Shown: positions 1-64,000 of the stretch, one piece after another
Layout of the letters: the number at the start of each line of letters is the position of its first letter
Numbering within the stretch: position 1 is the stretch's first letter
The notes under the pieces: generated by a model
Database searches by the model: none
What the model was told of the DNA's origin: nothing
Seen by the model: the letters and a program-made list of their open reading frames with translations, nothing else
Program-made: the position numbers and the translations under genes
Assembly (NCBI RefSeq): GCF_022899355.1
Contig: NZ_JALJCK010000007.1
Location: 62,001 to 126,000 of the forward strand
From: Shinella yambaruensis
GTDB taxonomy: Bacteria; Pseudomonadota; Alphaproteobacteria; Rhizobiales; Rhizobiaceae
Reading direction: 5' to 3'
Length of the DNA: 64,000 nt

Positions 1-685
1 GAAGGACGATGCCGAAGTCGTCGAAATAGACGTCCGCTTCGCCGGCATAGGCAATGCCCGCCTCTGCCTGCCAGCGACGCCATTGCGATCCGTCATCCTC
101 GTGAAGCAGCCGGTGATAGGCGAGGTCGGAGGGCTGGCGGATGGCGTTCGGCCCGCGCAGGAGCTGCGGGCTGCAGACGGGCGTCATGCGGATGCCGTGC
201 AGCAGGCGCCACCAGAAACCTGGCCACGGCGGCGCCCCATAGACGATCGCGACATCCGTCTTGCGCCAGTCGACGCCGGGAAAGTGGCTGGATGTGACGA
301 CCTTCAACTGGAAGTTCGGGCTGTCGGCCATGAAGGTGAAAAGCCGGGTGGCGAGCCAGGCGACGCCATGAACCTGCGGGATGGAGATGGTCAGGGTTCG
401 CCTGCCGGCGTCGCCATATCTTTGCACCGAAAGCTGGCGCACGCCGGTCTGGATCGCGTCCATCGCGCTCGCCACGGAGCGCTGGAGCTGGCTTCCGCTG
501 CGGGTCAGGGCCAGTTGGCGTCCGCGCTTTTGAAACAGGTCGACACCGAGCGCCGTCTGCAACGCGCGAATCTGCTGGCTGACGGCGCCCGGCGTCACAT
601 GCAGCTCCGCCGCCGCCGCGCTGACATTGCCGAGCCGCGCGACGCTCTCGAAGACGCGAAATGCATGAAGGGGAGGCAGCACCAT
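1..685 (-). CDS. LysR-family regulator, GcvA type (C-terminus beyond the window)
   Basis: DNA-binding transcriptional regulator. The reading frame starts at the ATG whose A is base 685 and stays open to base 1, so about 228 residues are present and the end is missing. Residues 1-60 form the LysR winged helix-turn-helix; the segment VSAAAAELHVTPGAVSQQI is the recognition helix region. The rest is the start of the periplasmic-binding-protein-like effector domain, with the GcvA-type stretch LLHEDDGSQW. It follows the LysR gene at 717-1625 by 31 bases on the same strand, so the two probably share a transcript. They look like divergent paralogues. Effector unknown; position suggests control of the amidohydrolase operon starting at 1732. 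Confidence 0.85.
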   Translation of the reverse strand, partial: MVLPPLHAFRVFESVARLGNVSAAAAELHVTPGAVSQQIRALQTALGVDLFQKRGRQLALTRSGSQLQRSVASAMDAIQTGVRQLSVQRYGDAGRRTLTISIPQVHGVAWLATRLFTFMADSPNFQLKVVTSSHFPGVDWRKTDVAIVYGAPPWPGFWWRLLHGIRMTPVCSPQLLRGPNAIRQPSDLAYHRLLHEDDGSQWRRWQAEAGIAYAGEADVYFDDFGIVL

Positions 686-716
686 CGGTTTCGTTCCTCA
701 ATCGGGGACTTGATGA

Positions 717-1625
717 TCAGGCATTCTGGTCGCGTCCGGGGCGCAACTGCTCGATCACGCGATCGGCAAGCGCGCGCAGGACCGGATCGCCCGCCCGATC
801 CACGGGACAGACGATGTAATATTCCCGCGCCGCGTTGATGGTCGTCGAAAACGGCTGAATGAGCCGGCCCTCGCTCAGATAGTTCCGCGTCAGGACGTCC
901 GAGACCAGCGCCACGCCGCGGCCTTGAACGGCAGATGCGATCGCCTGCGCCACTGAATTCACCCGCACCCGAATGTTGCCCTCAAGGCCGATCCGCGCGG
1001 CGACGGACCACTTCGCCCATTCGCCGCCGTCGTCCTCATGCAGCAGGACGACCGAACTCAGCTTCCTGTCGCGGTTGCGCAGGTCGAGCCGGGGGAACAG
1101 CGTCGGCGAGCAGACGGCGCAGAGCCTGACTTCGCTGAGCGACCGCCAGTACTTTCCGGTAAACGGCGGGTTGTCGTAGACGATGGCGAGGTCGTTCTTG
1201 TCCCAGTCAACGTCCGCGGCAGTAACGGCCTCGTTGATCGTCAGGCTGACTATGCCGTTCGACTGGGCGAAGTCGACGATGGCCGCTGTCAGCCAGGCAA
1301 TGCCGAGTGCGGTCGGCACGGAGACCGACAGCGCGGCGGGCTGGTCGCCGGTGGTGATTTTCCGCGAGGCGCGCGTCGCCGTGTCGAGTTGACTGAGCGA
1401 TATGGCAACGGCCTGCGAAAAGTCCTTGCCCGCCTGGGTCAGCGCGACATTCCGGCCCGCTTTCTGAAACAGCACGATCCCCGTGGCTTCGCTGAGCTTC
1501 TTCAGTTGCAGGGAAACCGCGCTGGGGCTGAGGTTCAGTTCCTCGGCCGCATGCCGGACCCCGCCGAGGCGCGCCGTTGCCTCGAAGGCCGGCAGATATT
1601 GCAAATACGGGGGCAGGCGACTCAT
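717..1625 (-). CDS. LysR-family regulator, GcvA type
   Basis: A 302-residue LysR regulator, usual length for the family. Residues 1-62 are the helix-turn-helix domain (LGGVRHAAEELNLSPSAVSL); residues about 92-295 are the effector-binding domain, with a GcvA-like LLHEDDGGEW segment. It is transcribed away from the isochorismatase-fold hydrolase gene at 1732, across a 106-base AT-rich spacer that carries an 8-bp inverted repeat (1644-1677). Divergent LysR genes commonly repress themselves and activate the facing operon, so this protein is the best candidate regulator of 1732-5880. The ligand is unknown. The family assignment is secure; the target is inferred from layout. Confidence 0.9.
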   Translation of the reverse strand: MSRLPPYLQYLPAFEATARLGGVRHAAEELNLSPSAVSLQLKKLSEATGIVLFQKAGRNVALTQAGKDFSQAVAISLSQLDTATRASRKITTGDQPAALSVSVPTALGIAWLTAAIVDFAQSNGIVSLTINEAVTAADVDWDKNDLAIVYDNPPFTGKYWRSLSEVRLCAVCSPTLFPRLDLRNRDRKLSSVVLLHEDDGGEWAKWSVAARIGLEGNIRVRVNSVAQAIASAVQGRGVALVSDVLTRNYLSEGRLIQPFSTTINAAREYYIVCPVDRAGDPVLRALADRVIEQLRPGRDQNA

Positions 1626-1643
1626 CGAAGGTCCGGCTGATTG

Positions 1644-1677
1644 TTTATAATAACAGAACGATACCGGTGATTATAAA
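1644..1677. promoter_or_regulatory. Candidate LysR operator (inverted repeat)
   Basis: TTTATAAT (1644-1651) and its exact reverse complement ATTATAAA (1670-1677) flank an 18-base spacer in the divergent spacer between the LysR gene and the hydrolase gene. The downstream arm lies just upstream of the candidate promoter at 1678-1707, a usual place for a LysR activator site. The repeat is read directly; its use as an operator is inferred. Confidence 0.45.
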
Positions 1678-1707
1678 TTGATTTTTCCAAACTGTTAAGA
1701 GTGCTAT
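1678..1707 (+). promoter_or_regulatory. Candidate sigma-70 promoter of the amidohydrolase operon
   Basis: TTGATT (1678-1683), an 18-base spacer and TGCTAT (1702-1707) precede the gene at 1732. A strong ribosome binding site GAGGAG (1719-1724) lies 7 bases before the ATG. The -10 element is imperfect, as expected for an activator-dependent promoter. Confidence 0.4.
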
Positions 1708-1731
1708 CCAACGACAAAGAGGAGAACGTTC

Positions 1732-2406
1732 ATGATTTCGGCAAAGCCATTCGATTTTCCCTATGACGGCAATCTGGAGGTGGAAAAGACCGCGCTCATC
1801 GTCATCGACCTGCAGGAGGATTTCCTCTCGACGACCGGCTATTTCGCCCGGCAGGGCTATGACCCGGCGCCGCTCCGCGCAATCCTTCCCGCGGTCAACC
1901 GGCTGATTGCCGCCTGCCGGGGTGCGGGGGTTCGGATCATCCACACGCGGCAGGGCTATCGCGAAGATCTCGCGGACATGACCCCTTATGAGAAATGGCG
2001 CCGGAAGCGCTCCGGGCTTGAGGGGACGACCGCGCTGCTGCGGTCCAGCCCCGGCTTCCAGATCGTTCCCGAACTGGATGTGCGTCCGGAGGACATCATC
2101 GTCGACAAAACCTGCAACAGCGCCTTCACCTATACGGACTTCGAGCATGTCCTGCGCGCGCAGGGCGTCACGCATCTCCTGTTTTCGGGCTGCACCACGG
2201 ATGTCTGTGTCCACACCACGCTGCGGGAGGCCTGCGACCGCAACTTCCAATGCCTGACGATCTCCGATGCCTGCGCCAGCGGCGATCAATACGCCCATGA
2301 GGCGGCTCTTCACATGGTCACCGTCGAGAACGGTATTTTCGGCGCGCTCGCCGACACGGCCGCGGTTCTTGAAGGCCTGAAGAAGCTTGGAACAGTTGCG
2401 AAATGA
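1732..2406 (+). CDS. Isochorismatase-family cysteine hydrolase (biuret amidohydrolase-like)
   Basis: A 224-residue cytoplasmic amidase of the isochorismatase fold. The catalytic triad is visible: Asp26 in VIDLQED, Lys126 in VDKTCNSAF and nucleophile Cys159 in GCTTDVCV. The family hydrolyses amide or ureido bonds. Closest relatives by pattern are rhizobial biuret amidohydrolases and ureidoacrylate or nicotinamide amidases; the Lys-Arg-Ser-Gly stretch near residue 92 resembles the biuret/ureido subgroup. Its stop overlaps the next start (ATGA). It heads an operon with a GYD protein, an amino-acid-type ABC importer and a metal hydrolase, so the substrate is probably a small imported amide or ureido compound. 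Substrate identity is inference. Confidence 0.8.
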   Translation: MISAKPFDFPYDGNLEVEKTALIVIDLQEDFLSTTGYFARQGYDPAPLRAILPAVNRLIAACRGAGVRIIHTRQGYREDLADMTPYEKWRRKRSGLEGTTALLRSSPGFQIVPELDVRPEDIIVDKTCNSAFTYTDFEHVLRAQGVTHLLFSGCTTDVCVHTTLREACDRNFQCLTISDACASGDQYAHEAALHMVTVENGIFGALADTAAVLEGLKKLGTVAK

Positions 2407-2714
2407 GTGGGGTGCCTGCGAACCAGAAATACGTTTCCCTGATGCGCCTGACGCAAAAGGGGCTCACCGAGCTGGCCGACAGCGCCAAGCGCCGCAAGGT
2501 CAGCGAGGATCGCGTGGCGGCGCTCGGTGGCCGCTCGATCGCCTTCTACGCCCTGCTCGGCCCCTATGATTTCGTGCAGGTTTTCGAGATGCCGAGCAAT
2601 GAAGCGATGATGCAATACGTCCTTACCGCCCGCCGGGACGGACATGTCGAACCGTTGATCCTTCCGGCCTTCGACACGGACATATACGGGCAGATCCTCA
2701 CGACTATCGTTTAG
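2403..2714 (+). CDS. GYD-domain protein
   Basis: A 103-residue protein made almost wholly of a GYD domain: the opening YVSLMRLTQKG, the central GGRSIAFYALLGPYDFVQVFE and a final DxD-like tail match the family. The fold is a ferredoxin-like alpha/beta sandwich of unknown function, often sitting in catabolic operons as a ligand-binding or oligomeric accessory. It overlaps the hydrolase gene by four bases (ATGA), indicating translational coupling. No signal peptide or membrane segment is seen. The role in this pathway is not known. Confidence 0.8.
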   Translation: MSGVPANQKYVSLMRLTQKGLTELADSAKRRKVSEDRVAALGGRSIAFYALLGPYDFVQVFEMPSNEAMMQYVLTARRDGHVEPLILPAFDTDIYGQILTTIV

Positions 2715-2756
2715 TTTTTCTGAGTTTTTTCAGCGAAAATATTTAGCTTGTCTGCA

Positions 2757-2768
2757 ATGAACGTTCAT
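2757..2768. promoter_or_regulatory. Perfect 12-bp palindrome upstream of the binding-protein gene
   Basis: ATGAACGTTCAT is a perfect palindrome, 53 bases before the start at 2821, in the 106-base spacer that separates the GYD gene from the ABC importer genes. It could be an operator for a second promoter. An upstream T-rich CTGA/TCAG mini-hairpin (about 2720-2732) could end part of the first transcript. Function not shown. Confidence 0.25.
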
Positions 2769-2820
2769 ATACGACTTAACAAAACATCCATCCAAGAAGC
2801 CAAAACAAGGGAACACGACA

Positions 2821-3660
2821 ATGAAGACTGCACGACTGGGAATGAAACCGTCTCTTCTCGCCGGCACCATGCTGGCAGCTATTTTCGGCGCAGGCGCCGG
2901 TCTTGCCGCAGACCAGAAGCCCGACTTCGTATCCGGCGGCGTCTTGAAGGTCTGCACCAGCGGCGAATTCCCGCCGATGGAATATTACGAGAACCCCGGC
3001 GACAAGGACCTCATCGGCTTCGAGATCGACGTCATGGACGCGATCGCCAAGCGGTGGGGCGCCAAGGCCGAATATATCGTCGGCGACTTCAAGGGTTTGC
3101 TCCCCTCGCTCGATTCGAAGCGCTGCGACCTTGTCGCGAGCGGTATCCTGATCACGCCCGCCCGCCTGGAGAAATACGACGGCATCCCCTATTTCAGCTC
3201 GCATATCGTGTTGGTCACCGCGGCGAGCGACACGCAGACCAAGGTCCCCGCCGATGTCAGCGGCAAGGTGATGGCGATCGAGGCCGGCACGTCCTATGAA
3301 AAGATCGTCGCCGACCTCAATGCGGAGCTTGAGGCCGCCGGCAAGGCGCCGATCCAGGCGCAGACCTATCCTTCGGCATCGGGCGTGATCGAGCAGATCC
3401 TCGTCGGCCGTGCGACCGCCACCATCACGCAGGATACGACGGCCGCCTATCGCATGCTTCAGGTGCCGGGCCGCCTAAGCATTCCCTACACCTACGAGGA
3501 GAGCGAGAACTACGGCATCTATCTTAGAAAGAGCGATGGCGACCGCCAGATGCTGAAGGAAGCGATCGAGGCCCTGCAGGCAAGCGGCGAGATGAAGGCG
3601 CTGCTTCAGAAATGGAACCTGCCGGAAACGGCGACCGACGTTTCCCATGACGTCAACTGA
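2821..3660 (+). CDS. ABC importer periplasmic binding protein, polar amino acid family
   Basis: A 279-residue solute-binding protein of family 3 (bacterial extracellular, amino-acid type). Residues 1-29 form a Sec signal peptide ending AGAGLAA. The mature part begins with the typical LKVCTSGEFPPMEYY strand and carries GFEIDVMDAIAKRWG and a RCDLVASGILITPAR hinge region. It precedes a matching permease and ATPase, so it captures the operon's substrate in the periplasm. An AAGGGA ribosome binding site precedes the ATG. The family normally binds amino acids or small related amines; the actual ligand may be the ureido/amide substrate of the hydrolase at 1732. Confidence 0.88.
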   Translation: MKTARLGMKPSLLAGTMLAAIFGAGAGLAADQKPDFVSGGVLKVCTSGEFPPMEYYENPGDKDLIGFEIDVMDAIAKRWGAKAEYIVGDFKGLLPSLDSKRCDLVASGILITPARLEKYDGIPYFSSHIVLVTAASDTQTKVPADVSGKVMAIEAGTSYEKIVADLNAELEAAGKAPIQAQTYPSASGVIEQILVGRATATITQDTTAAYRMLQVPGRLSIPYTYEESENYGIYLRKSDGDRQMLKEAIEALQASGEMKALLQKWNLPETATDVSHDVN

Positions 3661-3678
3661 CGACAGGACGATTCAGCG

Positions 3679-4356
3679 TTGTTCCAGCTCGACCTCTTCC
3701 TGCACGCGATCTTCAGCGCCCCCCTTTTCAAGGGGGCGCTCCTGACGATCGGCCTTTCCGTTTGTGTCATGGCCGTGTCTTTGGTGCTCGGCATGGGGCT
3801 CGGCTCCATGGCGGGCTCCCCGCGGCCGGCGGTCCGGTGGCTGGTGACGCTCTATGTCTGGCTCTTCCGCGGCGCGCCGGCCCTGCTCGTGCTGCTCTTC
3901 GTCTGGAACGGCCTGCCGCAGATTTCGGAGATCTTCCGCGCCGGCTGGTTCACGCCTTTCGTCGCGGCGTTCCTGGCACTGTCGCTCATCCAGATCGCCT
4001 ATCTGGCGGAAATCCTGCGCAGCGCCTTTGCCGCCGTCGGCCCGGGCCAGCGGGAAGGGGCGGCGGCCCTCGGCATGCATCGCTGGCAGATCTTTCTGGT
4101 CATCACCATGCCGCAGGCGCTTCGGATCGCGGTTCCCGCGCTGATGAACGAATTCATTTCCCTCCTGAAGACCACGTCGCTTGCGACCGTGATCTCGCTC
4201 AAGGAACTGATGACCGTCTCGCAGTTCGCCATCGCGACGAGCTTCCGCTTCCTCGAATGGTACGGCGCCGCGCTCGTCTACTACCTCGTCATCGTCTCGG
4301 TGCTGACGCTCGCGCAGAACCGCATCGAGCATGTGCTGTCACGCGGCTATCGCTGA
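3679..4356 (+). CDS. ABC importer permease, polar amino acid type (HisM/GlnP family)
   Basis: A 225-residue inner-membrane permease with about five hydrophobic segments. The cytoplasmic EAA loop is clear ([15 protein letters not shown]), matching His/Glu-type permeases. The start is TTG at 3679; no ATG or GTG fits the conserved N-terminus [11 protein letters not shown] better. Only one permease gene is present, so it would work as a homodimer with the ATPase that follows after 25 bases. Confidence 0.85.
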
Positions 4357-4381
4357 TCCCCGCTTCACCCACGAGTTGGAC

Positions 4382-5146
4382 ATGAACACGCAAACGAAGA
4401 CCGATCTTCCGCACAAGGCCGCGATCGAAGTGGCCGGCGTCAACAAATGGTATGGCGCTTTCCAGGTCCTGAAGGGCATCGACCTTACGGTGAACAAGGG
4501 CGAGCGCATCGTGATCTGCGGACCCTCCGGCTCCGGCAAGTCGACGCTGATCCGCTGCATGAACCGTCTCGAGGTTCACCAGGAAGGCTCGATCATCGTC
4601 AACGGCATCGAGCTCACCAACCAGCTCAAGCGCATCGACCGCGTTCGAAGCGACGTCGGCATGGTGTTTCAGCACTTCAATCTGTTTCCGCACCTGACGG
4701 TTCTCGAAAACTGCACGGTCGCCCAGCGCTGGGTGCGCAAGCTGCCGAAAAAACAGGCGACCGAGATCGCCATGAAATATCTGGAACGTGTTCATATCCC
4801 GGAAAAAGCAGACAAATATCCGGGCCAGCTCTCGGGCGGCCAGCAGCAGCGCGTCGCCATCGCGCGGGCCCTCTGCATGAACCCGAGCATCATGCTGTTC
4901 GACGAGCCCACCTCGGCGCTCGATCCCGAAATGGTCAAGGAAGTGCTGGACACGATGATTTCGCTTGCCGCCGACGGCATGACGATGGTGTGCGTCACCC
5001 ACGAAATGAATTTTGCGCGCGAAGTGGCCAGCGAAGTGGTTTTCATGGACGGTGGCCAGATCATCGAGCGCAACAAGCCGGACATACTGTTTTCGGCGCC
5101 GACACATGAGCGCACGCGGCGCTTTCTCGGCAAGCTGCTGCATTGA
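4382..5146 (+). CDS. ABC importer ATP-binding protein, polar amino acid type
   Basis: A 254-residue ATPase of the GlnQ/HisP type. Walker [10 protein letters not shown] lies at residues 47-55, the Q-loop in VFQHFNLFP near 96-103, the signature LSGGQQQ at 150-156 and Walker B IMLFDEP at 170-176, followed by the D-loop SALD and switch histidine in VTHEM. An upstream in-frame start at 4331 would overlap the permease gene by 26 bases and add 17 atypical residues, so the ATG at 4382 is preferred. It powers the importer encoded at 2821-4356. Confidence 0.9.
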
Positions 5147-5880
5147 GCGAGATCGCCATGAACAACGCTGACTGGTTTTCAACGGAAGCGATCTCGGATC
5201 GGTTGACCCGGATATACGAACCGCATGTCCACCCCTTCTTTCGGGCCAACATGTTCCACGTCGTCGGCCGTGATGCCGATCTCGTCATTGATTTCGGCAT
5301 GGGCCTCGGTAACCTTGCAAGCGTGCTGACCATTCCCCCCGGCAAACCCGTCCTTGCCGTGGCGACACACATCCATGTCGATCACGTCGGCTCGTTTCAC
5401 GAGTTCGAGAACCGGTTGGGTCATGAAGCTGAGGCCGAAGCCTTCGCGCATATGCCCGACGCCGACACGCTGGCCCCGTATTTTCGCATGCAACCGGATG
5501 TTCTCGCGCAGGTTCCGCCGATGGGCACCAGGCCCGAAGCCTATGCAATTTCACCAGCGCCGCTGACCACGATCCTGGCCGAGAATGACATCATCGACAT
5601 CGGCGACGCCTGCTACACGGTCCTGCATCTTCCCGGTCACTCCCCGGGATCGATAGGCCTCCTTGATCAGAAGACGGGGATATTCTTCAGCGGAGACGCG
5701 ATCTACGAGGGAAGTCTCGTAGACGATCTGCCCGGATGCGACATCGAGGCCTACAAGGCGAGCATGGAACGCCTGCTGCAGCTTGATCTGGAAGTCGTCT
5801 ATGGTGGTCATGGATCGAGCTTTGGACGCGCCCGTTTGCAGGAAATCGCCAAAACCTATCTGACCTCAAGGAATTCTTGA
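5143..5880 (+). CDS. Metallo-beta-lactamase-fold hydrolase
   Basis: A 245-residue MBL-fold metal hydrolase. The metal site THIHVDHVG spans residues 75-83 (His76, His78, Asp80, His81); further ligands are expected at [17 protein letters not shown] and the late VYGGHGSS. The start is either TTG 5143, overlapping the ATPase stop by four bases, or ATG 5158, which has GAGCGAGA upstream; both give the same core. Last gene of the operon from 1732. MBL enzymes in such positions cleave thioesters, lactones or amides; the substrate is unknown. Its stop is only two bases from the stop of the convergent kinase gene, leaving no room for a terminator in between. Confidence 0.8.
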
Positions 5881-5882
5881 AA

Positions 5883-7157
5883 TCAGGTATGCGGCCGAGC
5901 AACTACGAGCGGATACCATGCTTTAGGGCGGGGGCCGGTCGCTTCGATGGCAAAGCGCGAGTCGTGGAGGCTTTGAAACAGGGCGCTTACATCGCGCGCG
6001 ATGACATGCGGATCCGTTTCGGGGAAAGCGCCCGAGAGGACATACGCGGCCTCCGCCTCATCGACCGGATGTATCATGAGGTTCCAGATGCCGAGCGCGA
6101 TAGGATTGAGGTTGTTGATCGCCGCCGTGTGATCGACGCCGGCCAGAAAGGCTTCGCCTTCGACCTCGTGCATCGTCACATCCGGATTCCGGACGAGGCG
6201 CATTCCCGGCCGGTAGGGTTCGCACGACAGGTCCTGGTCGAACTCTATATCCGCCTCCGCCAGGGGATCGTGCTGCAGCAGCCGCCGGGAAAGCGCATCG
6301 GGATCGGCAAGTGGGAGGTGCTGCGGGGCCGCCGGCCAGCGGCCGAAAGCCGATGCGAGCTGTTCGGCGGCCTCCTCGAGATCGGCATAGGCAAGAACAT
6401 AGCAGGGCAGCCTCTGCACGAGTGCGCTCATCTGGGCAAGCAAGGGGCGGGCGTCCTCGGCATAGGAAACGTTCTGGCGGGCCAGCAGCTTCAGGGCGAG
6501 GCTGCGCGGCGCCGCGCGGAGGTCGGCAGGCCCACGCGGCTGGCGGTCGAGCAGGACGATCGCGCCGATGGGGGCGGTCGTTCCCTTGCGTGCGAGCCGG
6601 CCCTCGGGCAGGGCGAGATAGTGGTAGCGCCCATCCGAGGCGCCCGCGTGCCGCATGACGAAATCGCGAAAGGCCGGCGTGGCCGAAGCCGGCAGGGGCA
6701 GCCGCAGGCGTGGGGCGACGCCCAGCGCGACACCGTTGCCTTGCTCGTCGAGCGGCACGATGTCGTCGCCGAAGATCGTGTGTCCGTCCGCCGCCAGCCT
6801 TGCGGTCAGGGTGCTCTTGCCGGCATGGGAATGGCCGGGAAAGACGAGCAGCCGGCCGGCGAAAAGGGCGGCCGCGCCGTGGAGGCAGAGGCGGTGCGGA
6901 TTTTCCGTCACGAGCGCGCCGGCCAGGCTCACCATAACGTCGCAGGCCGCGGCGACCGGGGTCGTCGGGACCGGCTCCTCCTCGGGGTGGTGGACGACGA
7001 GCGAGGTGCCCCTGGCGATGATGCGGGCGATCGGCTCCTCGTCGGTTTCGACGCGGTGAAACGGCCAGTCGATCGCGGCGGCTTTCAGCGCGGCGAGAAA
7101 CGCCGGGTGATCCGGCACGTCGATGTTGGCCTTCAGTCCCTCGAATGCGAGGCGCAT
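5883..7157 (-). CDS. HPr-kinase-like protein fused to a C-terminal PqqD-like domain
   Basis: A 424-residue cytoplasmic protein. The N-terminal and middle part resembles the HPr serine kinase/phosphorylase fold: a His-rich LCLHGAAAL stretch (90-98), a P-loop GHSHAGKS (108-115) and FGDDIVPL (129-136) in place of the second HPrK phosphate-binding motif. The last ~90 residues look like a PqqD-type winged-helix, the fold that binds leader peptides of ribosomally made peptides (about 333-410, with NNLNPIALGIWNL). The start at 7157 is chosen because upstream codons are Ala-rich low-complexity read-through, and GGAG precedes this ATG. It follows the small Arg/Gly-rich protein gene after 64 bases with a hairpin between. 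HprK-related kinases with PqqD partners are known from peptide-modification contexts; here the substrate is inferred to be the neighbour. Confidence 0.75.
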   Translation of the reverse strand: MRLAFEGLKANIDVPDHPAFLAALKAAAIDWPFHRVETDEEPIARIIARGTSLVVHHPEEEPVPTTPVAAACDVMVSLAGALVTENPHRLCLHGAAALFAGRLLVFPGHSHAGKSTLTARLAADGHTIFGDDIVPLDEQGNGVALGVAPRLRLPLPASATPAFRDFVMRHAGASDGRYHYLALPEGRLARKGTTAPIGAIVLLDRQPRGPADLRAAPRSLALKLLARQNVSYAEDARPLLAQMSALVQRLPCYVLAYADLEEAAEQLASAFGRWPAAPQHLPLADPDALSRRLLQHDPLAEADIEFDQDLSCEPYRPGMRLVRNPDVTMHEVEGEAFLAGVDHTAAINNLNPIALGIWNLMIHPVDEAEAAYVLSGAFPETDPHVIARDVSALFQSLHDSRFAIEATGPRPKAWYPLVVARPHT

Positions 7158-7184
7158 GGTTCCGCTCCGTGCAATCGTCAAGCG

Positions 7185-7211
7185 GGGCGGAGCGGAAAGG
7201 CCGCTCCGCCC
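7185..7211 (-). terminator. Strong hairpin between small-protein gene and kinase gene
   Basis: GGGCGGAGCGG (7185-7195) pairs perfectly with CCGCTCCGCCC (7201-7211), an 11-bp GC stem with a 5-base loop, just downstream of the small-protein stop at 7222 (minus strand). There is no U-run, so it more likely stabilises the small-protein message or attenuates read-through into the kinase gene than ends all transcription. Confidence 0.5.
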
Positions 7212-7221
7212 GGTTCTGCGT

Positions 7222-7494
7222 TCAGGTGAAGATCGTGCGGCGCCGGGTGGTCCTGCGCCTGCGGACGCCGCTGCGGCTTCCGCCGCCGCCTCGGCGCGTG
7301 CCTCGGCCGCTGCTCCTGCGACCGCTGCCACGGCCTCCGCTTCCCCGGCTGCCGCCGCTCCTCCCGGAGGAAGCATGGGCCTCATCCAGCTTGAGCATGG
7401 CGGGTGCCATATAGGCAGTGGCGGCCGCCAGTCCCAGTCTCGTCAACATCGCGCGGCGCGACAGGCCGCCTGGCTTGGTATCTTCGATCGACAT
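7222..7494 (-). CDS. Small Tat-leader Arg/Gly/Ser-rich secreted protein
   Basis: A 90-residue protein in two parts. Residues 1-41 look like a twin-arginine signal: acidic start, LSRRAMLTRLG (11-21), a short hydrophobic stretch and HAS near 40-42. Residues 41-90 are low complexity, rich in Gly, Ser and Arg with 16 arginines, ending with Arg runs at 78-81 and 84-86 and IFT. It is extremely basic. The leader closely resembles that of the S8 protease encoded just upstream on the same strand. An ECF-type promoter sits 56 bases upstream, and a GGAAAGGAG ribosome binding site is close before the ATG (about 7500-7510). No known domain. It could be a cell-surface, nucleic-acid-binding or antimicrobial protein, or a substrate for the kinase/PqqD protein; function unknown. 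Confidence 0.7.
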   Translation of the reverse strand: MSIEDTKPGGLSRRAMLTRLGLAAATAYMAPAMLKLDEAHASSGRSGGSRGSGGRGSGRRSSGRGTRRGGGGSRSGVRRRRTTRRRTIFT

Positions 7495-7549
7495 GGTCAG
7501 CTCCTTTCCTGGTTGGAAAAGCTCCCATCCAGGGAACTTCGGCAGGGCA

Positions 7550-7575
7550 AACGCAGGCGACGCACCACCTATTCC
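7550..7575 (-). promoter_or_regulatory. ECF-type promoter before the small-protein gene
   Basis: On the minus strand GGAAT (7575-7571), a 17-base spacer and CGTT (7553-7550) match the two other ECF-type promoters of this locus; all three read GGAATA followed by a G-rich stretch. It lies between the protease stop (7592) and the small-protein start (7494), giving that gene its own sigma-dependent start. Confidence 0.65.
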
Positions 7576-7591
7576 ATGCCGCATCGAATTT

Positions 7592-8929
7592 TTATGGCTG
7601 CGCTTCGACTGCCGGCAGGATATCCGCCGGCGGCATGGCGCAGACTGCGGGCGCTTGCACGAGCCCCCAGCCGAAGGTCGTGTCGCGGCCGCCGCGACCG
7701 AGGTCCATGGCCCCGGCGGCAAGTCTGTCCACGATCTCCCGGCCCGATGCCTGTGGATCGGCCGCGCGGGCGGCGGCAAGGGCGGCCGAGACGAAGGGTG
7801 CCGCATAGGACGTGCCCGAACGGAAGCGCCCGCCACGCACCGAGGCCGCCGCCCAGACGCGCACGCCCGGGGCGGCGAAATCGATATGCTCGCCGGCTGC
7901 CGCCCGACGATAGGCGCGCAGGCGGTTGTCGACCGCGGTCACCGCGACGACGCCGGGATAGGCCGCGGGGTAGAGCGGGTCCGCCCGCGGCCCCGAATTG
8001 CCGGCGGCGGCGACGAGCACCACGTCGCGTTCGACAAGGGCGCGCACGACCCGTTCCAGCACCAGATTGGCCGGGCCGGCAAAGCTCAGATTGACGACAC
8101 GGGCCTTGCTGGCCGCAATACGATCCAGCGCGCGGGCGATGTCGAAGACGTCCGCTGCATCCTGCCCCCTGGCGTCGCTGTGGAACGCATCGACCGCGAC
8201 GAGGCGGGCACCGGAAAGCAAGCCGGGGGTGCGCGACGCCGCGCGGCCCGCAAGCAGCACCGCGATGGCGGTGCCGTGCGTGCGCGAGGACGGGCGCCTC
8301 TTCGGATCGACGACCGAGACACGCTGGAGAGCCGTTCCTGCGAGCGCCTCGTGCCCGGTGTTCACGCCGGTATCGACCATGCCGATGGTGATGTCGACGG
8401 GGCAGGCGTGCGGGGCCTCCTTCCAGCCGATCATGCCGAAGGCGGCGCATCCGTCACTGCCGCAGGCAAGCTCGTTGGTCCGGTAGATATGGTTCGGGTC
8501 GACAAGGGCGGATGGAACGAGCTGGAGGATTTCGGTGCGGGCCTGTTCGATCGTGCGGTTCTGCGGCAGCGTGAAGCGGGCAATCTCTGCGTCGAGCAGA
8601 CCGAGCCGGTCGCGGACGACGAGGCCATATCCCTGCGCGGTGATGAGGTCGATCGCGGCCGGCGAGGGCGCGGCGACGACGATCTCCGGGCGGGGCCTGC
8701 GGGCACGCGGGCGCTGCCGTCGCGGCCGGGGAGAGCTTCTCCCCGAGCCCCCGTCGCGCGAGGAGCGCCCGACGGAGGAGCTGCCCCCGGAGGAGGATGC
8801 TCGCGCGGAACCGAGCCCCAGGAGGGCCGGCGCGGCATAGGCAAGTCCGGTGGCGATGCCCAGCCTTTGCAGCATGCGGCGCCTGGTCAGTTCCGCTGCG
8901 CCGTGCCGGTTTCCATCGTCTTTTCCCAT
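7592..8929 (-). CDS. S8 (subtilisin-like) serine protease with Tat-type leader
   Basis: A 445-residue secreted protease. The leader carries LTRRRMLQRLG (14-24), then a hydrophobic stretch to about residue 45. Residues 46-80 are Ser/Gly/Arg/Pro-rich. The catalytic domain follows, with Asp186 in GMVDTGVN, His218 in RTHGTAIA, oxyanion Asn311 in AAAGNSG and nucleophile Ser374 in RSGTSYAAP. Cysteines near 156 and 161 could form a disulphide. An AGGAG ribosome binding site precedes the ATG by 7 bases, and a GGAAT-N16-CGTT promoter lies just upstream. The divergent neighbour is an ECF sigma gene; downstream are a small protein with a related leader and the kinase/PqqD gene. It probably processes exported proteins, perhaps its small neighbour; target unproven. 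Confidence 0.88.
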   Translation of the reverse strand: MGKDDGNRHGAAELTRRRMLQRLGIATGLAYAAPALLGLGSARASSSGGSSSVGRSSRDGGSGRSSPRPRRQRPRARRPRPEIVVAAPSPAAIDLITAQGYGLVVRDRLGLLDAEIARFTLPQNRTIEQARTEILQLVPSALVDPNHIYRTNELACGSDGCAAFGMIGWKEAPHACPVDITIGMVDTGVNTGHEALAGTALQRVSVVDPKRRPSSRTHGTAIAVLLAGRAASRTPGLLSGARLVAVDAFHSDARGQDAADVFDIARALDRIAASKARVVNLSFAGPANLVLERVVRALVERDVVLVAAAGNSGPRADPLYPAAYPGVVAVTAVDNRLRAYRRAAAGEHIDFAAPGVRVWAAASVRGGRFRSGTSYAAPFVSAALAAARAADPQASGREIVDRLAAGAMDLGRGGRDTTFGWGLVQAPAVCAMPPADILPAVEAQP

Positions 8930-8962
8930 ATCGAGGCTCCTGAATTCGACAATAGAGACGAA

Positions 8963-8987
8963 AACGTCGCAGGCTCACCTCTATTCC
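8963..8987 (-). promoter_or_regulatory. ECF-type promoter before the S8 protease gene
   Basis: On the minus strand GGAAT (8987-8983), a 16-base spacer and CGTT (8966-8963) lie 33 bases before the protease start. This matches the alphaproteobacterial ECF/EcfG-like pattern GGAAC/T-N16-17-CGTT and pairs with a mirror promoter for the sigma gene. Confidence 0.65.
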
Positions 8988-9014
8988 AGACAGGGGGAAT
9001 TTTCATGCGCGGCT

Positions 9015-9040
9015 GGAATAAGGGTGGCGTCTTCGGCGTT
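9015..9040 (+). promoter_or_regulatory. ECF-type promoter before the sigma factor gene (autoregulation)
   Basis: GGAAT (9015-9019), a 17-base spacer and CGTT (9037-9040) lie 22 bases before the sigma ATG at 9063. A GAGGA ribosome binding site is at 9048-9052, so the predicted leader is very short. Its likeness to the two promoters on the opposite strand implies the sigma factor drives its own gene and the facing operon. Confidence 0.65.
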
Positions 9041-9062
9041 CTTGGGCGAGGACGGATAGTGT

Positions 9063-9581
9063 ATGGCGGATTTCGGATATGACATCGTGGCGCTGCTGCC
9101 GAGGCTTCGGGGCCTCGCGCGCACCCTGACGCGTTCTCGCGATGCAGCCGACGATCTCGTGCAGGCGGCGTGCGAGAAGGCGTTGCGGCATCGCGAAAGC
9201 TGGACGCCCGGCACGCGGCTCGATGCGTGGCTCTTCCGTATCATGCGCAACCATTGGGTCGACACGATGCGCCGCAGCCGGCCCGACATGCCGATCGACG
9301 ACGGCGGCGCCGAGATGGCCTTGCCGACGGAAGATGGCCGAAGGGTGGTCGAGGCGCGTCTTGCGCTTGCGGAGGTCCGGCGCGTCGCCGATTCCCTGCC
9401 GGACGAACAGCGCGCCGTGCTTCTGCTCGTATGCGTCGAGGACCTGACCTATCGGGAGGCCGCCGAAATGCTGGATGTTCCGATCGGCACGGTGATGAGC
9501 CGGCTGGCGCGTGCGCGTGTGGCGCTGGTCGCGGCTATGGAAGGCGATGTCCCCGCGCGGGCAGGTGGAGAACGGTCATGA
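9063..9581 (+). CDS. ECF-family RNA polymerase sigma factor
   Basis: A 172-residue group IV sigma factor. Region 2 spans about residues 10-75 (SRDAADDLVQAACEKAL, WLFRIMRNHWVD); region 4 spans about 112-160 (LPDEQRAVLLLVC, LTYREAAEMLDVPIGTVMSR). No region 1.1 or 3, as normal for ECF factors. Its stop overlaps the anti-sigma start by four bases (ATGA). It faces the S8 protease gene across a 133-base spacer containing two back-to-back ECF-type promoters, so the protease, small-protein and kinase genes are the likely regulon. The inducing signal is not evident. Confidence 0.92.
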   Translation: MADFGYDIVALLPRLRGLARTLTRSRDAADDLVQAACEKALRHRESWTPGTRLDAWLFRIMRNHWVDTMRRSRPDMPIDDGGAEMALPTEDGRRVVEARLALAEVRRVADSLPDEQRAVLLLVCVEDLTYREAAEMLDVPIGTVMSRLARARVALVAAMEGDVPARAGGERS

Positions 9582-10279
9582 CAGGAAAGGTGACGGACGA
9601 GATGCTGATGGCGTTTGTCGATGGCGAGACCGACGAGACCACCCGCGCGGCCATCGAGCGTGCGCTTGCCGCCGATGCCGCCCTTGCCGCCCGTGCCAAG
9701 CTGTTTCACGGCAGCCGTACCTTGCTGCGCGAAGCGTTCGGCGATGCGCGGCGGGAGGAGGTGCCCCCGGCACTGATCGAGGCGGTGCTCGGCCGCCGCG
9801 ACAATGTCGTTCCGTTGCGGAGCCGGATCCGGGCCCGATTCGCCCTGCCGCTTGCCGCCTCTCTCCTGCTTGTCGTCGGGGGGGCCGGTTATCTCGCCGG
9901 CCGGACGGGCGCCGGCAATGACGATCCCCTCGGCCGCGCCGCAATCGCCGAAGCGCTTTCGGCCACCCGGTCGGGAGAGGAGCGCTCGATTTCCCTTGCA
10001 GGCGAGAGTGCACGCTTCGAGACGCTTGCCACCTATCGGGTCGAGGGCGGAATCTGCCGCAGCTTCGATATCGGGGGGGCGCGCGCATCGCTGACCGGGA
10101 TCGGCTGCGACCGCGGAACGGGCTGGACAGTGGAGCTCACCGTCGAACGGAGCGGCGGCAATGCCTATGCGCCGGCATCCGACGCCGCGCTTCAAAGCGT
10201 TGACGCTTACCTCGATGCGCTCGGCGTGTCGGATCCGCTGACGGCTGACGAGGAGGCGGGCATCCAGGGCCGTGAATAG
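9578..10279 (+). CDS. Membrane anti-sigma factor
   Basis: A 233-residue single-pass membrane protein. Residues 1-55 form the cytoplasmic sigma-binding part (VTDEMLMAFVDGETDETTRAA, typical of anti-sigma N-termini) without the zinc-binding HxxxCxxC motif, so it is not a redox-zinc type. One hydrophobic helix lies near residues 88-108 (LPLAASLLLVVGGAGYLAG). The rest is a periplasmic domain with two cysteines (in the IC/GC segments), the likely sensor. Translational coupling to the sigma gene fixes its partner. Release could occur through proteolysis or a conformational change; whether the neighbouring protease takes part is speculation. Confidence 0.85.
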   Translation: MTGKVTDEMLMAFVDGETDETTRAAIERALAADAALAARAKLFHGSRTLLREAFGDARREEVPPALIEAVLGRRDNVVPLRSRIRARFALPLAASLLLVVGGAGYLAGRTGAGNDDPLGRAAIAEALSATRSGEERSISLAGESARFETLATYRVEGGICRSFDIGGARASLTGIGCDRGTGWTVELTVERSGGNAYAPASDAALQSVDAYLDALGVSDPLTADEEAGIQGRE

Positions 10280-10343
10280 CCCACCGCATGGCGTGTCGCG
10301 CGTCACCCTCGTCGGGGAAGCTTTAGCGGAAAAGGAGATCCGT

Positions 10344-11474
10344 TCAGCGTCGATGGGGTGTTTCGCCCATGCCCTCCGCATCCCGGAGCGCGCGCAGGAA
10401 ATGGTCGTTCTCCTCTCGCGTGCCGATGCTGACGCGGATGAACCTCTCGAAGCCGGGCTGTTTCCAGGGCTTGACGATGACCCCGCGCTCGAGCAGCGCC
10501 GCGGCCAGGTCCGTTGCGCTCTGCCCGACATCGACGAACAGGAAATTACCTTTCGACGGCGCTGACCGATAGCCGGTTGTGGCGAGGGCTGTCTTCATGC
10601 GTTCCCGTTCCTCGATGGCGGCGTTTACCGATTGGACCAGATGGTCCGGATCGTCGAGAGCCGCGGCCGCAGAGGCCTGGGCGATGGCGTTGGTGTTGAA
10701 CGGGGTGCGCGCGCGGTTGAAGAAATCGCAGAGGCCGCCATCGCTGACGATGCCGTAGCCGATGCGGAGCCCCGCGAGGCCATAGGCCTTGGAGAAGGTG
10801 CGCAGCACCACCCACGGAATGCCCTTGCCCTTCAGCATGCCGATCGCCGACGCGTATTCGTCGCCGGCGGCATATTCGGCATAGGCCTCGTCGACGACCA
10901 GCAGCGTCTGAGCGTCGAGTGCGGCGATGAGCTCCGCCAGATCGTCCGGCGTCAGCCAGCAGCCAACCGGGTTCATGGGGTTGGAGAACATCAACATGCG
11001 TGGCTTTCGGGCCACGGCGGCAAGGAGCGCCGCCATGTCGATGGTCAGGTCCTGCGTCACCGGCACGCGCTCGATCCGGCCGCCCATCAGTGCCGTGTAG
11101 TCTTCATGCAGCGGGAAGGAGGGGTAGAGCGTCGCGACCGTGTCGCCGGGGCGCACGACCGAGCGGCAGATGACGCCGATCAGGTCCTCCGAACCGTTGC
11201 CGAGGATGACCTGCCGGCTATCGACGCCGAAGCTGGTGGCGAGCCGGGTGCACAGGGCGCGGCCCTGCGGATCGGGATAGAGCCGGGCAAGTTCGCCGAT
11301 GTCGGAAAACAGCCGCCGCAGTGCCGGGGAGGGGCCGAGGGGGTTCTCGTTGGAGCCGAGCTTGGCGATGGTCTCCACCTGATATGTCGCCCGCACCTCT
11401 TCGAGCGTCAGCCCCGCATTGTAGGGCTGGATAGAGCGGATTTCTTCGCGGATCAGGCTTGAAGGGTCTGCCAT
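10344..11474 (-). CDS. hisC: Histidinol-phosphate-type aminotransferase (class I/II PLP)
   Basis: A 376-residue PLP aminotransferase of the HisC subgroup. Markers are SNENPLGPSP (41-50), a phosphate/PLP loop GNGSEDLI (92-99), SNPMNPVG (164-171), VVDEAYAEY (193-201) and the PLP lysine Lys229 in TFSKAYGLAGLRIGY. The ATG at 11474 is preferred over the one at 11510 because GGAG sits 7-8 bases before it. HisC enzymes transfer the amino group between glutamate and imidazole-acetol phosphate, but many genomes carry extra copies that act on aromatic or other amino acids. It shares its promoter spacer, including a HutC-like box, with the SDR gene of the catabolic module, so a dedicated catabolic role is possible. 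Confidence 0.8.
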   Translation of the reverse strand: MADPSSLIREEIRSIQPYNAGLTLEEVRATYQVETIAKLGSNENPLGPSPALRRLFSDIGELARLYPDPQGRALCTRLATSFGVDSRQVILGNGSEDLIGVICRSVVRPGDTVATLYPSFPLHEDYTALMGGRIERVPVTQDLTIDMAALLAAVARKPRMLMFSNPMNPVGCWLTPDDLAELIAALDAQTLLVVDEAYAEYAAGDEYASAIGMLKGKGIPWVVLRTFSKAYGLAGLRIGYGIVSDGGLCDFFNRARTPFNTNAIAQASAAAALDDPDHLVQSVNAAIEERERMKTALATTGYRSAPSKGNFLFVDVGQSATDLAAALLERGVIVKPWKQPGFERFIRVSIGTREENDHFLRALRDAEGMGETPHRR

Positions 11475-11532
11475 TTTGCGGCTCCATGCGATGGGTTTGC
11501 CATGCCGCATTCATACGCCGGGAATTTTGATC

Positions 11533-11550
11533 TGTATATATGTATAGACA
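11533..11550. promoter_or_regulatory. Candidate HutC-type operator, copy 1
   Basis: TGTATATA-TG-TATAGACA is a near-perfect 18-bp inverted repeat (7 of 8 half-site positions match) between the divergent hisC-like and SDR genes. The 13-base core ATATGTATAGACA recurs at 12503-12515. Its shape suits HutC-subfamily GntR repressors, and one is encoded at 19135-19866. Confidence 0.5.
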
Positions 11551-11601
11551 TTTTCTTGCGGAAGTGCTGTCATTCGCCGGGAAGTCAATCGAGGTGTCGC
11601 C

Positions 11602-12369
11602 ATGAACCGTCCGGTCTTCGATCTCTCCAGTCGCCGTGCGCTCGTCACCGGGGCCAGTCGCGGAATCGGCCAGGCGATTGCTGTGGCGCTTGCCGAGGCG
11701 GGCGCGGATGTGGCCATCACGGCGCGGTCGCTCGACGGCCTGGCCGAGACCCGGGCGCTGGTGGAGAAGGCCGGCCGGCGCTGCGTGGAGCTTGCGCAGG
11801 ATGTGCGCGACGTGGAGGCGTGCACGGCCGTGACGAACGCCGCGGCTGATGCGCTCGGCGGTCTCGACATCCTCGTCAACAATGCTGGCTTCGAAAATGT
11901 CCGCCCGTCCTTCGATGTTGACGAGGCGCTTTGGGAAACGATCCTCTCGACGAACCTGAAGGGCGCCTTCTTCTGTGCGCAGGCGGCCGGCCGCATCATG
12001 GCTGACGCCGCCGGCGGCGCGATCGTCAATCTCTGCTCGCTGACCTCCTATGTCGGCATTCCAACGGCGGTACCCTATGGTGCGTCGAAGTCGGGCCTTC
12101 TCGGCGTGACGCGGGCTCTCGCCACGGAATGGGCGCCGCACAACATCCGCGTCAACGCGATCGCGCCCGGCTACTTCCGCACGGCGATGACAGAGGCGTT
12201 CTACCAGAACGAGGACTGGCAGACGCGGATGCTGGACAAGATTCCGCAGCGCCGCTTCGGTAGCGAAGGCGATATCGGCGGCGTCGCCGTCTTCCTGTGC
12301 AGCGATGCCGCCGCCTACGTCACCGGCCATTGCATTCCGGTCGATGGCGGCTACCTTGCCTCGATCTGA
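11602..12369 (+). CDS. Short-chain dehydrogenase/reductase (SDR)
   Basis: A 255-residue classical SDR. The nucleotide-binding TGASRGIG spans residues 16-23, NNAG is near 93-96, and the catalytic Ser146, Tyr159 and Lys163 are present (VPYGASKSG). The C-terminus ends in VDGGYLASI, typical of the family. It oxidises or reduces a secondary alcohol with NAD(P). It opens the plus-strand module that also holds a HisD-like and a zinc alcohol dehydrogenase; an SDR plus zinc dehydrogenase plus HisD-like trio is what has been described for 2,3-dihydroxypropane-1-sulfonate oxidation, where two enzymes interconvert the stereoisomers. The substrate here is inferred only. Confidence 0.88.
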   Translation: MNRPVFDLSSRRALVTGASRGIGQAIAVALAEAGADVAITARSLDGLAETRALVEKAGRRCVELAQDVRDVEACTAVTNAAADALGGLDILVNNAGFENVRPSFDVDEALWETILSTNLKGAFFCAQAAGRIMADAAGGAIVNLCSLTSYVGIPTAVPYGASKSGLLGVTRALATEWAPHNIRVNAIAPGYFRTAMTEAFYQNEDWQTRMLDKIPQRRFGSEGDIGGVAVFLCSDAAAYVTGHCIPVDGGYLASI

Positions 12370-12484
12370 ACGCGGCAGCGCCTAGCTTTGGTCATGGCGC
12401 CAAGGCGGGCCACAGAAGCTATTTTTCGCAGTTGCACAATATTTAATCATCCGCCTTTGCAGTGCAAAAAATACGCAAGTGTGG

Positions 12485-12515
12485 TTGACGGAACTTGTAT
12501 GCATATGTATAGACA
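12485..12515 (+). promoter_or_regulatory. Sigma-70 promoter overlapped by HutC-type box, copy 2
   Basis: TTGACG (12485-12490), a 17-base spacer and TATAGA (12508-12513) form a strong promoter 101 bases upstream of the ABC ATPase start at 12614. The box ATATGTATAGACA (12503-12515), shared with 11538-11550, covers the -10 element, a layout that fits repression. The remaining part of the 244-base spacer 12370-12613 shows no gene. Confidence 0.6.
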
Positions 12516-12613
12516 ACTGCATGAGATGCTCGGCCGCCTGCCCGTGGCCGCAGTGACAAGAGGAAGCCTTCCAGCGGTCCCGTGTCGCCGGTAGGGCAAT
12601 ACAGGGGAATGCC

Positions 12614-13747
12614 ATGGGCGTTGTCGATGCCGAGCAGCCCGCGGTGGAGCCGCACGACCGGATTGCCGTTTCCGTCAAGGATGTCAGCATGGTCTTCGGC
12701 AATGTCCATGCTGTGAAGAGCGCATCCTTCGACCTGCCGAAAGGCCGTTTCCTGACGATCCTCGGCCCCTCGGGATCCGGCAAGACGACCTTGCTGCGCA
12801 TGATTGCCGGTTTCGATCGCCCGACCGGCGGCGAGATTTTCATCAACGGCCAGCCCGTCAGCGCCGTGCCGCCGCATGGCCGGGCCATCGGCATGGTGTT
12901 CCAGAAGCTGGCGCTTTTTCCGCACATGACGGCCGCCGAGAATGTCGCCTTTCCGCTGAAGATGCGCCGCCACGATGCCCGCCGCATTCTGGAGAAGGTG
13001 GAGCGCTATCTCGATCTCGTCCGTCTCGGCGGTTACGGCAACCGGCGCATCAACGAGCTTTCCGGTGGGCAGCAGCAGCGCGTGGCCATTGCCCGCGCCC
13101 TGGTGTTCGAGCCGGACCTCCTGCTGCTCGACGAGCCGCTCGCCGCGCTCGATCGCAAGTTGCGCGAGGAGATGCAGCTGGAATTCCGCCGCATCCAGAA
13201 GGAGCTCGGCGTGACGACGATCAACGTCACGCATGACCAGCGCGAAGCGCTGGTCGTTTCCGACGAGATCATCGTTATGAACGGTGGCTCGATCCAGCAG
13301 AAGGCGCGTCCGGTGGATGCCTATCGCGCGCCCTCGAACGCCTTCGTCGCCAATTTCATCGGCGTCACCAATTTTGTCGAGGGCAGGGTGGTCGAGCTTG
13401 CCGGGTCGCGTGCGACGATCGAGGCCAATGGCCTGCATCTTGCCGGCTTGGCGGCTGACGCGACGCTTGCCGGCGGCAAACCCTGCGCCGGCGCGGTGCG
13501 CGCCGAACAGATCCGCGTCGCGCCGAAGGATGGTCATCTCGACGGCCTCGAAACGGTGGTCGACGGTCTCGTCGTCGACTGCATCTTCGAAGGCGAGCGT
13601 GTCGTCTATGAAATCCGGGTTCCGCAGCTCGGCGACGTGCTGATGCGCGTCTTCGACCACGATCCCGAATCCCACCTGCAGTTCGGCCCGGGTGACGCGG
13701 TTCGCCTCGGCTGGAATGCAAGGGACATGCATGTCTTTGCAAAATAA
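12614..13747 (+). CDS. ABC importer ATP-binding protein, spermidine/putrescine type (PotA family)
   Basis: A 377-residue ATPase. Walker A GPSGSGKTT is at 51-59, the Q-loop VFQKLALFP at 95-103, signature LSGGQQQ at 149-155 and Walker B LLLLDEP at 169-175, with switch histidine in NVTHDQ. The last ~110 residues form the TOBE/OB-fold regulatory domain typical of PotA/MalK-type ATPases. An AGGGGA ribosome binding site precedes the ATG. It starts the importer operon that continues with a binding protein and two permeases. The family takes up polyamines and a wide range of other small organic molecules. Confidence 0.9.
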   Translation: MGVVDAEQPAVEPHDRIAVSVKDVSMVFGNVHAVKSASFDLPKGRFLTILGPSGSGKTTLLRMIAGFDRPTGGEIFINGQPVSAVPPHGRAIGMVFQKLALFPHMTAAENVAFPLKMRRHDARRILEKVERYLDLVRLGGYGNRRINELSGGQQQRVAIARALVFEPDLLLLDEPLAALDRKLREEMQLEFRRIQKELGVTTINVTHDQREALVVSDEIIVMNGGSIQQKARPVDAYRAPSNAFVANFIGVTNFVEGRVVELAGSRATIEANGLHLAGLAADATLAGGKPCAGAVRAEQIRVAPKDGHLDGLETVVDGLVVDCIFEGERVVYEIRVPQLGDVLMRVFDHDPESHLQFGPGDAVRLGWNARDMHVFAK

Positions 13748-13779
13748 CCAACGAAGGCTAAGCCAGAGGAGAACGCGTA

Positions 13780-14895
13780 ATGTCGCATGATAAACTTTCT
13801 TCTATGCAGATCCGCCGCCGCACGCTGCTGGCATCGATGGCCGCGGCGGGTGCGTCCGCAGGTCTTTCGACGCTCGGCGTCAGCCGTGCCTTTGCCCAGG
13901 AGCCCGAAAAGCCGGCCGAAATCATCGTCCGCGCCTGGGGTGGCAGTTGGGTCGACGCGCTGAAGGCGGGCGTTTCCGACAGCTTCACCAAGGCAACCGG
14001 CATTGCGGTTCGCCATGACCTGACCGAAGACAACGAGATCCAGCCGAAGGTGTGGGCCGCCGTCGCCCAGAAGCGCGTGCCGCCGATCCATGTGAACTGG
14101 GACACGACCACCAACGCGACCAAGTCGGCGCTGCGCGGCGTGACGGAGGACCTGTCGGACCTGCCGAACCTCAAGGACACCACAGAGCTTGCCAAGCCCG
14201 TCGGGCTCGACGGCTATCCGATCGTCAACACCTACGGCTATGTCTACGTGCTGGCCTATCGCCCCTCGGCCTTCCCGAACGGTGCGCCGAAGTCCTGGAA
14301 GGACCTGCTCGATCCCAAGCTCAAGGGCCGCATCGCGCTCTATAACGACGGCATCGGCTTCCACTTCCCGGCCCAGGTCGCCGGCGGCGGCAAGCTGGAG
14401 GATATCCCCGGCAACATGCAGCCGGCCTGGGACTTCATTGCGAAGATCAAGGAGCAGCAGCCGCTGCTCGGCGAGGACCCGGACTTCACCACCTGGTTCC
14501 AGAAGGGCGAGATCGACGCCGCCTGCACCATCTCCACCAATGCGCGCGAAGCCAAGAAAAACGGTATCGAGCTGGCCTGGGTGGTGCCGGAGGAGGGCGC
14601 GAAGTTCGATACGGACGGCCTGTGGATCCCGAAGGGCCTGCCGGAAAACGAACTCTACTGGGCCAAGCAGTACATCAACCATGCGCTGACCAAGGAAGCC
14701 CAGCAGGTCTGGCTCGACGGTCTCGGCCTGCCCGGTGTCGTGCCCGGTCTCACCCCGCCGGCCGACCTCGTTGACGATCCGTCCTATCCGGTGACGGAAG
14801 AGGCCTTCGAGCACCTCATCCGCATCTCGTCCAAGGTGCAGGTCGAAAACGAGAGCCAGTGGTTCGCCAAGTTCAAGGAAATCATGCAGGGCTGA
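13780..14895 (+). CDS. ABC importer binding protein, spermidine/putrescine type (PotD family)
   Basis: A 371-residue periplasmic binding protein. The N-terminus has a Tat-like leader IRRRTLLASMAAAG (about 11-24), ending at SRAFA near residue 39. The mature part begins EIIVRAWGGSWVDALKAG, the opening of PotD-like family 1 proteins, and has the hinge GYPIVNTYGYVYVLAYR. Export in folded form through Tat is likely. Encoded 32 bases after its ATPase; a hairpin follows the gene. Ligand unknown. Confidence 0.88.
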   Translation: MSHDKLSSMQIRRRTLLASMAAAGASAGLSTLGVSRAFAQEPEKPAEIIVRAWGGSWVDALKAGVSDSFTKATGIAVRHDLTEDNEIQPKVWAAVAQKRVPPIHVNWDTTTNATKSALRGVTEDLSDLPNLKDTTELAKPVGLDGYPIVNTYGYVYVLAYRPSAFPNGAPKSWKDLLDPKLKGRIALYNDGIGFHFPAQVAGGGKLEDIPGNMQPAWDFIAKIKEQQPLLGEDPDFTTWFQKGEIDAACTISTNAREAKKNGIELAWVVPEEGAKFDTDGLWIPKGLPENELYWAKQYINHALTKEAQQVWLDGLGLPGVVPGLTPPADLVDDPSYPVTEEAFEHLIRISSKVQVENESQWFAKFKEIMQG

Positions 14896-14905
14896 GGCCC
14901 TGCCT

Positions 14906-14932
14906 GCCCGCCGCGGCATTTTGGCGGCGGGC
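14906..14932 (+). terminator. Hairpin after the binding-protein gene
   Basis: GCCCGCCGC (14906-14914) and GCGGCGGGC (14924-14932) form a perfect 9-bp stem with a 9-base loop, 10 bases after the stop of the binding protein. No U-run follows, so it is probably a message-stabilising or attenuating element that keeps binding protein above permease. Confidence 0.45.
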
Positions 14933-14960
14933 CGTCTCCTTTCGTTAAGAGGATCGGTTC

Positions 14961-15905
14961 ATGCGCACTCCCCGTGCCGCATATCCCGTGACATGGCGTG
15001 TCATGGATATGCTCGAACGCCTTGCGGCGGCCGTCTGGCCATCGAGTTTCCAGCGGGGCTTGCCCTATCTCATGCTCTTGCCGGCGGTCGTTCTGGTGGG
15101 GCTTTTGGTGCTCGGCCTCGTGCAGATCGGCGATACCAGCCTGAGGGTGCTCGATACCAACACGTTCCTGATGTCGGAGGACTACACACTCGCCAATTAC
15201 CAGCGCGTGCTGACGGAGAATTTCTTCGCGACGGTCGCCGGCCGCAGCCTGATGGGCTCGCTGATCGTCACCGCGATCACGCTGCTCTTCGCCTTCCCCT
15301 ATGCCTATCTGATGGTGCGAACGCCCTCATCGGCGCTGCGCAAGTTCCTGCTGGTCGCCCTGTTCCTGCCGTTCTTCATCGGCCAGGTCGTGCGTGCCTA
15401 TGGCTGGCTCATCATCCTCGGCAACCAGGGCATGGTCAACGAGGCATTGGGGCTCGTCGGCGTGCCGCCCATGCGGCTGCTCTACAACTATCCGGCCGTG
15501 CTGTTCGGCCTCGTGCAATACATGCTGCCCTTCGCGGTGCTGATGCTGGCCCCGGCGCTGACGGCGATCCCGAACGAACTGGAGGCCGCGGCCGCCTCGC
15601 TCGGCGCCGGCTGGGTGCGCACCTTCCGCCATGTCGTGCTGCCTTTGTCCCGCCCGGGGCTGGTCGGCGCCGGCCTCGTGGTCGTCACGCTGTCGCTCAC
15701 GGACTTCGCCATCCCCGCCATCCTCGGCGGCGGCACGCAGGATTTCATCGCCAACGCGATCTACGACCAGTTCTTCCGCACCTCCGACCAGGGCCTCGGC
15801 GCGACGCTGTCGCTGATGCTCGTCGCCGTCGGCTCCATCCTCGTCGGCGTCGTCTTCATGCTGTTCGGCGCGGGCACGCTTGCCATGGGGGAGACGCGCA
15901 AATGA
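14961..15905 (+). CDS. ABC importer permease 1, PotB family
   Basis: A 314-residue inner-membrane protein with about six hydrophobic segments; the first follows a 30-residue cytoplasmic start. The EAA loop ELEAAAASLGAGWVRTF (near 208-224) contacts the ATPase. AAGAGGA precedes the ATG. It overlaps the second permease by four bases (ATGA). Confidence 0.87.
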   Translation: MRTPRAAYPVTWRVMDMLERLAAAVWPSSFQRGLPYLMLLPAVVLVGLLVLGLVQIGDTSLRVLDTNTFLMSEDYTLANYQRVLTENFFATVAGRSLMGSLIVTAITLLFAFPYAYLMVRTPSSALRKFLLVALFLPFFIGQVVRAYGWLIILGNQGMVNEALGLVGVPPMRLLYNYPAVLFGLVQYMLPFAVLMLAPALTAIPNELEAAAASLGAGWVRTFRHVVLPLSRPGLVGAGLVVVTLSLTDFAIPAILGGGTQDFIANAIYDQFFRTSDQGLGATLSLMLVAVGSILVGVVFMLFGAGTLAMGETRK

Positions 15906-16702
15906 CCGGCAGCCGCAGCAAATCCGTCGTCCTGTGGACCTTCGTCATCGCCGCGCTCCTCATGCTGTCCGCGCCCACCGTCGTGGTGCTCGGCGCGTCT
16001 TTCACCGCCGGCAACATCATCACCTTCCCGCCGGACGGGCTGTCACTGAAATGGTACGGCGCGATCGCACAGGCGAGCGATCTTAGGCAGGCTTTCGTGC
16101 GCTCGCTGATCGTCGCCACGATCTGCACGGTCGTTGCCATTCCCGTCGGCACGCTCGCCGGCATCGCGCTTGCGAAATACCGCGTGCGCTTCGCCCGCTC
16201 CATCCAGATCTACCTGCTCTTGCCCTTCACCATTCCCCTGATCGGCTCCGGCATCGGCCTGATGCTGGTGTTCGGCAATGCGGGCGTGCTCGGCAAGCTC
16301 TGGCCCGTCGGCATCGCCTGCTGCGTCATCAACCTGCCGTTCATGATCTGGGCCGTGACCGCGAGCGCCAGCAATCTCTCGCCCGATCTGGAACTGGCCG
16401 CGGCCAATTGCGGCGCGCCGCCCCTGCAGCGCTTCCTCTACATCACGCTTCCGGCGGTGCTGCCCGGCGTCATCACCGGCTCGCTCCTGATGTTCATCCT
16501 CGCGCTCAACGAGTTCCTGGTCAGCCTTCTGCTCGTCGACGCGCGGAGCGTCACGCTGCCGGTGCAGATCTACAATTCCATCCGGTCGATCATCACGCCG
16601 GACCTTGCCGCCATCTCGGTGGTCTTCATCGCCTGCGCCGCCTTCGTGATCGCTCTGCTCGATCGTCTGGTCGGCCTCGACATCTTCCTCAAATCGAAAT
16701 GA
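15902..16702 (+). CDS. ABC importer permease 2, PotC family
   Basis: A 266-residue inner-membrane protein with about six hydrophobic segments and an EAA loop LELAAANCGAPPLQRF. It begins at the ATG overlapping the stop of permease 1 and completes the ATPase, binding protein and two-permease importer. Together with the downstream dehydrogenases it suggests uptake of a small polyol, amine or sulfonate. Confidence 0.87.
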   Translation: MTGSRSKSVVLWTFVIAALLMLSAPTVVVLGASFTAGNIITFPPDGLSLKWYGAIAQASDLRQAFVRSLIVATICTVVAIPVGTLAGIALAKYRVRFARSIQIYLLLPFTIPLIGSGIGLMLVFGNAGVLGKLWPVGIACCVINLPFMIWAVTASASNLSPDLELAAANCGAPPLQRFLYITLPAVLPGVITGSLLMFILALNEFLVSLLLVDARSVTLPVQIYNSIRSIITPDLAAISVVFIACAAFVIALLDRLVGLDIFLKSK

Positions 16703-16734
16703 CCCTTGAAGGGCCAGACATCAAGGACAAGACG

Positions 16735-18063
16735 ATGACATCAGTGTCTTTCTACGAGTATGCCAAGCTCAATGCCGAGGAAAAGGCGGCCCTCCTGCGC
16801 CGGTCGGAGACGGATATTTCGAGTTTCATCGAGAAGGTCGCGCCGATCCTGGAGGCCGTACGCACCGAGGGCGACAAGGCGCTGGCGCGTTTCGGCCGCG
16901 AGCTCGACAAGGCCGCCGTGACCGAGGCCAATCTCAAGGTCACGGAAGCGGAATTCGACGCGGCCTTCAAGCTGGTCGATGCGAGCGTCGTCGAATCGAT
17001 CCAGTTCGGCATCGACAACATCCGCACCTTCCATGAGGAGCAGAAGCCGGAGGCCATGTGGCTGAAGGAGATCCGGCCGGGCGCCTTTGCCGGCGACCGC
17101 TTCACGCCCATCCGGTCGGTGGCGCTCTACGTGCCGCGCGGCAAGGGCTCCTTCCCGTCGGTGACGATGATGACCTCCGTCCCCGCGGTCGTTGCCGGCG
17201 TGCCGAACCTTGCCATCGTCACGCCGCCGGCGCCGGATGGCTCCGTCGATGCCGCGACGCTGGTCGCCGCGCGCCTCGCCGGCGTGGAAACCGTCTACAA
17301 GGTCGGCGGCGCGCAGGCGGTGGCGGCGGTCGCCTATGGCACCGAGACCGTCAAACCGGCGCTGAAGATCGTCGGGCCGGGCAGTCCGTGGGTGGTTGCC
17401 GCCAAGCGCTCGCTGGCCGGCTTCATCGATACCGGCCTTCCGGCCGGCCCCTCCGAGGTGATGATCCTTGCCGACGAAACGGTGCATGGAGGCCTCGCCG
17501 CGCTCGACCTCCTGATCGAGGCCGAGCACGGTCCGGATTCCTCGGCCTATCTCGTCACCCACAGCCGCCGCGTCGCGGAAGAAGCGCTTGCCGCCCTGCC
17601 GGACCACTGGTCGCGCATGTCGGAGCAGCGCGTCGCCTTCTCCAAGGCCGTGCTCACCGGCAGGACGGGCGGCATCGTGCTGACGAGCTCGATCGAGGAG
17701 AGCTACGCCTTCGTCAACGCCTATGCGCCGGAGCATCTCGAGCTTCTCTCGGAAGACCCCTTCATCCATCTCGGCCACATCACCGAGGCCTCGGAAATCC
17801 TGATGGGCACGCATACGCCGGTGAGCATCGCCAATTTCTCGCTCGGGCCGAACGCCGTCCTGCCGACGAGCCGCTGGGCCCGCACCTTCGGTCCGCTCTC
17901 CGTCACCGACTTCGTCAAGCGCAGCTCGATCGGCTACGTCACCGCGCCGGCCTATCCGGAATTCGCCCGGCACTCGCACAATCTGGCGGTCTACGAGGGT
18001 TTCTCCTCCCATGCGCTGGCCGTGTCGCCGCTGCGCCAGACCTACCTCAAGAAGGGCGGCTGA
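16735..18063 (+). CDS. HisD-family dehydrogenase with altered active site (sulfopropanediol 3-dehydrogenase-like)
   Basis: A 442-residue zinc/NAD dehydrogenase homologous to histidinol dehydrogenase. The catalytic Glu333-His334 pair (NAYAPEHLEL), His265 (AEHGPDSS), Asp392 (TDFVKRSS) and His426 are kept. Two positions differ from true HisD by eye: the Gln zinc ligand before AEH is Glu262, and the substrate-contact His in the GPNHVLPT motif is Ala374 (GPNAVLPT). This argues against histidinol. HisD homologues of this kind include the enzyme oxidising 2,3-dihydroxypropane-1-sulfonate to sulfolactate (HpsN). The ATG at 16735 has AAGGA upstream; one at 16699 overlaps the permease stop and would add 12 residues. 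No sulfolyase gene lies in this window. Confidence 0.82.
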   Translation: MTSVSFYEYAKLNAEEKAALLRRSETDISSFIEKVAPILEAVRTEGDKALARFGRELDKAAVTEANLKVTEAEFDAAFKLVDASVVESIQFGIDNIRTFHEEQKPEAMWLKEIRPGAFAGDRFTPIRSVALYVPRGKGSFPSVTMMTSVPAVVAGVPNLAIVTPPAPDGSVDAATLVAARLAGVETVYKVGGAQAVAAVAYGTETVKPALKIVGPGSPWVVAAKRSLAGFIDTGLPAGPSEVMILADETVHGGLAALDLLIEAEHGPDSSAYLVTHSRRVAEEALAALPDHWSRMSEQRVAFSKAVLTGRTGGIVLTSSIEESYAFVNAYAPEHLELLSEDPFIHLGHITEASEILMGTHTPVSIANFSLGPNAVLPTSRWARTFGPLSVTDFVKRSSIGYVTAPAYPEFARHSHNLAVYEGFSSHALAVSPLRQTYLKKGG

Positions 18064-18068
18064 GAACC

Positions 18069-19082
18069 ATGAAGGCGGTGCGGCTCCATGATGCGAAGGA
18101 TCTGCGGGTGGAGGCGGTGGCCCCGCTCTCCGCGCCGCCCGCCGGTTTCGTTAATCTCGCTGTCAGAGCCGCCGGCATCTGCGGCTCCGATCTTCACAAC
18201 TACCGCACCGGCCAGTGGATCACCCGCCGGCCCTCGACGGCGGGGCATGAATTCTGCGGCCGCGTGACGGCGGTCGGCGAGGGCGTTAGCCATGTCGCCG
18301 TCGGGGATGTGGTCTGTGCGGATTCCCGCGTCGGATGCGGCACCTGCCCGGCCTGCCGCAGCGGCCGCGCCAATGTCTGTGAGGCTCTCGGCTTCGTCGG
18401 CGAGGTCTGCGACGGCGGTTTTGCCGAGGCGGTGCAACTGCCCGCGCGGCTCGTGTTGCGCCACGATCCGACGCTTTCGCCGCATGTCGCCGCGATGGCC
18501 GAACCGCTGGCGGTGGCGCTGCATGCCGTGCGCCGGCTGGCCGCCCCGGCCGGCGAACCGGTGCTCGTCGTCGGCTGCGGCACGATCGGCGGGCTGAGCG
18601 CGCTGCTTCTCTCGCGCCTTCATGACGGCCCGCTCCTCCTCGCCGATCTCAACCCCGAGAAGGCTGCGCTGGTGAAGGTTGTTGCGGACGGCACGGTGGT
18701 CGCTCTCGAACGGGAGGCCCTCGATGCGGCGCTTTCCGGCCGGCGCCTGCGCTACGCACTCGACGCGACCGGCAGCATCCGGGCCATTGCGGGGACGCTT
18801 GACCTCCTCTCGGGTGGTGGCGCGCTTGCCCTCGTCGGCATCGGCCACGGCAAGCTCGATCTCGACCCCAACCTTCTCGTCGAGCGGGAAATCGCGCTGA
18901 TCGGTTGCCATGCCTTTGCGGACGAACTGGCCGAGGCGGTCGGACTGCTTCCCGAACTCGCCCCGGCTCTTGAGCAGTTGATCGAGGTCCTGCCGGGACT
19001 CGACGCGGTGCCGGCAGCCTATGAGCGGCTTTTACGGGGCGAAAGCCGCGCACTGAAGACGATCGTCGCGGTGGCGGATTAG
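18069..19082 (+). CDS. Zinc-dependent alcohol dehydrogenase, L-idonate/sorbitol dehydrogenase-like
   Basis: A 337-residue medium-chain dehydrogenase. Catalytic zinc ligands Cys38, His60 and Glu61 are visible (GICGSDLHNY, TAGHEFCG), and structural zinc is held by Cys90, Cys93, Cys96 and Cys104. A Rossmann motif VVGCGTIGG lies near 171-179. It starts six bases after the HisD-like stop, in the same operon. It should oxidise a secondary alcohol of a polyol-like substrate; with the SDR at 11602 it may interconvert stereoisomers ahead of the HisD-like enzyme (inference). Confidence 0.86.
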   Translation: MKAVRLHDAKDLRVEAVAPLSAPPAGFVNLAVRAAGICGSDLHNYRTGQWITRRPSTAGHEFCGRVTAVGEGVSHVAVGDVVCADSRVGCGTCPACRSGRANVCEALGFVGEVCDGGFAEAVQLPARLVLRHDPTLSPHVAAMAEPLAVALHAVRRLAAPAGEPVLVVGCGTIGGLSALLLSRLHDGPLLLADLNPEKAALVKVVADGTVVALEREALDAALSGRRLRYALDATGSIRAIAGTLDLLSGGGALALVGIGHGKLDLDPNLLVEREIALIGCHAFADELAEAVGLLPELAPALEQLIEVLPGLDAVPAAYERLLRGESRALKTIVAVAD

Positions 19083-19134
19083 CCGCCGCGTCATTCCGGA
19101 TGCCGGCCCTGTCTGCCGGTGGAGACAGTGAACC

Positions 19135-19866
19135 ATGAACACGCTTTCGGATTCCGCATCGCCGCTTTACGAGAAGGTCAAGGATTTCGTCCTCGGCAAT
19201 ATCGGCAGCGGCAAATGGAGCCGCAACAGCCGGCTTCCCTCGGAAAACGAGCTCGTCTCCACCCTCGGCGTCTCGCGCATGACCGTGCACCGGGCGTTGC
19301 GGGAGCTCACCTCGGAGGGGCACCTGCGCCGCATCCAGGGCGTCGGCACCTTCGTCGCGCCGCCGAAGCCGCAATCGACGCTGATCGAGATCAGCAACAT
19401 CATCACCGAGATCAAGGCGCGCGGCAGCCGCCACCGGGCCGAGGTGGTCGTGCTCGAGCGCATCAGGCGGCCGGAGCCGGAGCTGCTGCTCGCTTTCGAG
19501 TTCGAGACCCTGAGGCCTGTCGATCATTCCGTGGTGATCCATTTCGAGAACGACCTGCCCGTCCAGCTCGAGGAGCGCTATGTCAATCCGGACCTCGTCT
19601 CCGGCTATGTCGAGCAAGATTTCAGCGTCACGGCCACATATGATTACCTCCAGACCGCAACGCCGCTGACCGAGGTCGAACACCTCATCAGCGCCCTGCC
19701 GGCGGGCGAGGACAATGCACGCCTCCTGCAAATCCGTCCCGGCGACTGCTGCCTCGTCCTGCACCGCAAGACCTGGACGGGGCAGGTCGTCGCCACCGTC
19801 AACACGCTGACCTATGTCGGCAGCCGCTATTCGCTCGGCAGCCGCTACCTGCACGGCAGCAAATGA
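19135..19866 (+). CDS. GntR-family repressor, HutC subfamily
   Basis: A 243-residue regulator. Residues about 8-75 are the winged helix (RLPSENELVSTLGVSRMTVH, then GVGTFVAPPK), and residues 90-238 are a UTRA effector domain. Both halves match the histidine-utilisation repressor HutC closely (FENDLPVQLEERYVNP, TATPLTEVEH). HutC senses urocanate, yet no hut enzymes lie nearby, so this copy probably reads an intermediate of the local pathway. Matching boxes at 11533-11550 and 12498-12515 are its likely operators, controlling the SDR/hisC spacer and the importer operon. Confidence 0.87.
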   Translation: MNTLSDSASPLYEKVKDFVLGNIGSGKWSRNSRLPSENELVSTLGVSRMTVHRALRELTSEGHLRRIQGVGTFVAPPKPQSTLIEISNIITEIKARGSRHRAEVVVLERIRRPEPELLLAFEFETLRPVDHSVVIHFENDLPVQLEERYVNPDLVSGYVEQDFSVTATYDYLQTATPLTEVEHLISALPAGEDNARLLQIRPGDCCLVLHRKTWTGQVVATVNTLTYVGSRYSLGSRYLHGSK

Positions 19867-19891
19867 TCCTCGTCCATCCGGAAAGAATGCC

Positions 19892-21184
19892 ATGACCCAG
19901 CCCACCAGCCGCACGGCGGAAATCAGGACGCTCGCGAAAGCCGGGGGCGGGGAGGCGGAGCGGCTTCTGGCCGACCTGCTGTGCGATCTCTTTGCGGTCG
20001 AGGCACGCAACGTGGCGATCAACCACGACCAGTACAGCCTCAATTCGCTGAACGGTTTCTTCGAGACCGATGATGGCGCCTTCTTCTTCAAGTTCCATCA
20101 GGAAGAGGGCGAGGAGGCGATGAGCGGCGAATATTATCGCGCCGACATCCTGGCCAAGGCCGGGCTCCCGGTGGACCAGCCGCTCCTGATGTCGGTGCTG
20201 CCGGGCGAGCAGATCCTCGTCTATCGCCGCCGCACCGACCCGCGCTTCTCCGACGTGCTGCGGGCCTTGGACATGACGGACGATGCCGAAGCGCGCGAAA
20301 AGGCCGTCGCGGCCGAGCGCGTGCTGAGCGAGGCCGTGCTGAAGGTCTATCTCGACACGCTGCATCCGGTGAGCGCCGCCGAGGTGGCGGCCGAGCCGAT
20401 CCACCGCCTGTTCTACGAACGCCTGATCGATCCGCCGGCTGGCGCCTATCCGGGCGGGCGGCTTTCGCGATTCTATGTCGGTGAGGACTTCGCCTTTCCC
20501 GGCCTCACGCTCGGCTGGGACCGGCTTTCGCGCTGCCGCTTCGTCGTCAACGGCATCGAATACAAGGATGGTATCGGCGCGCTTTTCGATGCCGCGCACG
20601 AGCGGCTTGCACCGGCGCGCCTTGCGGATGCCGGCGGTGTCGTCGCCCATGGCGATGCCCACAACGCCAACGTCTGGTACGAGGAGCGCGAGGGTTCCGC
20701 ACGCCTTGCCTTCTTCGACCCGGCCTTTGCCGGCGAGAACATCCCGACGCTTCTCGCCGAGGTGAAGACGACCTTCCACAACATTCTCGCCCATCCCTTC
20801 TGGCTGTACGATCCCGCCGTGGCGGCGGAGCGGTACGAGGCCAGCGCGCGTCTTGAGGGGGACCGGCTGCACGTCACGATGGATTTCGAACCGAGCCGGG
20901 TCCGGCGGGCGCTGCTGGAGGTGAAGGCCGAGGCCCTGTGGCGTCCGCTGCTGGCGGCCCTGAAGGCACGGGACATGCTGCCTGCCGACTGGCGGCGGGT
21001 CGTCCGGCTCGGCCTCTTCCTCTGCCCGACGCTCGTCATGAACCTGCGTGCCGGAGCGACGAGCCACAATCCCGTCTCCTCGCTCATCGGCCTGTCCATC
21101 GCGGTGATGGCCGGCAGCGAGCCAGTGGCGGGTGAGGATGCGGTCACCCGCTTCCTCGACGCGATCGACCCCGGCAGGGGCTGA
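19892..21184 (+). CDS. APH/choline-kinase-fold phosphotransferase, substrate unknown
   Basis: A 430-residue protein whose C-terminal half has the kinase motifs of the aminoglycoside phosphotransferase fold: AHGDAHNANVWY (His253, Asp255, Asn260) and the metal-binding Asp276 in AFFDPAFAG. The N-terminal part lacks an obvious glycine-rich loop but has FFFKFHQ near 64-70, which may supply the ATP-contact Lys67. Start ATG 19892 has GGAAAG upstream. It sits between the HutC-type regulator and the FMN dehydrogenase, with one base between its stop and the next start. It probably phosphorylates a small alcohol made or imported by this pathway; the substrate cannot be read from sequence. Confidence 0.65.
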   Translation: MTQPTSRTAEIRTLAKAGGGEAERLLADLLCDLFAVEARNVAINHDQYSLNSLNGFFETDDGAFFFKFHQEEGEEAMSGEYYRADILAKAGLPVDQPLLMSVLPGEQILVYRRRTDPRFSDVLRALDMTDDAEAREKAVAAERVLSEAVLKVYLDTLHPVSAAEVAAEPIHRLFYERLIDPPAGAYPGGRLSRFYVGEDFAFPGLTLGWDRLSRCRFVVNGIEYKDGIGALFDAAHERLAPARLADAGGVVAHGDAHNANVWYEEREGSARLAFFDPAFAGENIPTLLAEVKTTFHNILAHPFWLYDPAVAAERYEASARLEGDRLHVTMDFEPSRVRRALLEVKAEALWRPLLAALKARDMLPADWRRVVRLGLFLCPTLVMNLRAGATSHNPVSSLIGLSIAVMAGSEPVAGEDAVTRFLDAIDPGRG

Positions 21185-21185
21185 G

Positions 21186-22343
21186 ATGGCCCCGGTCAAT
21201 ATCCACGATTTTCGCGATCTCGCCCGCCGGCGCCTGCCGAAGATCTTCTTCGACTACATCGACGGCGGATCGTTCGAGGAGGAGACCATGCGGGCGAACC
21301 GGTCGGATTTCGCCCGATTCGGCCTGCGCCAGACCGTGCTGGCGGACGCCGGCCCACAGGATCTTTCGACCGCCTATCTCGGACGTCGCCATCCCCTGCC
21401 GTTCATGCTGGGGCCGGTCGGGTTCCTCGGGCTCTATTCCGGTCGCGGCGAGGAGAAGGCGGTGCGCGCCGCCCATGCCGCGGGCATCCCCTTCTGCCTG
21501 TCGACCTTCTCGATCGCCTCGCTGGCCGATCTTCGCGCGGTGACAGGCGGGCCGCTGCATTTCCAGCTCTATGTGCTGGAGGATCGCTCGCTCTCGGAGG
21601 AGTTCCTTGCGGCGGCCGAACAGGCCGGCGTCGACACCCTGTTCGTCACGGTCGACACGGCCATTACCGGCATTCGCGAACGGGATGTGCGCAACGGTTT
21701 CCGCTCCTTGATGCGGGTGACGCCGGGGCTTCTGGCGCGGCTCGCGCTGAAGCCGCGCTGGCTTGCCGACGTGGCGCTCGGCGGCATGCCGTCGGTGCGG
21801 GCGATCGAGCACCGTCCGGATTTCGGCCGCGGCGCCCTGGAACAGGCGGCCAACCTGTCGCGTCGCATCGACAAGACCCTGTCCTGGAAGGACGTCGCCT
21901 GGCTGCGCGAGCGCTGGACCGGAAAACTCGTCGTCAAGGGCGTCCTTGCGCCGGAGGATGCCGTGACCGCACGGACGCTTGGCTGCGACGGGGTGGTGAT
22001 CTCCAATCACGGCGGCCGCCAGCTCGATGGCGCGTCGAGCACCATCGGCGCGCTTCCGGCGATCCGGGCCGCCGTCGGCCCGGATTTCTGCCTCATGCTG
22101 GACGGTGGCATCCGCCGCGGCACGGATATTCTCAAGGCGGTCGGCCTCGGCGCCGACGGCGTGATGCTCGGCCGGGCCTATGCCTACGGCCTTGCGGCGG
22201 CAGGCGAGGCCGGCGTCTCCGAGGTGATCGCGATCCTGACACGGGAAATCTCGATCAGCCTCGCCCTGATGGGCATTGCCTCGATCGATGAGCTCAAGGC
22301 CGCTGGTGGCGCCGCCGTGCGGTACAAGGGCAACGCGACCTGA
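21186..22343 (+). CDS. FMN-dependent 2-hydroxyacid dehydrogenase (lactate oxidase/LldD family)
   Basis: A 385-residue TIM-barrel flavoenzyme. The catalytic His275 and Arg278 lie in VISNHGGRQLDG, the FMN-phosphate loop in LDGGIRRGTDILKA, and the N-terminal YIDGGSFEE replaces the usual YxxGGA. It oxidises an L-2-hydroxyacid to a 2-oxoacid, passing electrons to quinone or oxygen. In the context of the module it may oxidise the hydroxyacid made by the HisD-like enzyme (for example sulfolactate to sulfopyruvate); that is inference. Last gene of the plus-strand operon. Confidence 0.87.
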   Translation: MAPVNIHDFRDLARRRLPKIFFDYIDGGSFEEETMRANRSDFARFGLRQTVLADAGPQDLSTAYLGRRHPLPFMLGPVGFLGLYSGRGEEKAVRAAHAAGIPFCLSTFSIASLADLRAVTGGPLHFQLYVLEDRSLSEEFLAAAEQAGVDTLFVTVDTAITGIRERDVRNGFRSLMRVTPGLLARLALKPRWLADVALGGMPSVRAIEHRPDFGRGALEQAANLSRRIDKTLSWKDVAWLRERWTGKLVVKGVLAPEDAVTARTLGCDGVVISNHGGRQLDGASSTIGALPAIRAAVGPDFCLMLDGGIRRGTDILKAVGLGADGVMLGRAYAYGLAAAGEAGVSEVIAILTREISISLALMGIASIDELKAAGGAAVRYKGNAT

Positions 22344-22351
22344 CCAGGGAT

Positions 22352-22375
22352 GGCGGTGGTCCGCCGGTGGTTTTT
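22352..22375 (+). terminator. Possible rho-independent terminator; rest of gap 22376-22623 empty
   Basis: GGCGG (22352-22356), loop TGGT and CCGCC (22361-22365), followed after five bases by TTTTT (22371-22375), lie right after the FMN dehydrogenase stop. The stem is short. The rest of the 280-base convergent gap has atypical, non-coding-looking sequence in which I recognise nothing; it could hold remains of a rearrangement. Confidence 0.4.
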
Positions 22376-22623
22376 CGCTGTTCCGGTTTCCGGCATGTTC
22401 GAGCGGGCCTGCCATGCCATCAATGGTTGCGTAGACCATGCGCCGGGTCAAACCCACACGAATCCCCGTCCCGGCGGCTCCTCGATCTCAAGGGTCTGCA
22501 CCTCTTGAGCAGCTTGCCCGCTGGCGTACTATGGTCGGCGGTTTGGTTCCGGCCGGTTGACCTGATCCCCGAATTCCCTTGAGGTTTCGGGGGCCAGAGC
22601 ACTCGCGCCACTGATCCAGGCGA

Positions 22624-24228
22624 CTAGCCTGCATTCAAGAAAGGAACATTCTCGCGCAGATGGATGACCGTCGGGCCGTCTGCAGTGAAGGCGATCCTTA
22701 CCGCGGCTTCCAGTTCCTCGAAGCTTTTCGGCTCGGCGGTCTGGCAGCCATAGGCCTCGGCGAGCTTCACGAAATCCGGATTGTGCTGGTTGACGCCGAT
22801 GGTCGGGATGTCGCGGGCGAGCATGCCGTCGCGGATCTGGGCGAGGCTGTCGTTGTTCCACAGGATGATGGCGAGCGGCAGCCTGTTCTCCACCGCCGTG
22901 CCGAGTTCCTGAAGCGTGAACTGGAAGCCGCCGTCGCCGACGATGACGGCGACGGGCGTCTTGGGGCTTGCGATCTTGCCGCCGATCGCCGCGGGTAGCG
23001 CATAGCCCAGCGTGCCGAAACCGGCCGGGAAATGCCAGGTGCGCGGCAGGGCGCTGCGATAGAAGGCGTAGCCGGTGTAGGCGAGCTGCGTCATGTCGGT
23101 GTAGACGACGCCGTCGTCGGGTATGGCGTTGCGCAGGCTGTCGAGCACGCGCACGTGCTTCTGTTCGAGCGGCGTCAGCGCGGTGCGTTCGGCGGCGCGC
23201 AGTTCGGCGATGGCGTTGGAATTCCTGAAGCCCTCGGCCGGCGCGACCTTTTCGACGATGGCCGCCAGCGCCAGTTTCGAATCCGCCTCCATGGCGACGT
23301 CCACGTCGTAGTCGCGCACCAGCGTCGCCGGGTCGATGTCGATGCGGATCAGCCTGCCGTCCATGGGCAGCGGGCCGTCGAGCCAGATGTCGGGTTCCGC
23401 AAGCTCGGTGCCGACGAGCAGCACGGCATCCGCCTCGCGCACGAAAGCCTGGGTCACGCCGCGGTCAACCGTCACCTCCAGCGCAAGCGGATGGTCGTCG
23501 GGCAGGATGCCCTTGGCCGCGATGGTCGGAACCACCGCCGCGCCGACCTTCTCCGCCAGCGCCTTGACCTCGGCGGCGGCCGAGACCGCGCCGCCGCCGG
23601 CAAGGATCACCGGCCGTCTGGCGGCATCGAGGATGGCGGCGGCGGCCTCGACCTGCGCGGCGTCGGGCGCGCGGCGGCGGGCGGTGGTGCGTCGGCTCGC
23701 CGGCTTGTCGTCCGGCGCCTTGAAGACATCGAGCGGGATGGAGAGATGGACGGGGCGCGGGCGGCCGCTGTCGAAGAGCGCGAAGGCGCGGGCGATGTAT
23801 TCGCGCACCTGTTCGGGGCTGCCCGCCGTTTCGGAGAAGGCGGTGAGGGGACGGGTGACGGCGGACTGGTCGGTGATCTCGTGCAGCGTGCCGCGGCCCA
23901 TGCCGAGATCCTTGTTGGCGGCGACGGAGGTGATGACGAGCATCGGCACGCTGTCGGAATAGGCCTGGCCGATCGGCGTTGCGGCATTGGTGACGCCGGG
24001 GCCGGAGATCAGGATGCAGACGCCCGGCTTGCCCGACATTCGGGCATAGCCGTCGGCCATGAAGCCGGCGCCCTGTTCGTGGCGCACGCCGATATGGCGG
24101 ATTCCGGCGGCCTCCATGCCGCGATAGGCTTCGAGCGTGTGCACGCCCGGCATGCCGAAGACGGTGTCGACGCCATAGGCCTTCAGGATCTGCATCAGGC
24201 GGCTGCCGCAGGAAATGGTCTCGTTCAT
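22624..24228 (-). CDS. ThDP-dependent 2-oxoacid decarboxylase, 5-guanidino-2-oxopentanoate decarboxylase-like
   Basis: A 534-residue enzyme of the acetolactate-synthase-like family. The N-terminal PYR domain has GMPGVHTLEAYRG and catalytic Glu51 in RHEQGAGFMADGYAR; a central domain follows; the PP domain holds the ThDP/metal motif VGDGGFQFTLQELGTAV ending LWNND. The GVHT start and RHEQGAGFMADGYAR pattern match proteins named 5-guanidino-2-oxopentanoate decarboxylase (AruI). It would turn a 2-oxoacid into an aldehyde. Last gene of the eight-gene minus-strand operon. Guanidino substrates fit the polyamine-type importer, but this is not proven. Confidence 0.8.
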   Translation of the reverse strand: MNETISCGSRLMQILKAYGVDTVFGMPGVHTLEAYRGMEAAGIRHIGVRHEQGAGFMADGYARMSGKPGVCILISGPGVTNAATPIGQAYSDSVPMLVITSVAANKDLGMGRGTLHEITDQSAVTRPLTAFSETAGSPEQVREYIARAFALFDSGRPRPVHLSIPLDVFKAPDDKPASRRTTARRRAPDAAQVEAAAAILDAARRPVILAGGGAVSAAAEVKALAEKVGAAVVPTIAAKGILPDDHPLALEVTVDRGVTQAFVREADAVLLVGTELAEPDIWLDGPLPMDGRLIRIDIDPATLVRDYDVDVAMEADSKLALAAIVEKVAPAEGFRNSNAIAELRAAERTALTPLEQKHVRVLDSLRNAIPDDGVVYTDMTQLAYTGYAFYRSALPRTWHFPAGFGTLGYALPAAIGGKIASPKTPVAVIVGDGGFQFTLQELGTAVENRLPLAIILWNNDSLAQIRDGMLARDIPTIGVNQHNPDFVKLAEAYGCQTAEPKSFEELEAAVRIAFTADGPTVIHLRENVPFLNAG

Positions 24229-24255
24229 GGCAAGTGTCCGTTCGGAAAATCGATG

Positions 24256-24978
24256 TCAGGGTTTGGCGGCGTCTTCGAGGCCCATCCAGATCGAGCCGTA
24301 TTCGTCGGCGACGACCATCAGGCTCGCGCCAAGGTCTTGCGCGAAGGCACGCTCGGCCCGCGACCAGGCGGGCATGATCCAGGGTTTCCCCGCTTTTGCG
24401 GCGGCGTCCGCGATCTTTTTGAGATCGGCCTTGTCGGCGTCCGTGTTGCGGTAGGCACCGCGGCCGGAATCGAGCGAGAGGTCGCTTGGGCCTACGAAGA
24501 GGCCGTCCACCGTCGGGAGCGCCAGGATTGCCTCGACATCCTGTAGCGCTGCGGCGGATTCGATCATCGGATAGCAGCGGGTCTTGGCGTTCTCGTTGTC
24601 GTAATAGTCCGGCTTCACACCGCCGTAGCGGGCGGGGCGGGTGCCGGAAAAGCTGCGCGTGCCGAGCGTCGGGTACTTGGCGGAGGCGGTGACGCGGCGC
24701 GCGTGCCCGGCATCGCCGATATGGGGGATGATGACGCTGTCGGCCCCCATGTCGAGCGCCTGCTGGATCGGGATCGCTTCGGGTCCCAGCACCTTGGCGT
24801 GCATGGTCATGCCGAGCGCCTTGCCGAGTGCGATAATGCGGTCCATCGCTTCGAGGTCGAAGAGACCGTGCTCGATGTCGAGGACGACATGGCGATAGCC
24901 GATGTCATGGGCGATCTCGATCATCGCCTGATGCGGGGTCGAGAGCCAGACGGCGAGATTCTTCAATATGTCAGCCAT
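24256..24978 (-). CDS. HpcH/HpaI-family class II aldolase
   Basis: A 240-residue TIM-barrel aldolase. The metal and substrate motifs are LDIEHGLFDLE, VIIPHIGDAGHA and MIESAAALQDVEAI, with VDGLFVGPSDLSLD near the end. Members cleave 4-hydroxy-2-oxoacids to pyruvate and an aldehyde. ATG 24978 is preferred over 24990 because GGAG sits six bases before it; the gene overlaps the RraA-type gene by eight bases. A second HpcH/RraA pair occurs at 33063-34520. Substrate unknown. Confidence 0.85.
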   Translation of the reverse strand: MADILKNLAVWLSTPHQAMIEIAHDIGYRHVVLDIEHGLFDLEAMDRIIALGKALGMTMHAKVLGPEAIPIQQALDMGADSVIIPHIGDAGHARRVTASAKYPTLGTRSFSGTRPARYGGVKPDYYDNENAKTRCYPMIESAAALQDVEAILALPTVDGLFVGPSDLSLDSGRGAYRNTDADKADLKKIADAAAKAGKPWIMPAWSRAERAFAQDLGASLMVVADEYGSIWMGLEDAAKP

Positions 24979-25666
24979 GGGCGGCTCCATCCTTCTCCTG
25001 CCGTTCGGTGATCATGCCGGCGATATCGACGAGATCCTGCAGCTTGGCTCCGGCACGGATGCGGGCCACCCAGGTTCCTTCGTCCTCCTGGTCGGCGAGC
25101 GCGATATCCGAAATGCCCGCCACCTCGGCGGGTGGCAGGACGAGGATGCCGCAGTCGTCGGCAAGGATCGCATCGCCCGGATTGACGGTGACGCCGCCGC
25201 AGGAGACCGGAATGTTGTAGCCGCCGCCGAGATTGAGCAGCTTCGTGGTGATGGGCGAGACGCCGCGCGCCCAGGTCGGCACGCCGGCCTCGCGGATCGC
25301 CGCCGGATCGGTGATCATGCCGTCGACGATGACACCGGCAAGGCCGCGCTCCTTCGCGACCGCCGCCATGAACCCGCCCCAGGCGGCATGGCGCTCGTCG
25401 CCCGCCCGGTCGATCACCAGGATGTCTCCCGGCCGCACCCGGTCCATCGCGTGGTAGAGCAGGGTGGAGTCGGAGCCGGGGATCGACACCGTCTGTGCCG
25501 TGCCCGCCACCCGCACGCCGTCGATCAGCGGGCGAAGGTCGTTGCGCATGAAGCGGTCATGCAGGTAGTGGCCGACGGTCGCCGCCTCGACGCGGGCGAA
25601 ACGGGCGAGGAGGCCGGTATCGAGCTGCGGCGCAGGGTCGGCGATCCGGTAGGATTTGATCGACAT
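24971..25666 (-). CDS. RraA/HMG-aldolase-family protein
   Basis: A 231-residue protein of the RraA-like fold, which includes 4-hydroxy-4-methyl-2-oxoglutarate and 4-carboxy-4-hydroxy-2-oxoadipate aldolases. Motifs are LLYHAMDRVRPGDILVID, GVIVDGMITDPAAIREAG (Asp at the metal site) and ADDCGILVLPP. The usual Arg-Asp of active aldolases in the GxxRD segment reads GMITD here, so the Arg is missing by eye and activity is uncertain. It shares an operon and an overlap with the HpcH-type aldolase. Confidence 0.8.
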   Translation of the reverse strand: MSIKSYRIADPAPQLDTGLLARFARVEAATVGHYLHDRFMRNDLRPLIDGVRVAGTAQTVSIPGSDSTLLYHAMDRVRPGDILVIDRAGDERHAAWGGFMAAVAKERGLAGVIVDGMITDPAAIREAGVPTWARGVSPITTKLLNLGGGYNIPVSCGGVTVNPGDAILADDCGILVLPPAEVAGISDIALADQEDEGTWVARIRAGAKLQDLVDIAGMITERQEKDGAAHG

Positions 25667-25680
25667 GGTGCAGAAAGGTC

Positions 25681-26805
25681 CTATTGCGTGAGAAGTCTGA
25701 TGGCGGAGGGCGCGCAGGCGAGCGTGCCCGGCGCGCCGGTTCGCGGCATGGGCTGGCCGTCACCGTTGCGGACGCGGGCGTTGAGGCGCGCGCCGTCGGC
25801 GAGCGTCAGGCTGTAGACGGTGTCCGTGCCGATATAGACGGCCTCGCTCACCGCACCGGAAAAGCGGACCCTGCCACCGGCCTCCCCTTCGACGAAATGC
25901 AACGCCTCCGGGCGGATGGCGAGCGTGCACGGATCGCCCGGCTGCAGCGGCAGGGTGCTGGGGAGGTCGAACCGGCCGCCCGCGGCGTCCACGGTAAGCC
26001 GGTCGCTGTCATGTGCGACGACGCGCGCATCGATGAGGTTCATGTCGCCGATGAAGCCGGCGGTGAAGCGATTGGCGGGGCGCTCGTAGATATCGGCCGG
26101 TCCTCCGACCTGCTGGACGACGCCGTTGTTCATGACCGCGATGCGGTCTGACATGGTCAGCGCCTCTTCCTGGTCGTGGGTGACGAAGATGAAAGTGATG
26201 CCCAGCTTGCGCTGCATCTCCTTCACCTCCATCTGCATCTCCCGCCGCAGCTTCAGGTCGAGTGCACCGAAGGGCTCGTCGAGCAGCAGCACGGAGGGGC
26301 GGTTGATCAGCGCGCGGGCGAGCGCCACCCGCTGCTGCTGGCCGCCGGAAAGCGCTGAAGGCTTGCGGTCGATGGCGTGGGCCATGTGCACGCTTTCGAG
26401 CGCGGCCTTGACGCGCTGGCGGATCTCGTCCTTCGCGACACCCTTCACAGAGAGGCCGAAGCCGACATTCTCGCCGACATTCAGGTGCGGGAAGAGCGCA
26501 TAGCTCTGGAACACGGTGTTGACGTTGCGCTGGTGGGCCGGAACGCCGGTCACCTCCTTGCCATCCAAAAGCAGGCGCCCGGACGTGGGCTCCTCGAAGC
26601 CGGCGATCATGCGCAGCGTCGTCGTCTTGCCGCAGCCGGAGGGGCCGAGGAAGGTGAAGAACTCGCCCGCCCTGATGGCGAGGCTCATCCGGTCGACCGC
26701 ATAGGTCGTTTCGCCGCCGGCGGAGCCGAAGGCCTTGCGGATATCGATCAGCTCGATGGCGGCGCGGCTTGCGCCGGCCGTCTCTATCATGGTGTCAGGC
26801 GGCAT
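25681..26805 (-). CDS. ABC importer ATP-binding protein, spermidine/putrescine type
   Basis: A 374-residue ATPase. Walker A GPSGCGKTT is at 54-62, the Q-loop VFQSYALFP at 98-106, signature LSGGQQQ at 151-157 and Walker B VLLLDEP at 171-177. The C-terminal ~110 residues are a TOBE-type domain (LAIRPEALHFVEGEAGG). Start 26805 keeps the longest frame; ATG 26790 is an alternative and neither has a strong ribosome binding site. It serves the permeases and binding protein encoded just upstream on the minus strand. Confidence 0.9.
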   Translation of the reverse strand: MPPDTMIETAGASRAAIELIDIRKAFGSAGGETTYAVDRMSLAIRAGEFFTFLGPSGCGKTTTLRMIAGFEEPTSGRLLLDGKEVTGVPAHQRNVNTVFQSYALFPHLNVGENVGFGLSVKGVAKDEIRQRVKAALESVHMAHAIDRKPSALSGGQQQRVALARALINRPSVLLLDEPFGALDLKLRREMQMEVKEMQRKLGITFIFVTHDQEEALTMSDRIAVMNNGVVQQVGGPADIYERPANRFTAGFIGDMNLIDARVVAHDSDRLTVDAAGGRFDLPSTLPLQPGDPCTLAIRPEALHFVEGEAGGRVRFSGAVSEAVYIGTDTVYSLTLADGARLNARVRNGDGQPMPRTGAPGTLACAPSAIRLLTQ

Positions 26806-26833
26806 ATCATTCGCAGCTCATGAGGGAAGAAGG

Positions 26834-26861
26834 GGCGGCCGGAGGTCCGCATCCGGCCGCC
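26834..26861 (-). terminator. Hairpin between binding-protein and ATPase genes
   Basis: GGCGGCCGGA and TCCGGCCGCC form a perfect 10-bp stem with an 8-base loop, 6 bases after the binding-protein stop in the minus direction. No U-run. It resembles the hairpins after the binding-protein genes at 14906 and 40323 and probably raises binding-protein expression relative to the genes behind it. Confidence 0.45.
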
Positions 26862-26867
26862 GGCGCG

Positions 26868-27896
26868 TTACTGGGCGGTCTTCACCTTGGTCCAGCCGTC
26901 CTGGTAGAGTTTCGTCGCGTCGCCCACATCGAGGATGAAGTCCGCTTTCATCAGCTTGTCTTCCGGCGGATAGATGGCGGTGTTCTCCACCACTTCCTTC
27001 GGCAACAGCGCCTTGGCCTTGTCGATCACGGTCGCCGACTTGGAGAGATTCGCGGCCTTTGCGGCGACCTCGGGGCGCATGATGTAGTCGATGAACCTGT
27101 AGGCTTCCTCGACATTCTTCGCCGATTTCGGAATGGCGAAGCCGTCGATCCACATCGAGCCGCCTTCATCCGGCACGACATATTTGACCTTGGGATTGGT
27201 CGCCATAACCTGGGCGATGTTGCCGTTCCAGCCCTGCACGATGCAGGCCTCGCCCGAGGCGACGAGGTCGCCGAAATTGGTGCTGTTGTAGCCGCCGAGC
27301 ACCTTCTTCTGCTCGATCAGCGACTGGGTCGCCTTCTCGATTTCCGCCGGCGTGGTGGTGCCGGCCTTGAAGCCGTTCACCTGGAGACCGGCGATATAGG
27401 CCGCCAGCATGTTGTCGAGCATGTAGATACGCCCTTCATACTGCGGGTCCCACAGTACCTTCCAGCTCGTCGGCGGGGTCTTCACGCAGTCCTCGTTGTA
27501 GGCGAAGCCGGTCGTGCCCCAGATATAGGGCACGGACCATTTCTGGCCGGGATCGTAGGAGACTTCCTTGAACGGCGCGCCGAGATTGCCGAGGTTCGGG
27601 ATCTTTGCGTGGTCGAGCTCCTGCAGCAGGCCCTGCTTGGCGAGCACCTGCACGGTGTACTGGCTCGGCTCGATGAGGTCGTAGCCGCTCGCGCCGGCCG
27701 AGAGCTTGGCCATCATCGTCTCGTTGGAATCGTAGGTGTCGAAGGTCACGGTGATGCCGGTCTCCTTCGCAAAGTCGTCGACGATCTCCTGCGGCACTTC
27801 GCCGGACCAGGCGTAGATGTTGAGTTCGGCGGCCGAGGCTCCCGATGCGAAGGCGATCAGGCTGACCGATGTAAGCAGGCTTCTCCAGTTTTTCAT
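26868..27896 (-). CDS. ABC importer binding protein, PotD/PotF family
   Basis: A 342-residue periplasmic binding protein. Residues 1-22 are a Sec signal peptide (MKNWRSLLTSVSLIAFASGA). The mature start ELNIYAWSGEVPQEIVDDF is classical for spermidine/putrescine-binding proteins. ATG 27896 is chosen over 27911 for the GGGGA eight bases upstream. Trp and acidic residues in the pocket region (GWNGNIAQVM, DEGGSMWIDGFAIPK) resemble polyamine-binding members. Ligand likely a polyamine or guanidino compound; inference. Confidence 0.88.
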   Translation of the reverse strand: MKNWRSLLTSVSLIAFASGASAAELNIYAWSGEVPQEIVDDFAKETGITVTFDTYDSNETMMAKLSAGASGYDLIEPSQYTVQVLAKQGLLQELDHAKIPNLGNLGAPFKEVSYDPGQKWSVPYIWGTTGFAYNEDCVKTPPTSWKVLWDPQYEGRIYMLDNMLAAYIAGLQVNGFKAGTTTPAEIEKATQSLIEQKKVLGGYNSTNFGDLVASGEACIVQGWNGNIAQVMATNPKVKYVVPDEGGSMWIDGFAIPKSAKNVEEAYRFIDYIMRPEVAAKAANLSKSATVIDKAKALLPKEVVENTAIYPPEDKLMKADFILDVGDATKLYQDGWTKVKTAQ

Positions 27897-27923
27897 TGTC
27901 GCATTCCCCATTTTGGTTGGTGG

Positions 27924-28712
27924 TTATGATTGTTTGCGGATCGTCTTGAGATAGCGGCCCATGACGACCAGGATGACGATGACATTGACGGCGATCAGCA
28001 TGGCGCCGAGCGCGTTGATCTTCGGCGTGAGGCCGGTCTTCAGCATGGCGTAGATCTGGATCGGCAGCGGCGTGGAACCGACGCCGGAGACGAAGGTCGA
28101 GATGACGAAATTGTCGAAGGAGATCACCGCGCAGAGCAGGAAGGCCGAGAGGATAGCGGGCGCAAGGAGCGGCAGCGTCACCCGCAGGAAGGCCTGGCTG
28201 CCGTTGGCGCCGAGATCGGCGGCGGCTTCATCGAGGCGCGGATCGAGGCCGGAGGCGGCGGCGCGCACGATGAGAAAGCTGAAGGGGATCGACACCAGCA
28301 CATGGCCGGCGATCAGCGTGCCGTAGCCGAGCGGAATGCCGGTCCAGACGGTCGCGACGAGCAGGCCGACGGCGAGCACGATTTCCGGCAGCACGAGCGG
28401 GGCGATGACCAGCGTGGAGAACAGGCTTTTGCCGGCGAAGGGCCGCTTGACCACGGCGAGCGCCGCGCTTGCGCCGATGACGGTCGCAAGCGCCGCCGAG
28501 GCGATGGCGACGATGACGCTCACCTGCAAGCCGGCCCGGAGGCTGCGGTCGCGCAGCGCTTCCGTAAACCAGGCGAGCGAGAAGCCCTCCCAGACCACCG
28601 TCGAGCGGCCGGCGTTGAAAGCGTAGACCACCAGCACGATGAGCGGCGCGAAGAGGAAGATATAGCCGACGACCGTGGCGGCGGGAACGTAGAGGGCAAG
28701 CACCTTCCTCAT
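27924..28712 (-). CDS. ABC importer permease 2, PotC family
   Basis: A 262-residue inner-membrane permease with about six hydrophobic segments and the EAA loop RLDEAAADLGANGSQAF. Start at the ATG overlapping the stop of permease 1 (ATGA). Partner of the ATPase at 25681 and the binding protein at 26868. Confidence 0.87.
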   Translation of the reverse strand: MRKVLALYVPAATVVGYIFLFAPLIVLVVYAFNAGRSTVVWEGFSLAWFTEALRDRSLRAGLQVSVIVAIASAALATVIGASAALAVVKRPFAGKSLFSTLVIAPLVLPEIVLAVGLLVATVWTGIPLGYGTLIAGHVLVSIPFSFLIVRAAASGLDPRLDEAAADLGANGSQAFLRVTLPLLAPAILSAFLLCAVISFDNFVISTFVSGVGSTPLPIQIYAMLKTGLTPKINALGAMLIAVNVIVILVVMGRYLKTIRKQS

Positions 28713-29569
28713 GTACGTGCCTCCTCGACCGAGCGCAGCACGCGCATGTAGCAGACGATGATGACCGAGGAGATGGCGAGCAGCACCACGGAGACGGCGG
28801 CGCCGAGCGGGATGTTGCGGAAGTCGAGGAAGAGCTGGACGATGAGGTTGCCGAGGATGATGCTCTTGCCGCCGCCGAGCAGGACGGGGATGGCGTAGAC
28901 GCCCATGGCCGGCACGAAGACGAAGAGGATCGCCGCCATGACGCCGGGCAGCGACAGGGGGAAGGTGACGCGCCAGAAGGATTGCAGCGGCGTCGCGCCG
29001 AGATCGTCGGCGGCTTCCAGAAGGCGCTTGTCGAGGCCGTTCAGCGCGGCGTGGATCGGCAGGACCGTCGTCGGCAGGAAGGCGTAGAGCATGCCGACCA
29101 GCACGGCGGGATAGGTGCCGATCATACGGATCGGCTGTTCGATCAGGCCGAGGCCGAGAAGCGCGCTGTTGATCGTGCCGCCGCGGCCGAGCAGAACCAT
29201 CCAGGCCGACATGCGCACGATGAAATCGATCCAGAACGGGATGAGGAGCAACGCGAGCAGGAGGCCGGCATAGCGCCCGGCGCGCAACGCGATGAAATAG
29301 GCGATCGGATAGCCGACCAGCAGGCAGACGATGGTCGAGACCGCCGCAAGCTGGAGCGAATTCGTGAAGATCGGCAGGTAGATCGTCTGGAAGAGCTCGC
29401 GGTAGCTCGTCAATGTGAAGCCGAACCTGGCGCCGCCATAGGTATCCTGCTCGGCGAAGGAAAAGGCGATGACGATCAGGATCGGGATGACCAGGAGAAG
29501 GACCGCGCTGAGGAGGGACGGGGCGAGAAGCGCCAGCGTCATGAGGTTGCCTCGGCGCGCGGCGGTCAT
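28709..29569 (-). CDS. ABC importer permease 1, PotB family
   Basis: A 286-residue inner-membrane permease with about six hydrophobic segments and the EAA loop RLLEAADDLGATPLQSF. Its ATG overlaps the stop of the GntR gene by four bases, so regulator and importer are translated from one message. This places the regulator inside the operon it most likely controls. Confidence 0.87.
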   Translation of the reverse strand: MTAARRGNLMTLALLAPSLLSAVLLLVIPILIVIAFSFAEQDTYGGARFGFTLTSYRELFQTIYLPIFTNSLQLAAVSTIVCLLVGYPIAYFIALRAGRYAGLLLALLLIPFWIDFIVRMSAWMVLLGRGGTINSALLGLGLIEQPIRMIGTYPAVLVGMLYAFLPTTVLPIHAALNGLDKRLLEAADDLGATPLQSFWRVTFPLSLPGVMAAILFVFVPAMGVYAIPVLLGGGKSIILGNLIVQLFLDFRNIPLGAAVSVVLLAISSVIIVCYMRVLRSVEEART

Positions 29570-30273
29570 TTCCCCACCTCCACGCGGTTGTGGCGGACCG
29601 GCTCCACCGGCCGGATGAGGTTGGTCGCGCTGACGGAAAGGTGCGCCCGCATCGCCGCCTCGGCCCTGTCTGGATCGCGGCTCGCAAGCGCTTCGTGGAT
29701 CACCACCATGTCCTTCAGATCCTCGAAGAGCAGCGCCACCGGCATGCGCGACACGTAAAGGCTGCGGACCGAAAGGGCGTAGAGACGCGTCAGCGCCTGC
29801 GCGAGGTAGGCATTGCCGGAGGCCTCGGCGATCAGCTTGTGCATCTCCTCGTCGATGCCGAGATGCCATTCGATCTCCATGCGGCGTGCCTCGACGCCCG
29901 CGCGTGCTTCCTCGATAAGCGCGGCGAGGCGATCGAGCTGGACGTCGCTGATGCGCGTTGCCGCCAGCCGCGCGGCCCAGACTTCTGCCTGGAGGCGGAA
30001 CTCCTGGAGCTGGAAGAAATCGGTGGCCGACGTGGAGGAAACGAAATAGCCGCGCTGGGGAACCGCAAGCAGCAGGTCCTCCTGCGCCAGCCGTTGCAGC
30101 GCTTCCCGCAGCGGTGTCCGGCCGACGGCGAGCTGCTCCATGCATTCCTTCTCGTCGATCGGCGAACCCGGGAGCAGATCCGCCTTGATGATGGCGTTGC
30201 GCAGGCCGTGATAGGCGACGTCGCTGAGACGCATCTTGCCGGCGGAGAAGGGTTTCAAAGGGCGCTCCCTCAT
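29566..30273 (-). CDS. GntR-family regulator, FCD (FadR/VanR-like) type
   Basis: A 235-residue regulator. Residues about 15-80 are the winged helix (VGRTPLREALQRLAQEDLLL); residues 90-220 are an all-helical FCD domain with metal-binding acidic/histidine residues (HLGIDEEMHKLIAEA, VIHEALASRDPDRAEAAM). ATG 30273 is the likely start; an upstream frame to 30339 covers AT-rich promoter DNA. The start codon abuts a palindrome at 30274-30285, a natural autoregulatory site. It heads the minus-strand operon 30273-22624 and probably responds to a pathway acid. Confidence 0.87.
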   Translation of the reverse strand: MRERPLKPFSAGKMRLSDVAYHGLRNAIIKADLLPGSPIDEKECMEQLAVGRTPLREALQRLAQEDLLLAVPQRGYFVSSTSATDFFQLQEFRLQAEVWAARLAATRISDVQLDRLAALIEEARAGVEARRMEIEWHLGIDEEMHKLIAEASGNAYLAQALTRLYALSVRSLYVSRMPVALLFEDLKDMVVIHEALASRDPDRAEAAMRAHLSVSATNLIRPVEPVRHNRVEVGK

Positions 30274-30285
30274 AAAATATATTTT
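30274..30285. promoter_or_regulatory. AT-rich palindrome at the GntR gene start
   Basis: AAAATATATTTT is a perfect 12-bp palindrome ending one base before the GntR start codon; a related ATATATTT repeat lies 9-10 bases further upstream. No clear ribosome binding site is present, so translation may depend on this AT-rich leader. Likely self-regulation site; not shown. Confidence 0.35.
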
Positions 30286-30449
30286 TAGGATATATTTGAG
30301 ATATCGATTGTCAATGGGAATCTGACGATCGCATTCCATGTCTGCCCCGTCGTCCTTCCGACCTCATTGCCGCTGCAGCAGCAAAGGATAACGCCCTTGC
30401 GATCCGGAGCGGTCGCATCGTTTGCACATGATCACGGAAGGTCATCTCC

Positions 30450-30471
30450 AGTATGTCGGTGCGGAATACTA
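30450..30471. promoter_or_regulatory. LysR-type T-N11-A site, copy 1
   Basis: AGTAT-N11-ATACT (30450-30470), inside CCAGTATG-N10-ATACTA, lies 78 bases upstream of the start of the TcuA-like gene at 30549. The same pattern with the same spacing recurs at 39203-39223 before tctC. The remaining part of the 275-base gap 30286-30548 shows no gene. Confidence 0.6.
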
Positions 30472-30548
30472 GAAGCACCAGATAGTCTGATAATTCGCTC
30501 AACGACTTTGCTAGGAAGGAGCCAGCACGAAAGTTCGAGGATGGAGTT

Positions 30549-32087
30549 ATGGAGCGGCCGATGAGTGAGATCGAGTATGACGTTGTGATTGTTGGAGGAG
30601 GCAACGCAGCGCTGTGCGCAGCCTTGTCGGCGCGGGAGAATGGCGCCGGCAGCGTGCTCGTTCTTGAGCGGGCTTCGGAGGAAGAGCGCGGCGGGAACAG
30701 TTCCTATACCGAAGGCCTGATGCGCTTTGCCTATACGGGCTCGGACGACATCCGGGCCCTCTCCCCCGATCTCACGCCCGAGGAAATGGACAGCGATTTC
30801 GGCAGCTATACCGAGGACATGTTCTTCGACGACATGGCGCGCATCACGCACAACCGTACCGACCCCGATCTCTGCGAGATTCTCGTCCGCCAGAGCAATG
30901 CCACGATGCACTGGATGGTGAAGCAGGGGGTGAAGTTCTATCCGCAGTTCGGCCGCCAGTCCTTCAAGGTCGATGGAAAGTTCAAGTTCTGGGGCGGCGC
31001 GACGCTTGCGGCCTGGGGCGGCGGGCAGGGGCTTGTCGACTCGCTCTATGCGGCTGTGAAGAAGGCGGGCATCGACGTGCGCTACAATGCGTGGGCCCGC
31101 GAGCTCATCAGCTCGGATGCCGGCGTCGAGGGCGTCATCGTCAAGCTGGACGGCGTGACGCAGCAGGTTCGGGCGAAGTCGGTGGTGCTGGCCTGCGGCG
31201 GTTTCGAGGCGAACAGTGAATGGCGCACCAAGTATCTCGGCCCGGGCTGGGACCTCGCCAAGGTGCGGGGCAGCAAGTTCAACACCGGCGACGGGCTCGA
31301 CATGGCGTTGAAGGTCGGCGCACAGCCCAAGGGCAACTGGTCCGGCTGCCATGCCGTCGGCTGGGAGCGTTATGCCGAGGACTTCGGCGACCTCTCCGTC
31401 ACCGGCGACTATGAGCGCGACAGCTATCCCTGGTCGATCATGGTGAATGCGGCCGGCAAGCGGTTCCTGGACGAGGGTGCGGATATCCGCAACTACACCT
31501 ATGCGAAATACGGCAAGGTCATTCTCGAACAGCCCGGCCAGTTCGCCTGGCAGATCTTCGACTCGACCGTCGTTCATCTCCTGCGGCCGGAATACAAGAC
31601 CCGCCGCGTGACCCGTGTGGTCGCCGACACGCTGGAGGAGCTGGTCGACAGGATGGGAGACGTCGATCGGGAGACCTTCCTCAAGACGGTGCGCGACTAT
31701 AACGCGTCGATCACCCGCGACGTGCCCTTCGACCCCACCGTGAAGGACGGGCGGCGCACCGAAGGCTTGGACATTCCCAAGTCCAACTGGGCGAACCCCA
31801 TCGAGACCGGCCCGTTCGAAGCCTATGCCGTGACCTGCGGCATCACCTTCACCTTCGGCGGGTTGCGCATCTCCACTGACGCACAGGCGATCGATGGCGG
31901 CGAACGGCCGATCCCCGGCCTCTATGTGGCTGGCGAACTGGTCGGGGGCCTCTTCTACTTCAACTATCCGGGTGCGACGGGCCTCATGAGCGGCGCGGTC
32001 TTCGGCCGCATCGCAGGGCGCAACGCCGCCATCGCGGCGCGGGCGACCAGGGAAAGCGTCAGGACGGCGAAGGTATCGGCCATGTAG
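30549..32087 (+). CDS. tcuA: FAD-dependent tricarballylate dehydrogenase-like flavoprotein
   Basis: A 512-residue flavoprotein of the fumarate reductase/succinate dehydrogenase flavoprotein family. The dinucleotide motif VVIVGGGNAALCAALSA lies at 12-28, LACGGF near 214-219, and a C-terminal FAD site ELVGGLFYFNYPGATGLMSG. The SYTEGLMRFAY segment and length match TcuA, which oxidises tricarballylate to cis-aconitate. An alternative start at 30561 has GGAG six bases upstream. It opens an operon that includes TctAB importers and, further on, an aconitase-family enzyme, so a tricarboxylate substrate is coherent. The fine substrate is inferred. Confidence 0.75.
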   Translation: MERPMSEIEYDVVIVGGGNAALCAALSARENGAGSVLVLERASEEERGGNSSYTEGLMRFAYTGSDDIRALSPDLTPEEMDSDFGSYTEDMFFDDMARITHNRTDPDLCEILVRQSNATMHWMVKQGVKFYPQFGRQSFKVDGKFKFWGGATLAAWGGGQGLVDSLYAAVKKAGIDVRYNAWARELISSDAGVEGVIVKLDGVTQQVRAKSVVLACGGFEANSEWRTKYLGPGWDLAKVRGSKFNTGDGLDMALKVGAQPKGNWSGCHAVGWERYAEDFGDLSVTGDYERDSYPWSIMVNAAGKRFLDEGADIRNYTYAKYGKVILEQPGQFAWQIFDSTVVHLLRPEYKTRRVTRVVADTLEELVDRMGDVDRETFLKTVRDYNASITRDVPFDPTVKDGRRTEGLDIPKSNWANPIETGPFEAYAVTCGITFTFGGLRISTDAQAIDGGERPIPGLYVAGELVGGLFYFNYPGATGLMSGAVFGRIAGRNAAIAARATRESVRTAKVSAM

Positions 32088-32133
32088 TTCCGGCGCTGGC
32101 CCGCTGGCAAGGACTTATAAAGGGAGGACTGTG

Positions 32134-33066
32134 GTGACCGCTTCAAAGGGCACGACGAGGGTTGGTTTCGTCGGCATCGGAAACATGGGCCGGCCTATGG
32201 CGGCCAATCAGATTGCCGGCGGCTGGCAGGTTACGGTCTATGACGTGGATTGTGAGAAGGCGGACGCCTTCGCCACGGAGCACGGATGCGGCAGTGCCCG
32301 ATCGCTCGCCGAGCTTGGCGAGCGATCGGATGTGGTGGTGCTGATGCTGCCGGACGGCAGGATCGTGCGCAACGTCGCGCTCGGCGACGGTGTCGGGAGC
32401 GACGGTCTGGTGCGGGGCATGCGGGCGGACACGGCTATCGTCGACATGAGCTCGTCCGCACCGGTGGGTACGCGCGCACTCGGAGAGGATCTCGGTGTGT
32501 TCGGAATCGGCTTGCTCGACGCGCCCGTCTCCGGGGGCATGAAGGGCGCCATCGCTGCGACGCTGTCGATCATGGTGGGTGGCGACCGCGCGCTGGCCGA
32601 CCGCCTCGATCCGCTTCTTGCGACCATGGGAAAGCGCTTCCACATCGGGCCGCTGGGTTCGGGTCACGCGATCAAGGTCCTCAACAACTACGTTTCGGCC
32701 GCCGGTCTGGCGGCGGTGGCCGAAGCGCTCGTCGTCGCAGAGCGCTTCGGCATCGATGGCGAGGTTCTCATCGATGTGCTCAACGCCTCGACCGGGCGAA
32801 ACAACAGCACCGAGAACAAGTTCAAGCAGTACGTTCTCAACCATGCCTATGATTCCGGCTTCGCGCTTGAATTGATGGTCAAGGACCTGAAGCTGGCCAT
32901 GGACGTGGCCGACGCCTGCGAGGTTCCCGCCACCCTCGGCCGTGCCTGCCTTGACCTGTGGGAGGAAGCGGGCGCCTGGAACGGACCCAATGCCGATCAT
33001 ACGGAATTCGCGCGCTTCGTTGCGGAAAGTGCGACGACCGCGAATCTGGCCAGGGCAAGCCGATGA
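32134..33066 (+). CDS. NAD-binding beta-hydroxyacid dehydrogenase (3-hydroxyisobutyrate dehydrogenase family)
   Basis: A 310-residue dehydrogenase. The Rossmann motif VGFVGIGNMGRPMA is near residue 10, the substrate loop LLDAPVSGGMKGA near 130, and the catalytic lysine in GSGHAIKVLNN. The start is GTG; AGGGAGG sits six bases before 32134, and the adjacent GTG at 32131 is the alternative. Family members act on 3-hydroxyisobutyrate, tartronate semialdehyde or 2-(hydroxymethyl)glutarate. Its stop overlaps the aldolase gene (ATGA). Substrate unknown. Confidence 0.86.
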   Translation: MTASKGTTRVGFVGIGNMGRPMAANQIAGGWQVTVYDVDCEKADAFATEHGCGSARSLAELGERSDVVVLMLPDGRIVRNVALGDGVGSDGLVRGMRADTAIVDMSSSAPVGTRALGEDLGVFGIGLLDAPVSGGMKGAIAATLSIMVGGDRALADRLDPLLATMGKRFHIGPLGSGHAIKVLNNYVSAAGLAAVAEALVVAERFGIDGEVLIDVLNASTGRNNSTENKFKQYVLNHAYDSGFALELMVKDLKLAMDVADACEVPATLGRACLDLWEEAGAWNGPNADHTEFARFVAESATTANLARASR

Positions 33067-33770
33067 GCCACGATCTGAAAAACCGATTGAAGGGCGGCGG
33101 AACGGTCGCGGTCTGTAACACGGACTTTCCGACCCCGCGCCTCGTTGAATTCGTCGGCGGCCTCGGCTTCGATGCGATTTTCATCGATTGCGAACATGCC
33201 GGCACGGACTTCCAGGCGGTCGAGGATCTGGCCCGGGCGGCGCGCGCATCGGGAATGGCGTCCATCGTGCGCCCATGGTCCCATGAGATCGGGTTGATCA
33301 ACCGATACCTGAGCTGTGGCATCGACGGCATCCAGGCGCCGCATGTGGATACGCCTGCCGAACTGGCGGCAATCGCCCGTGGCATCACCCAATGGGAAGG
33401 CGACCACGGCAAGACGCTGCTCGTGGCGATGATCGAATCGAAAGCCGCCCTCGTCAATTTGCCGAAGATGCTGATGTCCGAGGCCGTCGACGTCTTCTAC
33501 ATCGGCGCGCTGGACCTTGCCCAGTCCATGGGCCTCAAGGGGCAGCCCGACCATCCGAAGGTGCGGCAGGCGGTCGAAGATGCCATCTGCACGATCGAGC
33601 GGGCCGGACGCGTGGCAGGGATGAATGTTCAGGGCGATCTGCACATGGTTGAGCACTATCGTCGCCGGGGGTTGCGCTGGGTCAACGTTCACGTGAAGGC
33701 GTTCGTCGCCGGTCCGGCGCGGGCTTTTCTTGATGGTGTTCGCGAAACGCTCGTGGCGGAGCGGGCCTGA
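33063..33770 (+). CDS. HpcH/HpaI-family class II aldolase
   Basis: A 235-residue TIM-barrel aldolase. Motifs are FIDCEHAGTDFQAVEDL, DGIQAPHVDTPAEL, MIESKAALVNL and VDVFYIGALDLAQSMG. Members cleave or form 4-hydroxy-2-oxoacids with pyruvate. It overlaps the hydroxyacid dehydrogenase by four bases and is followed by an RraA-type gene, the same pairing as at 24256-25666 but with only distant sequence similarity. Confidence 0.85.
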   Translation: MSHDLKNRLKGGGTVAVCNTDFPTPRLVEFVGGLGFDAIFIDCEHAGTDFQAVEDLARAARASGMASIVRPWSHEIGLINRYLSCGIDGIQAPHVDTPAELAAIARGITQWEGDHGKTLLVAMIESKAALVNLPKMLMSEAVDVFYIGALDLAQSMGLKGQPDHPKVRQAVEDAICTIERAGRVAGMNVQGDLHMVEHYRRRGLRWVNVHVKAFVAGPARAFLDGVRETLVAERA

Positions 33771-33806
33771 GCGGACGGCATGAAGGACTTTTAAGGGGAG
33801 AAGGCC

Positions 33807-34520
33807 ATGTATGGCCATATCTATCATGATTTCCAGCGGGCGCCGTCCGGCTTGATCGACAGGTTCAAGGGTGTGCCGACGTCCACCCTGAGCGATGCGA
33901 TGGGCCGCCATGGCGCGATGAAGGCCGATATCCGGCCGATCTTCGAGAATATCGCCCTGGTGGGTTCCGCCTTCACGGTGCTTTGCTTTCCCGGCGACAA
34001 CATCATGACGCACAAGGCGGTGCAGATGATGCAGCCGGGCGACGTGCTCGTTATCGATACCGGCGATTCCGACAGCGGCTGTTTCGGCCATCGCAGCGCC
34101 CTGCAGGTGCGCGGCCGGGGCGGCGTCGGCGTCGTTGCCAGCGGAACGGTTCGCGACGTGGCGCTGCTGCGCCGCGACCGGTTTCCCGTCTTTTCCCGCG
34201 GCGTGTCGCCGCGCGCGCCGCAGAAGAACACGCCCGGCTCGATCAACGTTCCGGTTGAGGTCGGCGGGGTCGTCGTCTCGCCCGGCGATATCGTGGTGGG
34301 CGATGACGACGGCATTACCGTCGTGCCGCGCCTCTTGGCCGAGCAGGTTCTCGTCAGGGCGCTGCAGCGCGAGCGCGCGGAGGCTCTGTCGATGGAGAAC
34401 GGCACGCTGAACGAACTGCTGCCCGACCCGGCACACGGCGCGCTCGATATCGACAGGCTTCTCAAGGGCAAGGTGTCGGAGCACGCGAAGTGGGCTTCGC
34501 CGAACGAGCCGGGCGTATGA
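33807..34520 (+). CDS. RraA/HMG-aldolase-family protein, probably active aldolase
   Basis: A 237-residue RraA-like protein. It carries the segment VVASGTVRDVALLRRDRFPVF, whose Arg-Asp pair is the substrate/metal site of 4-hydroxy-4-methyl-2-oxoglutarate aldolases, and GDDDGITVVPR. AGGGGAGAAGG precedes the ATG. It may cleave a branched 4-hydroxy-2-oxo tri-acid to two oxoacids, which suits a tricarboxylate pathway with the TcuA-like and aconitase-like enzymes. Confidence 0.83.
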   Translation: MYGHIYHDFQRAPSGLIDRFKGVPTSTLSDAMGRHGAMKADIRPIFENIALVGSAFTVLCFPGDNIMTHKAVQMMQPGDVLVIDTGDSDSGCFGHRSALQVRGRGGVGVVASGTVRDVALLRRDRFPVFSRGVSPRAPQKNTPGSINVPVEVGGVVVSPGDIVVGDDDGITVVPRLLAEQVLVRALQRERAEALSMENGTLNELLPDPAHGALDIDRLLKGKVSEHAKWASPNEPGV

Positions 34521-34540
34521 CGATGACGGGAGAGAGCGGA

Positions 34541-36019
34541 ATGCAGAACTTTCAGCACTACATAGACGGCAGGTTCGTCGATCCCGATGGCGGCGAATGG
34601 TTCGACACGTACAACCCCTTCACTGGCAAGCCCTGGGCCCGGGTGGCGCGGGGCAATGCCGCGGACGTGGAGAGGGCCGTCGAGGCCGCCCACGCGGCCG
34701 TGACCACCGGCCCCTGGGCGTCCAGCACCGCCAGCGAGCGCGGCGCGCTGCTGCGCCGCATCGGCGACCTCGCCGCGCAGCGCGCCGAGCATCTCGCCGC
34801 CATCGAGGTGCGCGACAACGGCAAGCTGATGGCCGAGATGCTGGCGCAGATGCGCTACATGCCGAACTGGTACCACTATTACGGCGGGCTCGCCGACAAG
34901 GTGGAGGGCTCCGTCATCCCGCTCGATAAACGCGGTTATCTCAACTACACGCGCTATGAACCGCTCGGCGTCGTCGCGATCGTCACGCCGTGGAATTCGC
35001 CGCTCATGCTGACGGCGTGGAAGCTGGCGCCGGCGCTCGCGGCCGGCAATGCCGTGGTCATCAAGCCCTCCGAATTCACCTCGGCCTCCGTCCTGGAATT
35101 CGTGAAGATCATCGAGGAGGCAGGCGCGCCGGGCGGCCTCGTCAACGTCGTCACGGGCTTCGGCAACGAAGTCGGCACGCCCCTCGTGGAGCATCCGAAG
35201 GTCGCCAAGGTCGCCTTCACCGGATCGGACGCGACCGGGAAGCGCATCTATGCCGCGGCAGCGCAGACCATGAAGCATGTGACGATGGAACTCGGCGGGA
35301 AATCGCCGAACATCGTATTCGCGGATGCCGATCTGGACGAGGCGGTGAACGGTGCCATCGCGGGTATCTTCGCGGCCACCGGCCAGACCTGTCTCGCAGG
35401 CTCCCGCCTCCTGGTGGAGGATTCCATCCACGACGCCTTCCTCGACCGCCTCGTCGAGACGGTAAAGGCGGCCCGCATGGGTGACCCCGCTAAGATGGAG
35501 ACGCAGGTAGGCCCCGTCACGACCAGGCCACAATACGAGAAGGTGCTGAACTATATCGACGTCGCCCTCGGCGAGGGGGCGACGCTGGTGATGGGCGGTG
35601 AGCCGGGCAGGCGTCCCGAATGCGGCGACGGCTGGTTCGTCGAGCCGACCATCTTCAAGGACGTGCGCAACACGATGCGCATCGCGCAGGAGGAGGTGTT
35701 CGGCCCGATCCTCTCCGTCATCCGCTTCAAGGACGAGGCCGATGCCGTGCGGATCGCCAATGACACGATGTACGGGCTTGCGGCCGGGGTCTGGACAAGG
35801 GATATCGGCCGGGCGGTACGCATGACGGAGGCATTGAAGGCCGGCACCGTCTGGGTGAACACCTATCGCGCGACCAGCTACATGTCGCCCTTCGGCGGTT
35901 ATCGCCAGAGCGGGGTGGGCCGGGAGAACGGTGCGGAGATGATCAAGGAATACCTGCAGGTCAAGAGCGTCTGGATGAACTACGGTGCGCCTTCGGCCAA
36001 TCCGTTCGTGCAGCGGTGA
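34541..36019 (+). CDS. NAD(P)-dependent aldehyde dehydrogenase
   Basis: A 492-residue ALDH. Catalytic Glu250 (MELGGKSPN) and Cys284 (GQTCLAGSRL) are present, with TPWNSP at 149-154 and the cofactor site FTGSDATGK at 226-234. ATG 34541 is chosen because GGGAGAG precedes it; ATG 34517 overlaps the RraA stop (ATGA). It resembles the ALDH at 56267-57814 over its whole length (RDNGKL, EGSVIP, NYTRYEPLGVV), so the two are paralogues with different modules. Substrate unknown; the split decarboxylase at 40395 could supply its aldehyde. Confidence 0.88.
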   Translation: MQNFQHYIDGRFVDPDGGEWFDTYNPFTGKPWARVARGNAADVERAVEAAHAAVTTGPWASSTASERGALLRRIGDLAAQRAEHLAAIEVRDNGKLMAEMLAQMRYMPNWYHYYGGLADKVEGSVIPLDKRGYLNYTRYEPLGVVAIVTPWNSPLMLTAWKLAPALAAGNAVVIKPSEFTSASVLEFVKIIEEAGAPGGLVNVVTGFGNEVGTPLVEHPKVAKVAFTGSDATGKRIYAAAAQTMKHVTMELGGKSPNIVFADADLDEAVNGAIAGIFAATGQTCLAGSRLLVEDSIHDAFLDRLVETVKAARMGDPAKMETQVGPVTTRPQYEKVLNYIDVALGEGATLVMGGEPGRRPECGDGWFVEPTIFKDVRNTMRIAQEEVFGPILSVIRFKDEADAVRIANDTMYGLAAGVWTRDIGRAVRMTEALKAGTVWVNTYRATSYMSPFGGYRQSGVGRENGAEMIKEYLQVKSVWMNYGAPSANPFVQR

Positions 36020-36148
36020 AGGCGAAAGCGAGTTGAGATCGTCCGTGGCGGCGAAGGCTCGCCGCGAAATGCGGAAAAGGCGCCTGTGACAGCAGCGCCG
36101 GGCGGGAGGACGCCCCGGCATCGCGATGTCACGGGATGGGGAGGAAGA

Positions 36149-36598
36149 ATGAAGCTTCACATCACAAAAGATTTCCTGAGCGGCGCCCTTTTCGGCGCGA
36201 TCGGGCTTGGAACCATCGTGCTGGGGCAGAGCTACGACATGGGAACGGCCGGCAATATGGGCCCCGGCTACTTCCCGGCGATTCTCGGAACCATCATGAC
36301 GCTCATCGGCCTTACGATGGTCGTCCGTTCGACGCTTCATCCGGAGGCCTCCGAAAGCGTGACGAGCTGGGAAATCCGGCCGCTCGCCTTCATCCTCGCC
36401 GCCGTCTTCGTCTTCAGCCTGCTCATCGAGTCGCGCGGTCTCATCGTCGCGGTCGTGGCGCTCGTCCTGATCAGCCGCCTGGCGGGACGGGAGGGCAGCA
36501 TGCGCGAACTCGCCGTCATGGTTCTTGCGATGACGCTGATCGCCGTGGGCATCTTTGTCTACGGACTGAACATTCCCCTCAAGCTGAGGCCCTGGTGA
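36149..36598 (+). CDS. tctB: Tripartite tricarboxylate transporter small subunit TctB
   Basis: A 149-residue membrane protein with four hydrophobic segments, typical of TctB. The GNMGPGYFPAILG segment is the family hallmark. GAGGAA precedes the ATG. Its stop overlaps the tctA start. With TctA and the binding protein at 39295 it forms a proton/sodium-driven importer of carboxylates. Confidence 0.85.
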   Translation: MKLHITKDFLSGALFGAIGLGTIVLGQSYDMGTAGNMGPGYFPAILGTIMTLIGLTMVVRSTLHPEASESVTSWEIRPLAFILAAVFVFSLLIESRGLIVAVVALVLISRLAGREGSMRELAVMVLAMTLIAVGIFVYGLNIPLKLRPW

Positions 36599-38100
36599 TG
36601 GAACTCCTTCAGCATCTTTCGCTGGGTTTCGGTGTCGCCCTGTCGCCGATGAACCTTGCCTATTGCTTCGCCGGCGTGCTGCTCGGCACTTTCATCGGCG
36701 TCCTGCCGGGTGTCGGGCCGCTGGTGACGATCGCCGTATTGCTGCCGCTGACCTTCGGCCTTCCGCCCGAGGGGGCGATGATCATGCTCGCCGGCATCTA
36801 CTACGGTGCCGCCTATGGCGGCTCGACCACGGCGATCCTGGTGAACCTGCCGGGGGAATCCTCCTCGGCCGTCACCTGCATCGACGGATACCAGATGGCG
36901 CGGCAGGGGCGGGCGGGGCCGGCCTTGGCCATCGCCGCCATCGGCTCGGTCGTCGCCGGCTGCATCGGTACGCTGCTCATCGCCTTCGTCGGGCCGCCGC
37001 TCGGCGCCGTGGCGCTGAAGTTCGGCGCGGCGGAGTATTTCTCCCTGATGTTCATGGCGCTGATCTGTTCGTCCGCCCTCGTGCGCGGCTCCCTGGTCAA
37101 GGGCATGGGCATGGCGTTTTGCGGCGCGATCTTCGGCCTGGCGGGAACGGACGTCAATTCCGGCATCGACCGCTTCACCTTCGGCATGGACGGCCTTGCC
37201 GAGGGCTTCGACTTCGTCGTCGTCGCCGCCGGCCTCTTCGCCTTCTCGGAGATCGTCGTCAATCTCGGCGTCTCGCTGCAGCGCGACGTCCTGACCGGGC
37301 GCGTGACCAACCTCATGCCGACGCGGGAGGACCTGAAGGCCTCGTGGAAGCCGATCCTGCGCGGCACCGGCATCGGCTCCATCCTCGGCGTCCTGCCGGG
37401 AACGGGGCAGACCATCGCCTCCTTCGCGTCCTACGCGCTCGAAAGGAAGCTCAGCAAGGACCCCTCCCGCTTCGGCAAGGGTGCGATCGAAGGGGTGGCC
37501 GGACCGGAATCGGCCAACAATGCGGCCGCGCAGACGCACTTCATCCCGACGCTCACCCTCGGCATTCCCAGCAGCGCGACCATGGCCCTGCTCCTCGGGG
37601 CGCTGATGATCCATGGCATCACGCCCGGACCACAGGTGATGACCTCGCATCCCAGCCTGTTCTGGGGGCTGGTCGCCAGCATGTGGATCGGCAATGTCAT
37701 GCTCGTCATCCTCAACCTGCCGCTGGTCGGGCTCTGGGTCTCCTTCCTGAAGGTGCCCTATCGCTGGCTCTATCCGCTCATTCTCGTGTTCTCCTGCATC
37801 GGCATCTATACGGTCAACATGAGCGCCAGCGACGTCGCCTTCGCCGCCTTCTTCGGGCTGCTCGGCTATATCTTCCTCAAGCTGGACTGCGAGCCGGCGC
37901 CGTTCATCCTCGGCTTCCTGCTCGGGCCGATGATCGAGGAGAACTTCCGTCGCGCCCTGCTGCAATCCCACGGAAATCCCGAGGTCTTCGTCACCTCGCC
38001 CCTCAGCGCCGTCTTCCTGGCGATCGCGTTCGGCCTCATGGCGCTGATGGTGGTTCCGCTGGTTCGCCAGCAGAAGGACCAGGCGATCGAGGAGGGTTGA
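36598..38100 (+). CDS. tctA: Tripartite tricarboxylate transporter large subunit TctA
   Basis: A 500-residue permease with about 12 hydrophobic segments. The duplicated family motifs GTFIGVLPGVGPL (near 30) and GSILGVLPGTGQTIA (near 265), plus AAYGGSTTAILVNLPGE and LGIPSSATMALLLGALM, identify TctA. It overlaps tctB by one base. It forms the membrane channel for the carboxylate delivered by the TctC-type binding protein. Confidence 0.92.
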   Translation: MELLQHLSLGFGVALSPMNLAYCFAGVLLGTFIGVLPGVGPLVTIAVLLPLTFGLPPEGAMIMLAGIYYGAAYGGSTTAILVNLPGESSSAVTCIDGYQMARQGRAGPALAIAAIGSVVAGCIGTLLIAFVGPPLGAVALKFGAAEYFSLMFMALICSSALVRGSLVKGMGMAFCGAIFGLAGTDVNSGIDRFTFGMDGLAEGFDFVVVAAGLFAFSEIVVNLGVSLQRDVLTGRVTNLMPTREDLKASWKPILRGTGIGSILGVLPGTGQTIASFASYALERKLSKDPSRFGKGAIEGVAGPESANNAAAQTHFIPTLTLGIPSSATMALLLGALMIHGITPGPQVMTSHPSLFWGLVASMWIGNVMLVILNLPLVGLWVSFLKVPYRWLYPLILVFSCIGIYTVNMSASDVAFAAFFGLLGYIFLKLDCEPAPFILGFLLGPMIEENFRRALLQSHGNPEVFVTSPLSAVFLAIAFGLMALMVVPLVRQQKDQAIEEG

Positions 38101-38202
38101 CGGAAGGCGGCCGGCGTCCTGTGAAAAGCCCCATATTTTTCATGACGACGCCGGTGCGGGCCGCATAGACTGGGCGTGAGGTCATCACCGCAGGACACGC
38201 CC

Positions 38203-39150
38203 ATGGTACAGCTCCGCCAACTCCGATATGTCGTTGAGGTCAACCGGCAGGGCAACCATATCTCGGCCGCCGCCGAGGCGTTGAATACCTCCCAGCCGGG
38301 CATGAGCAAGCAGATCCAGGAACTGGAGCTCGAACTCGGCTTCTCGATCTTCCAGCGCAGCCGGAACCGCGTGACCGGCCTGACGGATCCGGGCCGCGAG
38401 GTCGTCGAGATCGCCCAGCGCATCCTCAACGAAGTCCAGAGCCTGAAGAACATCCGCGAGGACTACGGCGCCCAGGAAGGCGGGACGCTGACGATCGCGA
38501 CGACCCATACGCACGCCAGATATATCCTCCCGCGCGTCATCAAGAGCTTCGTCCAGCGCCATCCGCTGGTGCGCATCGGTCTGCTGCAGGGCAACCCGAC
38601 GGAGATCTGCGAGGCGGTCGAGACCGGCAAGGCCGACATTGCCGTCGGCACGGAGACCATGCGGCCCTTTCCGAGCCTCCTGCGGATGCCCTGCTATCAG
38701 ATAACGCGCAGCCTGATCGCGCCGAAAGGCCACCCCATCTTCCGGGTCAAGACCCTGACGCTCGAGGCCATCGCCAAATATCCGATGATCGCGCACGATC
38801 CGCATCGCAGCGGCCGATGGAAGATCCTCGATGCGTTCGAGAAGAAGGGGATCTCGCCGATGATCCTCTTCAACGCCGTGGATGCCGACGTGGGGAAGAC
38901 CTATGTCGAGATGGGCCTCGGCATCGCCGTCATGGCGACCGACGCCTTCGACCCGGCGCATGACAGGGCGCTCCGCGCGCGCGATGCCAGCCATCTCTTC
39001 GAGGCCAGCACCAGCTACGTCACCCTGCGGACCGACACCTATATCCGGCGCTTCATCTTCGATTTCATAGAGCTCCTGGCGCCCAGGCTGACGCCGGACC
39101 ACGTTCGCGCGACGCTGCGGGCGCGGGAGCGCGAACGCGCGGCGAAGTAA
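38203..39150 (+). CDS. LysR-family regulator of the CysB/Cbl subgroup
   Basis: A 315-residue regulator. Over its length it follows the CysB pattern: QLRQLRYVVEV at the start, TSQPGMSKQIQELE in the helix-turn-helix, TIATTHTHARYILP, the HPLVRIGLLQGNPTEI pocket strand, LRMPCYQITRSLIAP and NAVDADVGKTYVEMGLGIAVMA. ATG 38203 aligns with the CysB start. CysB-type proteins usually sense sulfur compounds and control sulfonate use, unexpected beside a TctABC importer. It lies between tctA and tctC; the matching T-N11-A sites at 30450 and 39203 are its likely targets. Confidence 0.88.
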   Translation: MVQLRQLRYVVEVNRQGNHISAAAEALNTSQPGMSKQIQELELELGFSIFQRSRNRVTGLTDPGREVVEIAQRILNEVQSLKNIREDYGAQEGGTLTIATTHTHARYILPRVIKSFVQRHPLVRIGLLQGNPTEICEAVETGKADIAVGTETMRPFPSLLRMPCYQITRSLIAPKGHPIFRVKTLTLEAIAKYPMIAHDPHRSGRWKILDAFEKKGISPMILFNAVDADVGKTYVEMGLGIAVMATDAFDPAHDRALRARDASHLFEASTSYVTLRTDTYIRRFIFDFIELLAPRLTPDHVRATLRARERERAAK

Positions 39151-39202
39151 GCTTGGCACATCCTCGTGCGGCAGGAGAGCGCGCATCCGCGCGCCCGGTT
39201 CC

Positions 39203-39223
39203 AGTATGCCGCCAGCGCATACT
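39203..39223. promoter_or_regulatory. LysR-type T-N11-A site, copy 2
   Basis: AGTATGC (39203-39209) and GCATACT (39217-39223) form a 7-bp inverted repeat, 71 bases before the tctC start. Flanks CCAGTATG-N10-ATACTA are identical in pattern to 30448-30471, giving the classical AGTAT-N11-ATACT form. Confidence 0.6.
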
Positions 39224-39294
39224 ACTATCGAAAATGACGCTTTGCGCCCGCAAAACCGGCTCACTAAACTCCCGACGCATAAAGGGAGGAAGTC

Positions 39295-40293
39295 ATGTTT
39301 TCATATCGCCATCATATCGCCGGGCTAGCAATATCGCTCATCGCCTTGCAGGCCGCGCCGGCTCTCGCCCAGTCCGCCGAGGATTATCCGGACCAGACGG
39401 TCCGGATCGTGACGCCCTTCGAGGCTGGCGGCGGCACGGACATCATGTCGCGTGAGCTCGCCAACAAGCTCCAGGGCCTGTGGAACAACAACCCCGTCAT
39501 TGTCGAGAACAAGGCCGGCGCGAATGGCAACCTGGGGACGGACATCGTCGCGAAGGCGAAGCCGGACGGCTATACGCTGCTCCTGACGACCAACGCCACG
39601 ATCGTCATCAATCCGCAGATCTTCGGGGACCGTGTCAAGTACGATCCGGTCAAGGACTTCACGCCCGTCTCGATGCTTTCGAGCCTGCCCTTCGTCTTCC
39701 TGGTGCCGCCGTCCTCGCCGGCGAAGACCATGGAGGAATTCCTGGAGCTGGCGAAAAAGAGCCCCGGCGATCTCAGTTGCGGTTCGTCCGGTGTCGGCGG
39801 CGGCGCGCACCTGGCGCTGGAGATGCTGAAGGCGAGGGCGGGCGTGGATATCACGCATGTCCCCTACAAGGGAACGGGCTCGTCGATCACCGCGCTCCTC
39901 GGCGCCCATATCGACTGCCTCTTCGTCTCGATCCTCAGCGCTTCGCCCTATATCAAGCAGGAGCAGCTCCGCCCGCTGGCGGTCAGCAGCCTGCAACGCA
40001 ACTCGTCCCTGCCGGACATTCCGGCGGTCGCCGAGCTGCCGGGCCTCGACGGCTTCGAATCCGATCTCTGGTATGGCCTCCTGGTCCCCGCCGGCACGGA
40101 CCCGCAGATCGTGCAGAAGGTCTACGAGGGCACCAAGGCGCTGATCGACGATCCCGATTTCCGCGGCCGCTTCGAGCCGACCGGTGCCGTGCTCGTGGGG
40201 AACACGCCCGAGGAATTCTCCAAGCAGGTGATCAACGATATCGGGAAGTGGTCCGAGGTCGTCAAGCAATCCGGCGTAGCCAACCAGCTCTGA
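39295..40293 (+). CDS. tctC: Tripartite tricarboxylate transporter binding protein (TctC/Bug family)
   Basis: A 332-residue periplasmic binding protein. Residues 1-25 are a Sec signal ending PALAQ. The mature chain begins DYPDQTVRIVTPFEAGGGTDI and carries VIVENKAGANGNLGTD, the two Bug-family ligand loops, and later ITHVPYKGTG. GGGAGGAAG precedes the ATG. It is separated from tctAB by the LysR gene and has its own upstream operator. Such proteins bind carboxylates through a conserved water network. Confidence 0.9.
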   Translation: MFSYRHHIAGLAISLIALQAAPALAQSAEDYPDQTVRIVTPFEAGGGTDIMSRELANKLQGLWNNNPVIVENKAGANGNLGTDIVAKAKPDGYTLLLTTNATIVINPQIFGDRVKYDPVKDFTPVSMLSSLPFVFLVPPSSPAKTMEEFLELAKKSPGDLSCGSSGVGGGAHLALEMLKARAGVDITHVPYKGTGSSITALLGAHIDCLFVSILSASPYIKQEQLRPLAVSSLQRNSSLPDIPAVAELPGLDGFESDLWYGLLVPAGTDPQIVQKVYEGTKALIDDPDFRGRFEPTGAVLVGNTPEEFSKQVINDIGKWSEVVKQSGVANQL

Positions 40294-40322
40294 CCGCATA
40301 GACCCCGAAGAATACCGATCGC

Positions 40323-40346
40323 CTGCGCGGCCCAGCGGCCGCGCAG
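40323..40346 (+). terminator. Hairpin after tctC
   Basis: CTGCGCGGCC (40323-40332) and GGCCGCGCAG (40337-40346) form a perfect 10-bp stem with a 4-base loop, 30 bases after the tctC stop. There is no U-run, so it is better seen as a message-stabilising or attenuating element than as a full terminator; the downstream decarboxylase genes have no obvious promoter of their own. Confidence 0.45.
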
Positions 40347-40394
40347 CCAGGACCCGACGTTTCAAATTCTGTTCAAGCCTTCCATGGAGTCGAC

Positions 40395-40925
40395 GTGAAA
40401 ATAGAACCCACCCCCCGGCTTTGGCCCGGCGAGATATTCCAGGCGCTCAAGCGGAGCGATGTCAGGCAGGTCGCCTACGTTCCGGACGCGGGCCATGTCG
40501 AGCTGATAGCGAGCTGCGAGGCGGACCCCGGCATGTCGGCCGTCTCCCTGACCACCGAGGAGGAGGGCGTCGCCATGCTGGCCGGCGCATGGCTCGGCGG
40601 CGACCGCGGCGCTCTCCTCATGCAATCGTCCGGCGTCGGCAACTGCATCAACATGCTGAGCGTTCCGCTCCACTGCCGCATGCCGCTCTTGATGATCGTC
40701 ACGATGCGGGGCGAGTGGGGCGAGTTCAACCCCTGGCAATTGCCGATGGGCCAGAACGCCGAACGGGTCCTGCAGGACATGGGCGTCTACATTCATCGTG
40801 CGAACCACGCCGAGGAGGTGGGGCAGATCGTCTACGCCGCCGCACAGCTCGCCTTCTCTTCCAATTGCGCGGTCGCGGTGCTCCTCAGCCAGCGGCTTCT
40901 CGGCTTCAAGGACTGGAGCAAATGA
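40395..40925 (+). CDS. ThDP decarboxylase, PYR-domain subunit (ComD-like)
   Basis: A 176-residue protein equal to the N-terminal ThDP-binding (PYR) half of 2-oxoacid decarboxylases. The cofactor-activating Glu is within LTTEEEGVAM (Glu55-57), and it has the QSSGVGN and MPLLMIVTMRG strands. The start is GTG 40395 with GGAG five bases upstream; an ATG just before it is out of frame. It overlaps the PP-domain subunit by four bases. This split arrangement is typical of sulfopyruvate decarboxylase (ComDE) and related phosphonopyruvate decarboxylases. Which oxoacid is used here is unknown. Confidence 0.83.
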   Translation: MKIEPTPRLWPGEIFQALKRSDVRQVAYVPDAGHVELIASCEADPGMSAVSLTTEEEGVAMLAGAWLGGDRGALLMQSSGVGNCINMLSVPLHCRMPLLMIVTMRGEWGEFNPWQLPMGQNAERVLQDMGVYIHRANHAEEVGQIVYAAAQLAFSSNCAVAVLLSQRLLGFKDWSK

Positions 40926-41527
40926 CGATGACCGATACGAAAAAGGGCACGATGGACCGCCGCGAGGTGATGGGAACGATCGCGGCGAAACGCGGAACCG
41001 CGCTGATGGTCACAGGGCTCGGCTCGGCGACCTACGATGCCGGCACGGTCGACCACCCCAACACGTTCTGCCTCTGGGGCGGCATGGGGGCGGCGGCCAT
41101 GACGGGCCTCGGCCTCGCACTCGCCCAGCCCGAGCGCCGCGTGCTGGTGGTGACCGGCGACGGCGAGATGCTGATGGGGATCGGCGCCTTCGCGACGATC
41201 GGCGCGCAACGGCCGAAGAATCTCGCCATCGTGGTGATCGACAACGAGCATTACAGCGAGACCGGCATGCAGCCGACCCACACGCAGCGCGGCGTGAGCC
41301 TTGCCGGCGTCGCGCAGGCATGCGGTTTTGCCGGTACCGAGACGGTCTATACCCCGGCGGAGCTCGACGCGGTCGTGCCCCGGCTGTTCGAAACGGACGG
41401 GCCGTTCTTCGCGGCGATCAAGGTGAACACCCAGCGCTATCCCATGTCGATCCGTGTGCGCGACGGCGCCCATCTGAAGGATCGCTTCCGGGAAAATCTC
41501 CTCGGTGCCGAGCGCGCCTATTATTGA
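40922..41527 (+). CDS. ThDP decarboxylase, PP-domain subunit (ComE-like)
   Basis: A 201-residue protein equal to the C-terminal ThDP-binding half. The diphosphate/metal motif begins VVTGDGEMLMGIGAF (Gly79-Asp80-Gly81) and ends VVIDNEHY (Asn108). The GLGSATYDAG and CLWGGMGAAAMTGLGLAL segments are usual for ComE and phosphonopyruvate decarboxylases. It would pair with the preceding subunit as a heterotetramer or larger. A CysB-type regulator in the module supports a sulfonated substrate such as sulfopyruvate; TctABC supports a carboxylate. Both are inference. Confidence 0.85.
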   Translation: MTMTDTKKGTMDRREVMGTIAAKRGTALMVTGLGSATYDAGTVDHPNTFCLWGGMGAAAMTGLGLALAQPERRVLVVTGDGEMLMGIGAFATIGAQRPKNLAIVVIDNEHYSETGMQPTHTQRGVSLAGVAQACGFAGTETVYTPAELDAVVPRLFETDGPFFAAIKVNTQRYPMSIRVRDGAHLKDRFRENLLGAERAYY

Positions 41528-41596
41528 GCGCGCGAGCGGGCGCCCGTCCTTTGATGGGCGCCGCCGACTGATCGATCAAGCAAACGGGGTGAGAAC

Positions 41597-42946
41597 ATGT
41601 CTCGGAAACGGGATTGGAAGGTCGTCCTTGCGGGCGAATGCATGATGTCCCGGCCCTTCTCGGCCTATGAGGAGCCGGAGTTCCGCGCCGTCCTCGACCT
41701 GCTCGCAGACTCCGACGTCACCTACGCGCATCTCGAGATGAATTTCGGCACTGCCGACGATCTGGAATGGGCCTCGCGCGGCGACTGGATCGCGAGCTAC
41801 ATGATCGCGGAGCCGGATCTTGCCGCGGAGCTGAGGGCGGCCGGGATCGACCTTCTGTCCCTTGCCCACAATCACAGTTTCGATTTCGGCCCGTCGGGCC
41901 TGCTCGCGACGGCGCGCCATTGCCGGGCGGCGGGATTTGCCTGCGCCGGCACCGGGCGCGACCTGGAGGAGGCCCGCGAGCCGGCCTTCCTTGAGACGCG
42001 CAAGGGCCGCGTGGCGCTCGTTTCGACGAGCTCGGGAAACAAGGCCTACGAATGGGCGAGCCATCCGAAGGCGCAGTTGCGCGGCCGGCCGGGCGTCAAT
42101 CCCCTGCGCGTGTCGATGAAATACGAGATCGACAGGGCCGCCGCCGCCGAGCTGGAAAGGCTCGCCGGCCGGCTCGGTATCGGCGGCCGCAGGGAGGCGA
42201 GCGAGATCGTGCTGAACTTTCCCGGCGACCAGTCGACCCGCACCGCGCCGACCTTCGTCGCCGGCGAGGGGTTCGGGGTGTTCAGCGAATGCCATCCGCG
42301 CGACCTCGAAGGCAATCTCCGGTCGATCGGCGAGGCGGCGGCGATGGCCGACCTCGTCATGGTCGCCCATCACTTCAATGTCTCGGAAGGGCCGCGCAGC
42401 GACAATCCTCCGCGCTTCGCCCGCCAGTTCGCCCATGCCGCGATAGAGGCGGGCGCCGATATCTACATCGGCCACGGCTGGCACAAGACGCTCGGCATCG
42501 AGATCCACGACGGCAAGCCGATCTTCTACGGCGTCGGCAATTTCATCTGCCAATCGGAATTCGTCCGCCGGGTGCCCTATGACAGTTACGAGGCGTGGGA
42601 CCACGATGTCGACCGCCTGGCGACGCTGAACGCCGCGGCCTATCCGCTCCATCCCGGCCTCGACCTTGCGCCCTGGTGGAGTTCCGCCGTGTTCGCGCTA
42701 GCCTATGACGGCGACGTCCTGAAGGAGATCCGGCTGCACCCGGTCGAGATGGGCCGCCGGACGACGCCGGACGGAACGGTGATCACGCGGCGGACGGGGA
42801 AAGGTTCGCATGCCCTGACGGAAGGCCGCCCCTTCCTTGCCGACGGGGAAACCGGCGAGGCGGTTCTCCGACGCCTCAAGTCGCTTTCCGAGCCGTTCGG
42901 CACGCGGATCGACATCGAGAAGGGCATCGGCGTCATCCGGCTCTGA
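41597..42946 (+). CDS. CapA-family (PgsA-like) metallophosphatase-fold protein
   Basis: A 449-residue protein of the CapA family, a calcineurin-like metal fold. Motifs are LAGECMMSRP near 11-20, HLEMNFG, LSLAHNHSFDFG, VAHHFNVSEGP and YIGHGWHKTLGIE followed by GKPIFYGVGNF. Unlike poly-gamma-glutamate capsule proteins it has no signal peptide or membrane anchor, so it should be cytoplasmic. It sits between a decarboxylase and a PrpD-like gene in a catabolic operon, so it may act as a hydrolase or amide-bond enzyme on a pathway intermediate rather than on capsule. Function unknown. Confidence 0.78.
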   Translation: MSRKRDWKVVLAGECMMSRPFSAYEEPEFRAVLDLLADSDVTYAHLEMNFGTADDLEWASRGDWIASYMIAEPDLAAELRAAGIDLLSLAHNHSFDFGPSGLLATARHCRAAGFACAGTGRDLEEAREPAFLETRKGRVALVSTSSGNKAYEWASHPKAQLRGRPGVNPLRVSMKYEIDRAAAAELERLAGRLGIGGRREASEIVLNFPGDQSTRTAPTFVAGEGFGVFSECHPRDLEGNLRSIGEAAAMADLVMVAHHFNVSEGPRSDNPPRFARQFAHAAIEAGADIYIGHGWHKTLGIEIHDGKPIFYGVGNFICQSEFVRRVPYDSYEAWDHDVDRLATLNAAAYPLHPGLDLAPWWSSAVFALAYDGDVLKEIRLHPVEMGRRTTPDGTVITRRTGKGSHALTEGRPFLADGETGEAVLRRLKSLSEPFGTRIDIEKGIGVIRL

Positions 42947-42980
42947 CGGCCGCATTGCAAAGGACAGCAGAGGACCACGC

Positions 42981-44368
42981 ATGGACAGCATGACGACCAA
43001 CAGCCACGCCCACGACCTGATCGACTTCGTCCGCCGGATGTCCCTCGACACGCTGCCTCCTGCCGTCGTGGAGCAGGCGCGGATCTGCCTTCTGGAGGCG
43101 CTCGGTTGCGGTGTCTTCGGCGCCTCGCAGCCCTGGTCGCGTCTCCTCGCCGACGAGATGGCCGCGGAGGCAAGCCGGGGCTTCAGCACGGTCATCGGCC
43201 ACGGCAGGCTCGCCGCGCCGGCCGCCGCCCTTTGCAACGGAACGGCGATCCATGGCTACGAGCTCGACGACCTGATCGCGCAATCCGTCGTGCACCCCGG
43301 CGCGGCCGTCATCCCGGCCGCGCTTGCCGCCGGAGAGGCGGTCGAGGCCGGCGGCGCGCGGCTCCTGGAGGCCATCGTCGCCGGCTACGAGGTGATGCAC
43401 CGCATTGGCCTGGCGCTCGGTGCCGAACCGTCCCGGCGGGGCTTTCATGTGACCAGCCTTTCCGCCCCGGCCGCCTGCGCGGTCGCTGCGGGCATCGTCA
43501 TGGGCCTGACGCGCGACGAGCTTCTCTCCGCCATCGGGCTGAGCTGCTCCGCCGCCGGCGGCATCAAGAGCTTTGCCGTCGGCAAGGGAGGCGGCATGGT
43601 GAAGCGGCTGCATCTCGGCCGCGCGGCCGAAGCCGGCGTGCGCGCCGCCCAACTTGCCCGACGCGGCTTCCTCGGCCCGCCCTTCGCCATCGACAGCCGC
43701 TTCGGCCTCGTGGAGGTGTTCGGCGGCGCCAGCGCGGACGCGGCCAGGCTGAGCGCGGGATTGGGATCGCAATGGGCGATCGCGCAGACCTGGTTCAAGG
43801 TCTATCCGATCTGCGGATGGATCCAGTCCACCGTGCAACTGCTCCTGGAGATGCGCGGTCCCCGGCCGCTCGCATCCGCCGATATCGCCCATGTGCGTGT
43901 CGGCGTCAGCAGATATGCGGCCCAGAACAACAGCGAGCCCGCGCCGATCGATACGATGGGCGCGCAATACAGCATTCCCTATTGCGCTGCGCTCTCCCTC
44001 CTGGGCGATCCGCGCGACCCGGACATGTTCGCCGCCGAAACGGTCGGCCGCGCGGATATCCGGGAACTGGCGGCGCGGATAGAGATCGGCGTCGATCCCC
44101 GCATCGACGCCGTCTATCCCGCCCAGTATGGCGCCTGCGTCTCGCTGACGCTCGCCGACGGACGATCGTTCGAAGGCATGGTGCTCGATTGCCACGGCAC
44201 GCCCGCCGATCCCTGCACGCAGGCCGAAAGCCGGGAGAAGTTCAGGCGGCTGACGCGCGGACGCCTGTCCGAGGCGCAGGCCGAGACCCTCACGGAGCGC
44301 GTCCGCACCCTTGCCGATCTCTCCTCGGTTCGCGCGCTCATGGAACCCCTTTCTTCAGCGAGTTCCCG

Positions 44369-44372
<4 letters not shown>
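42981..44372 (+). CDS. MmgE/PrpD-family dehydratase
   Basis: A 463-residue protein of the MmgE/PrpD family (2-methylcitrate dehydratase, cis-aconitate decarboxylase and related lyases). Markers are CNGTAIHGYELDDLI (His and Asp of the active site), HPGAAVIPAALAAGE, IVAGYEVMHRIG and VYPICGWIQSTVQLLLEM. GAGGA precedes ATG 42981; 42990 is an alternative. Its stop overlaps the aconitase-family gene (ATGA), implying consecutive hydration/dehydration of a tricarboxylate. Confidence 0.87.
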
Positions 44373-47071
<2,699 letters not shown>

Positions 47072-47142
47072 CCGGCAGGCACATGGGGCTGCCGGCGCGC
47101 CGGACATTCATCGATCCGACCATCTCTTGAAAGGAAATGCAC

Positions 47143-47523
47143 ATGGACCAGGAAACATACGACAAGGGCCTCGCCATCCGCCGTGCAACGCTTGGCGACG
47201 CCTATGTGGACAAGGCGCTGGCCCAGGCCGACGACTTCACGCAGGACCTGCAGCAGCTCGTCACCACCTATTGCTGGGGCGAGGTCTGGGGCCGCGAGGG
47301 GCTGGACCGGAAAACCCGTTCGATCATCAACCTGGCGATGATCAGCGCGCTCAACCGTCCCCACGAGCTTGCGGCGCATGTCCGCGGCGCCATCAACAAC
47401 GGCGTGACCCGCGACGAAATCAAGGAAGTCTTTCTCCAGGTGGGAATCTATTGCGGCGTGCCTGCGATGGTCGACAGCTTCCGGATCGGCCGCGAGGTGC
47501 TGAGGGACCTGGACGCCGGATAG
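47143..47523 (+). CDS. Carboxymuconolactone decarboxylase-like protein (PcaC-like)
   Basis: A 126-residue helical protein of the CMD family. The core YCWGEVWGREGLDRKTRSII and NGVTRDEIKEVFLQVGIYCGVPA matches PcaC (4-carboxymuconolactone decarboxylase) more than AhpD; no CxxC redox pair is seen. Start 47143 has GGA seven bases upstream; 47137 would be too close. In this operon it may decarboxylate or isomerise a pathway lactone; unknown. Confidence 0.82.
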   Translation: MDQETYDKGLAIRRATLGDAYVDKALAQADDFTQDLQQLVTTYCWGEVWGREGLDRKTRSIINLAMISALNRPHELAAHVRGAINNGVTRDEIKEVFLQVGIYCGVPAMVDSFRIGREVLRDLDAG

Positions 47524-47619
47524 AAATCAGGGCATCGAATCCCCGGAATCCTCCTTCGGCCTTCCCCGGTGGGCTTATAGAACAATCCCTATCTTTCAAG
47601 GAGTGCGCCAATTCCCTCG

Positions 47620-48699
47620 TTGAATGCCTGGAAAAGGCTGGCCACCACCGCCTTTGCCTTCGGGCTTGCCGCGCTCGTGGGCTTTTCAGGCGCGGCCTGC
47701 CATGTCCCTCTGGCCTGGATGCTGGGCCCGCTGCTCGTGGCGGCCTGCCTGTCGGCGGCCGGGTTCGATCTGCGGCCCAACGAGAATGTGAGGCGATTCG
47801 GCCAGCTCACGATCGGGACCGCCGTCGGGCTGACGATGACGGCAAGCGTCCTGGCGGAGCTCGGCGGGTGGCTTCCGCTCATGGTGCTCAGCGCCATCGT
47901 CTCCGTGCTCGTGTCCTGCGTGGCCGGGGTCATCCTCGCCCGGCAGGCCCGGCTCGACATGAAGACGGCCTTTTTCGCGAGCCTGCCGGGCGGGCTGGCG
48001 GAGATGGGGAACATCGGCGTGCAGATGGGCGCACAAGCAGAGCCGATCGCCATCGTCCATACGCTGCGCGTCACGCTGGTCGCCGTCACCATCCCGTCGA
48101 TCCTGCTGACCTTCGGTCCGCCGCATTTCGCCATTGCGCCGGGCGCCATGATCGTCGATCCGTACTGGACGGTGGGATTGATCGCGGGAGGGGCGGGTTT
48201 CGCCTATTGTCTCGGGCGCATCCATCTCAACAATCCCTATATGATCGGGGCGGTCCTGTTCACGGCCATTTTCGCGTCGCGCGGGCTCGTCGCCGGCAAG
48301 ATGTATCAGCCGCTTTTCGCGGCTGCCCAGTTGATGGTCGGTTTTGCCGTCGGTTGCCGCTTTCGCCGGGATATTCTCGCCAGGCTTCCGCGGGTGGCGT
48401 TTTTCAGCGTCATCTCCATTTTCGGGCTGAGCGCCGTCATGGTGGGTTTTGCCCTGCTTCTGTCCGTCGCGACAGGGTTGACCTATCCGGCCGCCATCCT
48501 TGCGACATCGCCCGGTGGCCTGTCCGAAATGACGGTCACGGCGGAAATCCTGCATCTTGCCGTTCCGACGGTCGTCGGGTTCCAAGTGGTGCGCGGCATC
48601 CTCGTCAACACTTTTGCCTCGCACTACTACGCGCTGCTGACGCGGTGCGGCGTGCTCGGCTTCCTGCAAAGGGTCTTTGGGGCGGCCGATCCCGGCTGA
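47620..48699 (+). CDS. AbrB-family inner-membrane protein (putative permease)
   Basis: A 359-residue protein with about ten hydrophobic segments in two repeats, typical of AbrB/AbrB-duplication proteins often found with TctABC genes. Each repeat has an LPGGL/SPGGLSEM motif (FASLPGGLAEMGNIG and LATSPGGLSEMTVTA). The start is unclear: TTG 47620 is the nearest accepted codon, but the AAGGAG at 47598-47603 is 16 bases away and is ideally spaced for an in-frame ATT at 47611. Likely transports a pathway acid or product. Confidence 0.75.
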   Translation: MNAWKRLATTAFAFGLAALVGFSGAACHVPLAWMLGPLLVAACLSAAGFDLRPNENVRRFGQLTIGTAVGLTMTASVLAELGGWLPLMVLSAIVSVLVSCVAGVILARQARLDMKTAFFASLPGGLAEMGNIGVQMGAQAEPIAIVHTLRVTLVAVTIPSILLTFGPPHFAIAPGAMIVDPYWTVGLIAGGAGFAYCLGRIHLNNPYMIGAVLFTAIFASRGLVAGKMYQPLFAAAQLMVGFAVGCRFRRDILARLPRVAFFSVISIFGLSAVMVGFALLLSVATGLTYPAAILATSPGGLSEMTVTAEILHLAVPTVVGFQVVRGILVNTFASHYYALLTRCGVLGFLQRVFGAADPG

Positions 48700-48719
48700 A
48701 GAAGCGATGCATGTCGGCA

Positions 48720-48747
48720 GCCCGGCCGTATCGAACCCGGGCCTTTT
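48720..48747 (+). terminator. Rho-independent terminator of the TctABC module
   Basis: GCCCGG (48720-48725) and CCGGGC (48737-48742) form a 6-bp stem with an 11-base loop, followed by CTTTT. It lies 20 bases after the AbrB-like stop and ends the plus-strand module facing a minus-strand gene. Confidence 0.5.
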
Positions 48748-48838
48748 CAGCGCCAGTTCTTTATCCGAAACGCCGGACGGATAGGGTTTGCGAGACTAGA
48801 GCATCACGCAAACCTCAAATCACATGGTTGCCGAGTTC

Positions 48839-49435
48839 CTAATGGCCTTCGGGCCTTGTTGACCGCGCAACGCTGTCCCCCGCTCCTCGAGGGTGGGAGA
48901 AAACGGGCGCTCCCATCTTGGCAGCCTCGTGATCGAGGGTGTTGCGCATGCGCATGAGGTTGCCCATGAATTCCACGCCGTTGGCCATGGAATCCATGAT
49001 GACCCGGGCGGTCCTGTTCAGGTCGATCTGGTTCCCGTCGAGCGGCAGCGTGGAGGGAAGCTCGATCAGGCCGAGGGTGGTCATCGTCTTGTAGGTGTTG
49101 CTGAGGTGAAGGCACGACCACTTCATCGACATGGTGAGCGGGCATTGCATATAGAGGGTCGGCTTCGTGTGCCACAGGGAGAGACCCTGTTCGTCGCGCA
49201 GGGAAAACGTCATCTCCACCGCGTTGTTCAGCCGGAATTCGTCGTGGAAGATACGGCTGGCGACGGTCTCGCAGGCCTTCATGAGATCGGGCACCTCGAC
49301 GCCGTCGAGGGACTGGGTGACCGTCGCCGGAGCGTGCTGGCCCTCGTAGCGCACGCTCAACTGCGCCGGCGCATGCGCCGTATCGACGGTGACGTCGTGA
49401 ATGGTCAGCTCGTAGGGTGCGCTGGCGTTTTGCAT
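48839..49435 (-). CDS. Uncharacterised protein, 198 residues
   Basis: I do not recognise this protein. It starts MQNASAPYELTIHDV and contains two segments that look like real protein core: LYMQCPLTMSMKWSCLHLS and a helical IMDSMANGVEFMGNLMRMR, followed by a low-complexity tail. No signal peptide or membrane helix. The frame choice rests on amino-acid composition; other frames here are Arg/Ala-rich. It has its own region 49436-49576 upstream, separated by the terminator of the lyase gene, so it is probably transcribed alone. Confidence 0.5.
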   Translation of the reverse strand: MQNASAPYELTIHDVTVDTAHAPAQLSVRYEGQHAPATVTQSLDGVEVPDLMKACETVASRIFHDEFRLNNAVEMTFSLRDEQGLSLWHTKPTLYMQCPLTMSMKWSCLHLSNTYKTMTTLGLIELPSTLPLDGNQIDLNRTARVIMDSMANGVEFMGNLMRMRNTLDHEAAKMGAPVFSHPRGAGDSVARSTRPEGH

Positions 49436-49523
49436 GGCAGTGACTCGCTTTCCGCATCATGTCCGGGTCGGGCGAGTTTAGTCCATTCCGGCCCATCGAC
49501 ACAACATCGACCTCGGGCCTGCG

Positions 49524-49564
49524 AAAAAGCCCCGGCGGCGGACCTGACGGGGCGGCCGCCGGGG
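49524..49564 (-). terminator. Rho-independent terminator of the lyase gene
   Basis: In the minus direction a perfect 9-bp stem (CCCCGGCGG at 49530-49538 with CCGCCGGGG at 49556-49564, 17-base loop) is followed by a U-run from the A5 tract 49524-49528. It lies 12 bases past the stop at 49577. Confidence 0.75.
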
Positions 49565-49576
49565 AGGCAGGGAAAC

Positions 49577-50488
49577 CTATTCGAAGACGGCGTCGACGTC
49601 GAAGGTCGTCAGCTTCTTCTCCAGCGCCCGCATTTCCTCGTAGTCCATCACCGCCATGATGTCCTCGATGCCGACGAGAAGGTCCTCGCGGTTGACGGGC
49701 ACGCCCGTCTCGGCGACCTCGCGCATGACGGAGAGCGCCGTCTTCATCGCATGGATGGCGGCGGCCGGCAGCATGCGCGGCAGGCTGATGCGCCGGACGC
49801 CGATTTCCTTCAGCCGCGGCAGCGGGATGAGCGGGGTGGTCGGGCGGTGGCGGATGCCGAAGCCCATGTTGATCGTCACCGGAATGCCGGCGGCGTCCAC
49901 GATGCGCTTGATGTCGTCCTCGTTGCGCACCGCGTCGGGGAAGATCATGTCGGCGCCCGCTTTCGCATAGGCGCGCGCGCGTTTCACCGCGCCCTCGATG
50001 CCTTCCATGGCGAGGGAATCGGTGCGGGCGATGATGACGAAGTCGTCGTCGCGGCGGGCCATGCAGGCGGCCTCGATCTTCTTGACCATCTCGGCCGGCT
50101 TCACCACCGCCTTGCCGGGCATGTGGCCGCAGCGCTTCGGGCTCACCTGGTCCTCGAGGTTGATGCCGGCGACGCCGGCCTCCTCGAACATCCGCACGGT
50201 GTGGTAGACGTTGACCGGGTTGCCGTAGCCGTTGTCGGCATCCGCCGTCAGCGGGATGGAGACCGAGCGGGCGAGGTTGCGGCAGTGGTTGACGTTCTCC
50301 GTCAGGCCCATCACGCCGATATCGGCGATGCCGAGCAGCGCGTTGGAGATCGCCGCGCCGCTGGTGCAGGCAGTCTTGAAGCCGGCATCCTCGACGAGGC
50401 GGATCGTATAGCCATCATAGACGCCGGGCGAGACGATGAACTCGCCCGATCCCAGGATTTCACGGAATTTCTTGGCACCTGTGGTCAT
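49577..50488 (-). CDS. Isocitrate lyase/PEP mutase-family C-C lyase (PrpB/dimethylmalate lyase-like)
   Basis: A 303-residue TIM-barrel enzyme. The lyase signature KRCGH is at 118-122 with Cys120 as catalytic acid; metal residues lie in TADADNGYGN (81-90) and LEDQVSP (111-117). The Cys distinguishes lyases from true phosphoenolpyruvate mutases. It should split a 2-methylisocitrate- or 2,3-dimethylmalate-like acid to pyruvate plus another acid. Facing it across the regulator is an aconitase-family gene, which could form its substrate. It starts 30 bases after the GntR stop, in the same transcript. Confidence 0.88.
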   Translation of the reverse strand: MTTGAKKFREILGSGEFIVSPGVYDGYTIRLVEDAGFKTACTSGAAISNALLGIADIGVMGLTENVNHCRNLARSVSIPLTADADNGYGNPVNVYHTVRMFEEAGVAGINLEDQVSPKRCGHMPGKAVVKPAEMVKKIEAACMARRDDDFVIIARTDSLAMEGIEGAVKRARAYAKAGADMIFPDAVRNEDDIKRIVDAAGIPVTINMGFGIRHRPTTPLIPLPRLKEIGVRRISLPRMLPAAAIHAMKTALSVMREVAETGVPVNREDLLVGIEDIMAVMDYEEMRALEKKLTTFDVDAVFE

Positions 50489-50517
50489 GAAGGCTGCACT
50501 CCAAGGCTAGCGATGGG

Positions 50518-51219
50518 TCAGATATCGGGAAGGTTCTCACCGTCGAGGTGATCGAAGAGATTGCGCGCGGCGCGGCGCACATGCGAGCGCATCAGGGATT
50601 CGGCAAGCTGCGGATCGCGCGCCTTGATGGCGCGCAGGATCTGCCAGTGCTCGTCGTACGCCTCTTCCTTGCGCTCGATGATGGCGCCGGAATGCCGGCG
50701 GTAGATGCGCAGCAGGTGGTAGAGGTCGCCGCACAGAAGGTTGATGATGCGGGCATTGCCGCAGGCGCGTGCGATGCGCTCGTGAAAGTCGAAGACGCTG
50801 CCGTCGCCCGGCACATCCGCCGAATAGTTATGGCGGCTGCGCTCCAGCTCGGAGATCAGCCCGTCGATCTCCGCATCGCTCATGCGGCGCGCGTCGATGT
50901 TGCAGGCCATGCCCTCCAGCGCCATGCGCAGCTCGAAGAGCTCGCGGGCGGTGGTGGCGTCGAGCGTGACGACGCGCGACTTGATATAGGGCTCGCGCGT
51001 GATGAGCTGGATGCCCTGAAGCCGGCGGATCGCCTCGCGCACGGGGCCGCGGCTGACGCCGAATTCCAGCGCCAGCGCCGCCTCGTTGACCACGCTGCCC
51101 GGCGGCAGGCGGCCCTGGTAGATCGCGTCGAGGATCGCCTGGTAGATCATGTCGGAGCGCGGCGTTCCCGCCTCGCTGCCCGTTGCCTCGATCGTTTCGA
51201 ACTGAGCGTCCACCGTCAT
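50518..51219 (-). CDS. GntR-family regulator, FCD type
   Basis: A 233-residue regulator. Residues about 22-90 are the winged helix (GVSRGPVREAIRRLQGIQLI); residues 97-225 are the FCD effector domain with FDFHERIARACGN and YDEHWQILRAI holding metal-binding Asp/His residues. ATG 51219 is preferred (GGGAG nine bases upstream); the frame opens at 51288 through DNA that holds promoter elements. The divergent spacer has three TGTCAAC boxes, two overlapping -35 elements, so it very probably represses both its own operon and the one starting at 51421. Confidence 0.87.
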   Translation of the reverse strand: MTVDAQFETIEATGSEAGTPRSDMIYQAILDAIYQGRLPPGSVVNEAALALEFGVSRGPVREAIRRLQGIQLITREPYIKSRVVTLDATTARELFELRMALEGMACNIDARRMSDAEIDGLISELERSRHNYSADVPGDGSVFDFHERIARACGNARIINLLCGDLYHLLRIYRRHSGAIIERKEEAYDEHWQILRAIKARDPQLAESLMRSHVRRAARNLFDHLDGENLPDI

Positions 51220-51270
51220 GTCCTCTGTCTCCCTTTTCGGCTCATCCACCATCGGTTGGGCAGGGAGAAG

Positions 51271-51307
51271 TGTCAACTTTTTAGGCATCTGAAGCTAAAA
51301 TGTCAAC
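51271..51307 (-). promoter_or_regulatory. Two TGTCAAC boxes and minus-strand promoter
   Basis: TGTCAAC occurs at 51271-51277 and 51301-51307, both followed by N2-TTT. On the minus strand the second gives TTGACA (51306-51301), a 17-base spacer and TAAAAA (51283-51278), a promoter for the GntR/lyase transcript. Operator and -35 element coincide. Confidence 0.55.
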
Positions 51308-51353
51308 AGTTTTTGGCGATATAAGCGATATTGTGATTTTTTGGCTTTAAAGT

Positions 51354-51383
51354 GTTGACATTTAGAAGTGATGACCGCTTAAT
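51354..51383 (+). promoter_or_regulatory. Inverted TGTCAAC box and plus-strand promoter
   Basis: GTTGACA (51354-51360) is the third box, in inverted orientation. It supplies the -35 TTGACA (51355-51360), followed by a 17-base spacer and CTTAAT (51378-51383), in front of the aconitase-family gene at 51421. Overlap of box and -35 suggests repression by the FCD GntR protein. Confidence 0.55.
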
Positions 51384-51420
51384 TGCCGCAAGGACGGACA
51401 AAAGCCGCTGGGAACGCACG

Positions 51421-54105
51421 ATGACGCAGCAGGAATTCCAATGGATGGGTCGCACGATCCGCTATGCCGGCGTGGCAAAAGCTGCGCAGGCGGCGGGCCG
51501 GTCCGTCTCCAGCCTGCCCTACGTCCACCGCATCCTCCTTGAAAACCTCCGTCGCAGCCAGCGCGCCGGCCGCCCGGTGGGGGAGCGCGACATCGCCGCC
51601 CTTCTCGAAAAGGGCGATGCGGCCGAGCTTCCGCTTTTCGTCTCCCGCGTCATCCTGCCGGATTCCTCCGGCCTGCCGGCCCTGCAGGATCTCGCGGCGC
51701 TGCGCAGCGCGGTGGACCGGGTGGGCGGAAACGTCACCGCGGTCGATGCCCTCGTGCCGGTGGATCTCGTGGTGGATCATTCCCTGCAAGTCGATTTCTG
51801 GGGCGATGCGGCCGCCGAGGAGCGTAACCTTGCCCGCGAGCTGGAGCGCAATGCCGAGCGCTACCGCTTCCTGAAATGGGCGCAGCAGGCGTTCCGCCGT
51901 CTTCGCATCCATCCGCCGGGCACCGGCATCATCCATCAGGTGAATATCGAGAGCATCGCCTCCGTCGTGGTGCTGGAAACGCTGGACGGCAAGGAATGGG
52001 CTTTCCCGGATTTCGTCATCGGCGGCGATTCCCACACGCCGATGGTGAATGGCCTCGGCGTGCTCGGCTGGGGCGTCGGCGGCATCGATGCCGAGGCGGC
52101 GATGCTCGGTCAAGCCTATATCTTCCCACGTCCGCAGGTGGTCGGCGTCCGGCTTTCCGGCCGCATCCGCCCGCCGGCCATGACGACGGACGCCGCGCTT
52201 CTCGTCACGCAGAAACTGCGCGCGGCGGGCGTCACCGGCTGCATGGTGGAATATTTCGGCCCGGCCATCCCGCATCTGACGGTCGCTGAGCGCGCCACCA
52301 TCGCCAACATGGCCCCGGAATACGGCGCGACCTGCGGCTTTTTCCCGGTGGACGAGCAGAGCCTTGCCTATCTGCGCCAGACCGGCCGTGAGGAAGACCA
52401 CATCAGCCTCGTTGAAGCCTACTGCAAGGTCAACCATCTCTGGCGCGCCGATGCGGAGGAATGCCCGGCCTACGACCGTATCGTCGAGATCGACCTTTCG
52501 GAGGCCGAGCCGAGCCTTGCCGGCCCGCGCCGCCCGCAGGACCGCATGACGCTCGCCGGCATCGCCGAGGACTTTCGAGAGAAGCTCACCTTGCCGCTGT
52601 CGCAGGGCGGTTTCGGCGCTGAGGCCGTGGAGGCCGATCCGGCCGAGGCGCTGCCCGGCCATGGCAGCATCGCGCTCGCCGCGATCACCTCATGCACCAA
52701 CACCTCCAACCCCGCCGTCATGATGGCCGCCGGCCTCGTCGCGCGCCGGGCGGTGGAACGCGGCCTGACGGTCCCCGCCTGGGTCAAGACCTCGATGGCC
52801 CCGGGCTCGCGCGTCGTCACGCGCTATCTGGAGAAGGCGGGGCTGCTGCCCTTCCTCGAAACGCTCGGCTTCAACATCATCGGCTACGGCTGCACCACCT
52901 GCGGCGGCAAGTCCGGACCGCTGCCGCAGGATGTCGCGAACGCCATCGAGCGGCGCGGGCTGGTCGCGGCGGCGGTCCTCTCCGGCAACCGCAATTTCGA
53001 AGGCCGCATCCACAAGCTCATCCGCGCCAACTATATCGGCGCGCCGCCGCTCGTCGTGCTCTATGCGCTCGCCGGCCGTGTCGATATCGATTTCGACCGC
53101 GAGCCGGTCGGCCTCAGCGCGGACGGCACGCCGATTCACGCGCGCGACCTCTGGCCGACGCCGGAGGAGATCGAGGCGCTGCTGCCGCAGGCGCGCGACC
53201 GGGACCTGTTCTCCGCCGTCTACGGCCGCGAAGCCGCCGGCGCGGCGGCCTGGGAGGCGCTGGAAGCACCGGCCGGCGCGCTGTTCCCGTGGGATCGCAG
53301 CTCGCATTATCTCGTCGAGCCGCCCTTTTTCGAAGGGGCCGCCGGGCGCGATCCGGTCGCCGATCTTGCCGAGGGGCTTTCCAAAGCCCGCGTGCTCGCC
53401 GCCTTCGGGGATTCGCTGACCACCGACCATATTTCCCCAAGCGGCGAAATCCCGCTCGATACGCCCGCCGGCCTCTATCTCGCCGATGCGGGCATCGCGC
53501 AGAAGGATTTCAACACCTATGTCGGCCGGCGCGGCAATTTCGAGGTGATGACCCGCGCCACCTTCGCCAATATCCGCATCAAGAACGCCCTGCTGCCGGA
53601 TGTCGAAGGCGGCTTCACCCGCCATTTCCCGGACGGCGAGACCGTGACGATCTTCGATGCCGCGCGGGCCTACCGCGCTGAAGGCGCTGCCGCCATCATC
53701 CTCGGCGGCAAGGAATACGGCACCGGCTCCAGCCGCGACTGGGCGGCCAAGGGCACCGCGCTGCTCGGCATCCGCGCCGTCATCACCGAAAGCTACGAGC
53801 GCATCCACCGCGCCAACCTCGTCGGCATGGGCGTGCTGCCGCTCGCCTTCCGGGCGGGGGAGGGCTGGCGTCAGCTCGGCCTCACCGGCGGCGAACTCTT
53901 CTCCTTCGCCGGCATCGAAGAGGCTGTGCGGACGGGCGCGCCGGTGCGCGTCACCGCAAAAGGCGAGGGCGGGACCGTCGAATTCGAGGCCGTGCCGCAG
54001 CTCCTCACCGAGGCCGAGCGGGCGCTGATCGCGTCCGGCGGCATCCTGATGCATGTCCTCGATGCGTTCTCGCCGGCTTCCGGCAGCAATGGAATGGAAG
54101 AATGA
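51421..54105 (+). CDS. Aconitase-family hydratase, copy 2
   Basis: An 894-residue iron-sulfur hydratase. Cluster ligands Cys425 (TSCTNTSNP), Cys491 and Cys494 (CTTCGGKSG) are present, with GGDSHTPMVNGLGVLGWGVG, TDHISPSG and YGTGSSRDWAA. The N-terminal ~60 residues differ strongly from copy 1 at 44369. GGGA precedes the ATG, and the stop overlaps the cyclic amidohydrolase gene (ATGA). With the facing lyase it may hydrate and then split a tri- or di-acid, as in the methylcitrate or dimethylmaleate routes; inference. Confidence 0.9.
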   Translation: MTQQEFQWMGRTIRYAGVAKAAQAAGRSVSSLPYVHRILLENLRRSQRAGRPVGERDIAALLEKGDAAELPLFVSRVILPDSSGLPALQDLAALRSAVDRVGGNVTAVDALVPVDLVVDHSLQVDFWGDAAAEERNLARELERNAERYRFLKWAQQAFRRLRIHPPGTGIIHQVNIESIASVVVLETLDGKEWAFPDFVIGGDSHTPMVNGLGVLGWGVGGIDAEAAMLGQAYIFPRPQVVGVRLSGRIRPPAMTTDAALLVTQKLRAAGVTGCMVEYFGPAIPHLTVAERATIANMAPEYGATCGFFPVDEQSLAYLRQTGREEDHISLVEAYCKVNHLWRADAEECPAYDRIVEIDLSEAEPSLAGPRRPQDRMTLAGIAEDFREKLTLPLSQGGFGAEAVEADPAEALPGHGSIALAAITSCTNTSNPAVMMAAGLVARRAVERGLTVPAWVKTSMAPGSRVVTRYLEKAGLLPFLETLGFNIIGYGCTTCGGKSGPLPQDVANAIERRGLVAAAVLSGNRNFEGRIHKLIRANYIGAPPLVVLYALAGRVDIDFDREPVGLSADGTPIHARDLWPTPEEIEALLPQARDRDLFSAVYGREAAGAAAWEALEAPAGALFPWDRSSHYLVEPPFFEGAAGRDPVADLAEGLSKARVLAAFGDSLTTDHISPSGEIPLDTPAGLYLADAGIAQKDFNTYVGRRGNFEVMTRATFANIRIKNALLPDVEGGFTRHFPDGETVTIFDAARAYRAEGAAAIILGGKEYGTGSSRDWAAKGTALLGIRAVITESYERIHRANLVGMGVLPLAFRAGEGWRQLGLTGGELFSFAGIEEAVRTGAPVRVTAKGEGGTVEFEAVPQLLTEAERALIASGGILMHVLDAFSPASGSNGMEE

Positions 54106-55478
54106 TGCTGGACCTGGTTCTCAAGAATGCGCAGATCGCCCTGCCGGGCGGCGACCTTTCCTTCGGTGCCGTGGGCGTGAAGGACGGCCGCATCGCCGTC
54201 ATCGCTGAAGCCGCGGACGATCTTGCCGCCCGCGAGACAATCGATTGCGGCGGCCTCCTGCTGCTGCCCGGCGTCGTCGATCCGCATGTGCATTTCGACT
54301 TCGGCAATCCGGAAACCGATTTCGAGACGGAATCGCGCGCCGCCGCGCTCGGCGGCACCACGTCGATCCTCTCCTTCCACCGCTCGAAGGACATCCGCGA
54401 CAGCTTCCCGGTCGTCAAGGAGCGGGCGGAGCGGCAGAGCTGCATCGATTTCGGCCTGCATTTCGGCCTGACCAGTCAGCTTCATGTCGAGACGCTGGAG
54501 GAGATTTCCCGCCGCTTCGGCGTCACCTCCTTCAAGCTCTACATGATGTACAAGGGCGCGGCCGGCGCGGCGAAGGGTTTTACCGAGATCGACGACGCGC
54601 TGCTCTATACGGCGCTGCGTGCGACGGCGGCCATTCCCGGCGCGGTGATGGGCGTGCACTGCGAGAACGTCGAGGTGATCCCGGTCCTGCGCCCGCCGCT
54701 GAAGGCGGCCGGGCGCAACGACCTCAAGGCATGGAACGAGCAGAGCCCCGGCTTCCTCGAAGCGGAGAACGTCTTCCGCGTCTGCTATTTCGCCGCCCAG
54801 ACCGGCACGCCGGTCAACATCGTCCATATGAGCGCCGGCGACTCCTTGGAAATCGTGCGCCAGCAGCGCAAGATGCGCGGCAGGTCCGGCCCGCCGATCC
54901 ATGTCGAGACCTGCCCGCATTACCTCGTCGTCGATGACGAATGGCCGGCGGGCGTGCTCGCCAAGGTCAATCCGCCGGTGCGCGGCCGGGCCGATATCGA
55001 GGCCCTGTGGGAAGGCGTCTTCGATGGGTCGGTGACGACCATCGGCTCCGATCATGTCGCCCGCAAGCGCGAGACCAAGGACAAGGACATCTGGGGCGCC
55101 AGCGCCGGCTTCCCGGGCTCCGGCCTCCTCCTGCCGCTGATGCTGCACGAGGGTTTTCACCGCCGCGGCCTGCCGCTTTCGCGGATCGTGGAGCTGACTT
55201 CGGCCAATGCCGCGCGCATCTACAACATGCCGTCGAAGGGCGCGATCGCGGTCGGCAAGGATGCGGACCTCTTGGTGGTCGATCCCGATCTCGAACGCAC
55301 CGTCGACCACGCCGTCTCGGAGTCCTACTCGGACTATTCGCCCTATCAGGGCATGCGGCTCAAGGGCTGGCCGGTGCGCACGCTGGTGCGCGGCCGCACG
55401 GTCATGCAGGACGGCCGCATCACCGACGAGGCCCGCGCCAATCCCTGGGGCCGCTATCTCGAACGCATGCCACGCTGA
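54102..55478 (+). CDS. Cyclic amidohydrolase (dihydropyrimidinase/hydantoinase family)
   Basis: A 458-residue amidohydrolase. Binuclear metal ligands are visible: DPHVHFDFG (two His), the carbamylated Lys in FKLYMMYKG, HCEN, HVETCPHYL and the Asp in GSDHVA. It opens cyclic amide rings such as hydantoins, dihydropyrimidines or related imides. It overlaps the aconitase-family stop and is followed by an amidohydrolase of the N-carbamoylsarcosine type, the usual two-step order for ring opening then side-chain removal. The exact ring is unknown. Confidence 0.87.
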   Translation: MMLDLVLKNAQIALPGGDLSFGAVGVKDGRIAVIAEAADDLAARETIDCGGLLLLPGVVDPHVHFDFGNPETDFETESRAAALGGTTSILSFHRSKDIRDSFPVVKERAERQSCIDFGLHFGLTSQLHVETLEEISRRFGVTSFKLYMMYKGAAGAAKGFTEIDDALLYTALRATAAIPGAVMGVHCENVEVIPVLRPPLKAAGRNDLKAWNEQSPGFLEAENVFRVCYFAAQTGTPVNIVHMSAGDSLEIVRQQRKMRGRSGPPIHVETCPHYLVVDDEWPAGVLAKVNPPVRGRADIEALWEGVFDGSVTTIGSDHVARKRETKDKDIWGASAGFPGSGLLLPLMLHEGFHRRGLPLSRIVELTSANAARIYNMPSKGAIAVGKDADLLVVDPDLERTVDHAVSESYSDYSPYQGMRLKGWPVRTLVRGRTVMQDGRITDEARANPWGRYLERMPR

Positions 55479-55504
55479 CACTCTGGAACGATACGGATTT
55501 TGAC

Positions 55505-56227
55505 ATGACCGAAAACACGAGAATCTGGGACCGATTTCTGACCGAGCGCGACCAGCAGGTCTACAAGGCCGCGGGTTACGGCAAGCGCGGCGGCTTCGGC
55601 ACGCGCCCGGCGCTCTTCATCATCGACGTGCAGTACAATTTCTGCGGCGACAAGCCGGAGGACATCCTGGAAGGCTTGAAGCAGTACCGCACCCATTGCG
55701 GCCGCGAAGCCTGGGCGGCGGTGGAGCAGATCATCCCGCTCGTGGAACTGGCACGCGAAAAGAACCTGCCGATCTTCTACACCGAGAGCGGCCGCCGTCC
55801 GGACCTCCTCGATTCCGGCGTGCAGGTCGGCAAGAACCATCGCGGCGGCGAGAAGACCGTTGTCGCCGGCACCCACGACACCCGCACCGTCGAGCCCATC
55901 GCCCCGCGCCCGCAGGACATGCTGATCTCCAAGCAGAAGCCGTCCTGCTTCTTCGGCACGACCTTCATGAGCCAGTTGAACTTCCTCGACGTCGACACGC
56001 TGATCCTCGTCGGCTGCACCACCTCCGGGTGCCTGCGCGCAACGACCGTCGACGCCTATTCCTTCAACTTCAAGGTCATCATACCGGAGGAAGCCGCCTT
56101 CGACCGTTTCGAGGCGAGCCACGCGATCAACCTGTTCGATCTCAACTGCAAATATGCGGACGTCATCCCGCAGGCCGAGGTCGCTGAATATCTCAGCGCC
56201 CAGCCGGTGCGCGAGCCGCGCAAGTAA
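55505..56227 (+). CDS. Isochorismatase-fold amidohydrolase (N-carbamoylsarcosine/maleamate amidase-like)
   Basis: A 240-residue amidase. The triad is Asp41 (IIDVQYNFCG), Lys143 (ISKQKPSCFFGT) and Cys176 (GCTTSGCLRAT). The long N-terminal extension with YGKRGGFGTRPALFIID and the TESGRRPD segment match N-carbamoylsarcosine amidohydrolase and NicF maleamate amidohydrolase. It would release ammonia (and CO2 from a carbamoyl) from the product of the cyclic amidohydrolase. It is not close to the biuret-like paralogue at 1732. Confidence 0.85.
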   Translation: MTENTRIWDRFLTERDQQVYKAAGYGKRGGFGTRPALFIIDVQYNFCGDKPEDILEGLKQYRTHCGREAWAAVEQIIPLVELAREKNLPIFYTESGRRPDLLDSGVQVGKNHRGGEKTVVAGTHDTRTVEPIAPRPQDMLISKQKPSCFFGTTFMSQLNFLDVDTLILVGCTTSGCLRATTVDAYSFNFKVIIPEEAAFDRFEASHAINLFDLNCKYADVIPQAEVAEYLSAQPVREPRK

Positions 56228-56266
56228 GCCGCCCCTTACCATCCCGTCACTGGAAGAACCGATCCG

Positions 56267-57814
56267 ATGAGCACGACCCTCACGCCCAAGGCCCCCGAAA
56301 CCACCCTGCCGCAGACCCCGGCCGATGCCGAGGGCGTGCGCCTTTACGGCATGTATATCGACGGTGAATTCACCGCGACGGACGGGCGCGACATGATCGA
56401 TACCGTCGATCCCGTCTCGGGCGAGGTCTGGGCGCGCATCACGCGCGGCACCGCCGAGGACGTGGACCGCGCCGCCAACGCCGCGCACCGCGCCTTCACC
56501 GAGGGCGAATGGCCGAAGCTCAATCCCAGCCAGCGCGGCGCGCTGCTGCGCCGGATCGGCGATCTCGTCTCGGAGAATGCCGACTGGCTCGCCTATATCG
56601 AGCAGCGCGACAACGGCAAGCTGATCGCCGAACTGTCGATGCAGATGCGCTACATGGCGAACTACTACTATTATTACGGCGGCCTCGCCGACAAGATCGA
56701 GGGCTCCGTCATCCCGACCGACAAGCCGGGCGTCCTCAACTACACCAAATACGAGCCGCTCGGCGTCGTCGCCTGCATCACGCCGTGGAACTCGCCGCTG
56801 CCGCTCGCCAGCATGAAGATCGCCCCGGCGCTCGCCGCCGGCAACACGGTGGTGCTGAAGCCGTCCGAATTCACCTCCGCCTCGCTGGTCGAGCTGATGA
56901 AGATCATGGAGCGCGCCGGCGTGCCGAAGGGCGTCGTCAACGTCATCACCGGTCTCGGCGCGGAAGTCGGCGATGCGCTGGTCAGTCATCGCCATGTCGA
57001 GCGCATCGCCTTCACCGGCGGACCCATCGCCGGCCAGATGATCAACGAGAAGGCGGCCAAGCACATGAAGCGCGTGACGCTGGAGCTTGGCGGCAAGTCG
57101 CCGAACATCATCTTCGAGGATGCCGACATGGACAATGCGCTGAAGGGTGCGATTGCCGGCATCTTCGCCGCCTCCGGCCAGACCTGCGTGGCGGGCTCCC
57201 GCCTGCTGGTTCAGGAGAGCATCCACGATGCGTTCGTCGAGCGCCTCCTTGAGATGGTGAAGCAGGCGAAGTTCGGCCACCCGGCCGACCCGGACTCGCA
57301 GATCGCGCCGATCTCGACGCGCCCGCAGTTCGAGAAGGTGAAGTCCTATGTCGAGGTGGCGCTCGCCGGCGGGGCGAAGCTGGCGCTCGGCGGCAAGCCG
57401 GCCAATGTCGAAGGCTGCCCGAACGGCCTGTTCTTCGAGCCGACCGTGTTCGTCGATGTCGACAACTCCATGCGCATCGCGCAGGAGGAGGTCTTCGGCC
57501 CGATCCTCTCGATCATCCGCTTCAAGGACGAGGACGATGCGGTGCGTATCGCCAACGACATCGAGTTCGGCCTTGCCGCCGGCATCTGGACCCAGTCCAT
57601 CGGCCGCGCCATCAACATGTCGAACCGCGTGCGCGCCGGCACGATCTGGATCAACAACTACCGCTCCACCTCCGTCACCTCGCCCTTCGGCGGCTTCAAG
57701 ATGAGCGGCATCGGGCGCGAATGCGGCATCGCCGGCATGAAGGAATATATGGAAGTGAAGAGCGTGTGGATCTCCACCGAGACGAACATCCCGAACCCCT
57801 TCGTTCGCCGCTGA
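56267..57814 (+). CDS. NAD(P)-dependent aldehyde dehydrogenase
   Basis: A 515-residue ALDH with Glu273 (LELGGKSPN) and Cys307 (GQTCVAGSRL), TPWNSP at 172-177 and the cofactor loop FTGGPIAGQ. It has ~22 extra N-terminal residues compared with its paralogue at 34541, with which it shares the NYTKYEPLGVV and PFGGFKMSGIGRE blocks. It would oxidise a semialdehyde late in the pathway, possibly the product of the aminotransferase at 62567. Confidence 0.88.
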   Translation: MSTTLTPKAPETTLPQTPADAEGVRLYGMYIDGEFTATDGRDMIDTVDPVSGEVWARITRGTAEDVDRAANAAHRAFTEGEWPKLNPSQRGALLRRIGDLVSENADWLAYIEQRDNGKLIAELSMQMRYMANYYYYYGGLADKIEGSVIPTDKPGVLNYTKYEPLGVVACITPWNSPLPLASMKIAPALAAGNTVVLKPSEFTSASLVELMKIMERAGVPKGVVNVITGLGAEVGDALVSHRHVERIAFTGGPIAGQMINEKAAKHMKRVTLELGGKSPNIIFEDADMDNALKGAIAGIFAASGQTCVAGSRLLVQESIHDAFVERLLEMVKQAKFGHPADPDSQIAPISTRPQFEKVKSYVEVALAGGAKLALGGKPANVEGCPNGLFFEPTVFVDVDNSMRIAQEEVFGPILSIIRFKDEDDAVRIANDIEFGLAAGIWTQSIGRAINMSNRVRAGTIWINNYRSTSVTSPFGGFKMSGIGRECGIAGMKEYMEVKSVWISTETNIPNPFVRR

Positions 57815-57835
57815 ACCGCCGGGAGGGGCAGGAAC

Positions 57836-58999
57836 ATGCACGATCATGACGTCATCGTCGCGGGAGCCGGGCCGGTCGGCCTGGTCGCCGCGCTGGTCCT
57901 CGCGAAAGCCGGACTGAAGGTCGCCGTCTTCGAAAAGCGCGACCGGCTCAACCAGGTGTCGAAGGCTTCCACCTTTCACGCCCCGACGCTCGATATCCTC
58001 GACCGCGTCGGCGTCTACGAGGAATTCAGCCGGCAGGCGCTGCATATCGACCGGCTGCAATACCGCACGGTCGAGGGCGGCATCCTCGGCGAACTGACCT
58101 TCGATCTGCTGAAGGAGCGCACGCAGTTCCCGTTCCGCAAGCATCTGGAACAGTCGCTCCTGACGCCGATGCTGCTGGAGCGGCTGAAGACCTATCCGAA
58201 CGTCGCCTTCCGCTTCGACGCCGGCTATGTCGAGGCCGAGGACCACGGCGATGGCGTCACCGCCACCATCGAGCGTGACGGCGGGCGCGAGAGCGTCACC
58301 GCGCGGCTGATCCTCGGCGCGGACGGGGCGCACAGCGCCGTGCGGCAGGCCGCCGGCATGACCTTCGACGGCGCGGCCTATCCCGGCTTCCAGCTCCGCA
58401 TCCGCACCGACGACAGCATCCGCGACGTGGTGCCGGATCTCGGGCCGGTCACCTATCTCGTCGGAAAAACCCATTCGGTCAGCTTCCTGCACATGCCGGA
58501 CAACTGGCGGGTGATCCTGCGCGTGCCGGAGGGCATTTCGGAGGAGACCGCGCTGACGGACGAATGGGCGGTCGAGCGGCTTGCCGCGCTGCTCCCCGGC
58601 TTCACCATGCCGCGCGTCGTCGACAAGGATTGCTACAAGGCGCGCAAGTGCCTCGCCTCGGACGGCCGCAGCGGCAACATCTATCTGGCGGGCGACGCGC
58701 TCCACCTCACCAACACGCGCGGCGGCATGAACATGAACTGCGGCATCCATGACGGTTTCGTCATCGCCAATGCCATGGTCGCGGCGCTCTCCTCCGGCGA
58801 CGACACGGCGCTGAAGGAAGCCGCCGTCGAGCGCCACCGGGTGGCCAGGGACATGCTGCTTCCGCGCACCGACACCATGGTCTCGCAGGAAAAGGCGTGG
58901 ATCGAGAAGGTCAACGGCCTCCTCTCCGACAGGGAGAAGGCCGCCGCCTATCTCGCCCAGACCGCCATGCTCGACATGGTGGAGCTTCCAGCCCGCTGA
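57836..58999 (+). CDS. FAD-dependent aromatic-type monooxygenase
   Basis: A 387-residue flavin monooxygenase of the p-hydroxybenzoate hydroxylase/UbiH group. The FAD motif VAGAGPVGLVAAL is near 7-19, the DG motif LGADGAHSAVR near 161-171, and the GD motif GDALHLTNTRGGMNMNCGI near 283-301, in which the usual Pro is Asn. GGGAGGGG precedes the ATG. Similar enzymes hydroxylate or open N-heteroaromatic rings (for instance in nicotinate or vitamin B6 breakdown). Substrate unknown. Confidence 0.85.
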   Translation: MHDHDVIVAGAGPVGLVAALVLAKAGLKVAVFEKRDRLNQVSKASTFHAPTLDILDRVGVYEEFSRQALHIDRLQYRTVEGGILGELTFDLLKERTQFPFRKHLEQSLLTPMLLERLKTYPNVAFRFDAGYVEAEDHGDGVTATIERDGGRESVTARLILGADGAHSAVRQAAGMTFDGAAYPGFQLRIRTDDSIRDVVPDLGPVTYLVGKTHSVSFLHMPDNWRVILRVPEGISEETALTDEWAVERLAALLPGFTMPRVVDKDCYKARKCLASDGRSGNIYLAGDALHLTNTRGGMNMNCGIHDGFVIANAMVAALSSGDDTALKEAAVERHRVARDMLLPRTDTMVSQEKAWIEKVNGLLSDREKAAAYLAQTAMLDMVELPAR

Positions 59000-59021
59000 C
59001 CGAATTCAAGGGGATTTTTCG

Positions 59022-59756
59022 ATGACCGCTCACCTTCCGCCCTTGCCGGCCCCGAAATACCGCTTCGGCGCGCTGGTGCCGCCGGCCAATCCGACCGTCG
59101 AGATCGAATATCCGGTGCTGCTGCCGGCCGACGTGGCGTTGCACACCATGCGCCTGCCGGTGCTGCCGGGAACGCTCGACGACCGCAACCGCGGCTATGT
59201 CGAGAGCTTCCCGCAGATGATCAAGGGCTTCGGCTCGCTGAAGCTCGACGCCATCGCCATCGCGCTCACCGGCTCGCAATACCGCCTGACGCCGAAGGGC
59301 GACCGGGAGCTTTGCGACCGGCTGTCCGACCAGGCCGGCATTCTGGTCGAGACCGGCACCATCGCCATCGACCGCATGCTGAAGGCGCTCGGCATCGACA
59401 CGGTGAGCCTGATGTCGCCCTATCCGAACATCCAGACCCAGCTCGCCATCGCCTACTGGAAGGAGGCGGGCTACCAGGTCCATTCCGTCAGCCAGTTCGA
59501 GGACGATCTGGTCGCCTATCGCGTGACGCCGGAGGAGATCGGCAAGGCGCTGAAGCGCATGGACGTGGCGGAAGGCGGGGCGATCATCCTCAGCGGCACC
59601 GGCATGCGCACCATCGACATGCTGGCGACGACCGCCGCGGAGATCCCCGCGCCGGTGCTCGCCTCCAACATCTGCTCGATCTGGAGCCTGACCCGGAACT
59701 GGGGAGCGTCTTCGCCCTGGATGGGCGCGGTCCTGCCGGCGGGCCTCAAAGCATAA
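59022..59756 (+). CDS. Maleate-isomerase/arylmalonate-decarboxylase-fold protein without the usual cysteines
   Basis: A 244-residue protein of the Asp/Glu racemase superfamily, maleate isomerase branch: FGALVPPANPTVEIEY at the start and LSGTGMRTIDMLAT late. By eye the first catalytic Cys position reads ALTGSQ (81-86) and the second reads SGTGMRT with Thr193; the only cysteines are Cys98 and Cys218. So the normal two-cysteine mechanism seems absent. AAGGGGA precedes the ATG. Its place after a monooxygenase and an amidase is the place of maleate isomerase in nicotinate pathways, but chemistry may differ. Confidence 0.78.
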   Translation: MTAHLPPLPAPKYRFGALVPPANPTVEIEYPVLLPADVALHTMRLPVLPGTLDDRNRGYVESFPQMIKGFGSLKLDAIAIALTGSQYRLTPKGDRELCDRLSDQAGILVETGTIAIDRMLKALGIDTVSLMSPYPNIQTQLAIAYWKEAGYQVHSVSQFEDDLVAYRVTPEEIGKALKRMDVAEGGAIILSGTGMRTIDMLATTAAEIPAPVLASNICSIWSLTRNWGASSPWMGAVLPAGLKA

Positions 59757-59837
59757 CACCAACGAGAAGGGCATGAAGCCCCGGCCGCGCAAGCGGCAAA
59801 GCACAACCGATCAAACCTGCAACCATAGGGGATATGC

Positions 59838-60893
59838 ATGAAACGCAAACTTCTGACCGCCCTGGCGCTGTGCCTCGCCCTTGCCGCCTCCGCACAGGCG
59901 GAGGACAACTTCACGCTGGCGCTCGCGCGCAACACGCTGACGGCCGCCGAGGAAACCTTCACCTACGCCATCCCGAAGCAGCTCGGCTACTTCACCGAGG
60001 AGGGCCTGAGCCCGACGATCCTCCAGACCGACGGCTCCACCGCCGCGCTGCAGGCCGTCGCCTCCGGCTCCGCCGACGTCGGCTATGCCTCTTCGGCAGC
60101 GATCGCGGCCGCCATCGACAAGGGCGTCGGCCTGAAGGCGTTCGCCGGCATCACCGTGAAGTGGCCCTATTTCATCGGCGTGCCGAAGGATTCGCCGATC
60201 AAGACGATCGCCGACCTCAAGGGCAAGCGCGTCGGCGTCATCAGCCTCGCCTCGGCCTCCTATGCCGACCTTCGCGCCAACCTGAAGATCGCCGGCCTCA
60301 CCGAAGCCGACGTGACGATCATCCCGGTCGGCGCCGGCGCGCGCGCTGCCGCCGCTCTCAAGGCCGATGAGGTCGACGCCATCGACAGCTATTCCGACAG
60401 TTTTACCGTCATGCGCCAGAACGACGTCGACCTGACGCTGCTGGAGCGTCCGGCGGAGATGGAAAAGCTGTTCAGCGTGACCATGGTCACCAGCGCGAAG
60501 ACGCTGGAGACCCGCGGCAAGGAGCTCGCCGGCTTCGCGCGCGCCGCCTACAAGGGCATCGTCTACACGCAGCTTTATCCTGACAGCGCGCTGGCGCTCG
60601 CCTTCGCCGAGTTCCCGCAGCTTGCGGGCGCCGCCGATCCGGCCGGCCAGGACGCCAAGAACACCGCCGAGGCCATGAAGATCGCGCTCGGCGACTCGAT
60701 CCCGGACGAGCAGGACCCCGCCAAGTGGGGCGAGTGGCTGAACCTGCCGGCCGAGCGCTGGGAAGCCCTGCTGACCTTCGCCCACGAAACCGGCCAGACC
60801 GAGAAGAAGCTCGACGTCGCGCAGGTCTGGGACGCCTCCCTGATGCCCGAGATCTACAAGTTCGACGTGAAGGCGATCACCGAGAAGAAGTGA
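59838..60893 (+). CDS. ABC importer binding protein, NitT/TauT (NMT1/ThiY-like) family
   Basis: A 351-residue periplasmic protein with a Sec signal (MKRKLLTALALCLALAASAQA). The mature part has YAIPKQLGYFTEEGLSPTIL, ASGSADVGYASSAAIAAAI and TIADLKGKRVGVISLAS, typical of NMT1-like proteins that bind sulfonates, nitrate-type anions or pyrimidine thiamin precursors. It precedes its ATPase and permease. A pyrimidine-like or cyclic amide ligand would match the enzymes upstream. Confidence 0.87.
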   Translation: MKRKLLTALALCLALAASAQAEDNFTLALARNTLTAAEETFTYAIPKQLGYFTEEGLSPTILQTDGSTAALQAVASGSADVGYASSAAIAAAIDKGVGLKAFAGITVKWPYFIGVPKDSPIKTIADLKGKRVGVISLASASYADLRANLKIAGLTEADVTIIPVGAGARAAAALKADEVDAIDSYSDSFTVMRQNDVDLTLLERPAEMEKLFSVTMVTSAKTLETRGKELAGFARAAYKGIVYTQLYPDSALALAFAEFPQLAGAADPAGQDAKNTAEAMKIALGDSIPDEQDPAKWGEWLNLPAERWEALLTFAHETGQTEKKLDVAQVWDASLMPEIYKFDVKAITEKK

Positions 60894-60924
60894 GCGTACG
60901 GCTCCCCGATGGAAAGAGACGACG

Positions 60925-61701
60925 ATGGATAGCATTTCCCAACCGCTGATCCGCATCAACAACCTGTGCAAGACCTACCCGACGCGCAGCGGCGACACGG
61001 TGGCTCTCGACAAGGTGAACCTGGACATCGGCGACGGCGAGTTCATCGCCCTCGTCGGTCCCTCCGGATGCGGCAAGACCACCCTCCTGAAAATCCTCGC
61101 CGGGCTCGAAGGCGGGTTTTCCGGGGAGGCGCGGCTCGGCAATGTCGCCATCACCAAGCCGTCCCTGGAAGTCGGGGTGGTCTTTCAGGAGCCGACGCTG
61201 CTGCCGTGGCGCACGATCCTGGAAAACATCATGCTGCCGGTCGAACTGGTGCGCATGGACACCAAGACTTACACCAAACGCGCCCTCGAGCTGATGGAGA
61301 TGATCGGCCTCAAGGGCTTCGAGAACAAGTATCCCCGGGAGCTTTCCGGGGGTATGCGCCAGCGTGCCGGCATCTGCCGGGCGCTGGTGCGCGATCCGAA
61401 AGTTCTTTTGATGGACGAGCCCTTCGGCGCGCTCGACGCCATGACGCGCGAATTCCTCAATGCGGAATTGCAGCGGATCTGGATGCGCGCCGGCAAGACG
61501 GTGGTCTTCGTCACCCACTCCATTCCGGAAGCCGTGTTCCTCGCCGACCGGGTGGTGGTGATGAGCCCGCGCCCCGGCCGCATCAGCGAGATCGTGCCCA
61601 TCGGCCTGCCGCGCGAGCGCAAGCTCGGCGACCTCGCCCATGCCGGCGACGAGCTTGCCCGCATCCGCGGCCATTTCGCCGACAGCTCGATGATCGACTG
61701 A
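60925..61701 (+). CDS. ABC importer ATP-binding protein, NitT/TauT family
   Basis: A 258-residue ATPase. Walker A GPSGCGKTT is at 45-53, Q-loop FQEPTLLPWRT, signature LSGGMRQR and Walker B VLLMDEPFGALD. The LPWRT and MRQRAGICRAL patterns are those of TauB/SsuB/ThiZ-type proteins. GAAAGAGA precedes the ATG. Twelve bases separate it from the permease gene. Confidence 0.9.
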   Translation: MDSISQPLIRINNLCKTYPTRSGDTVALDKVNLDIGDGEFIALVGPSGCGKTTLLKILAGLEGGFSGEARLGNVAITKPSLEVGVVFQEPTLLPWRTILENIMLPVELVRMDTKTYTKRALELMEMIGLKGFENKYPRELSGGMRQRAGICRALVRDPKVLLMDEPFGALDAMTREFLNAELQRIWMRAGKTVVFVTHSIPEAVFLADRVVVMSPRPGRISEIVPIGLPRERKLGDLAHAGDELARIRGHFADSSMID

Positions 61702-61713
61702 GGAGACCGTCCC

Positions 61714-62484
61714 ATGTATCGCGATAATTCCAAGCTGCTTCAGGCCGCCCTGGTCGTCCTGGTCTTCTTCATCGTCACCGGAGGCTGGGAATTCTATGTC
61801 TGGGTCAGCGAAACGCCGGCCTTTGTGCTGCCCGCGCCGAGCGTCGTCGGCAAGCAGCTCTTCTCGCTGCTCGGCAACGCCATGTTCTGGGATAATTTCT
61901 GGGTCACCATGTACGAGGTGCTGATGGGCTACGTGCTCGGCATCCTCATCGCCGTGGTGCTAGGCGTCCTGATCTCGCAGATCCGCCTGCTCGATCTCAG
62001 CCTGATGCCCTATATCGTCGCCTTCCAGACCATCCCGAGTGTCGCGCTCGCGCCGATCTTCCTGCAATGGTTCGGCTACGGCCTCGCCTCGAAGATCGTC
62101 ATGGCGGCGCTGATCGCCTTCTTCCCGATGCTGGTCAACGTCATCGCCGGCCTGCAAGCCTCCGGCCGCGACGAGGTGCAGATGCTGAAAGCCTTCGGCG
62201 CGAGCCGCCTCCAGATCCTCCTCAAGGTGCGCGTGCCGAATTCGCTGCCTTACGTCTTCGCGGGCCTCGGCCTCGGCGTGGTCTTCGCGCTGGTCGGCGC
62301 CATCGTCGCCGAATTCGTCGGCGCGCAGAAGGGGCTCGGCAAGATGATCCTGCAATTCAACGAGCAGTTCAACATCGCCGGCATGTTCGCCATCCTCATC
62401 GTGCTCGCCGCCATCGGCATGACGATGCACTCCATCGTCGGCATGGCCAAGCGCCGCGTCGTCTTCTGGGCGGGCGATCACTGA
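61714..62484 (+). CDS. ABC importer permease, NitT/TauT family
   Basis: A 256-residue inner-membrane permease with about six hydrophobic segments and the EAA-like loop EVQMLKAFGASRLQILLKV. Conserved PAPSVV near the start and the FVGAQKGLGKMI loop match SsuC/TauC/ThiX. One permease gene suggests a homodimer. A perfect hairpin follows the gene. Confidence 0.87.
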   Translation: MYRDNSKLLQAALVVLVFFIVTGGWEFYVWVSETPAFVLPAPSVVGKQLFSLLGNAMFWDNFWVTMYEVLMGYVLGILIAVVLGVLISQIRLLDLSLMPYIVAFQTIPSVALAPIFLQWFGYGLASKIVMAALIAFFPMLVNVIAGLQASGRDEVQMLKAFGASRLQILLKVRVPNSLPYVFAGLGLGVVFALVGAIVAEFVGAQKGLGKMILQFNEQFNIAGMFAILIVLAAIGMTMHSIVGMAKRRVVFWAGDH

Positions 62485-62491
62485 GACTTTT

Positions 62492-62519
62492 TCGCGCGGC
62501 GGCGCCGTCCGCCGCGCGA
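62492..62519 (+). terminator. Perfect hairpin between permease and aminotransferase genes
   Basis: TCGCGCGGCGG (62492-62502) and CCGCCGCGCGA (62509-62519) form an 11-bp stem with a 6-base loop. No U-run on the plus strand, so likely a processing or stabilising element inside the operon. Confidence 0.4.
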
Positions 62520-62566
62520 GGGACTGAAAACAAGGGCGGGACGACCGTCCAGCAAGGAAGAGACCC

Positions 62567-63856
62567 ATGCAGACCACGCAGCGCGAAACGCCCGGCTTCA
62601 CCAACTCCAGACAATACAGGGAGTATGCCGTGCGGCATCTCGCCAACGGCGTCTCCTCGACGCCGCGCACCGCGCAGCTTCCGGTGCCGGTCGCCATGGA
62701 CCGTGCCCTCGACGCGATCCTCACCGATGTCGACGGCAACGACTACATCGACTACACGATGGGCTACGGCCCGCTGATCCTCGGCCACAATCCGCCGGAG
62801 GTGGTCGCGGCGCTGAAGGCGGAGATCGACAAGGGTTTTCGCACGGCGAGCGTTCACCGGGGGGAGGGGCGGCTGGCCGAGCTGATCGCCGAGACCGTGC
62901 CCTGCGGCGAGATCTCCTCCTTCGTCAGCACCGGGACCGAGGCCGTGCAGCTCGCCCTGCGCATCGCCCGCGCCGCGACCGGACGCACCCGCATCATCAA
63001 GTTTCGCGCCAACTATCACGGCTGGTTCGACAGCGTTCATGTCGCCAATGCACCCGGCAACGACGGCCCGGGCTCGGGGGGACAGGACCCCAAGGCGTCG
63101 GAAAACATCACGGTCGTCGACTGGGGCGACGCCGCCGCCCTCGAAAAGGTGATATCGAGCGACTATGCCGCCGTCATCCTCGAAGCGGCCGCGGTCAATG
63201 CCGGCTGCTTCGCGCCGCCGGAAGGTTTTCTGCAGGCCGTCCGCGACCTGACGCGCAAGCACGGCGTCGTCCTGATCTTCGACGAGGTCATCACCGGCTA
63301 CCGGCTGGCGCTCGGCGGCGCACAGGAGATGTTCGGCGTCACTCCCGATATCGCCGTCCTCGGCAAGGCCATCGGCGCCGGCATGCCGATCAGCGCGGTG
63401 ACCGGCAGCAGGGCGGTCATGGAGGCGCTGGTTGATGGCCGCGTGATGCATCGCGGCACGTTCAATGGCAATCCCCTCTCGGTCAGCGCGGCCATTGCCT
63501 GCGTGGAACGGCTGCAGCGGGACGGCGCGGAGATCTATCCGCGCATGACGGCGCAGGCTGCGGCCATACAGGCGCATATCAATGCGGAAGCGGCGGCTCT
63601 CGATCTCGACGTCTGCGCCAACGGCGTCGGCTCGGCGGTGCAGATCTTCACCGGCGTCCGGCAGATGGCGAACATCGCCGATCTTGCCAAGGCGGACAGG
63701 AGCAGGATCGTCCGGCTGACCGAGATGCTGATGATGAACGGGCTGATGCCGCTGCCGCGCGGTCTCATGTATCTCTCGGCGGCCCATACGGATGGCGATA
63801 TCGAAGCCACGATGCACGCCCTTTCGAAGGGGCTACACGCCTACGCCACGCTCTGA
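62567..63856 (+). CDS. Class III PLP aminotransferase (HemL/GSA-aminomutase-like)
   Basis: A 429-residue fold-type I PLP enzyme. Markers are FVSTGTEAVQLALRIAR, YHGWFDS, the acidic IFDEVITGYR (Asp239, Glu240) and the PLP lysine Lys267 in LGKAIGAGMP. By sequence it resembles glutamate-1-semialdehyde aminomutase and related omega-amino-acid transaminases. Position at the end of a catabolic operon favours a transaminase acting on an omega-amino acid, feeding the aldehyde dehydrogenase at 56267. AAGGAAGAG precedes the ATG. Confidence 0.85.
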   Translation: MQTTQRETPGFTNSRQYREYAVRHLANGVSSTPRTAQLPVPVAMDRALDAILTDVDGNDYIDYTMGYGPLILGHNPPEVVAALKAEIDKGFRTASVHRGEGRLAELIAETVPCGEISSFVSTGTEAVQLALRIARAATGRTRIIKFRANYHGWFDSVHVANAPGNDGPGSGGQDPKASENITVVDWGDAAALEKVISSDYAAVILEAAAVNAGCFAPPEGFLQAVRDLTRKHGVVLIFDEVITGYRLALGGAQEMFGVTPDIAVLGKAIGAGMPISAVTGSRAVMEALVDGRVMHRGTFNGNPLSVSAAIACVERLQRDGAEIYPRMTAQAAAIQAHINAEAAALDLDVCANGVGSAVQIFTGVRQMANIADLAKADRSRIVRLTEMLMMNGLMPLPRGLMYLSAAHTDGDIEATMHALSKGLHAYATL

Positions 63857-63879
63857 ACCGCCCGGGGTGATCCCTATGG

Positions 63880-63908
63880 AAAGGCCGCGCCCGCCGGGCG
63901 TGGCCTTT
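63880..63908. terminator. Bidirectional rho-independent terminator
   Basis: AAAGGCCGCGCCC (63880-63892) pairs with GGGCGTGGCCTTT (63896-63908) through a 13-bp stem (one G-U) and a 3-base loop, with A and T ends that give U-runs either way. It lies between the convergent aminotransferase stop and the minus-strand partial gene. Confidence 0.75.
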
Positions 63909-63914
63909 CGTCAT

Positions 63915-64000
63915 TCAGAGGGTCTTTACCAGGAAGTCGCTCGGGGCCTGGTCGAGCAATTGCCGGGCCAGCCTGCGACCAAGTTCGGCAGCGTCGGCGA
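63915..64000 (-). CDS. 3' end of an unidentified minus-strand gene (HemC-like tail?)
   Basis: A frame open from the window edge ends in TGA at 63917-63915, giving 27 residues (ADAAELGRRLARQLLD, then QAPSDFLVKTL). The alternating helix AELGRRLARQLL resembles the C-terminal helix of hydroxymethylbilane synthase (HemC), but the stretch is too short for a safe call. The terminator immediately downstream supports a real gene end. Confidence 0.4.
   Translation of the reverse strand, partial: ADAAELGRRLARQLLDQAPSDFLVKTL

What the first reader, a model, noticed from the sequence alone, without database searches (positions are those of the whole stretch)
5883..10279. ECF sigma/anti-sigma locus controlling a subtilisin, a basic small protein and a kinase with PqqD-like domain
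Seen: an ECF sigma and membrane anti-sigma pair diverges from an S8 protease gene, a 90-residue Arg/Gly/Ser-rich gene with Tat-type leader, and a HprK-like/PqqD-like fusion, all in one block between ordinary catabolic operons. Known: HprK-related kinases and PqqD-type domains occur in peptide-modification systems; S8 proteases mature or cleave peptides. Inference: a stress-induced system in which the small protein is bound through its leader by the PqqD-like part, phosphorylated on Ser/Thr, exported by Tat and cut by the protease. I know of no description of this exact set.
Basis: partly seen in the sequence, partly recalled or inferred. Interest (0 to 1): 0.85.

Follow-up and report, generated by a model that had tools for sequence, protein, structure and literature searches.

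The report
Kinase modifying Tat-exported repeat protein
Bacteria of several groups carry a gene pair in which a small exported repeat protein seems to be grabbed by its export signal and tagged with phosphate by a kinase before leaving the cell; here the pair is joined by a similarly addressed protease and a shared switch, which would be a new way of coupling protein modification to export.

Summary
In detail: all five genes lie where stated. The conserved core is a gene pair: a 70-173 aa Tat-leader protein with a Ser/Thr-rich, often tandem-repeat tail, directly upstream of a 424 aa fusion of an HprK/PEPCK-fold kinase and a PqqD-type peptide-binding domain (RRE). The pair shows by profile in 77 of 80 related loci; the other 3, cut by contig ends, keep its remains.

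New here: the Tat signal peptide carries the lasso-type RRE motif YxxPx[L/M/V/F] at near-fixed spacing, in 76 of 76 small proteins and 15 of 15 leader-bearing S8 proteases. The RRE resembles lasso B1 proteins and keeps the Asp that binds the leader Tyr in LppB (78 of 78); the kinase keeps H/GKS/DD (78 of 78).

GGAATR-N14-17-CGTT precedes S8 (26/27), small-kinase (24/24) and sigma (17/21) genes, pointing to one ECF regulon.

Most likely: the RRE holds the Tat leader, the kinase phosphorylates the tail, then Tat exports it. Binding, phosphorylation and the S8's role are inferred. S8 and ECF are accessory. Neither lasso nor LPP cluster: a new variant of leader-guided HprK phosphorylation.

The parts
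5883..7157 (-). HprK/PEPCK-fold kinase fused to a C-terminal lasso-B1-like RRE (PqqD) domain, 424 aa; start ATG at 7157
6354..6914 (-). HprK-like kinase core (residues 82-268): H93, GKS113-115, DD131-132, R150, R205 invariant
5943..6200 (-). RRE (PqqD-like) domain, about residues 320-405; W358 and D389 identical in 78 of 78 compared
   Evidence: pocket residues from PMC13381572 section 8
7222..7494 (-). small Tat-leader protein (90 aa), proposed kinase substrate; tail rich in S/R/G
7396..7413 (-). YMAPAM = YxxPx[L/M] RRE motif inside the Tat signal peptide of the small protein
7592..8929 (-). S8 subtilase (445 aa) with the same kind of Tat/RRE leader and an R/S-rich spacer
8825..8842 (-). YAAPAL = RRE motif inside the S8 Tat leader
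   Evidence: row 2; Y and P invariant in all rows
9063..9581 (+). ECF sigma factor (172 aa)
9578..10279 (+). membrane anti-sigma factor (233 aa, one apparent transmembrane stretch by eye)
7550..7575 (-). ECF-type promoter-like site GGAATA-N16-CGTT before small protein + kinase
8963..8987 (-). ECF-type promoter-like site GGAATA-N15-CGTT before the S8 gene
9015..9040 (+). ECF-type promoter-like site GGAATA-N16-CGTT before sigma/anti-sigma

Best explanation
This is an export-coupled, leader-guided phosphorylation system. The Tat signal peptide of the small protein doubles as a RiPP-type leader: its hydrophobic/C-region holds YxxPx[L/M], which the C-terminal RRE domain of the kinase binds in the cytoplasm. 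The HprK-like domain then phosphorylates Ser/Thr in the repeat-rich tail. On release, Tat exports the protein, and signal peptidase cuts at the conserved AxA and so removes the RRE motif. In this genome the S8 protease bears the same kind of leader, so it is probably a second client (its R/S-rich spacer may be phosphorylated, or the RRE only chaperones its export). The ECF sigma/anti-sigma pair switches on its own genes, the S8 and the small-kinase operon through one promoter type. Shown by sequence: gene linkage, leader motif, predicted RRE and kinase folds and key residues, promoter-like sites. Inferred: binding, phosphorylation, order of steps, S8 role, promoter function, inducer.
For: Small leader gene beside the kinase by profile in 77 of 80 loci, remains in the other 3, and 12 of 13 full-length family loci, 2 of them shared records. 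All 14 of 247 same-family genomes (own included) with the RRE-kinase have a leader protein, against 3 of the 233 others, 2 of these weak and on unrelated proteins. 11 loci of weaker HprK relatives have none. Only R, R, Y and P are invariant in 57 leaders; YxxPx[LMFVI] in 76/76 small, 15/15 S8 and 11/11 downstream Tat leaders. In the own genome the leader profile finds small (61.7 bits) and S8 (55.1), next 18.0 (both are rows of that model); with no window rows a model still gives 49.5 and 48.8 bits against 3.2 for the next window ORF. RRE closest to TbiB1, TfuB1, LppB, PbaB1 (fold 5v1v); the Asp that binds the leader Tyr in LppB is D389, 78 of 78. Kinase residues and spacing as in BsfK, whose activity an RRE boosts (PMC10368454). 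Tails 28% S+T against 9% in the kinases. Promoter-like sites: S8 26/27, small 24/24, sigma 17/21 genes, but 1 of 60 small genes in loci without the S8/ECF partners. Two genomes keep a leader-type S8 with the site, unlinked to the kinase.
Against: No biochemistry. 9 of 76 tails are under 15% Ser+Thr (minimum 8%), mostly Halomonas tails rich in His/Arg/Asp, so phosphorylation of the tail may not be the common denominator. Tails differ between clades. Tat export was not predicted by a dedicated program. The leader seed pattern required RR and AP (not Y), so part of the motif was imposed in building the model, though the loci left little to miss. The promoter count has misses: 4 of 21 sigma genes and 1 of 27 S8 genes lack the site.
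Confidence: 0.72

Rival explanations
1. The RRE-kinase is mainly a Tat proofreading chaperone: it binds the signal peptide and uses ATP to time release; any phosphorylation of the tail is absent or minor.
For: RRE motif sits in the Tat signal itself; some tails are poor in Ser/Thr; the S8 shares the leader.
Against: The HprK catalytic set is identical in 78 of 78; 67 of 76 tails have 15% or more S+T; close analogues are real peptide kinases (PMC10368454 section 23; PMC13381572 passages).
Confidence: 0.13
2. The main client is the S8 protease: the small protein is a carrier or inhibitor/propeptide mimic (leader plus S8-like spacer) that controls the S8, and the S8 in turn may cleave the anti-sigma.
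For: S8 and small protein share leader and Arg/Ser-rich segment; all 13 loci with a relative of the sigma gene also hold an S8.
Against: In 63 of 80 loci, including every Halomonas and Vreelandella locus, small + kinase stand without an S8 over 40 bits in the stretch fetched (some stretches are short); in several loci the S8 has a Sec-like N-terminus and no leader.
Confidence: 0.08
3. The S8 is the maturation protease that releases phosphopeptides from the exported small protein. It is compatible with the best explanation, as an added step.
For: Shared promoter type and shared leader; leader-type S8 kept even when unlinked.
Against: No S8 found in 63 of 80 loci; tails differ between clades and no common cleavage site was seen by eye (none was searched for).
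Confidence: 0.3

Closest known systems
Linear polyphosphorylated peptides (LPPs) of Bacillota, lpp clusters (PMC13381572; sections 8 and 9 and search passages seen)
   Same: RRE + HprK-like kinase; precursors 35-200 aa with conserved N-terminus, YxxPxV motif and highly variable C-terminus; leader removed by a signal-peptidase-like enzyme; linear product
   Different: LppB is a discrete RRE, here fused to the kinase; LPP clusters have SpI, NTP transferase and MsbA-like exporter; here the leader is a Tat signal, no such gene is among the 12 genes scanned, and an S8 and ECF pair accompany it
Phosphorylated lasso peptides (BsfK/BsfB1, PMC10368454: section 23 and passages seen; paeninodin only as cited there)
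   Same: HprK-like kinase with H-GKS-DD and lasso-B1 RRE recognising YxxPxL
   Different: no lasso B2 leader peptidase match in the genome (PF13471); Asn-synthase matches only on other contigs
HprK_rel_A / HprK_rel_B (TIGR04352, TIGR04355)
   Same: partial match over the kinase core
   Different: 49 and 18 bits against cut-offs of 200; weaker HprK relatives in the family lack the leader protein
Tat proofreading chaperones (DmsD/TorD type; recalled, no call)
   Same: a cytoplasmic protein binding a Tat signal peptide before export
   Different: unrelated fold (recalled); here binding would be by an RRE and coupled to a kinase

Membership tests
Lasso-B1 / PqqD-type RRE | wHTH RRE fold | tested here: met
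   profile vs TbiB1 E 5.4e-10; 5v1v_A TM by target 0.84, rmsd 2.9
Lasso-B1 / PqqD-type RRE | Tyr-pocket residues, incl. the Asp bonding the leader Tyr (LppB D70) | tested here: met
   D389 78/78, W358 78/78, F378 74/78, L374 73/78; L350 54/78 (24 Met), I357 42/78 (29 Val); aligned; pocket
Lasso-B1 / PqqD-type RRE | physical binding of the leader | not testable with these tools
   only suggestive: strand F24-D28 right after YVAPT in a small+kinase model
HprK-type peptide kinase | PEPCK/HprK fold with His, GKS, Asp-Asp | tested here: met
HprK-type peptide kinase | phosphoryl transfer to Ser/Thr of a peptide | not testable with these tools
   needs mass spectrometry
HprK_rel_A (TIGR04352) | score over the curated cut-off | tested here: not met
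   49.1 against 200 bits
Lasso peptide cluster | B2 leader peptidase (Transglut_core3) | tested here: not met
   no match in own genome at E <= 0.001
Lasso peptide cluster | linked Asn-synthase-like cyclase | tested here: not met
   three PF00733 matches in the genome, all on other contigs
LPP cluster | discrete RRE gene plus separate kinase | tested here: not met
   fused in the window and in all 34 rows of A1, which cover 58 of 58 RRE columns; only PF05402 match in the own genome
LPP cluster | precursor with YxxPx[V/L...] leader and variable tail | tested here: met
LPP cluster | linked SpI, NTP transferase and MsbA-like exporter | tested here: inconclusive
   not among the Pfam domains of the 12 genes scanned at 2.8-13.7 kb, where the ABC genes are an SBP_bac_3-type transporter and an ABC-TOBE ATPase; not searched genome-wide
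Tat substrate | twin-arginine motif, hydrophobic stretch, AxA site, Tat machinery present | tested here: met
   TatC in own genome; export itself not tested

The most novel reading that the evidence does not exclude
A Tat signal peptide has become a RiPP leader: one peptide segment is read first by an RRE-kinase fusion and then by the Tat machinery, so phosphorylation of a repeat protein is licensed before export. It would be a secreted-phosphoprotein pathway in Gram-negative bacteria, with a protease addressed by the same tag and an ECF regulon around it.
Probability: 0.6. Interest if true: 0.87.

Novelty: new variant of a known kind. Interest (0 to 1): 0.8.

Why it matters
RiPP leaders and export signals are normally treated as separate elements (general knowledge). 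Here one conserved segment of about 30 residues appears to serve both, which would link peptide modification to the Tat pathway and give Gram-negative bacteria a dedicated route to exported Ser/Thr-phosphorylated repeat proteins. The invariant Y and P in a Tat signal, the conserved Tyr-binding Asp in the RRE and the two-gene core make it directly testable by co-expression in E. coli. It would also give a function to proteins that databases now call 'PqqD family protein' or 'PqqD family peptide modification chaperone' (names seen).

Tried and rejected
Lasso peptide cluster: rejected. Generic Tat leader: rejected; in the own genome only small and S8 match the leader profile strongly, and among 8832 ORFs of the 80 loci the matches over 8 bits outside the small, S8 and downstream leader genes were weak (8.2, 9.0, 11.3, 15.2). 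Obligate five-gene unit: rejected. Fourth promoter-like site at 23956: lies inside a coding ORF on the opposite strand, taken as chance. Single-sequence scan of genome contigs found nothing; the profile scan worked. Family clusters 1 and 2 were (nearly all) antisense ORFs over the kinase gene, and cluster 4 mixed sigma factors with other genes, so the sigma count uses the direct comparison. The phmmer hits of the window's small protein in 67 loci were not used, being open to low-complexity matches. A search of the protein database with the first 48 residues of the small protein gave only 5 proteins: that route is too insensitive. Literature: 9 of 10 searches used; searches listed no paper that, from title and abstract start, describes an RRE-kinase with a Tat-type leader; only three papers were looked into, and only open-licence PMC papers are held. 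PMC12710340 (passages only): its main text holds neither 'kinase' nor 'Tat'. The PDB realignment covered mostly residues 1-351, so it does not test the RRE; that rests.
Full report
WHAT IS THERE. The five genes are real and placed as stated: kinase-PqqD fusion 5883-7157 (-), small 90 aa protein 7222-7494 (-), S8 subtilase 7592-8929 (-), ECF sigma 9063-9581 (+), anti-sigma 9578-10279 (+). Flanking genes are ordinary: SBP_bac_3-type ABC transporter genes, metallo-beta-lactamase-fold protein, aminotransferase, SDR, another ABC ATPase. Pfam finds PqqD at residues 349-401 of the fusion just at its cut-off and HprK only weakly; NCBIfam gives HprK_rel_A at 49 bits, well under its cut-off. Of 94 homologues found in a protein database, 90 carry PF05402.

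THE CORE IS A GENE PAIR. A profile of 34 kinases found 135 relatives among species genomes; the best 80 were kept as loci L002-L081 and only these were analysed. They come from Rhodobacteraceae, Rhizobiales, Rhodospirillales, Halomonas/Vreelandella, Limnobacter, Ectothiorhodospiraceae, a few other Gammaproteobacteria and one MAG labelled Desulfovibrio. A small gene with a Tat-type leader lies directly upstream of the kinase by profile in 77 of 80. The other 3 are cut by contig ends: L008 begins inside the leader, which still reads TRRK...AYSVPAV, and L020 and L076 keep only tail-like sequence (by eye). For the 76 loci measured, the distance between small stop codon and kinase ORF start ranges from overlap to 159 bases. 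Over 247 same-family genomes, own included, all 14 with the RRE-kinase (matches at about 1e-19 or better) have a leader protein; of the other 233, 3 have a leader match, one strong but at a contig edge (G011) and two weak ones on unrelated proteins. Eleven loci of weaker HprK relatives have no leader gene (best 7.8 bits). The system is patchy: 3 other genomes of the same genus lack it.

THE LEADER. In 57 aligned leaders (46 of small proteins and 11 of S8, the window's two among them) the only invariant columns are the two arginines, a Tyr and a Pro; the AxA alanines are nearly invariant. The pattern YxxPx[L/M/F/V/I] is in 76 of 76 small leaders, 15 of 15 leader-bearing S8 and 11 of 11 second Tat proteins downstream of the kinase, with Tyr 14-16 residues after the first arginine. 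The seed pattern had required RR and AP but not Y. A model built without any window sequence scores the window's small protein and S8 at 49.5 and 48.8 bits, the next of 778 window ORFs at 3.2. In the whole own genome the two score 61.7 and 55.1 bits, the next 18.0 (these two are rows of that model). This is the motif that lasso-type RREs bind: Tyr(-17), Pro(-14), Leu(-12) in lasso leaders (PMC10368454, passages) and [Y/W]xxPx[L/V/I/F/A] (PMC13381572, passages and sections 8-9).

THE TAILS. They differ between clades: SRPSY repeats in Halomonas, GSGGR, SEP, SKTTT, SDA, RYTRPT elsewhere. Mean S+T is 28% (range 8-60%) against 9% in the kinases; 44 of 76 have perfect tandem repeats and 42 of these contain S or T. 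Nine of 76 tails fall under 15% S+T, mostly Halomonas tails rich in His, Arg and Asp. That is the main result against tail phosphorylation as the universal purpose.

THE S8 AND THE ECF PAIR. S8 with the RRE-type leader: 15 of 80 loci; S8 without it: 2 of 80 (L025, L056); relative of the window's sigma in 13 of 80, each with an S8; anti-sigma in 12 of 80, since the sigma gene of L041 is cut by the contig end. In L002-L005 the leader-type S8 stands without a sigma gene in the stretch. In the family set: S8 in 9 of 13, ECF pair in 7 of 13. In the 9 leaderless cases looked at, the S8 has a Sec-like N-terminus by eye, in 8 followed by an Asp-rich stretch (the excerpt of L025 ended too early to tell). 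In two genomes a leader-type S8 lies 1.2 Mb from the kinase or on another contig but keeps leader and promoter-like site. GGAATA-N15-17-CGTT occurs 4 times in the window (0.12 expected from shuffles), 3 times in exactly the three gaps of the locus; in the own genome the 15-16 spacing occurs 20 times against 4 for the reversed pattern, so not every match need be a promoter. In 27 loci, window included, the looser GGAATR-N14-17-CGTT stands before 26 of 27 S8, 24 of 24 small and 17 of 21 sigma genes, and 17 times elsewhere in 407 kb (span searched 350 bases, 600 for S8). In the 4 sigma genes without it (L120, L122, L124, L129) a site lies near the 3' end of the sigma gene instead, ahead of the anti-sigma. 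Before small genes in loci without the S8/ECF partners it is found in 1 of 60. So the sigma most likely drives all three transcripts; induction conditions are unknown.

MECHANISM. RRE binds YxxP in the Tat leader; the kinase phosphorylates the tail in the cytoplasm; Tat export and AxA cleavage follow. This is the LPP logic (RRE, HprK, signal-peptidase cleavage) with the Tat pathway in place of a dedicated exporter. The S8 shares the address tag in part of the family; whether it is only a second client or also processes the small protein stays open.

NOVELTY. Individual parts are known; the combination of RRE-HprK fusion, leader merged with a Tat signal, and ECF/S8 regulon was not seen in the listings of 9 searches of open-licence full texts. 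I file it as a new variant of leader-guided HprK phosphorylation, not as a lasso or LPP cluster.

Noticed in passing
L007, L008, L010, L011, L012, L018, L023, L036, L039, L054, L055, downstream of the kinase: A second Tat-leader protein with the YxxP motif follows the kinase in 11 of 80 loci, in L008, L012 and L018 followed by a response-regulator-like gene; a possible second client.
   Followed up: partly
L165 (about 4249-6000) and L166 (about 4906-6234): Leader-bearing S8 with its ECF-type promoter-like site at a place unlinked to the kinase in two genomes.
   Followed up: yes
L117/L125 and L118/L127: Two genomes carry two divergent copies of the system: one with RRSFS repeats and leader-type S8, one with Gly/Ser tails, leaderless S8 and the ECF pair.
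   Followed up: partly
L167 72-581: Small leader protein with KSKKS/RRSRR repeats and an ECF-type promoter-like site at a contig edge in a genome without a detected kinase.
   Followed up: partly
L120, L122, L124, L129 (and L119, L125, L127): A GGAATR-CGTT site near the 3' end of the sigma gene, as if the anti-sigma had its own promoter.
   Followed up: partly
L160 5054-6304: HprK-related protein with the reverse order, a PqqD-like segment first (by eye) and kinase second, and no Tat-leader gene nearby.
   Followed up: no
Halomonas/Vreelandella loci such as L022, L058, L081: Many small-protein tails end in ...RW (for example PPRW, LPRW, PDRW), function unknown.
   Followed up: no
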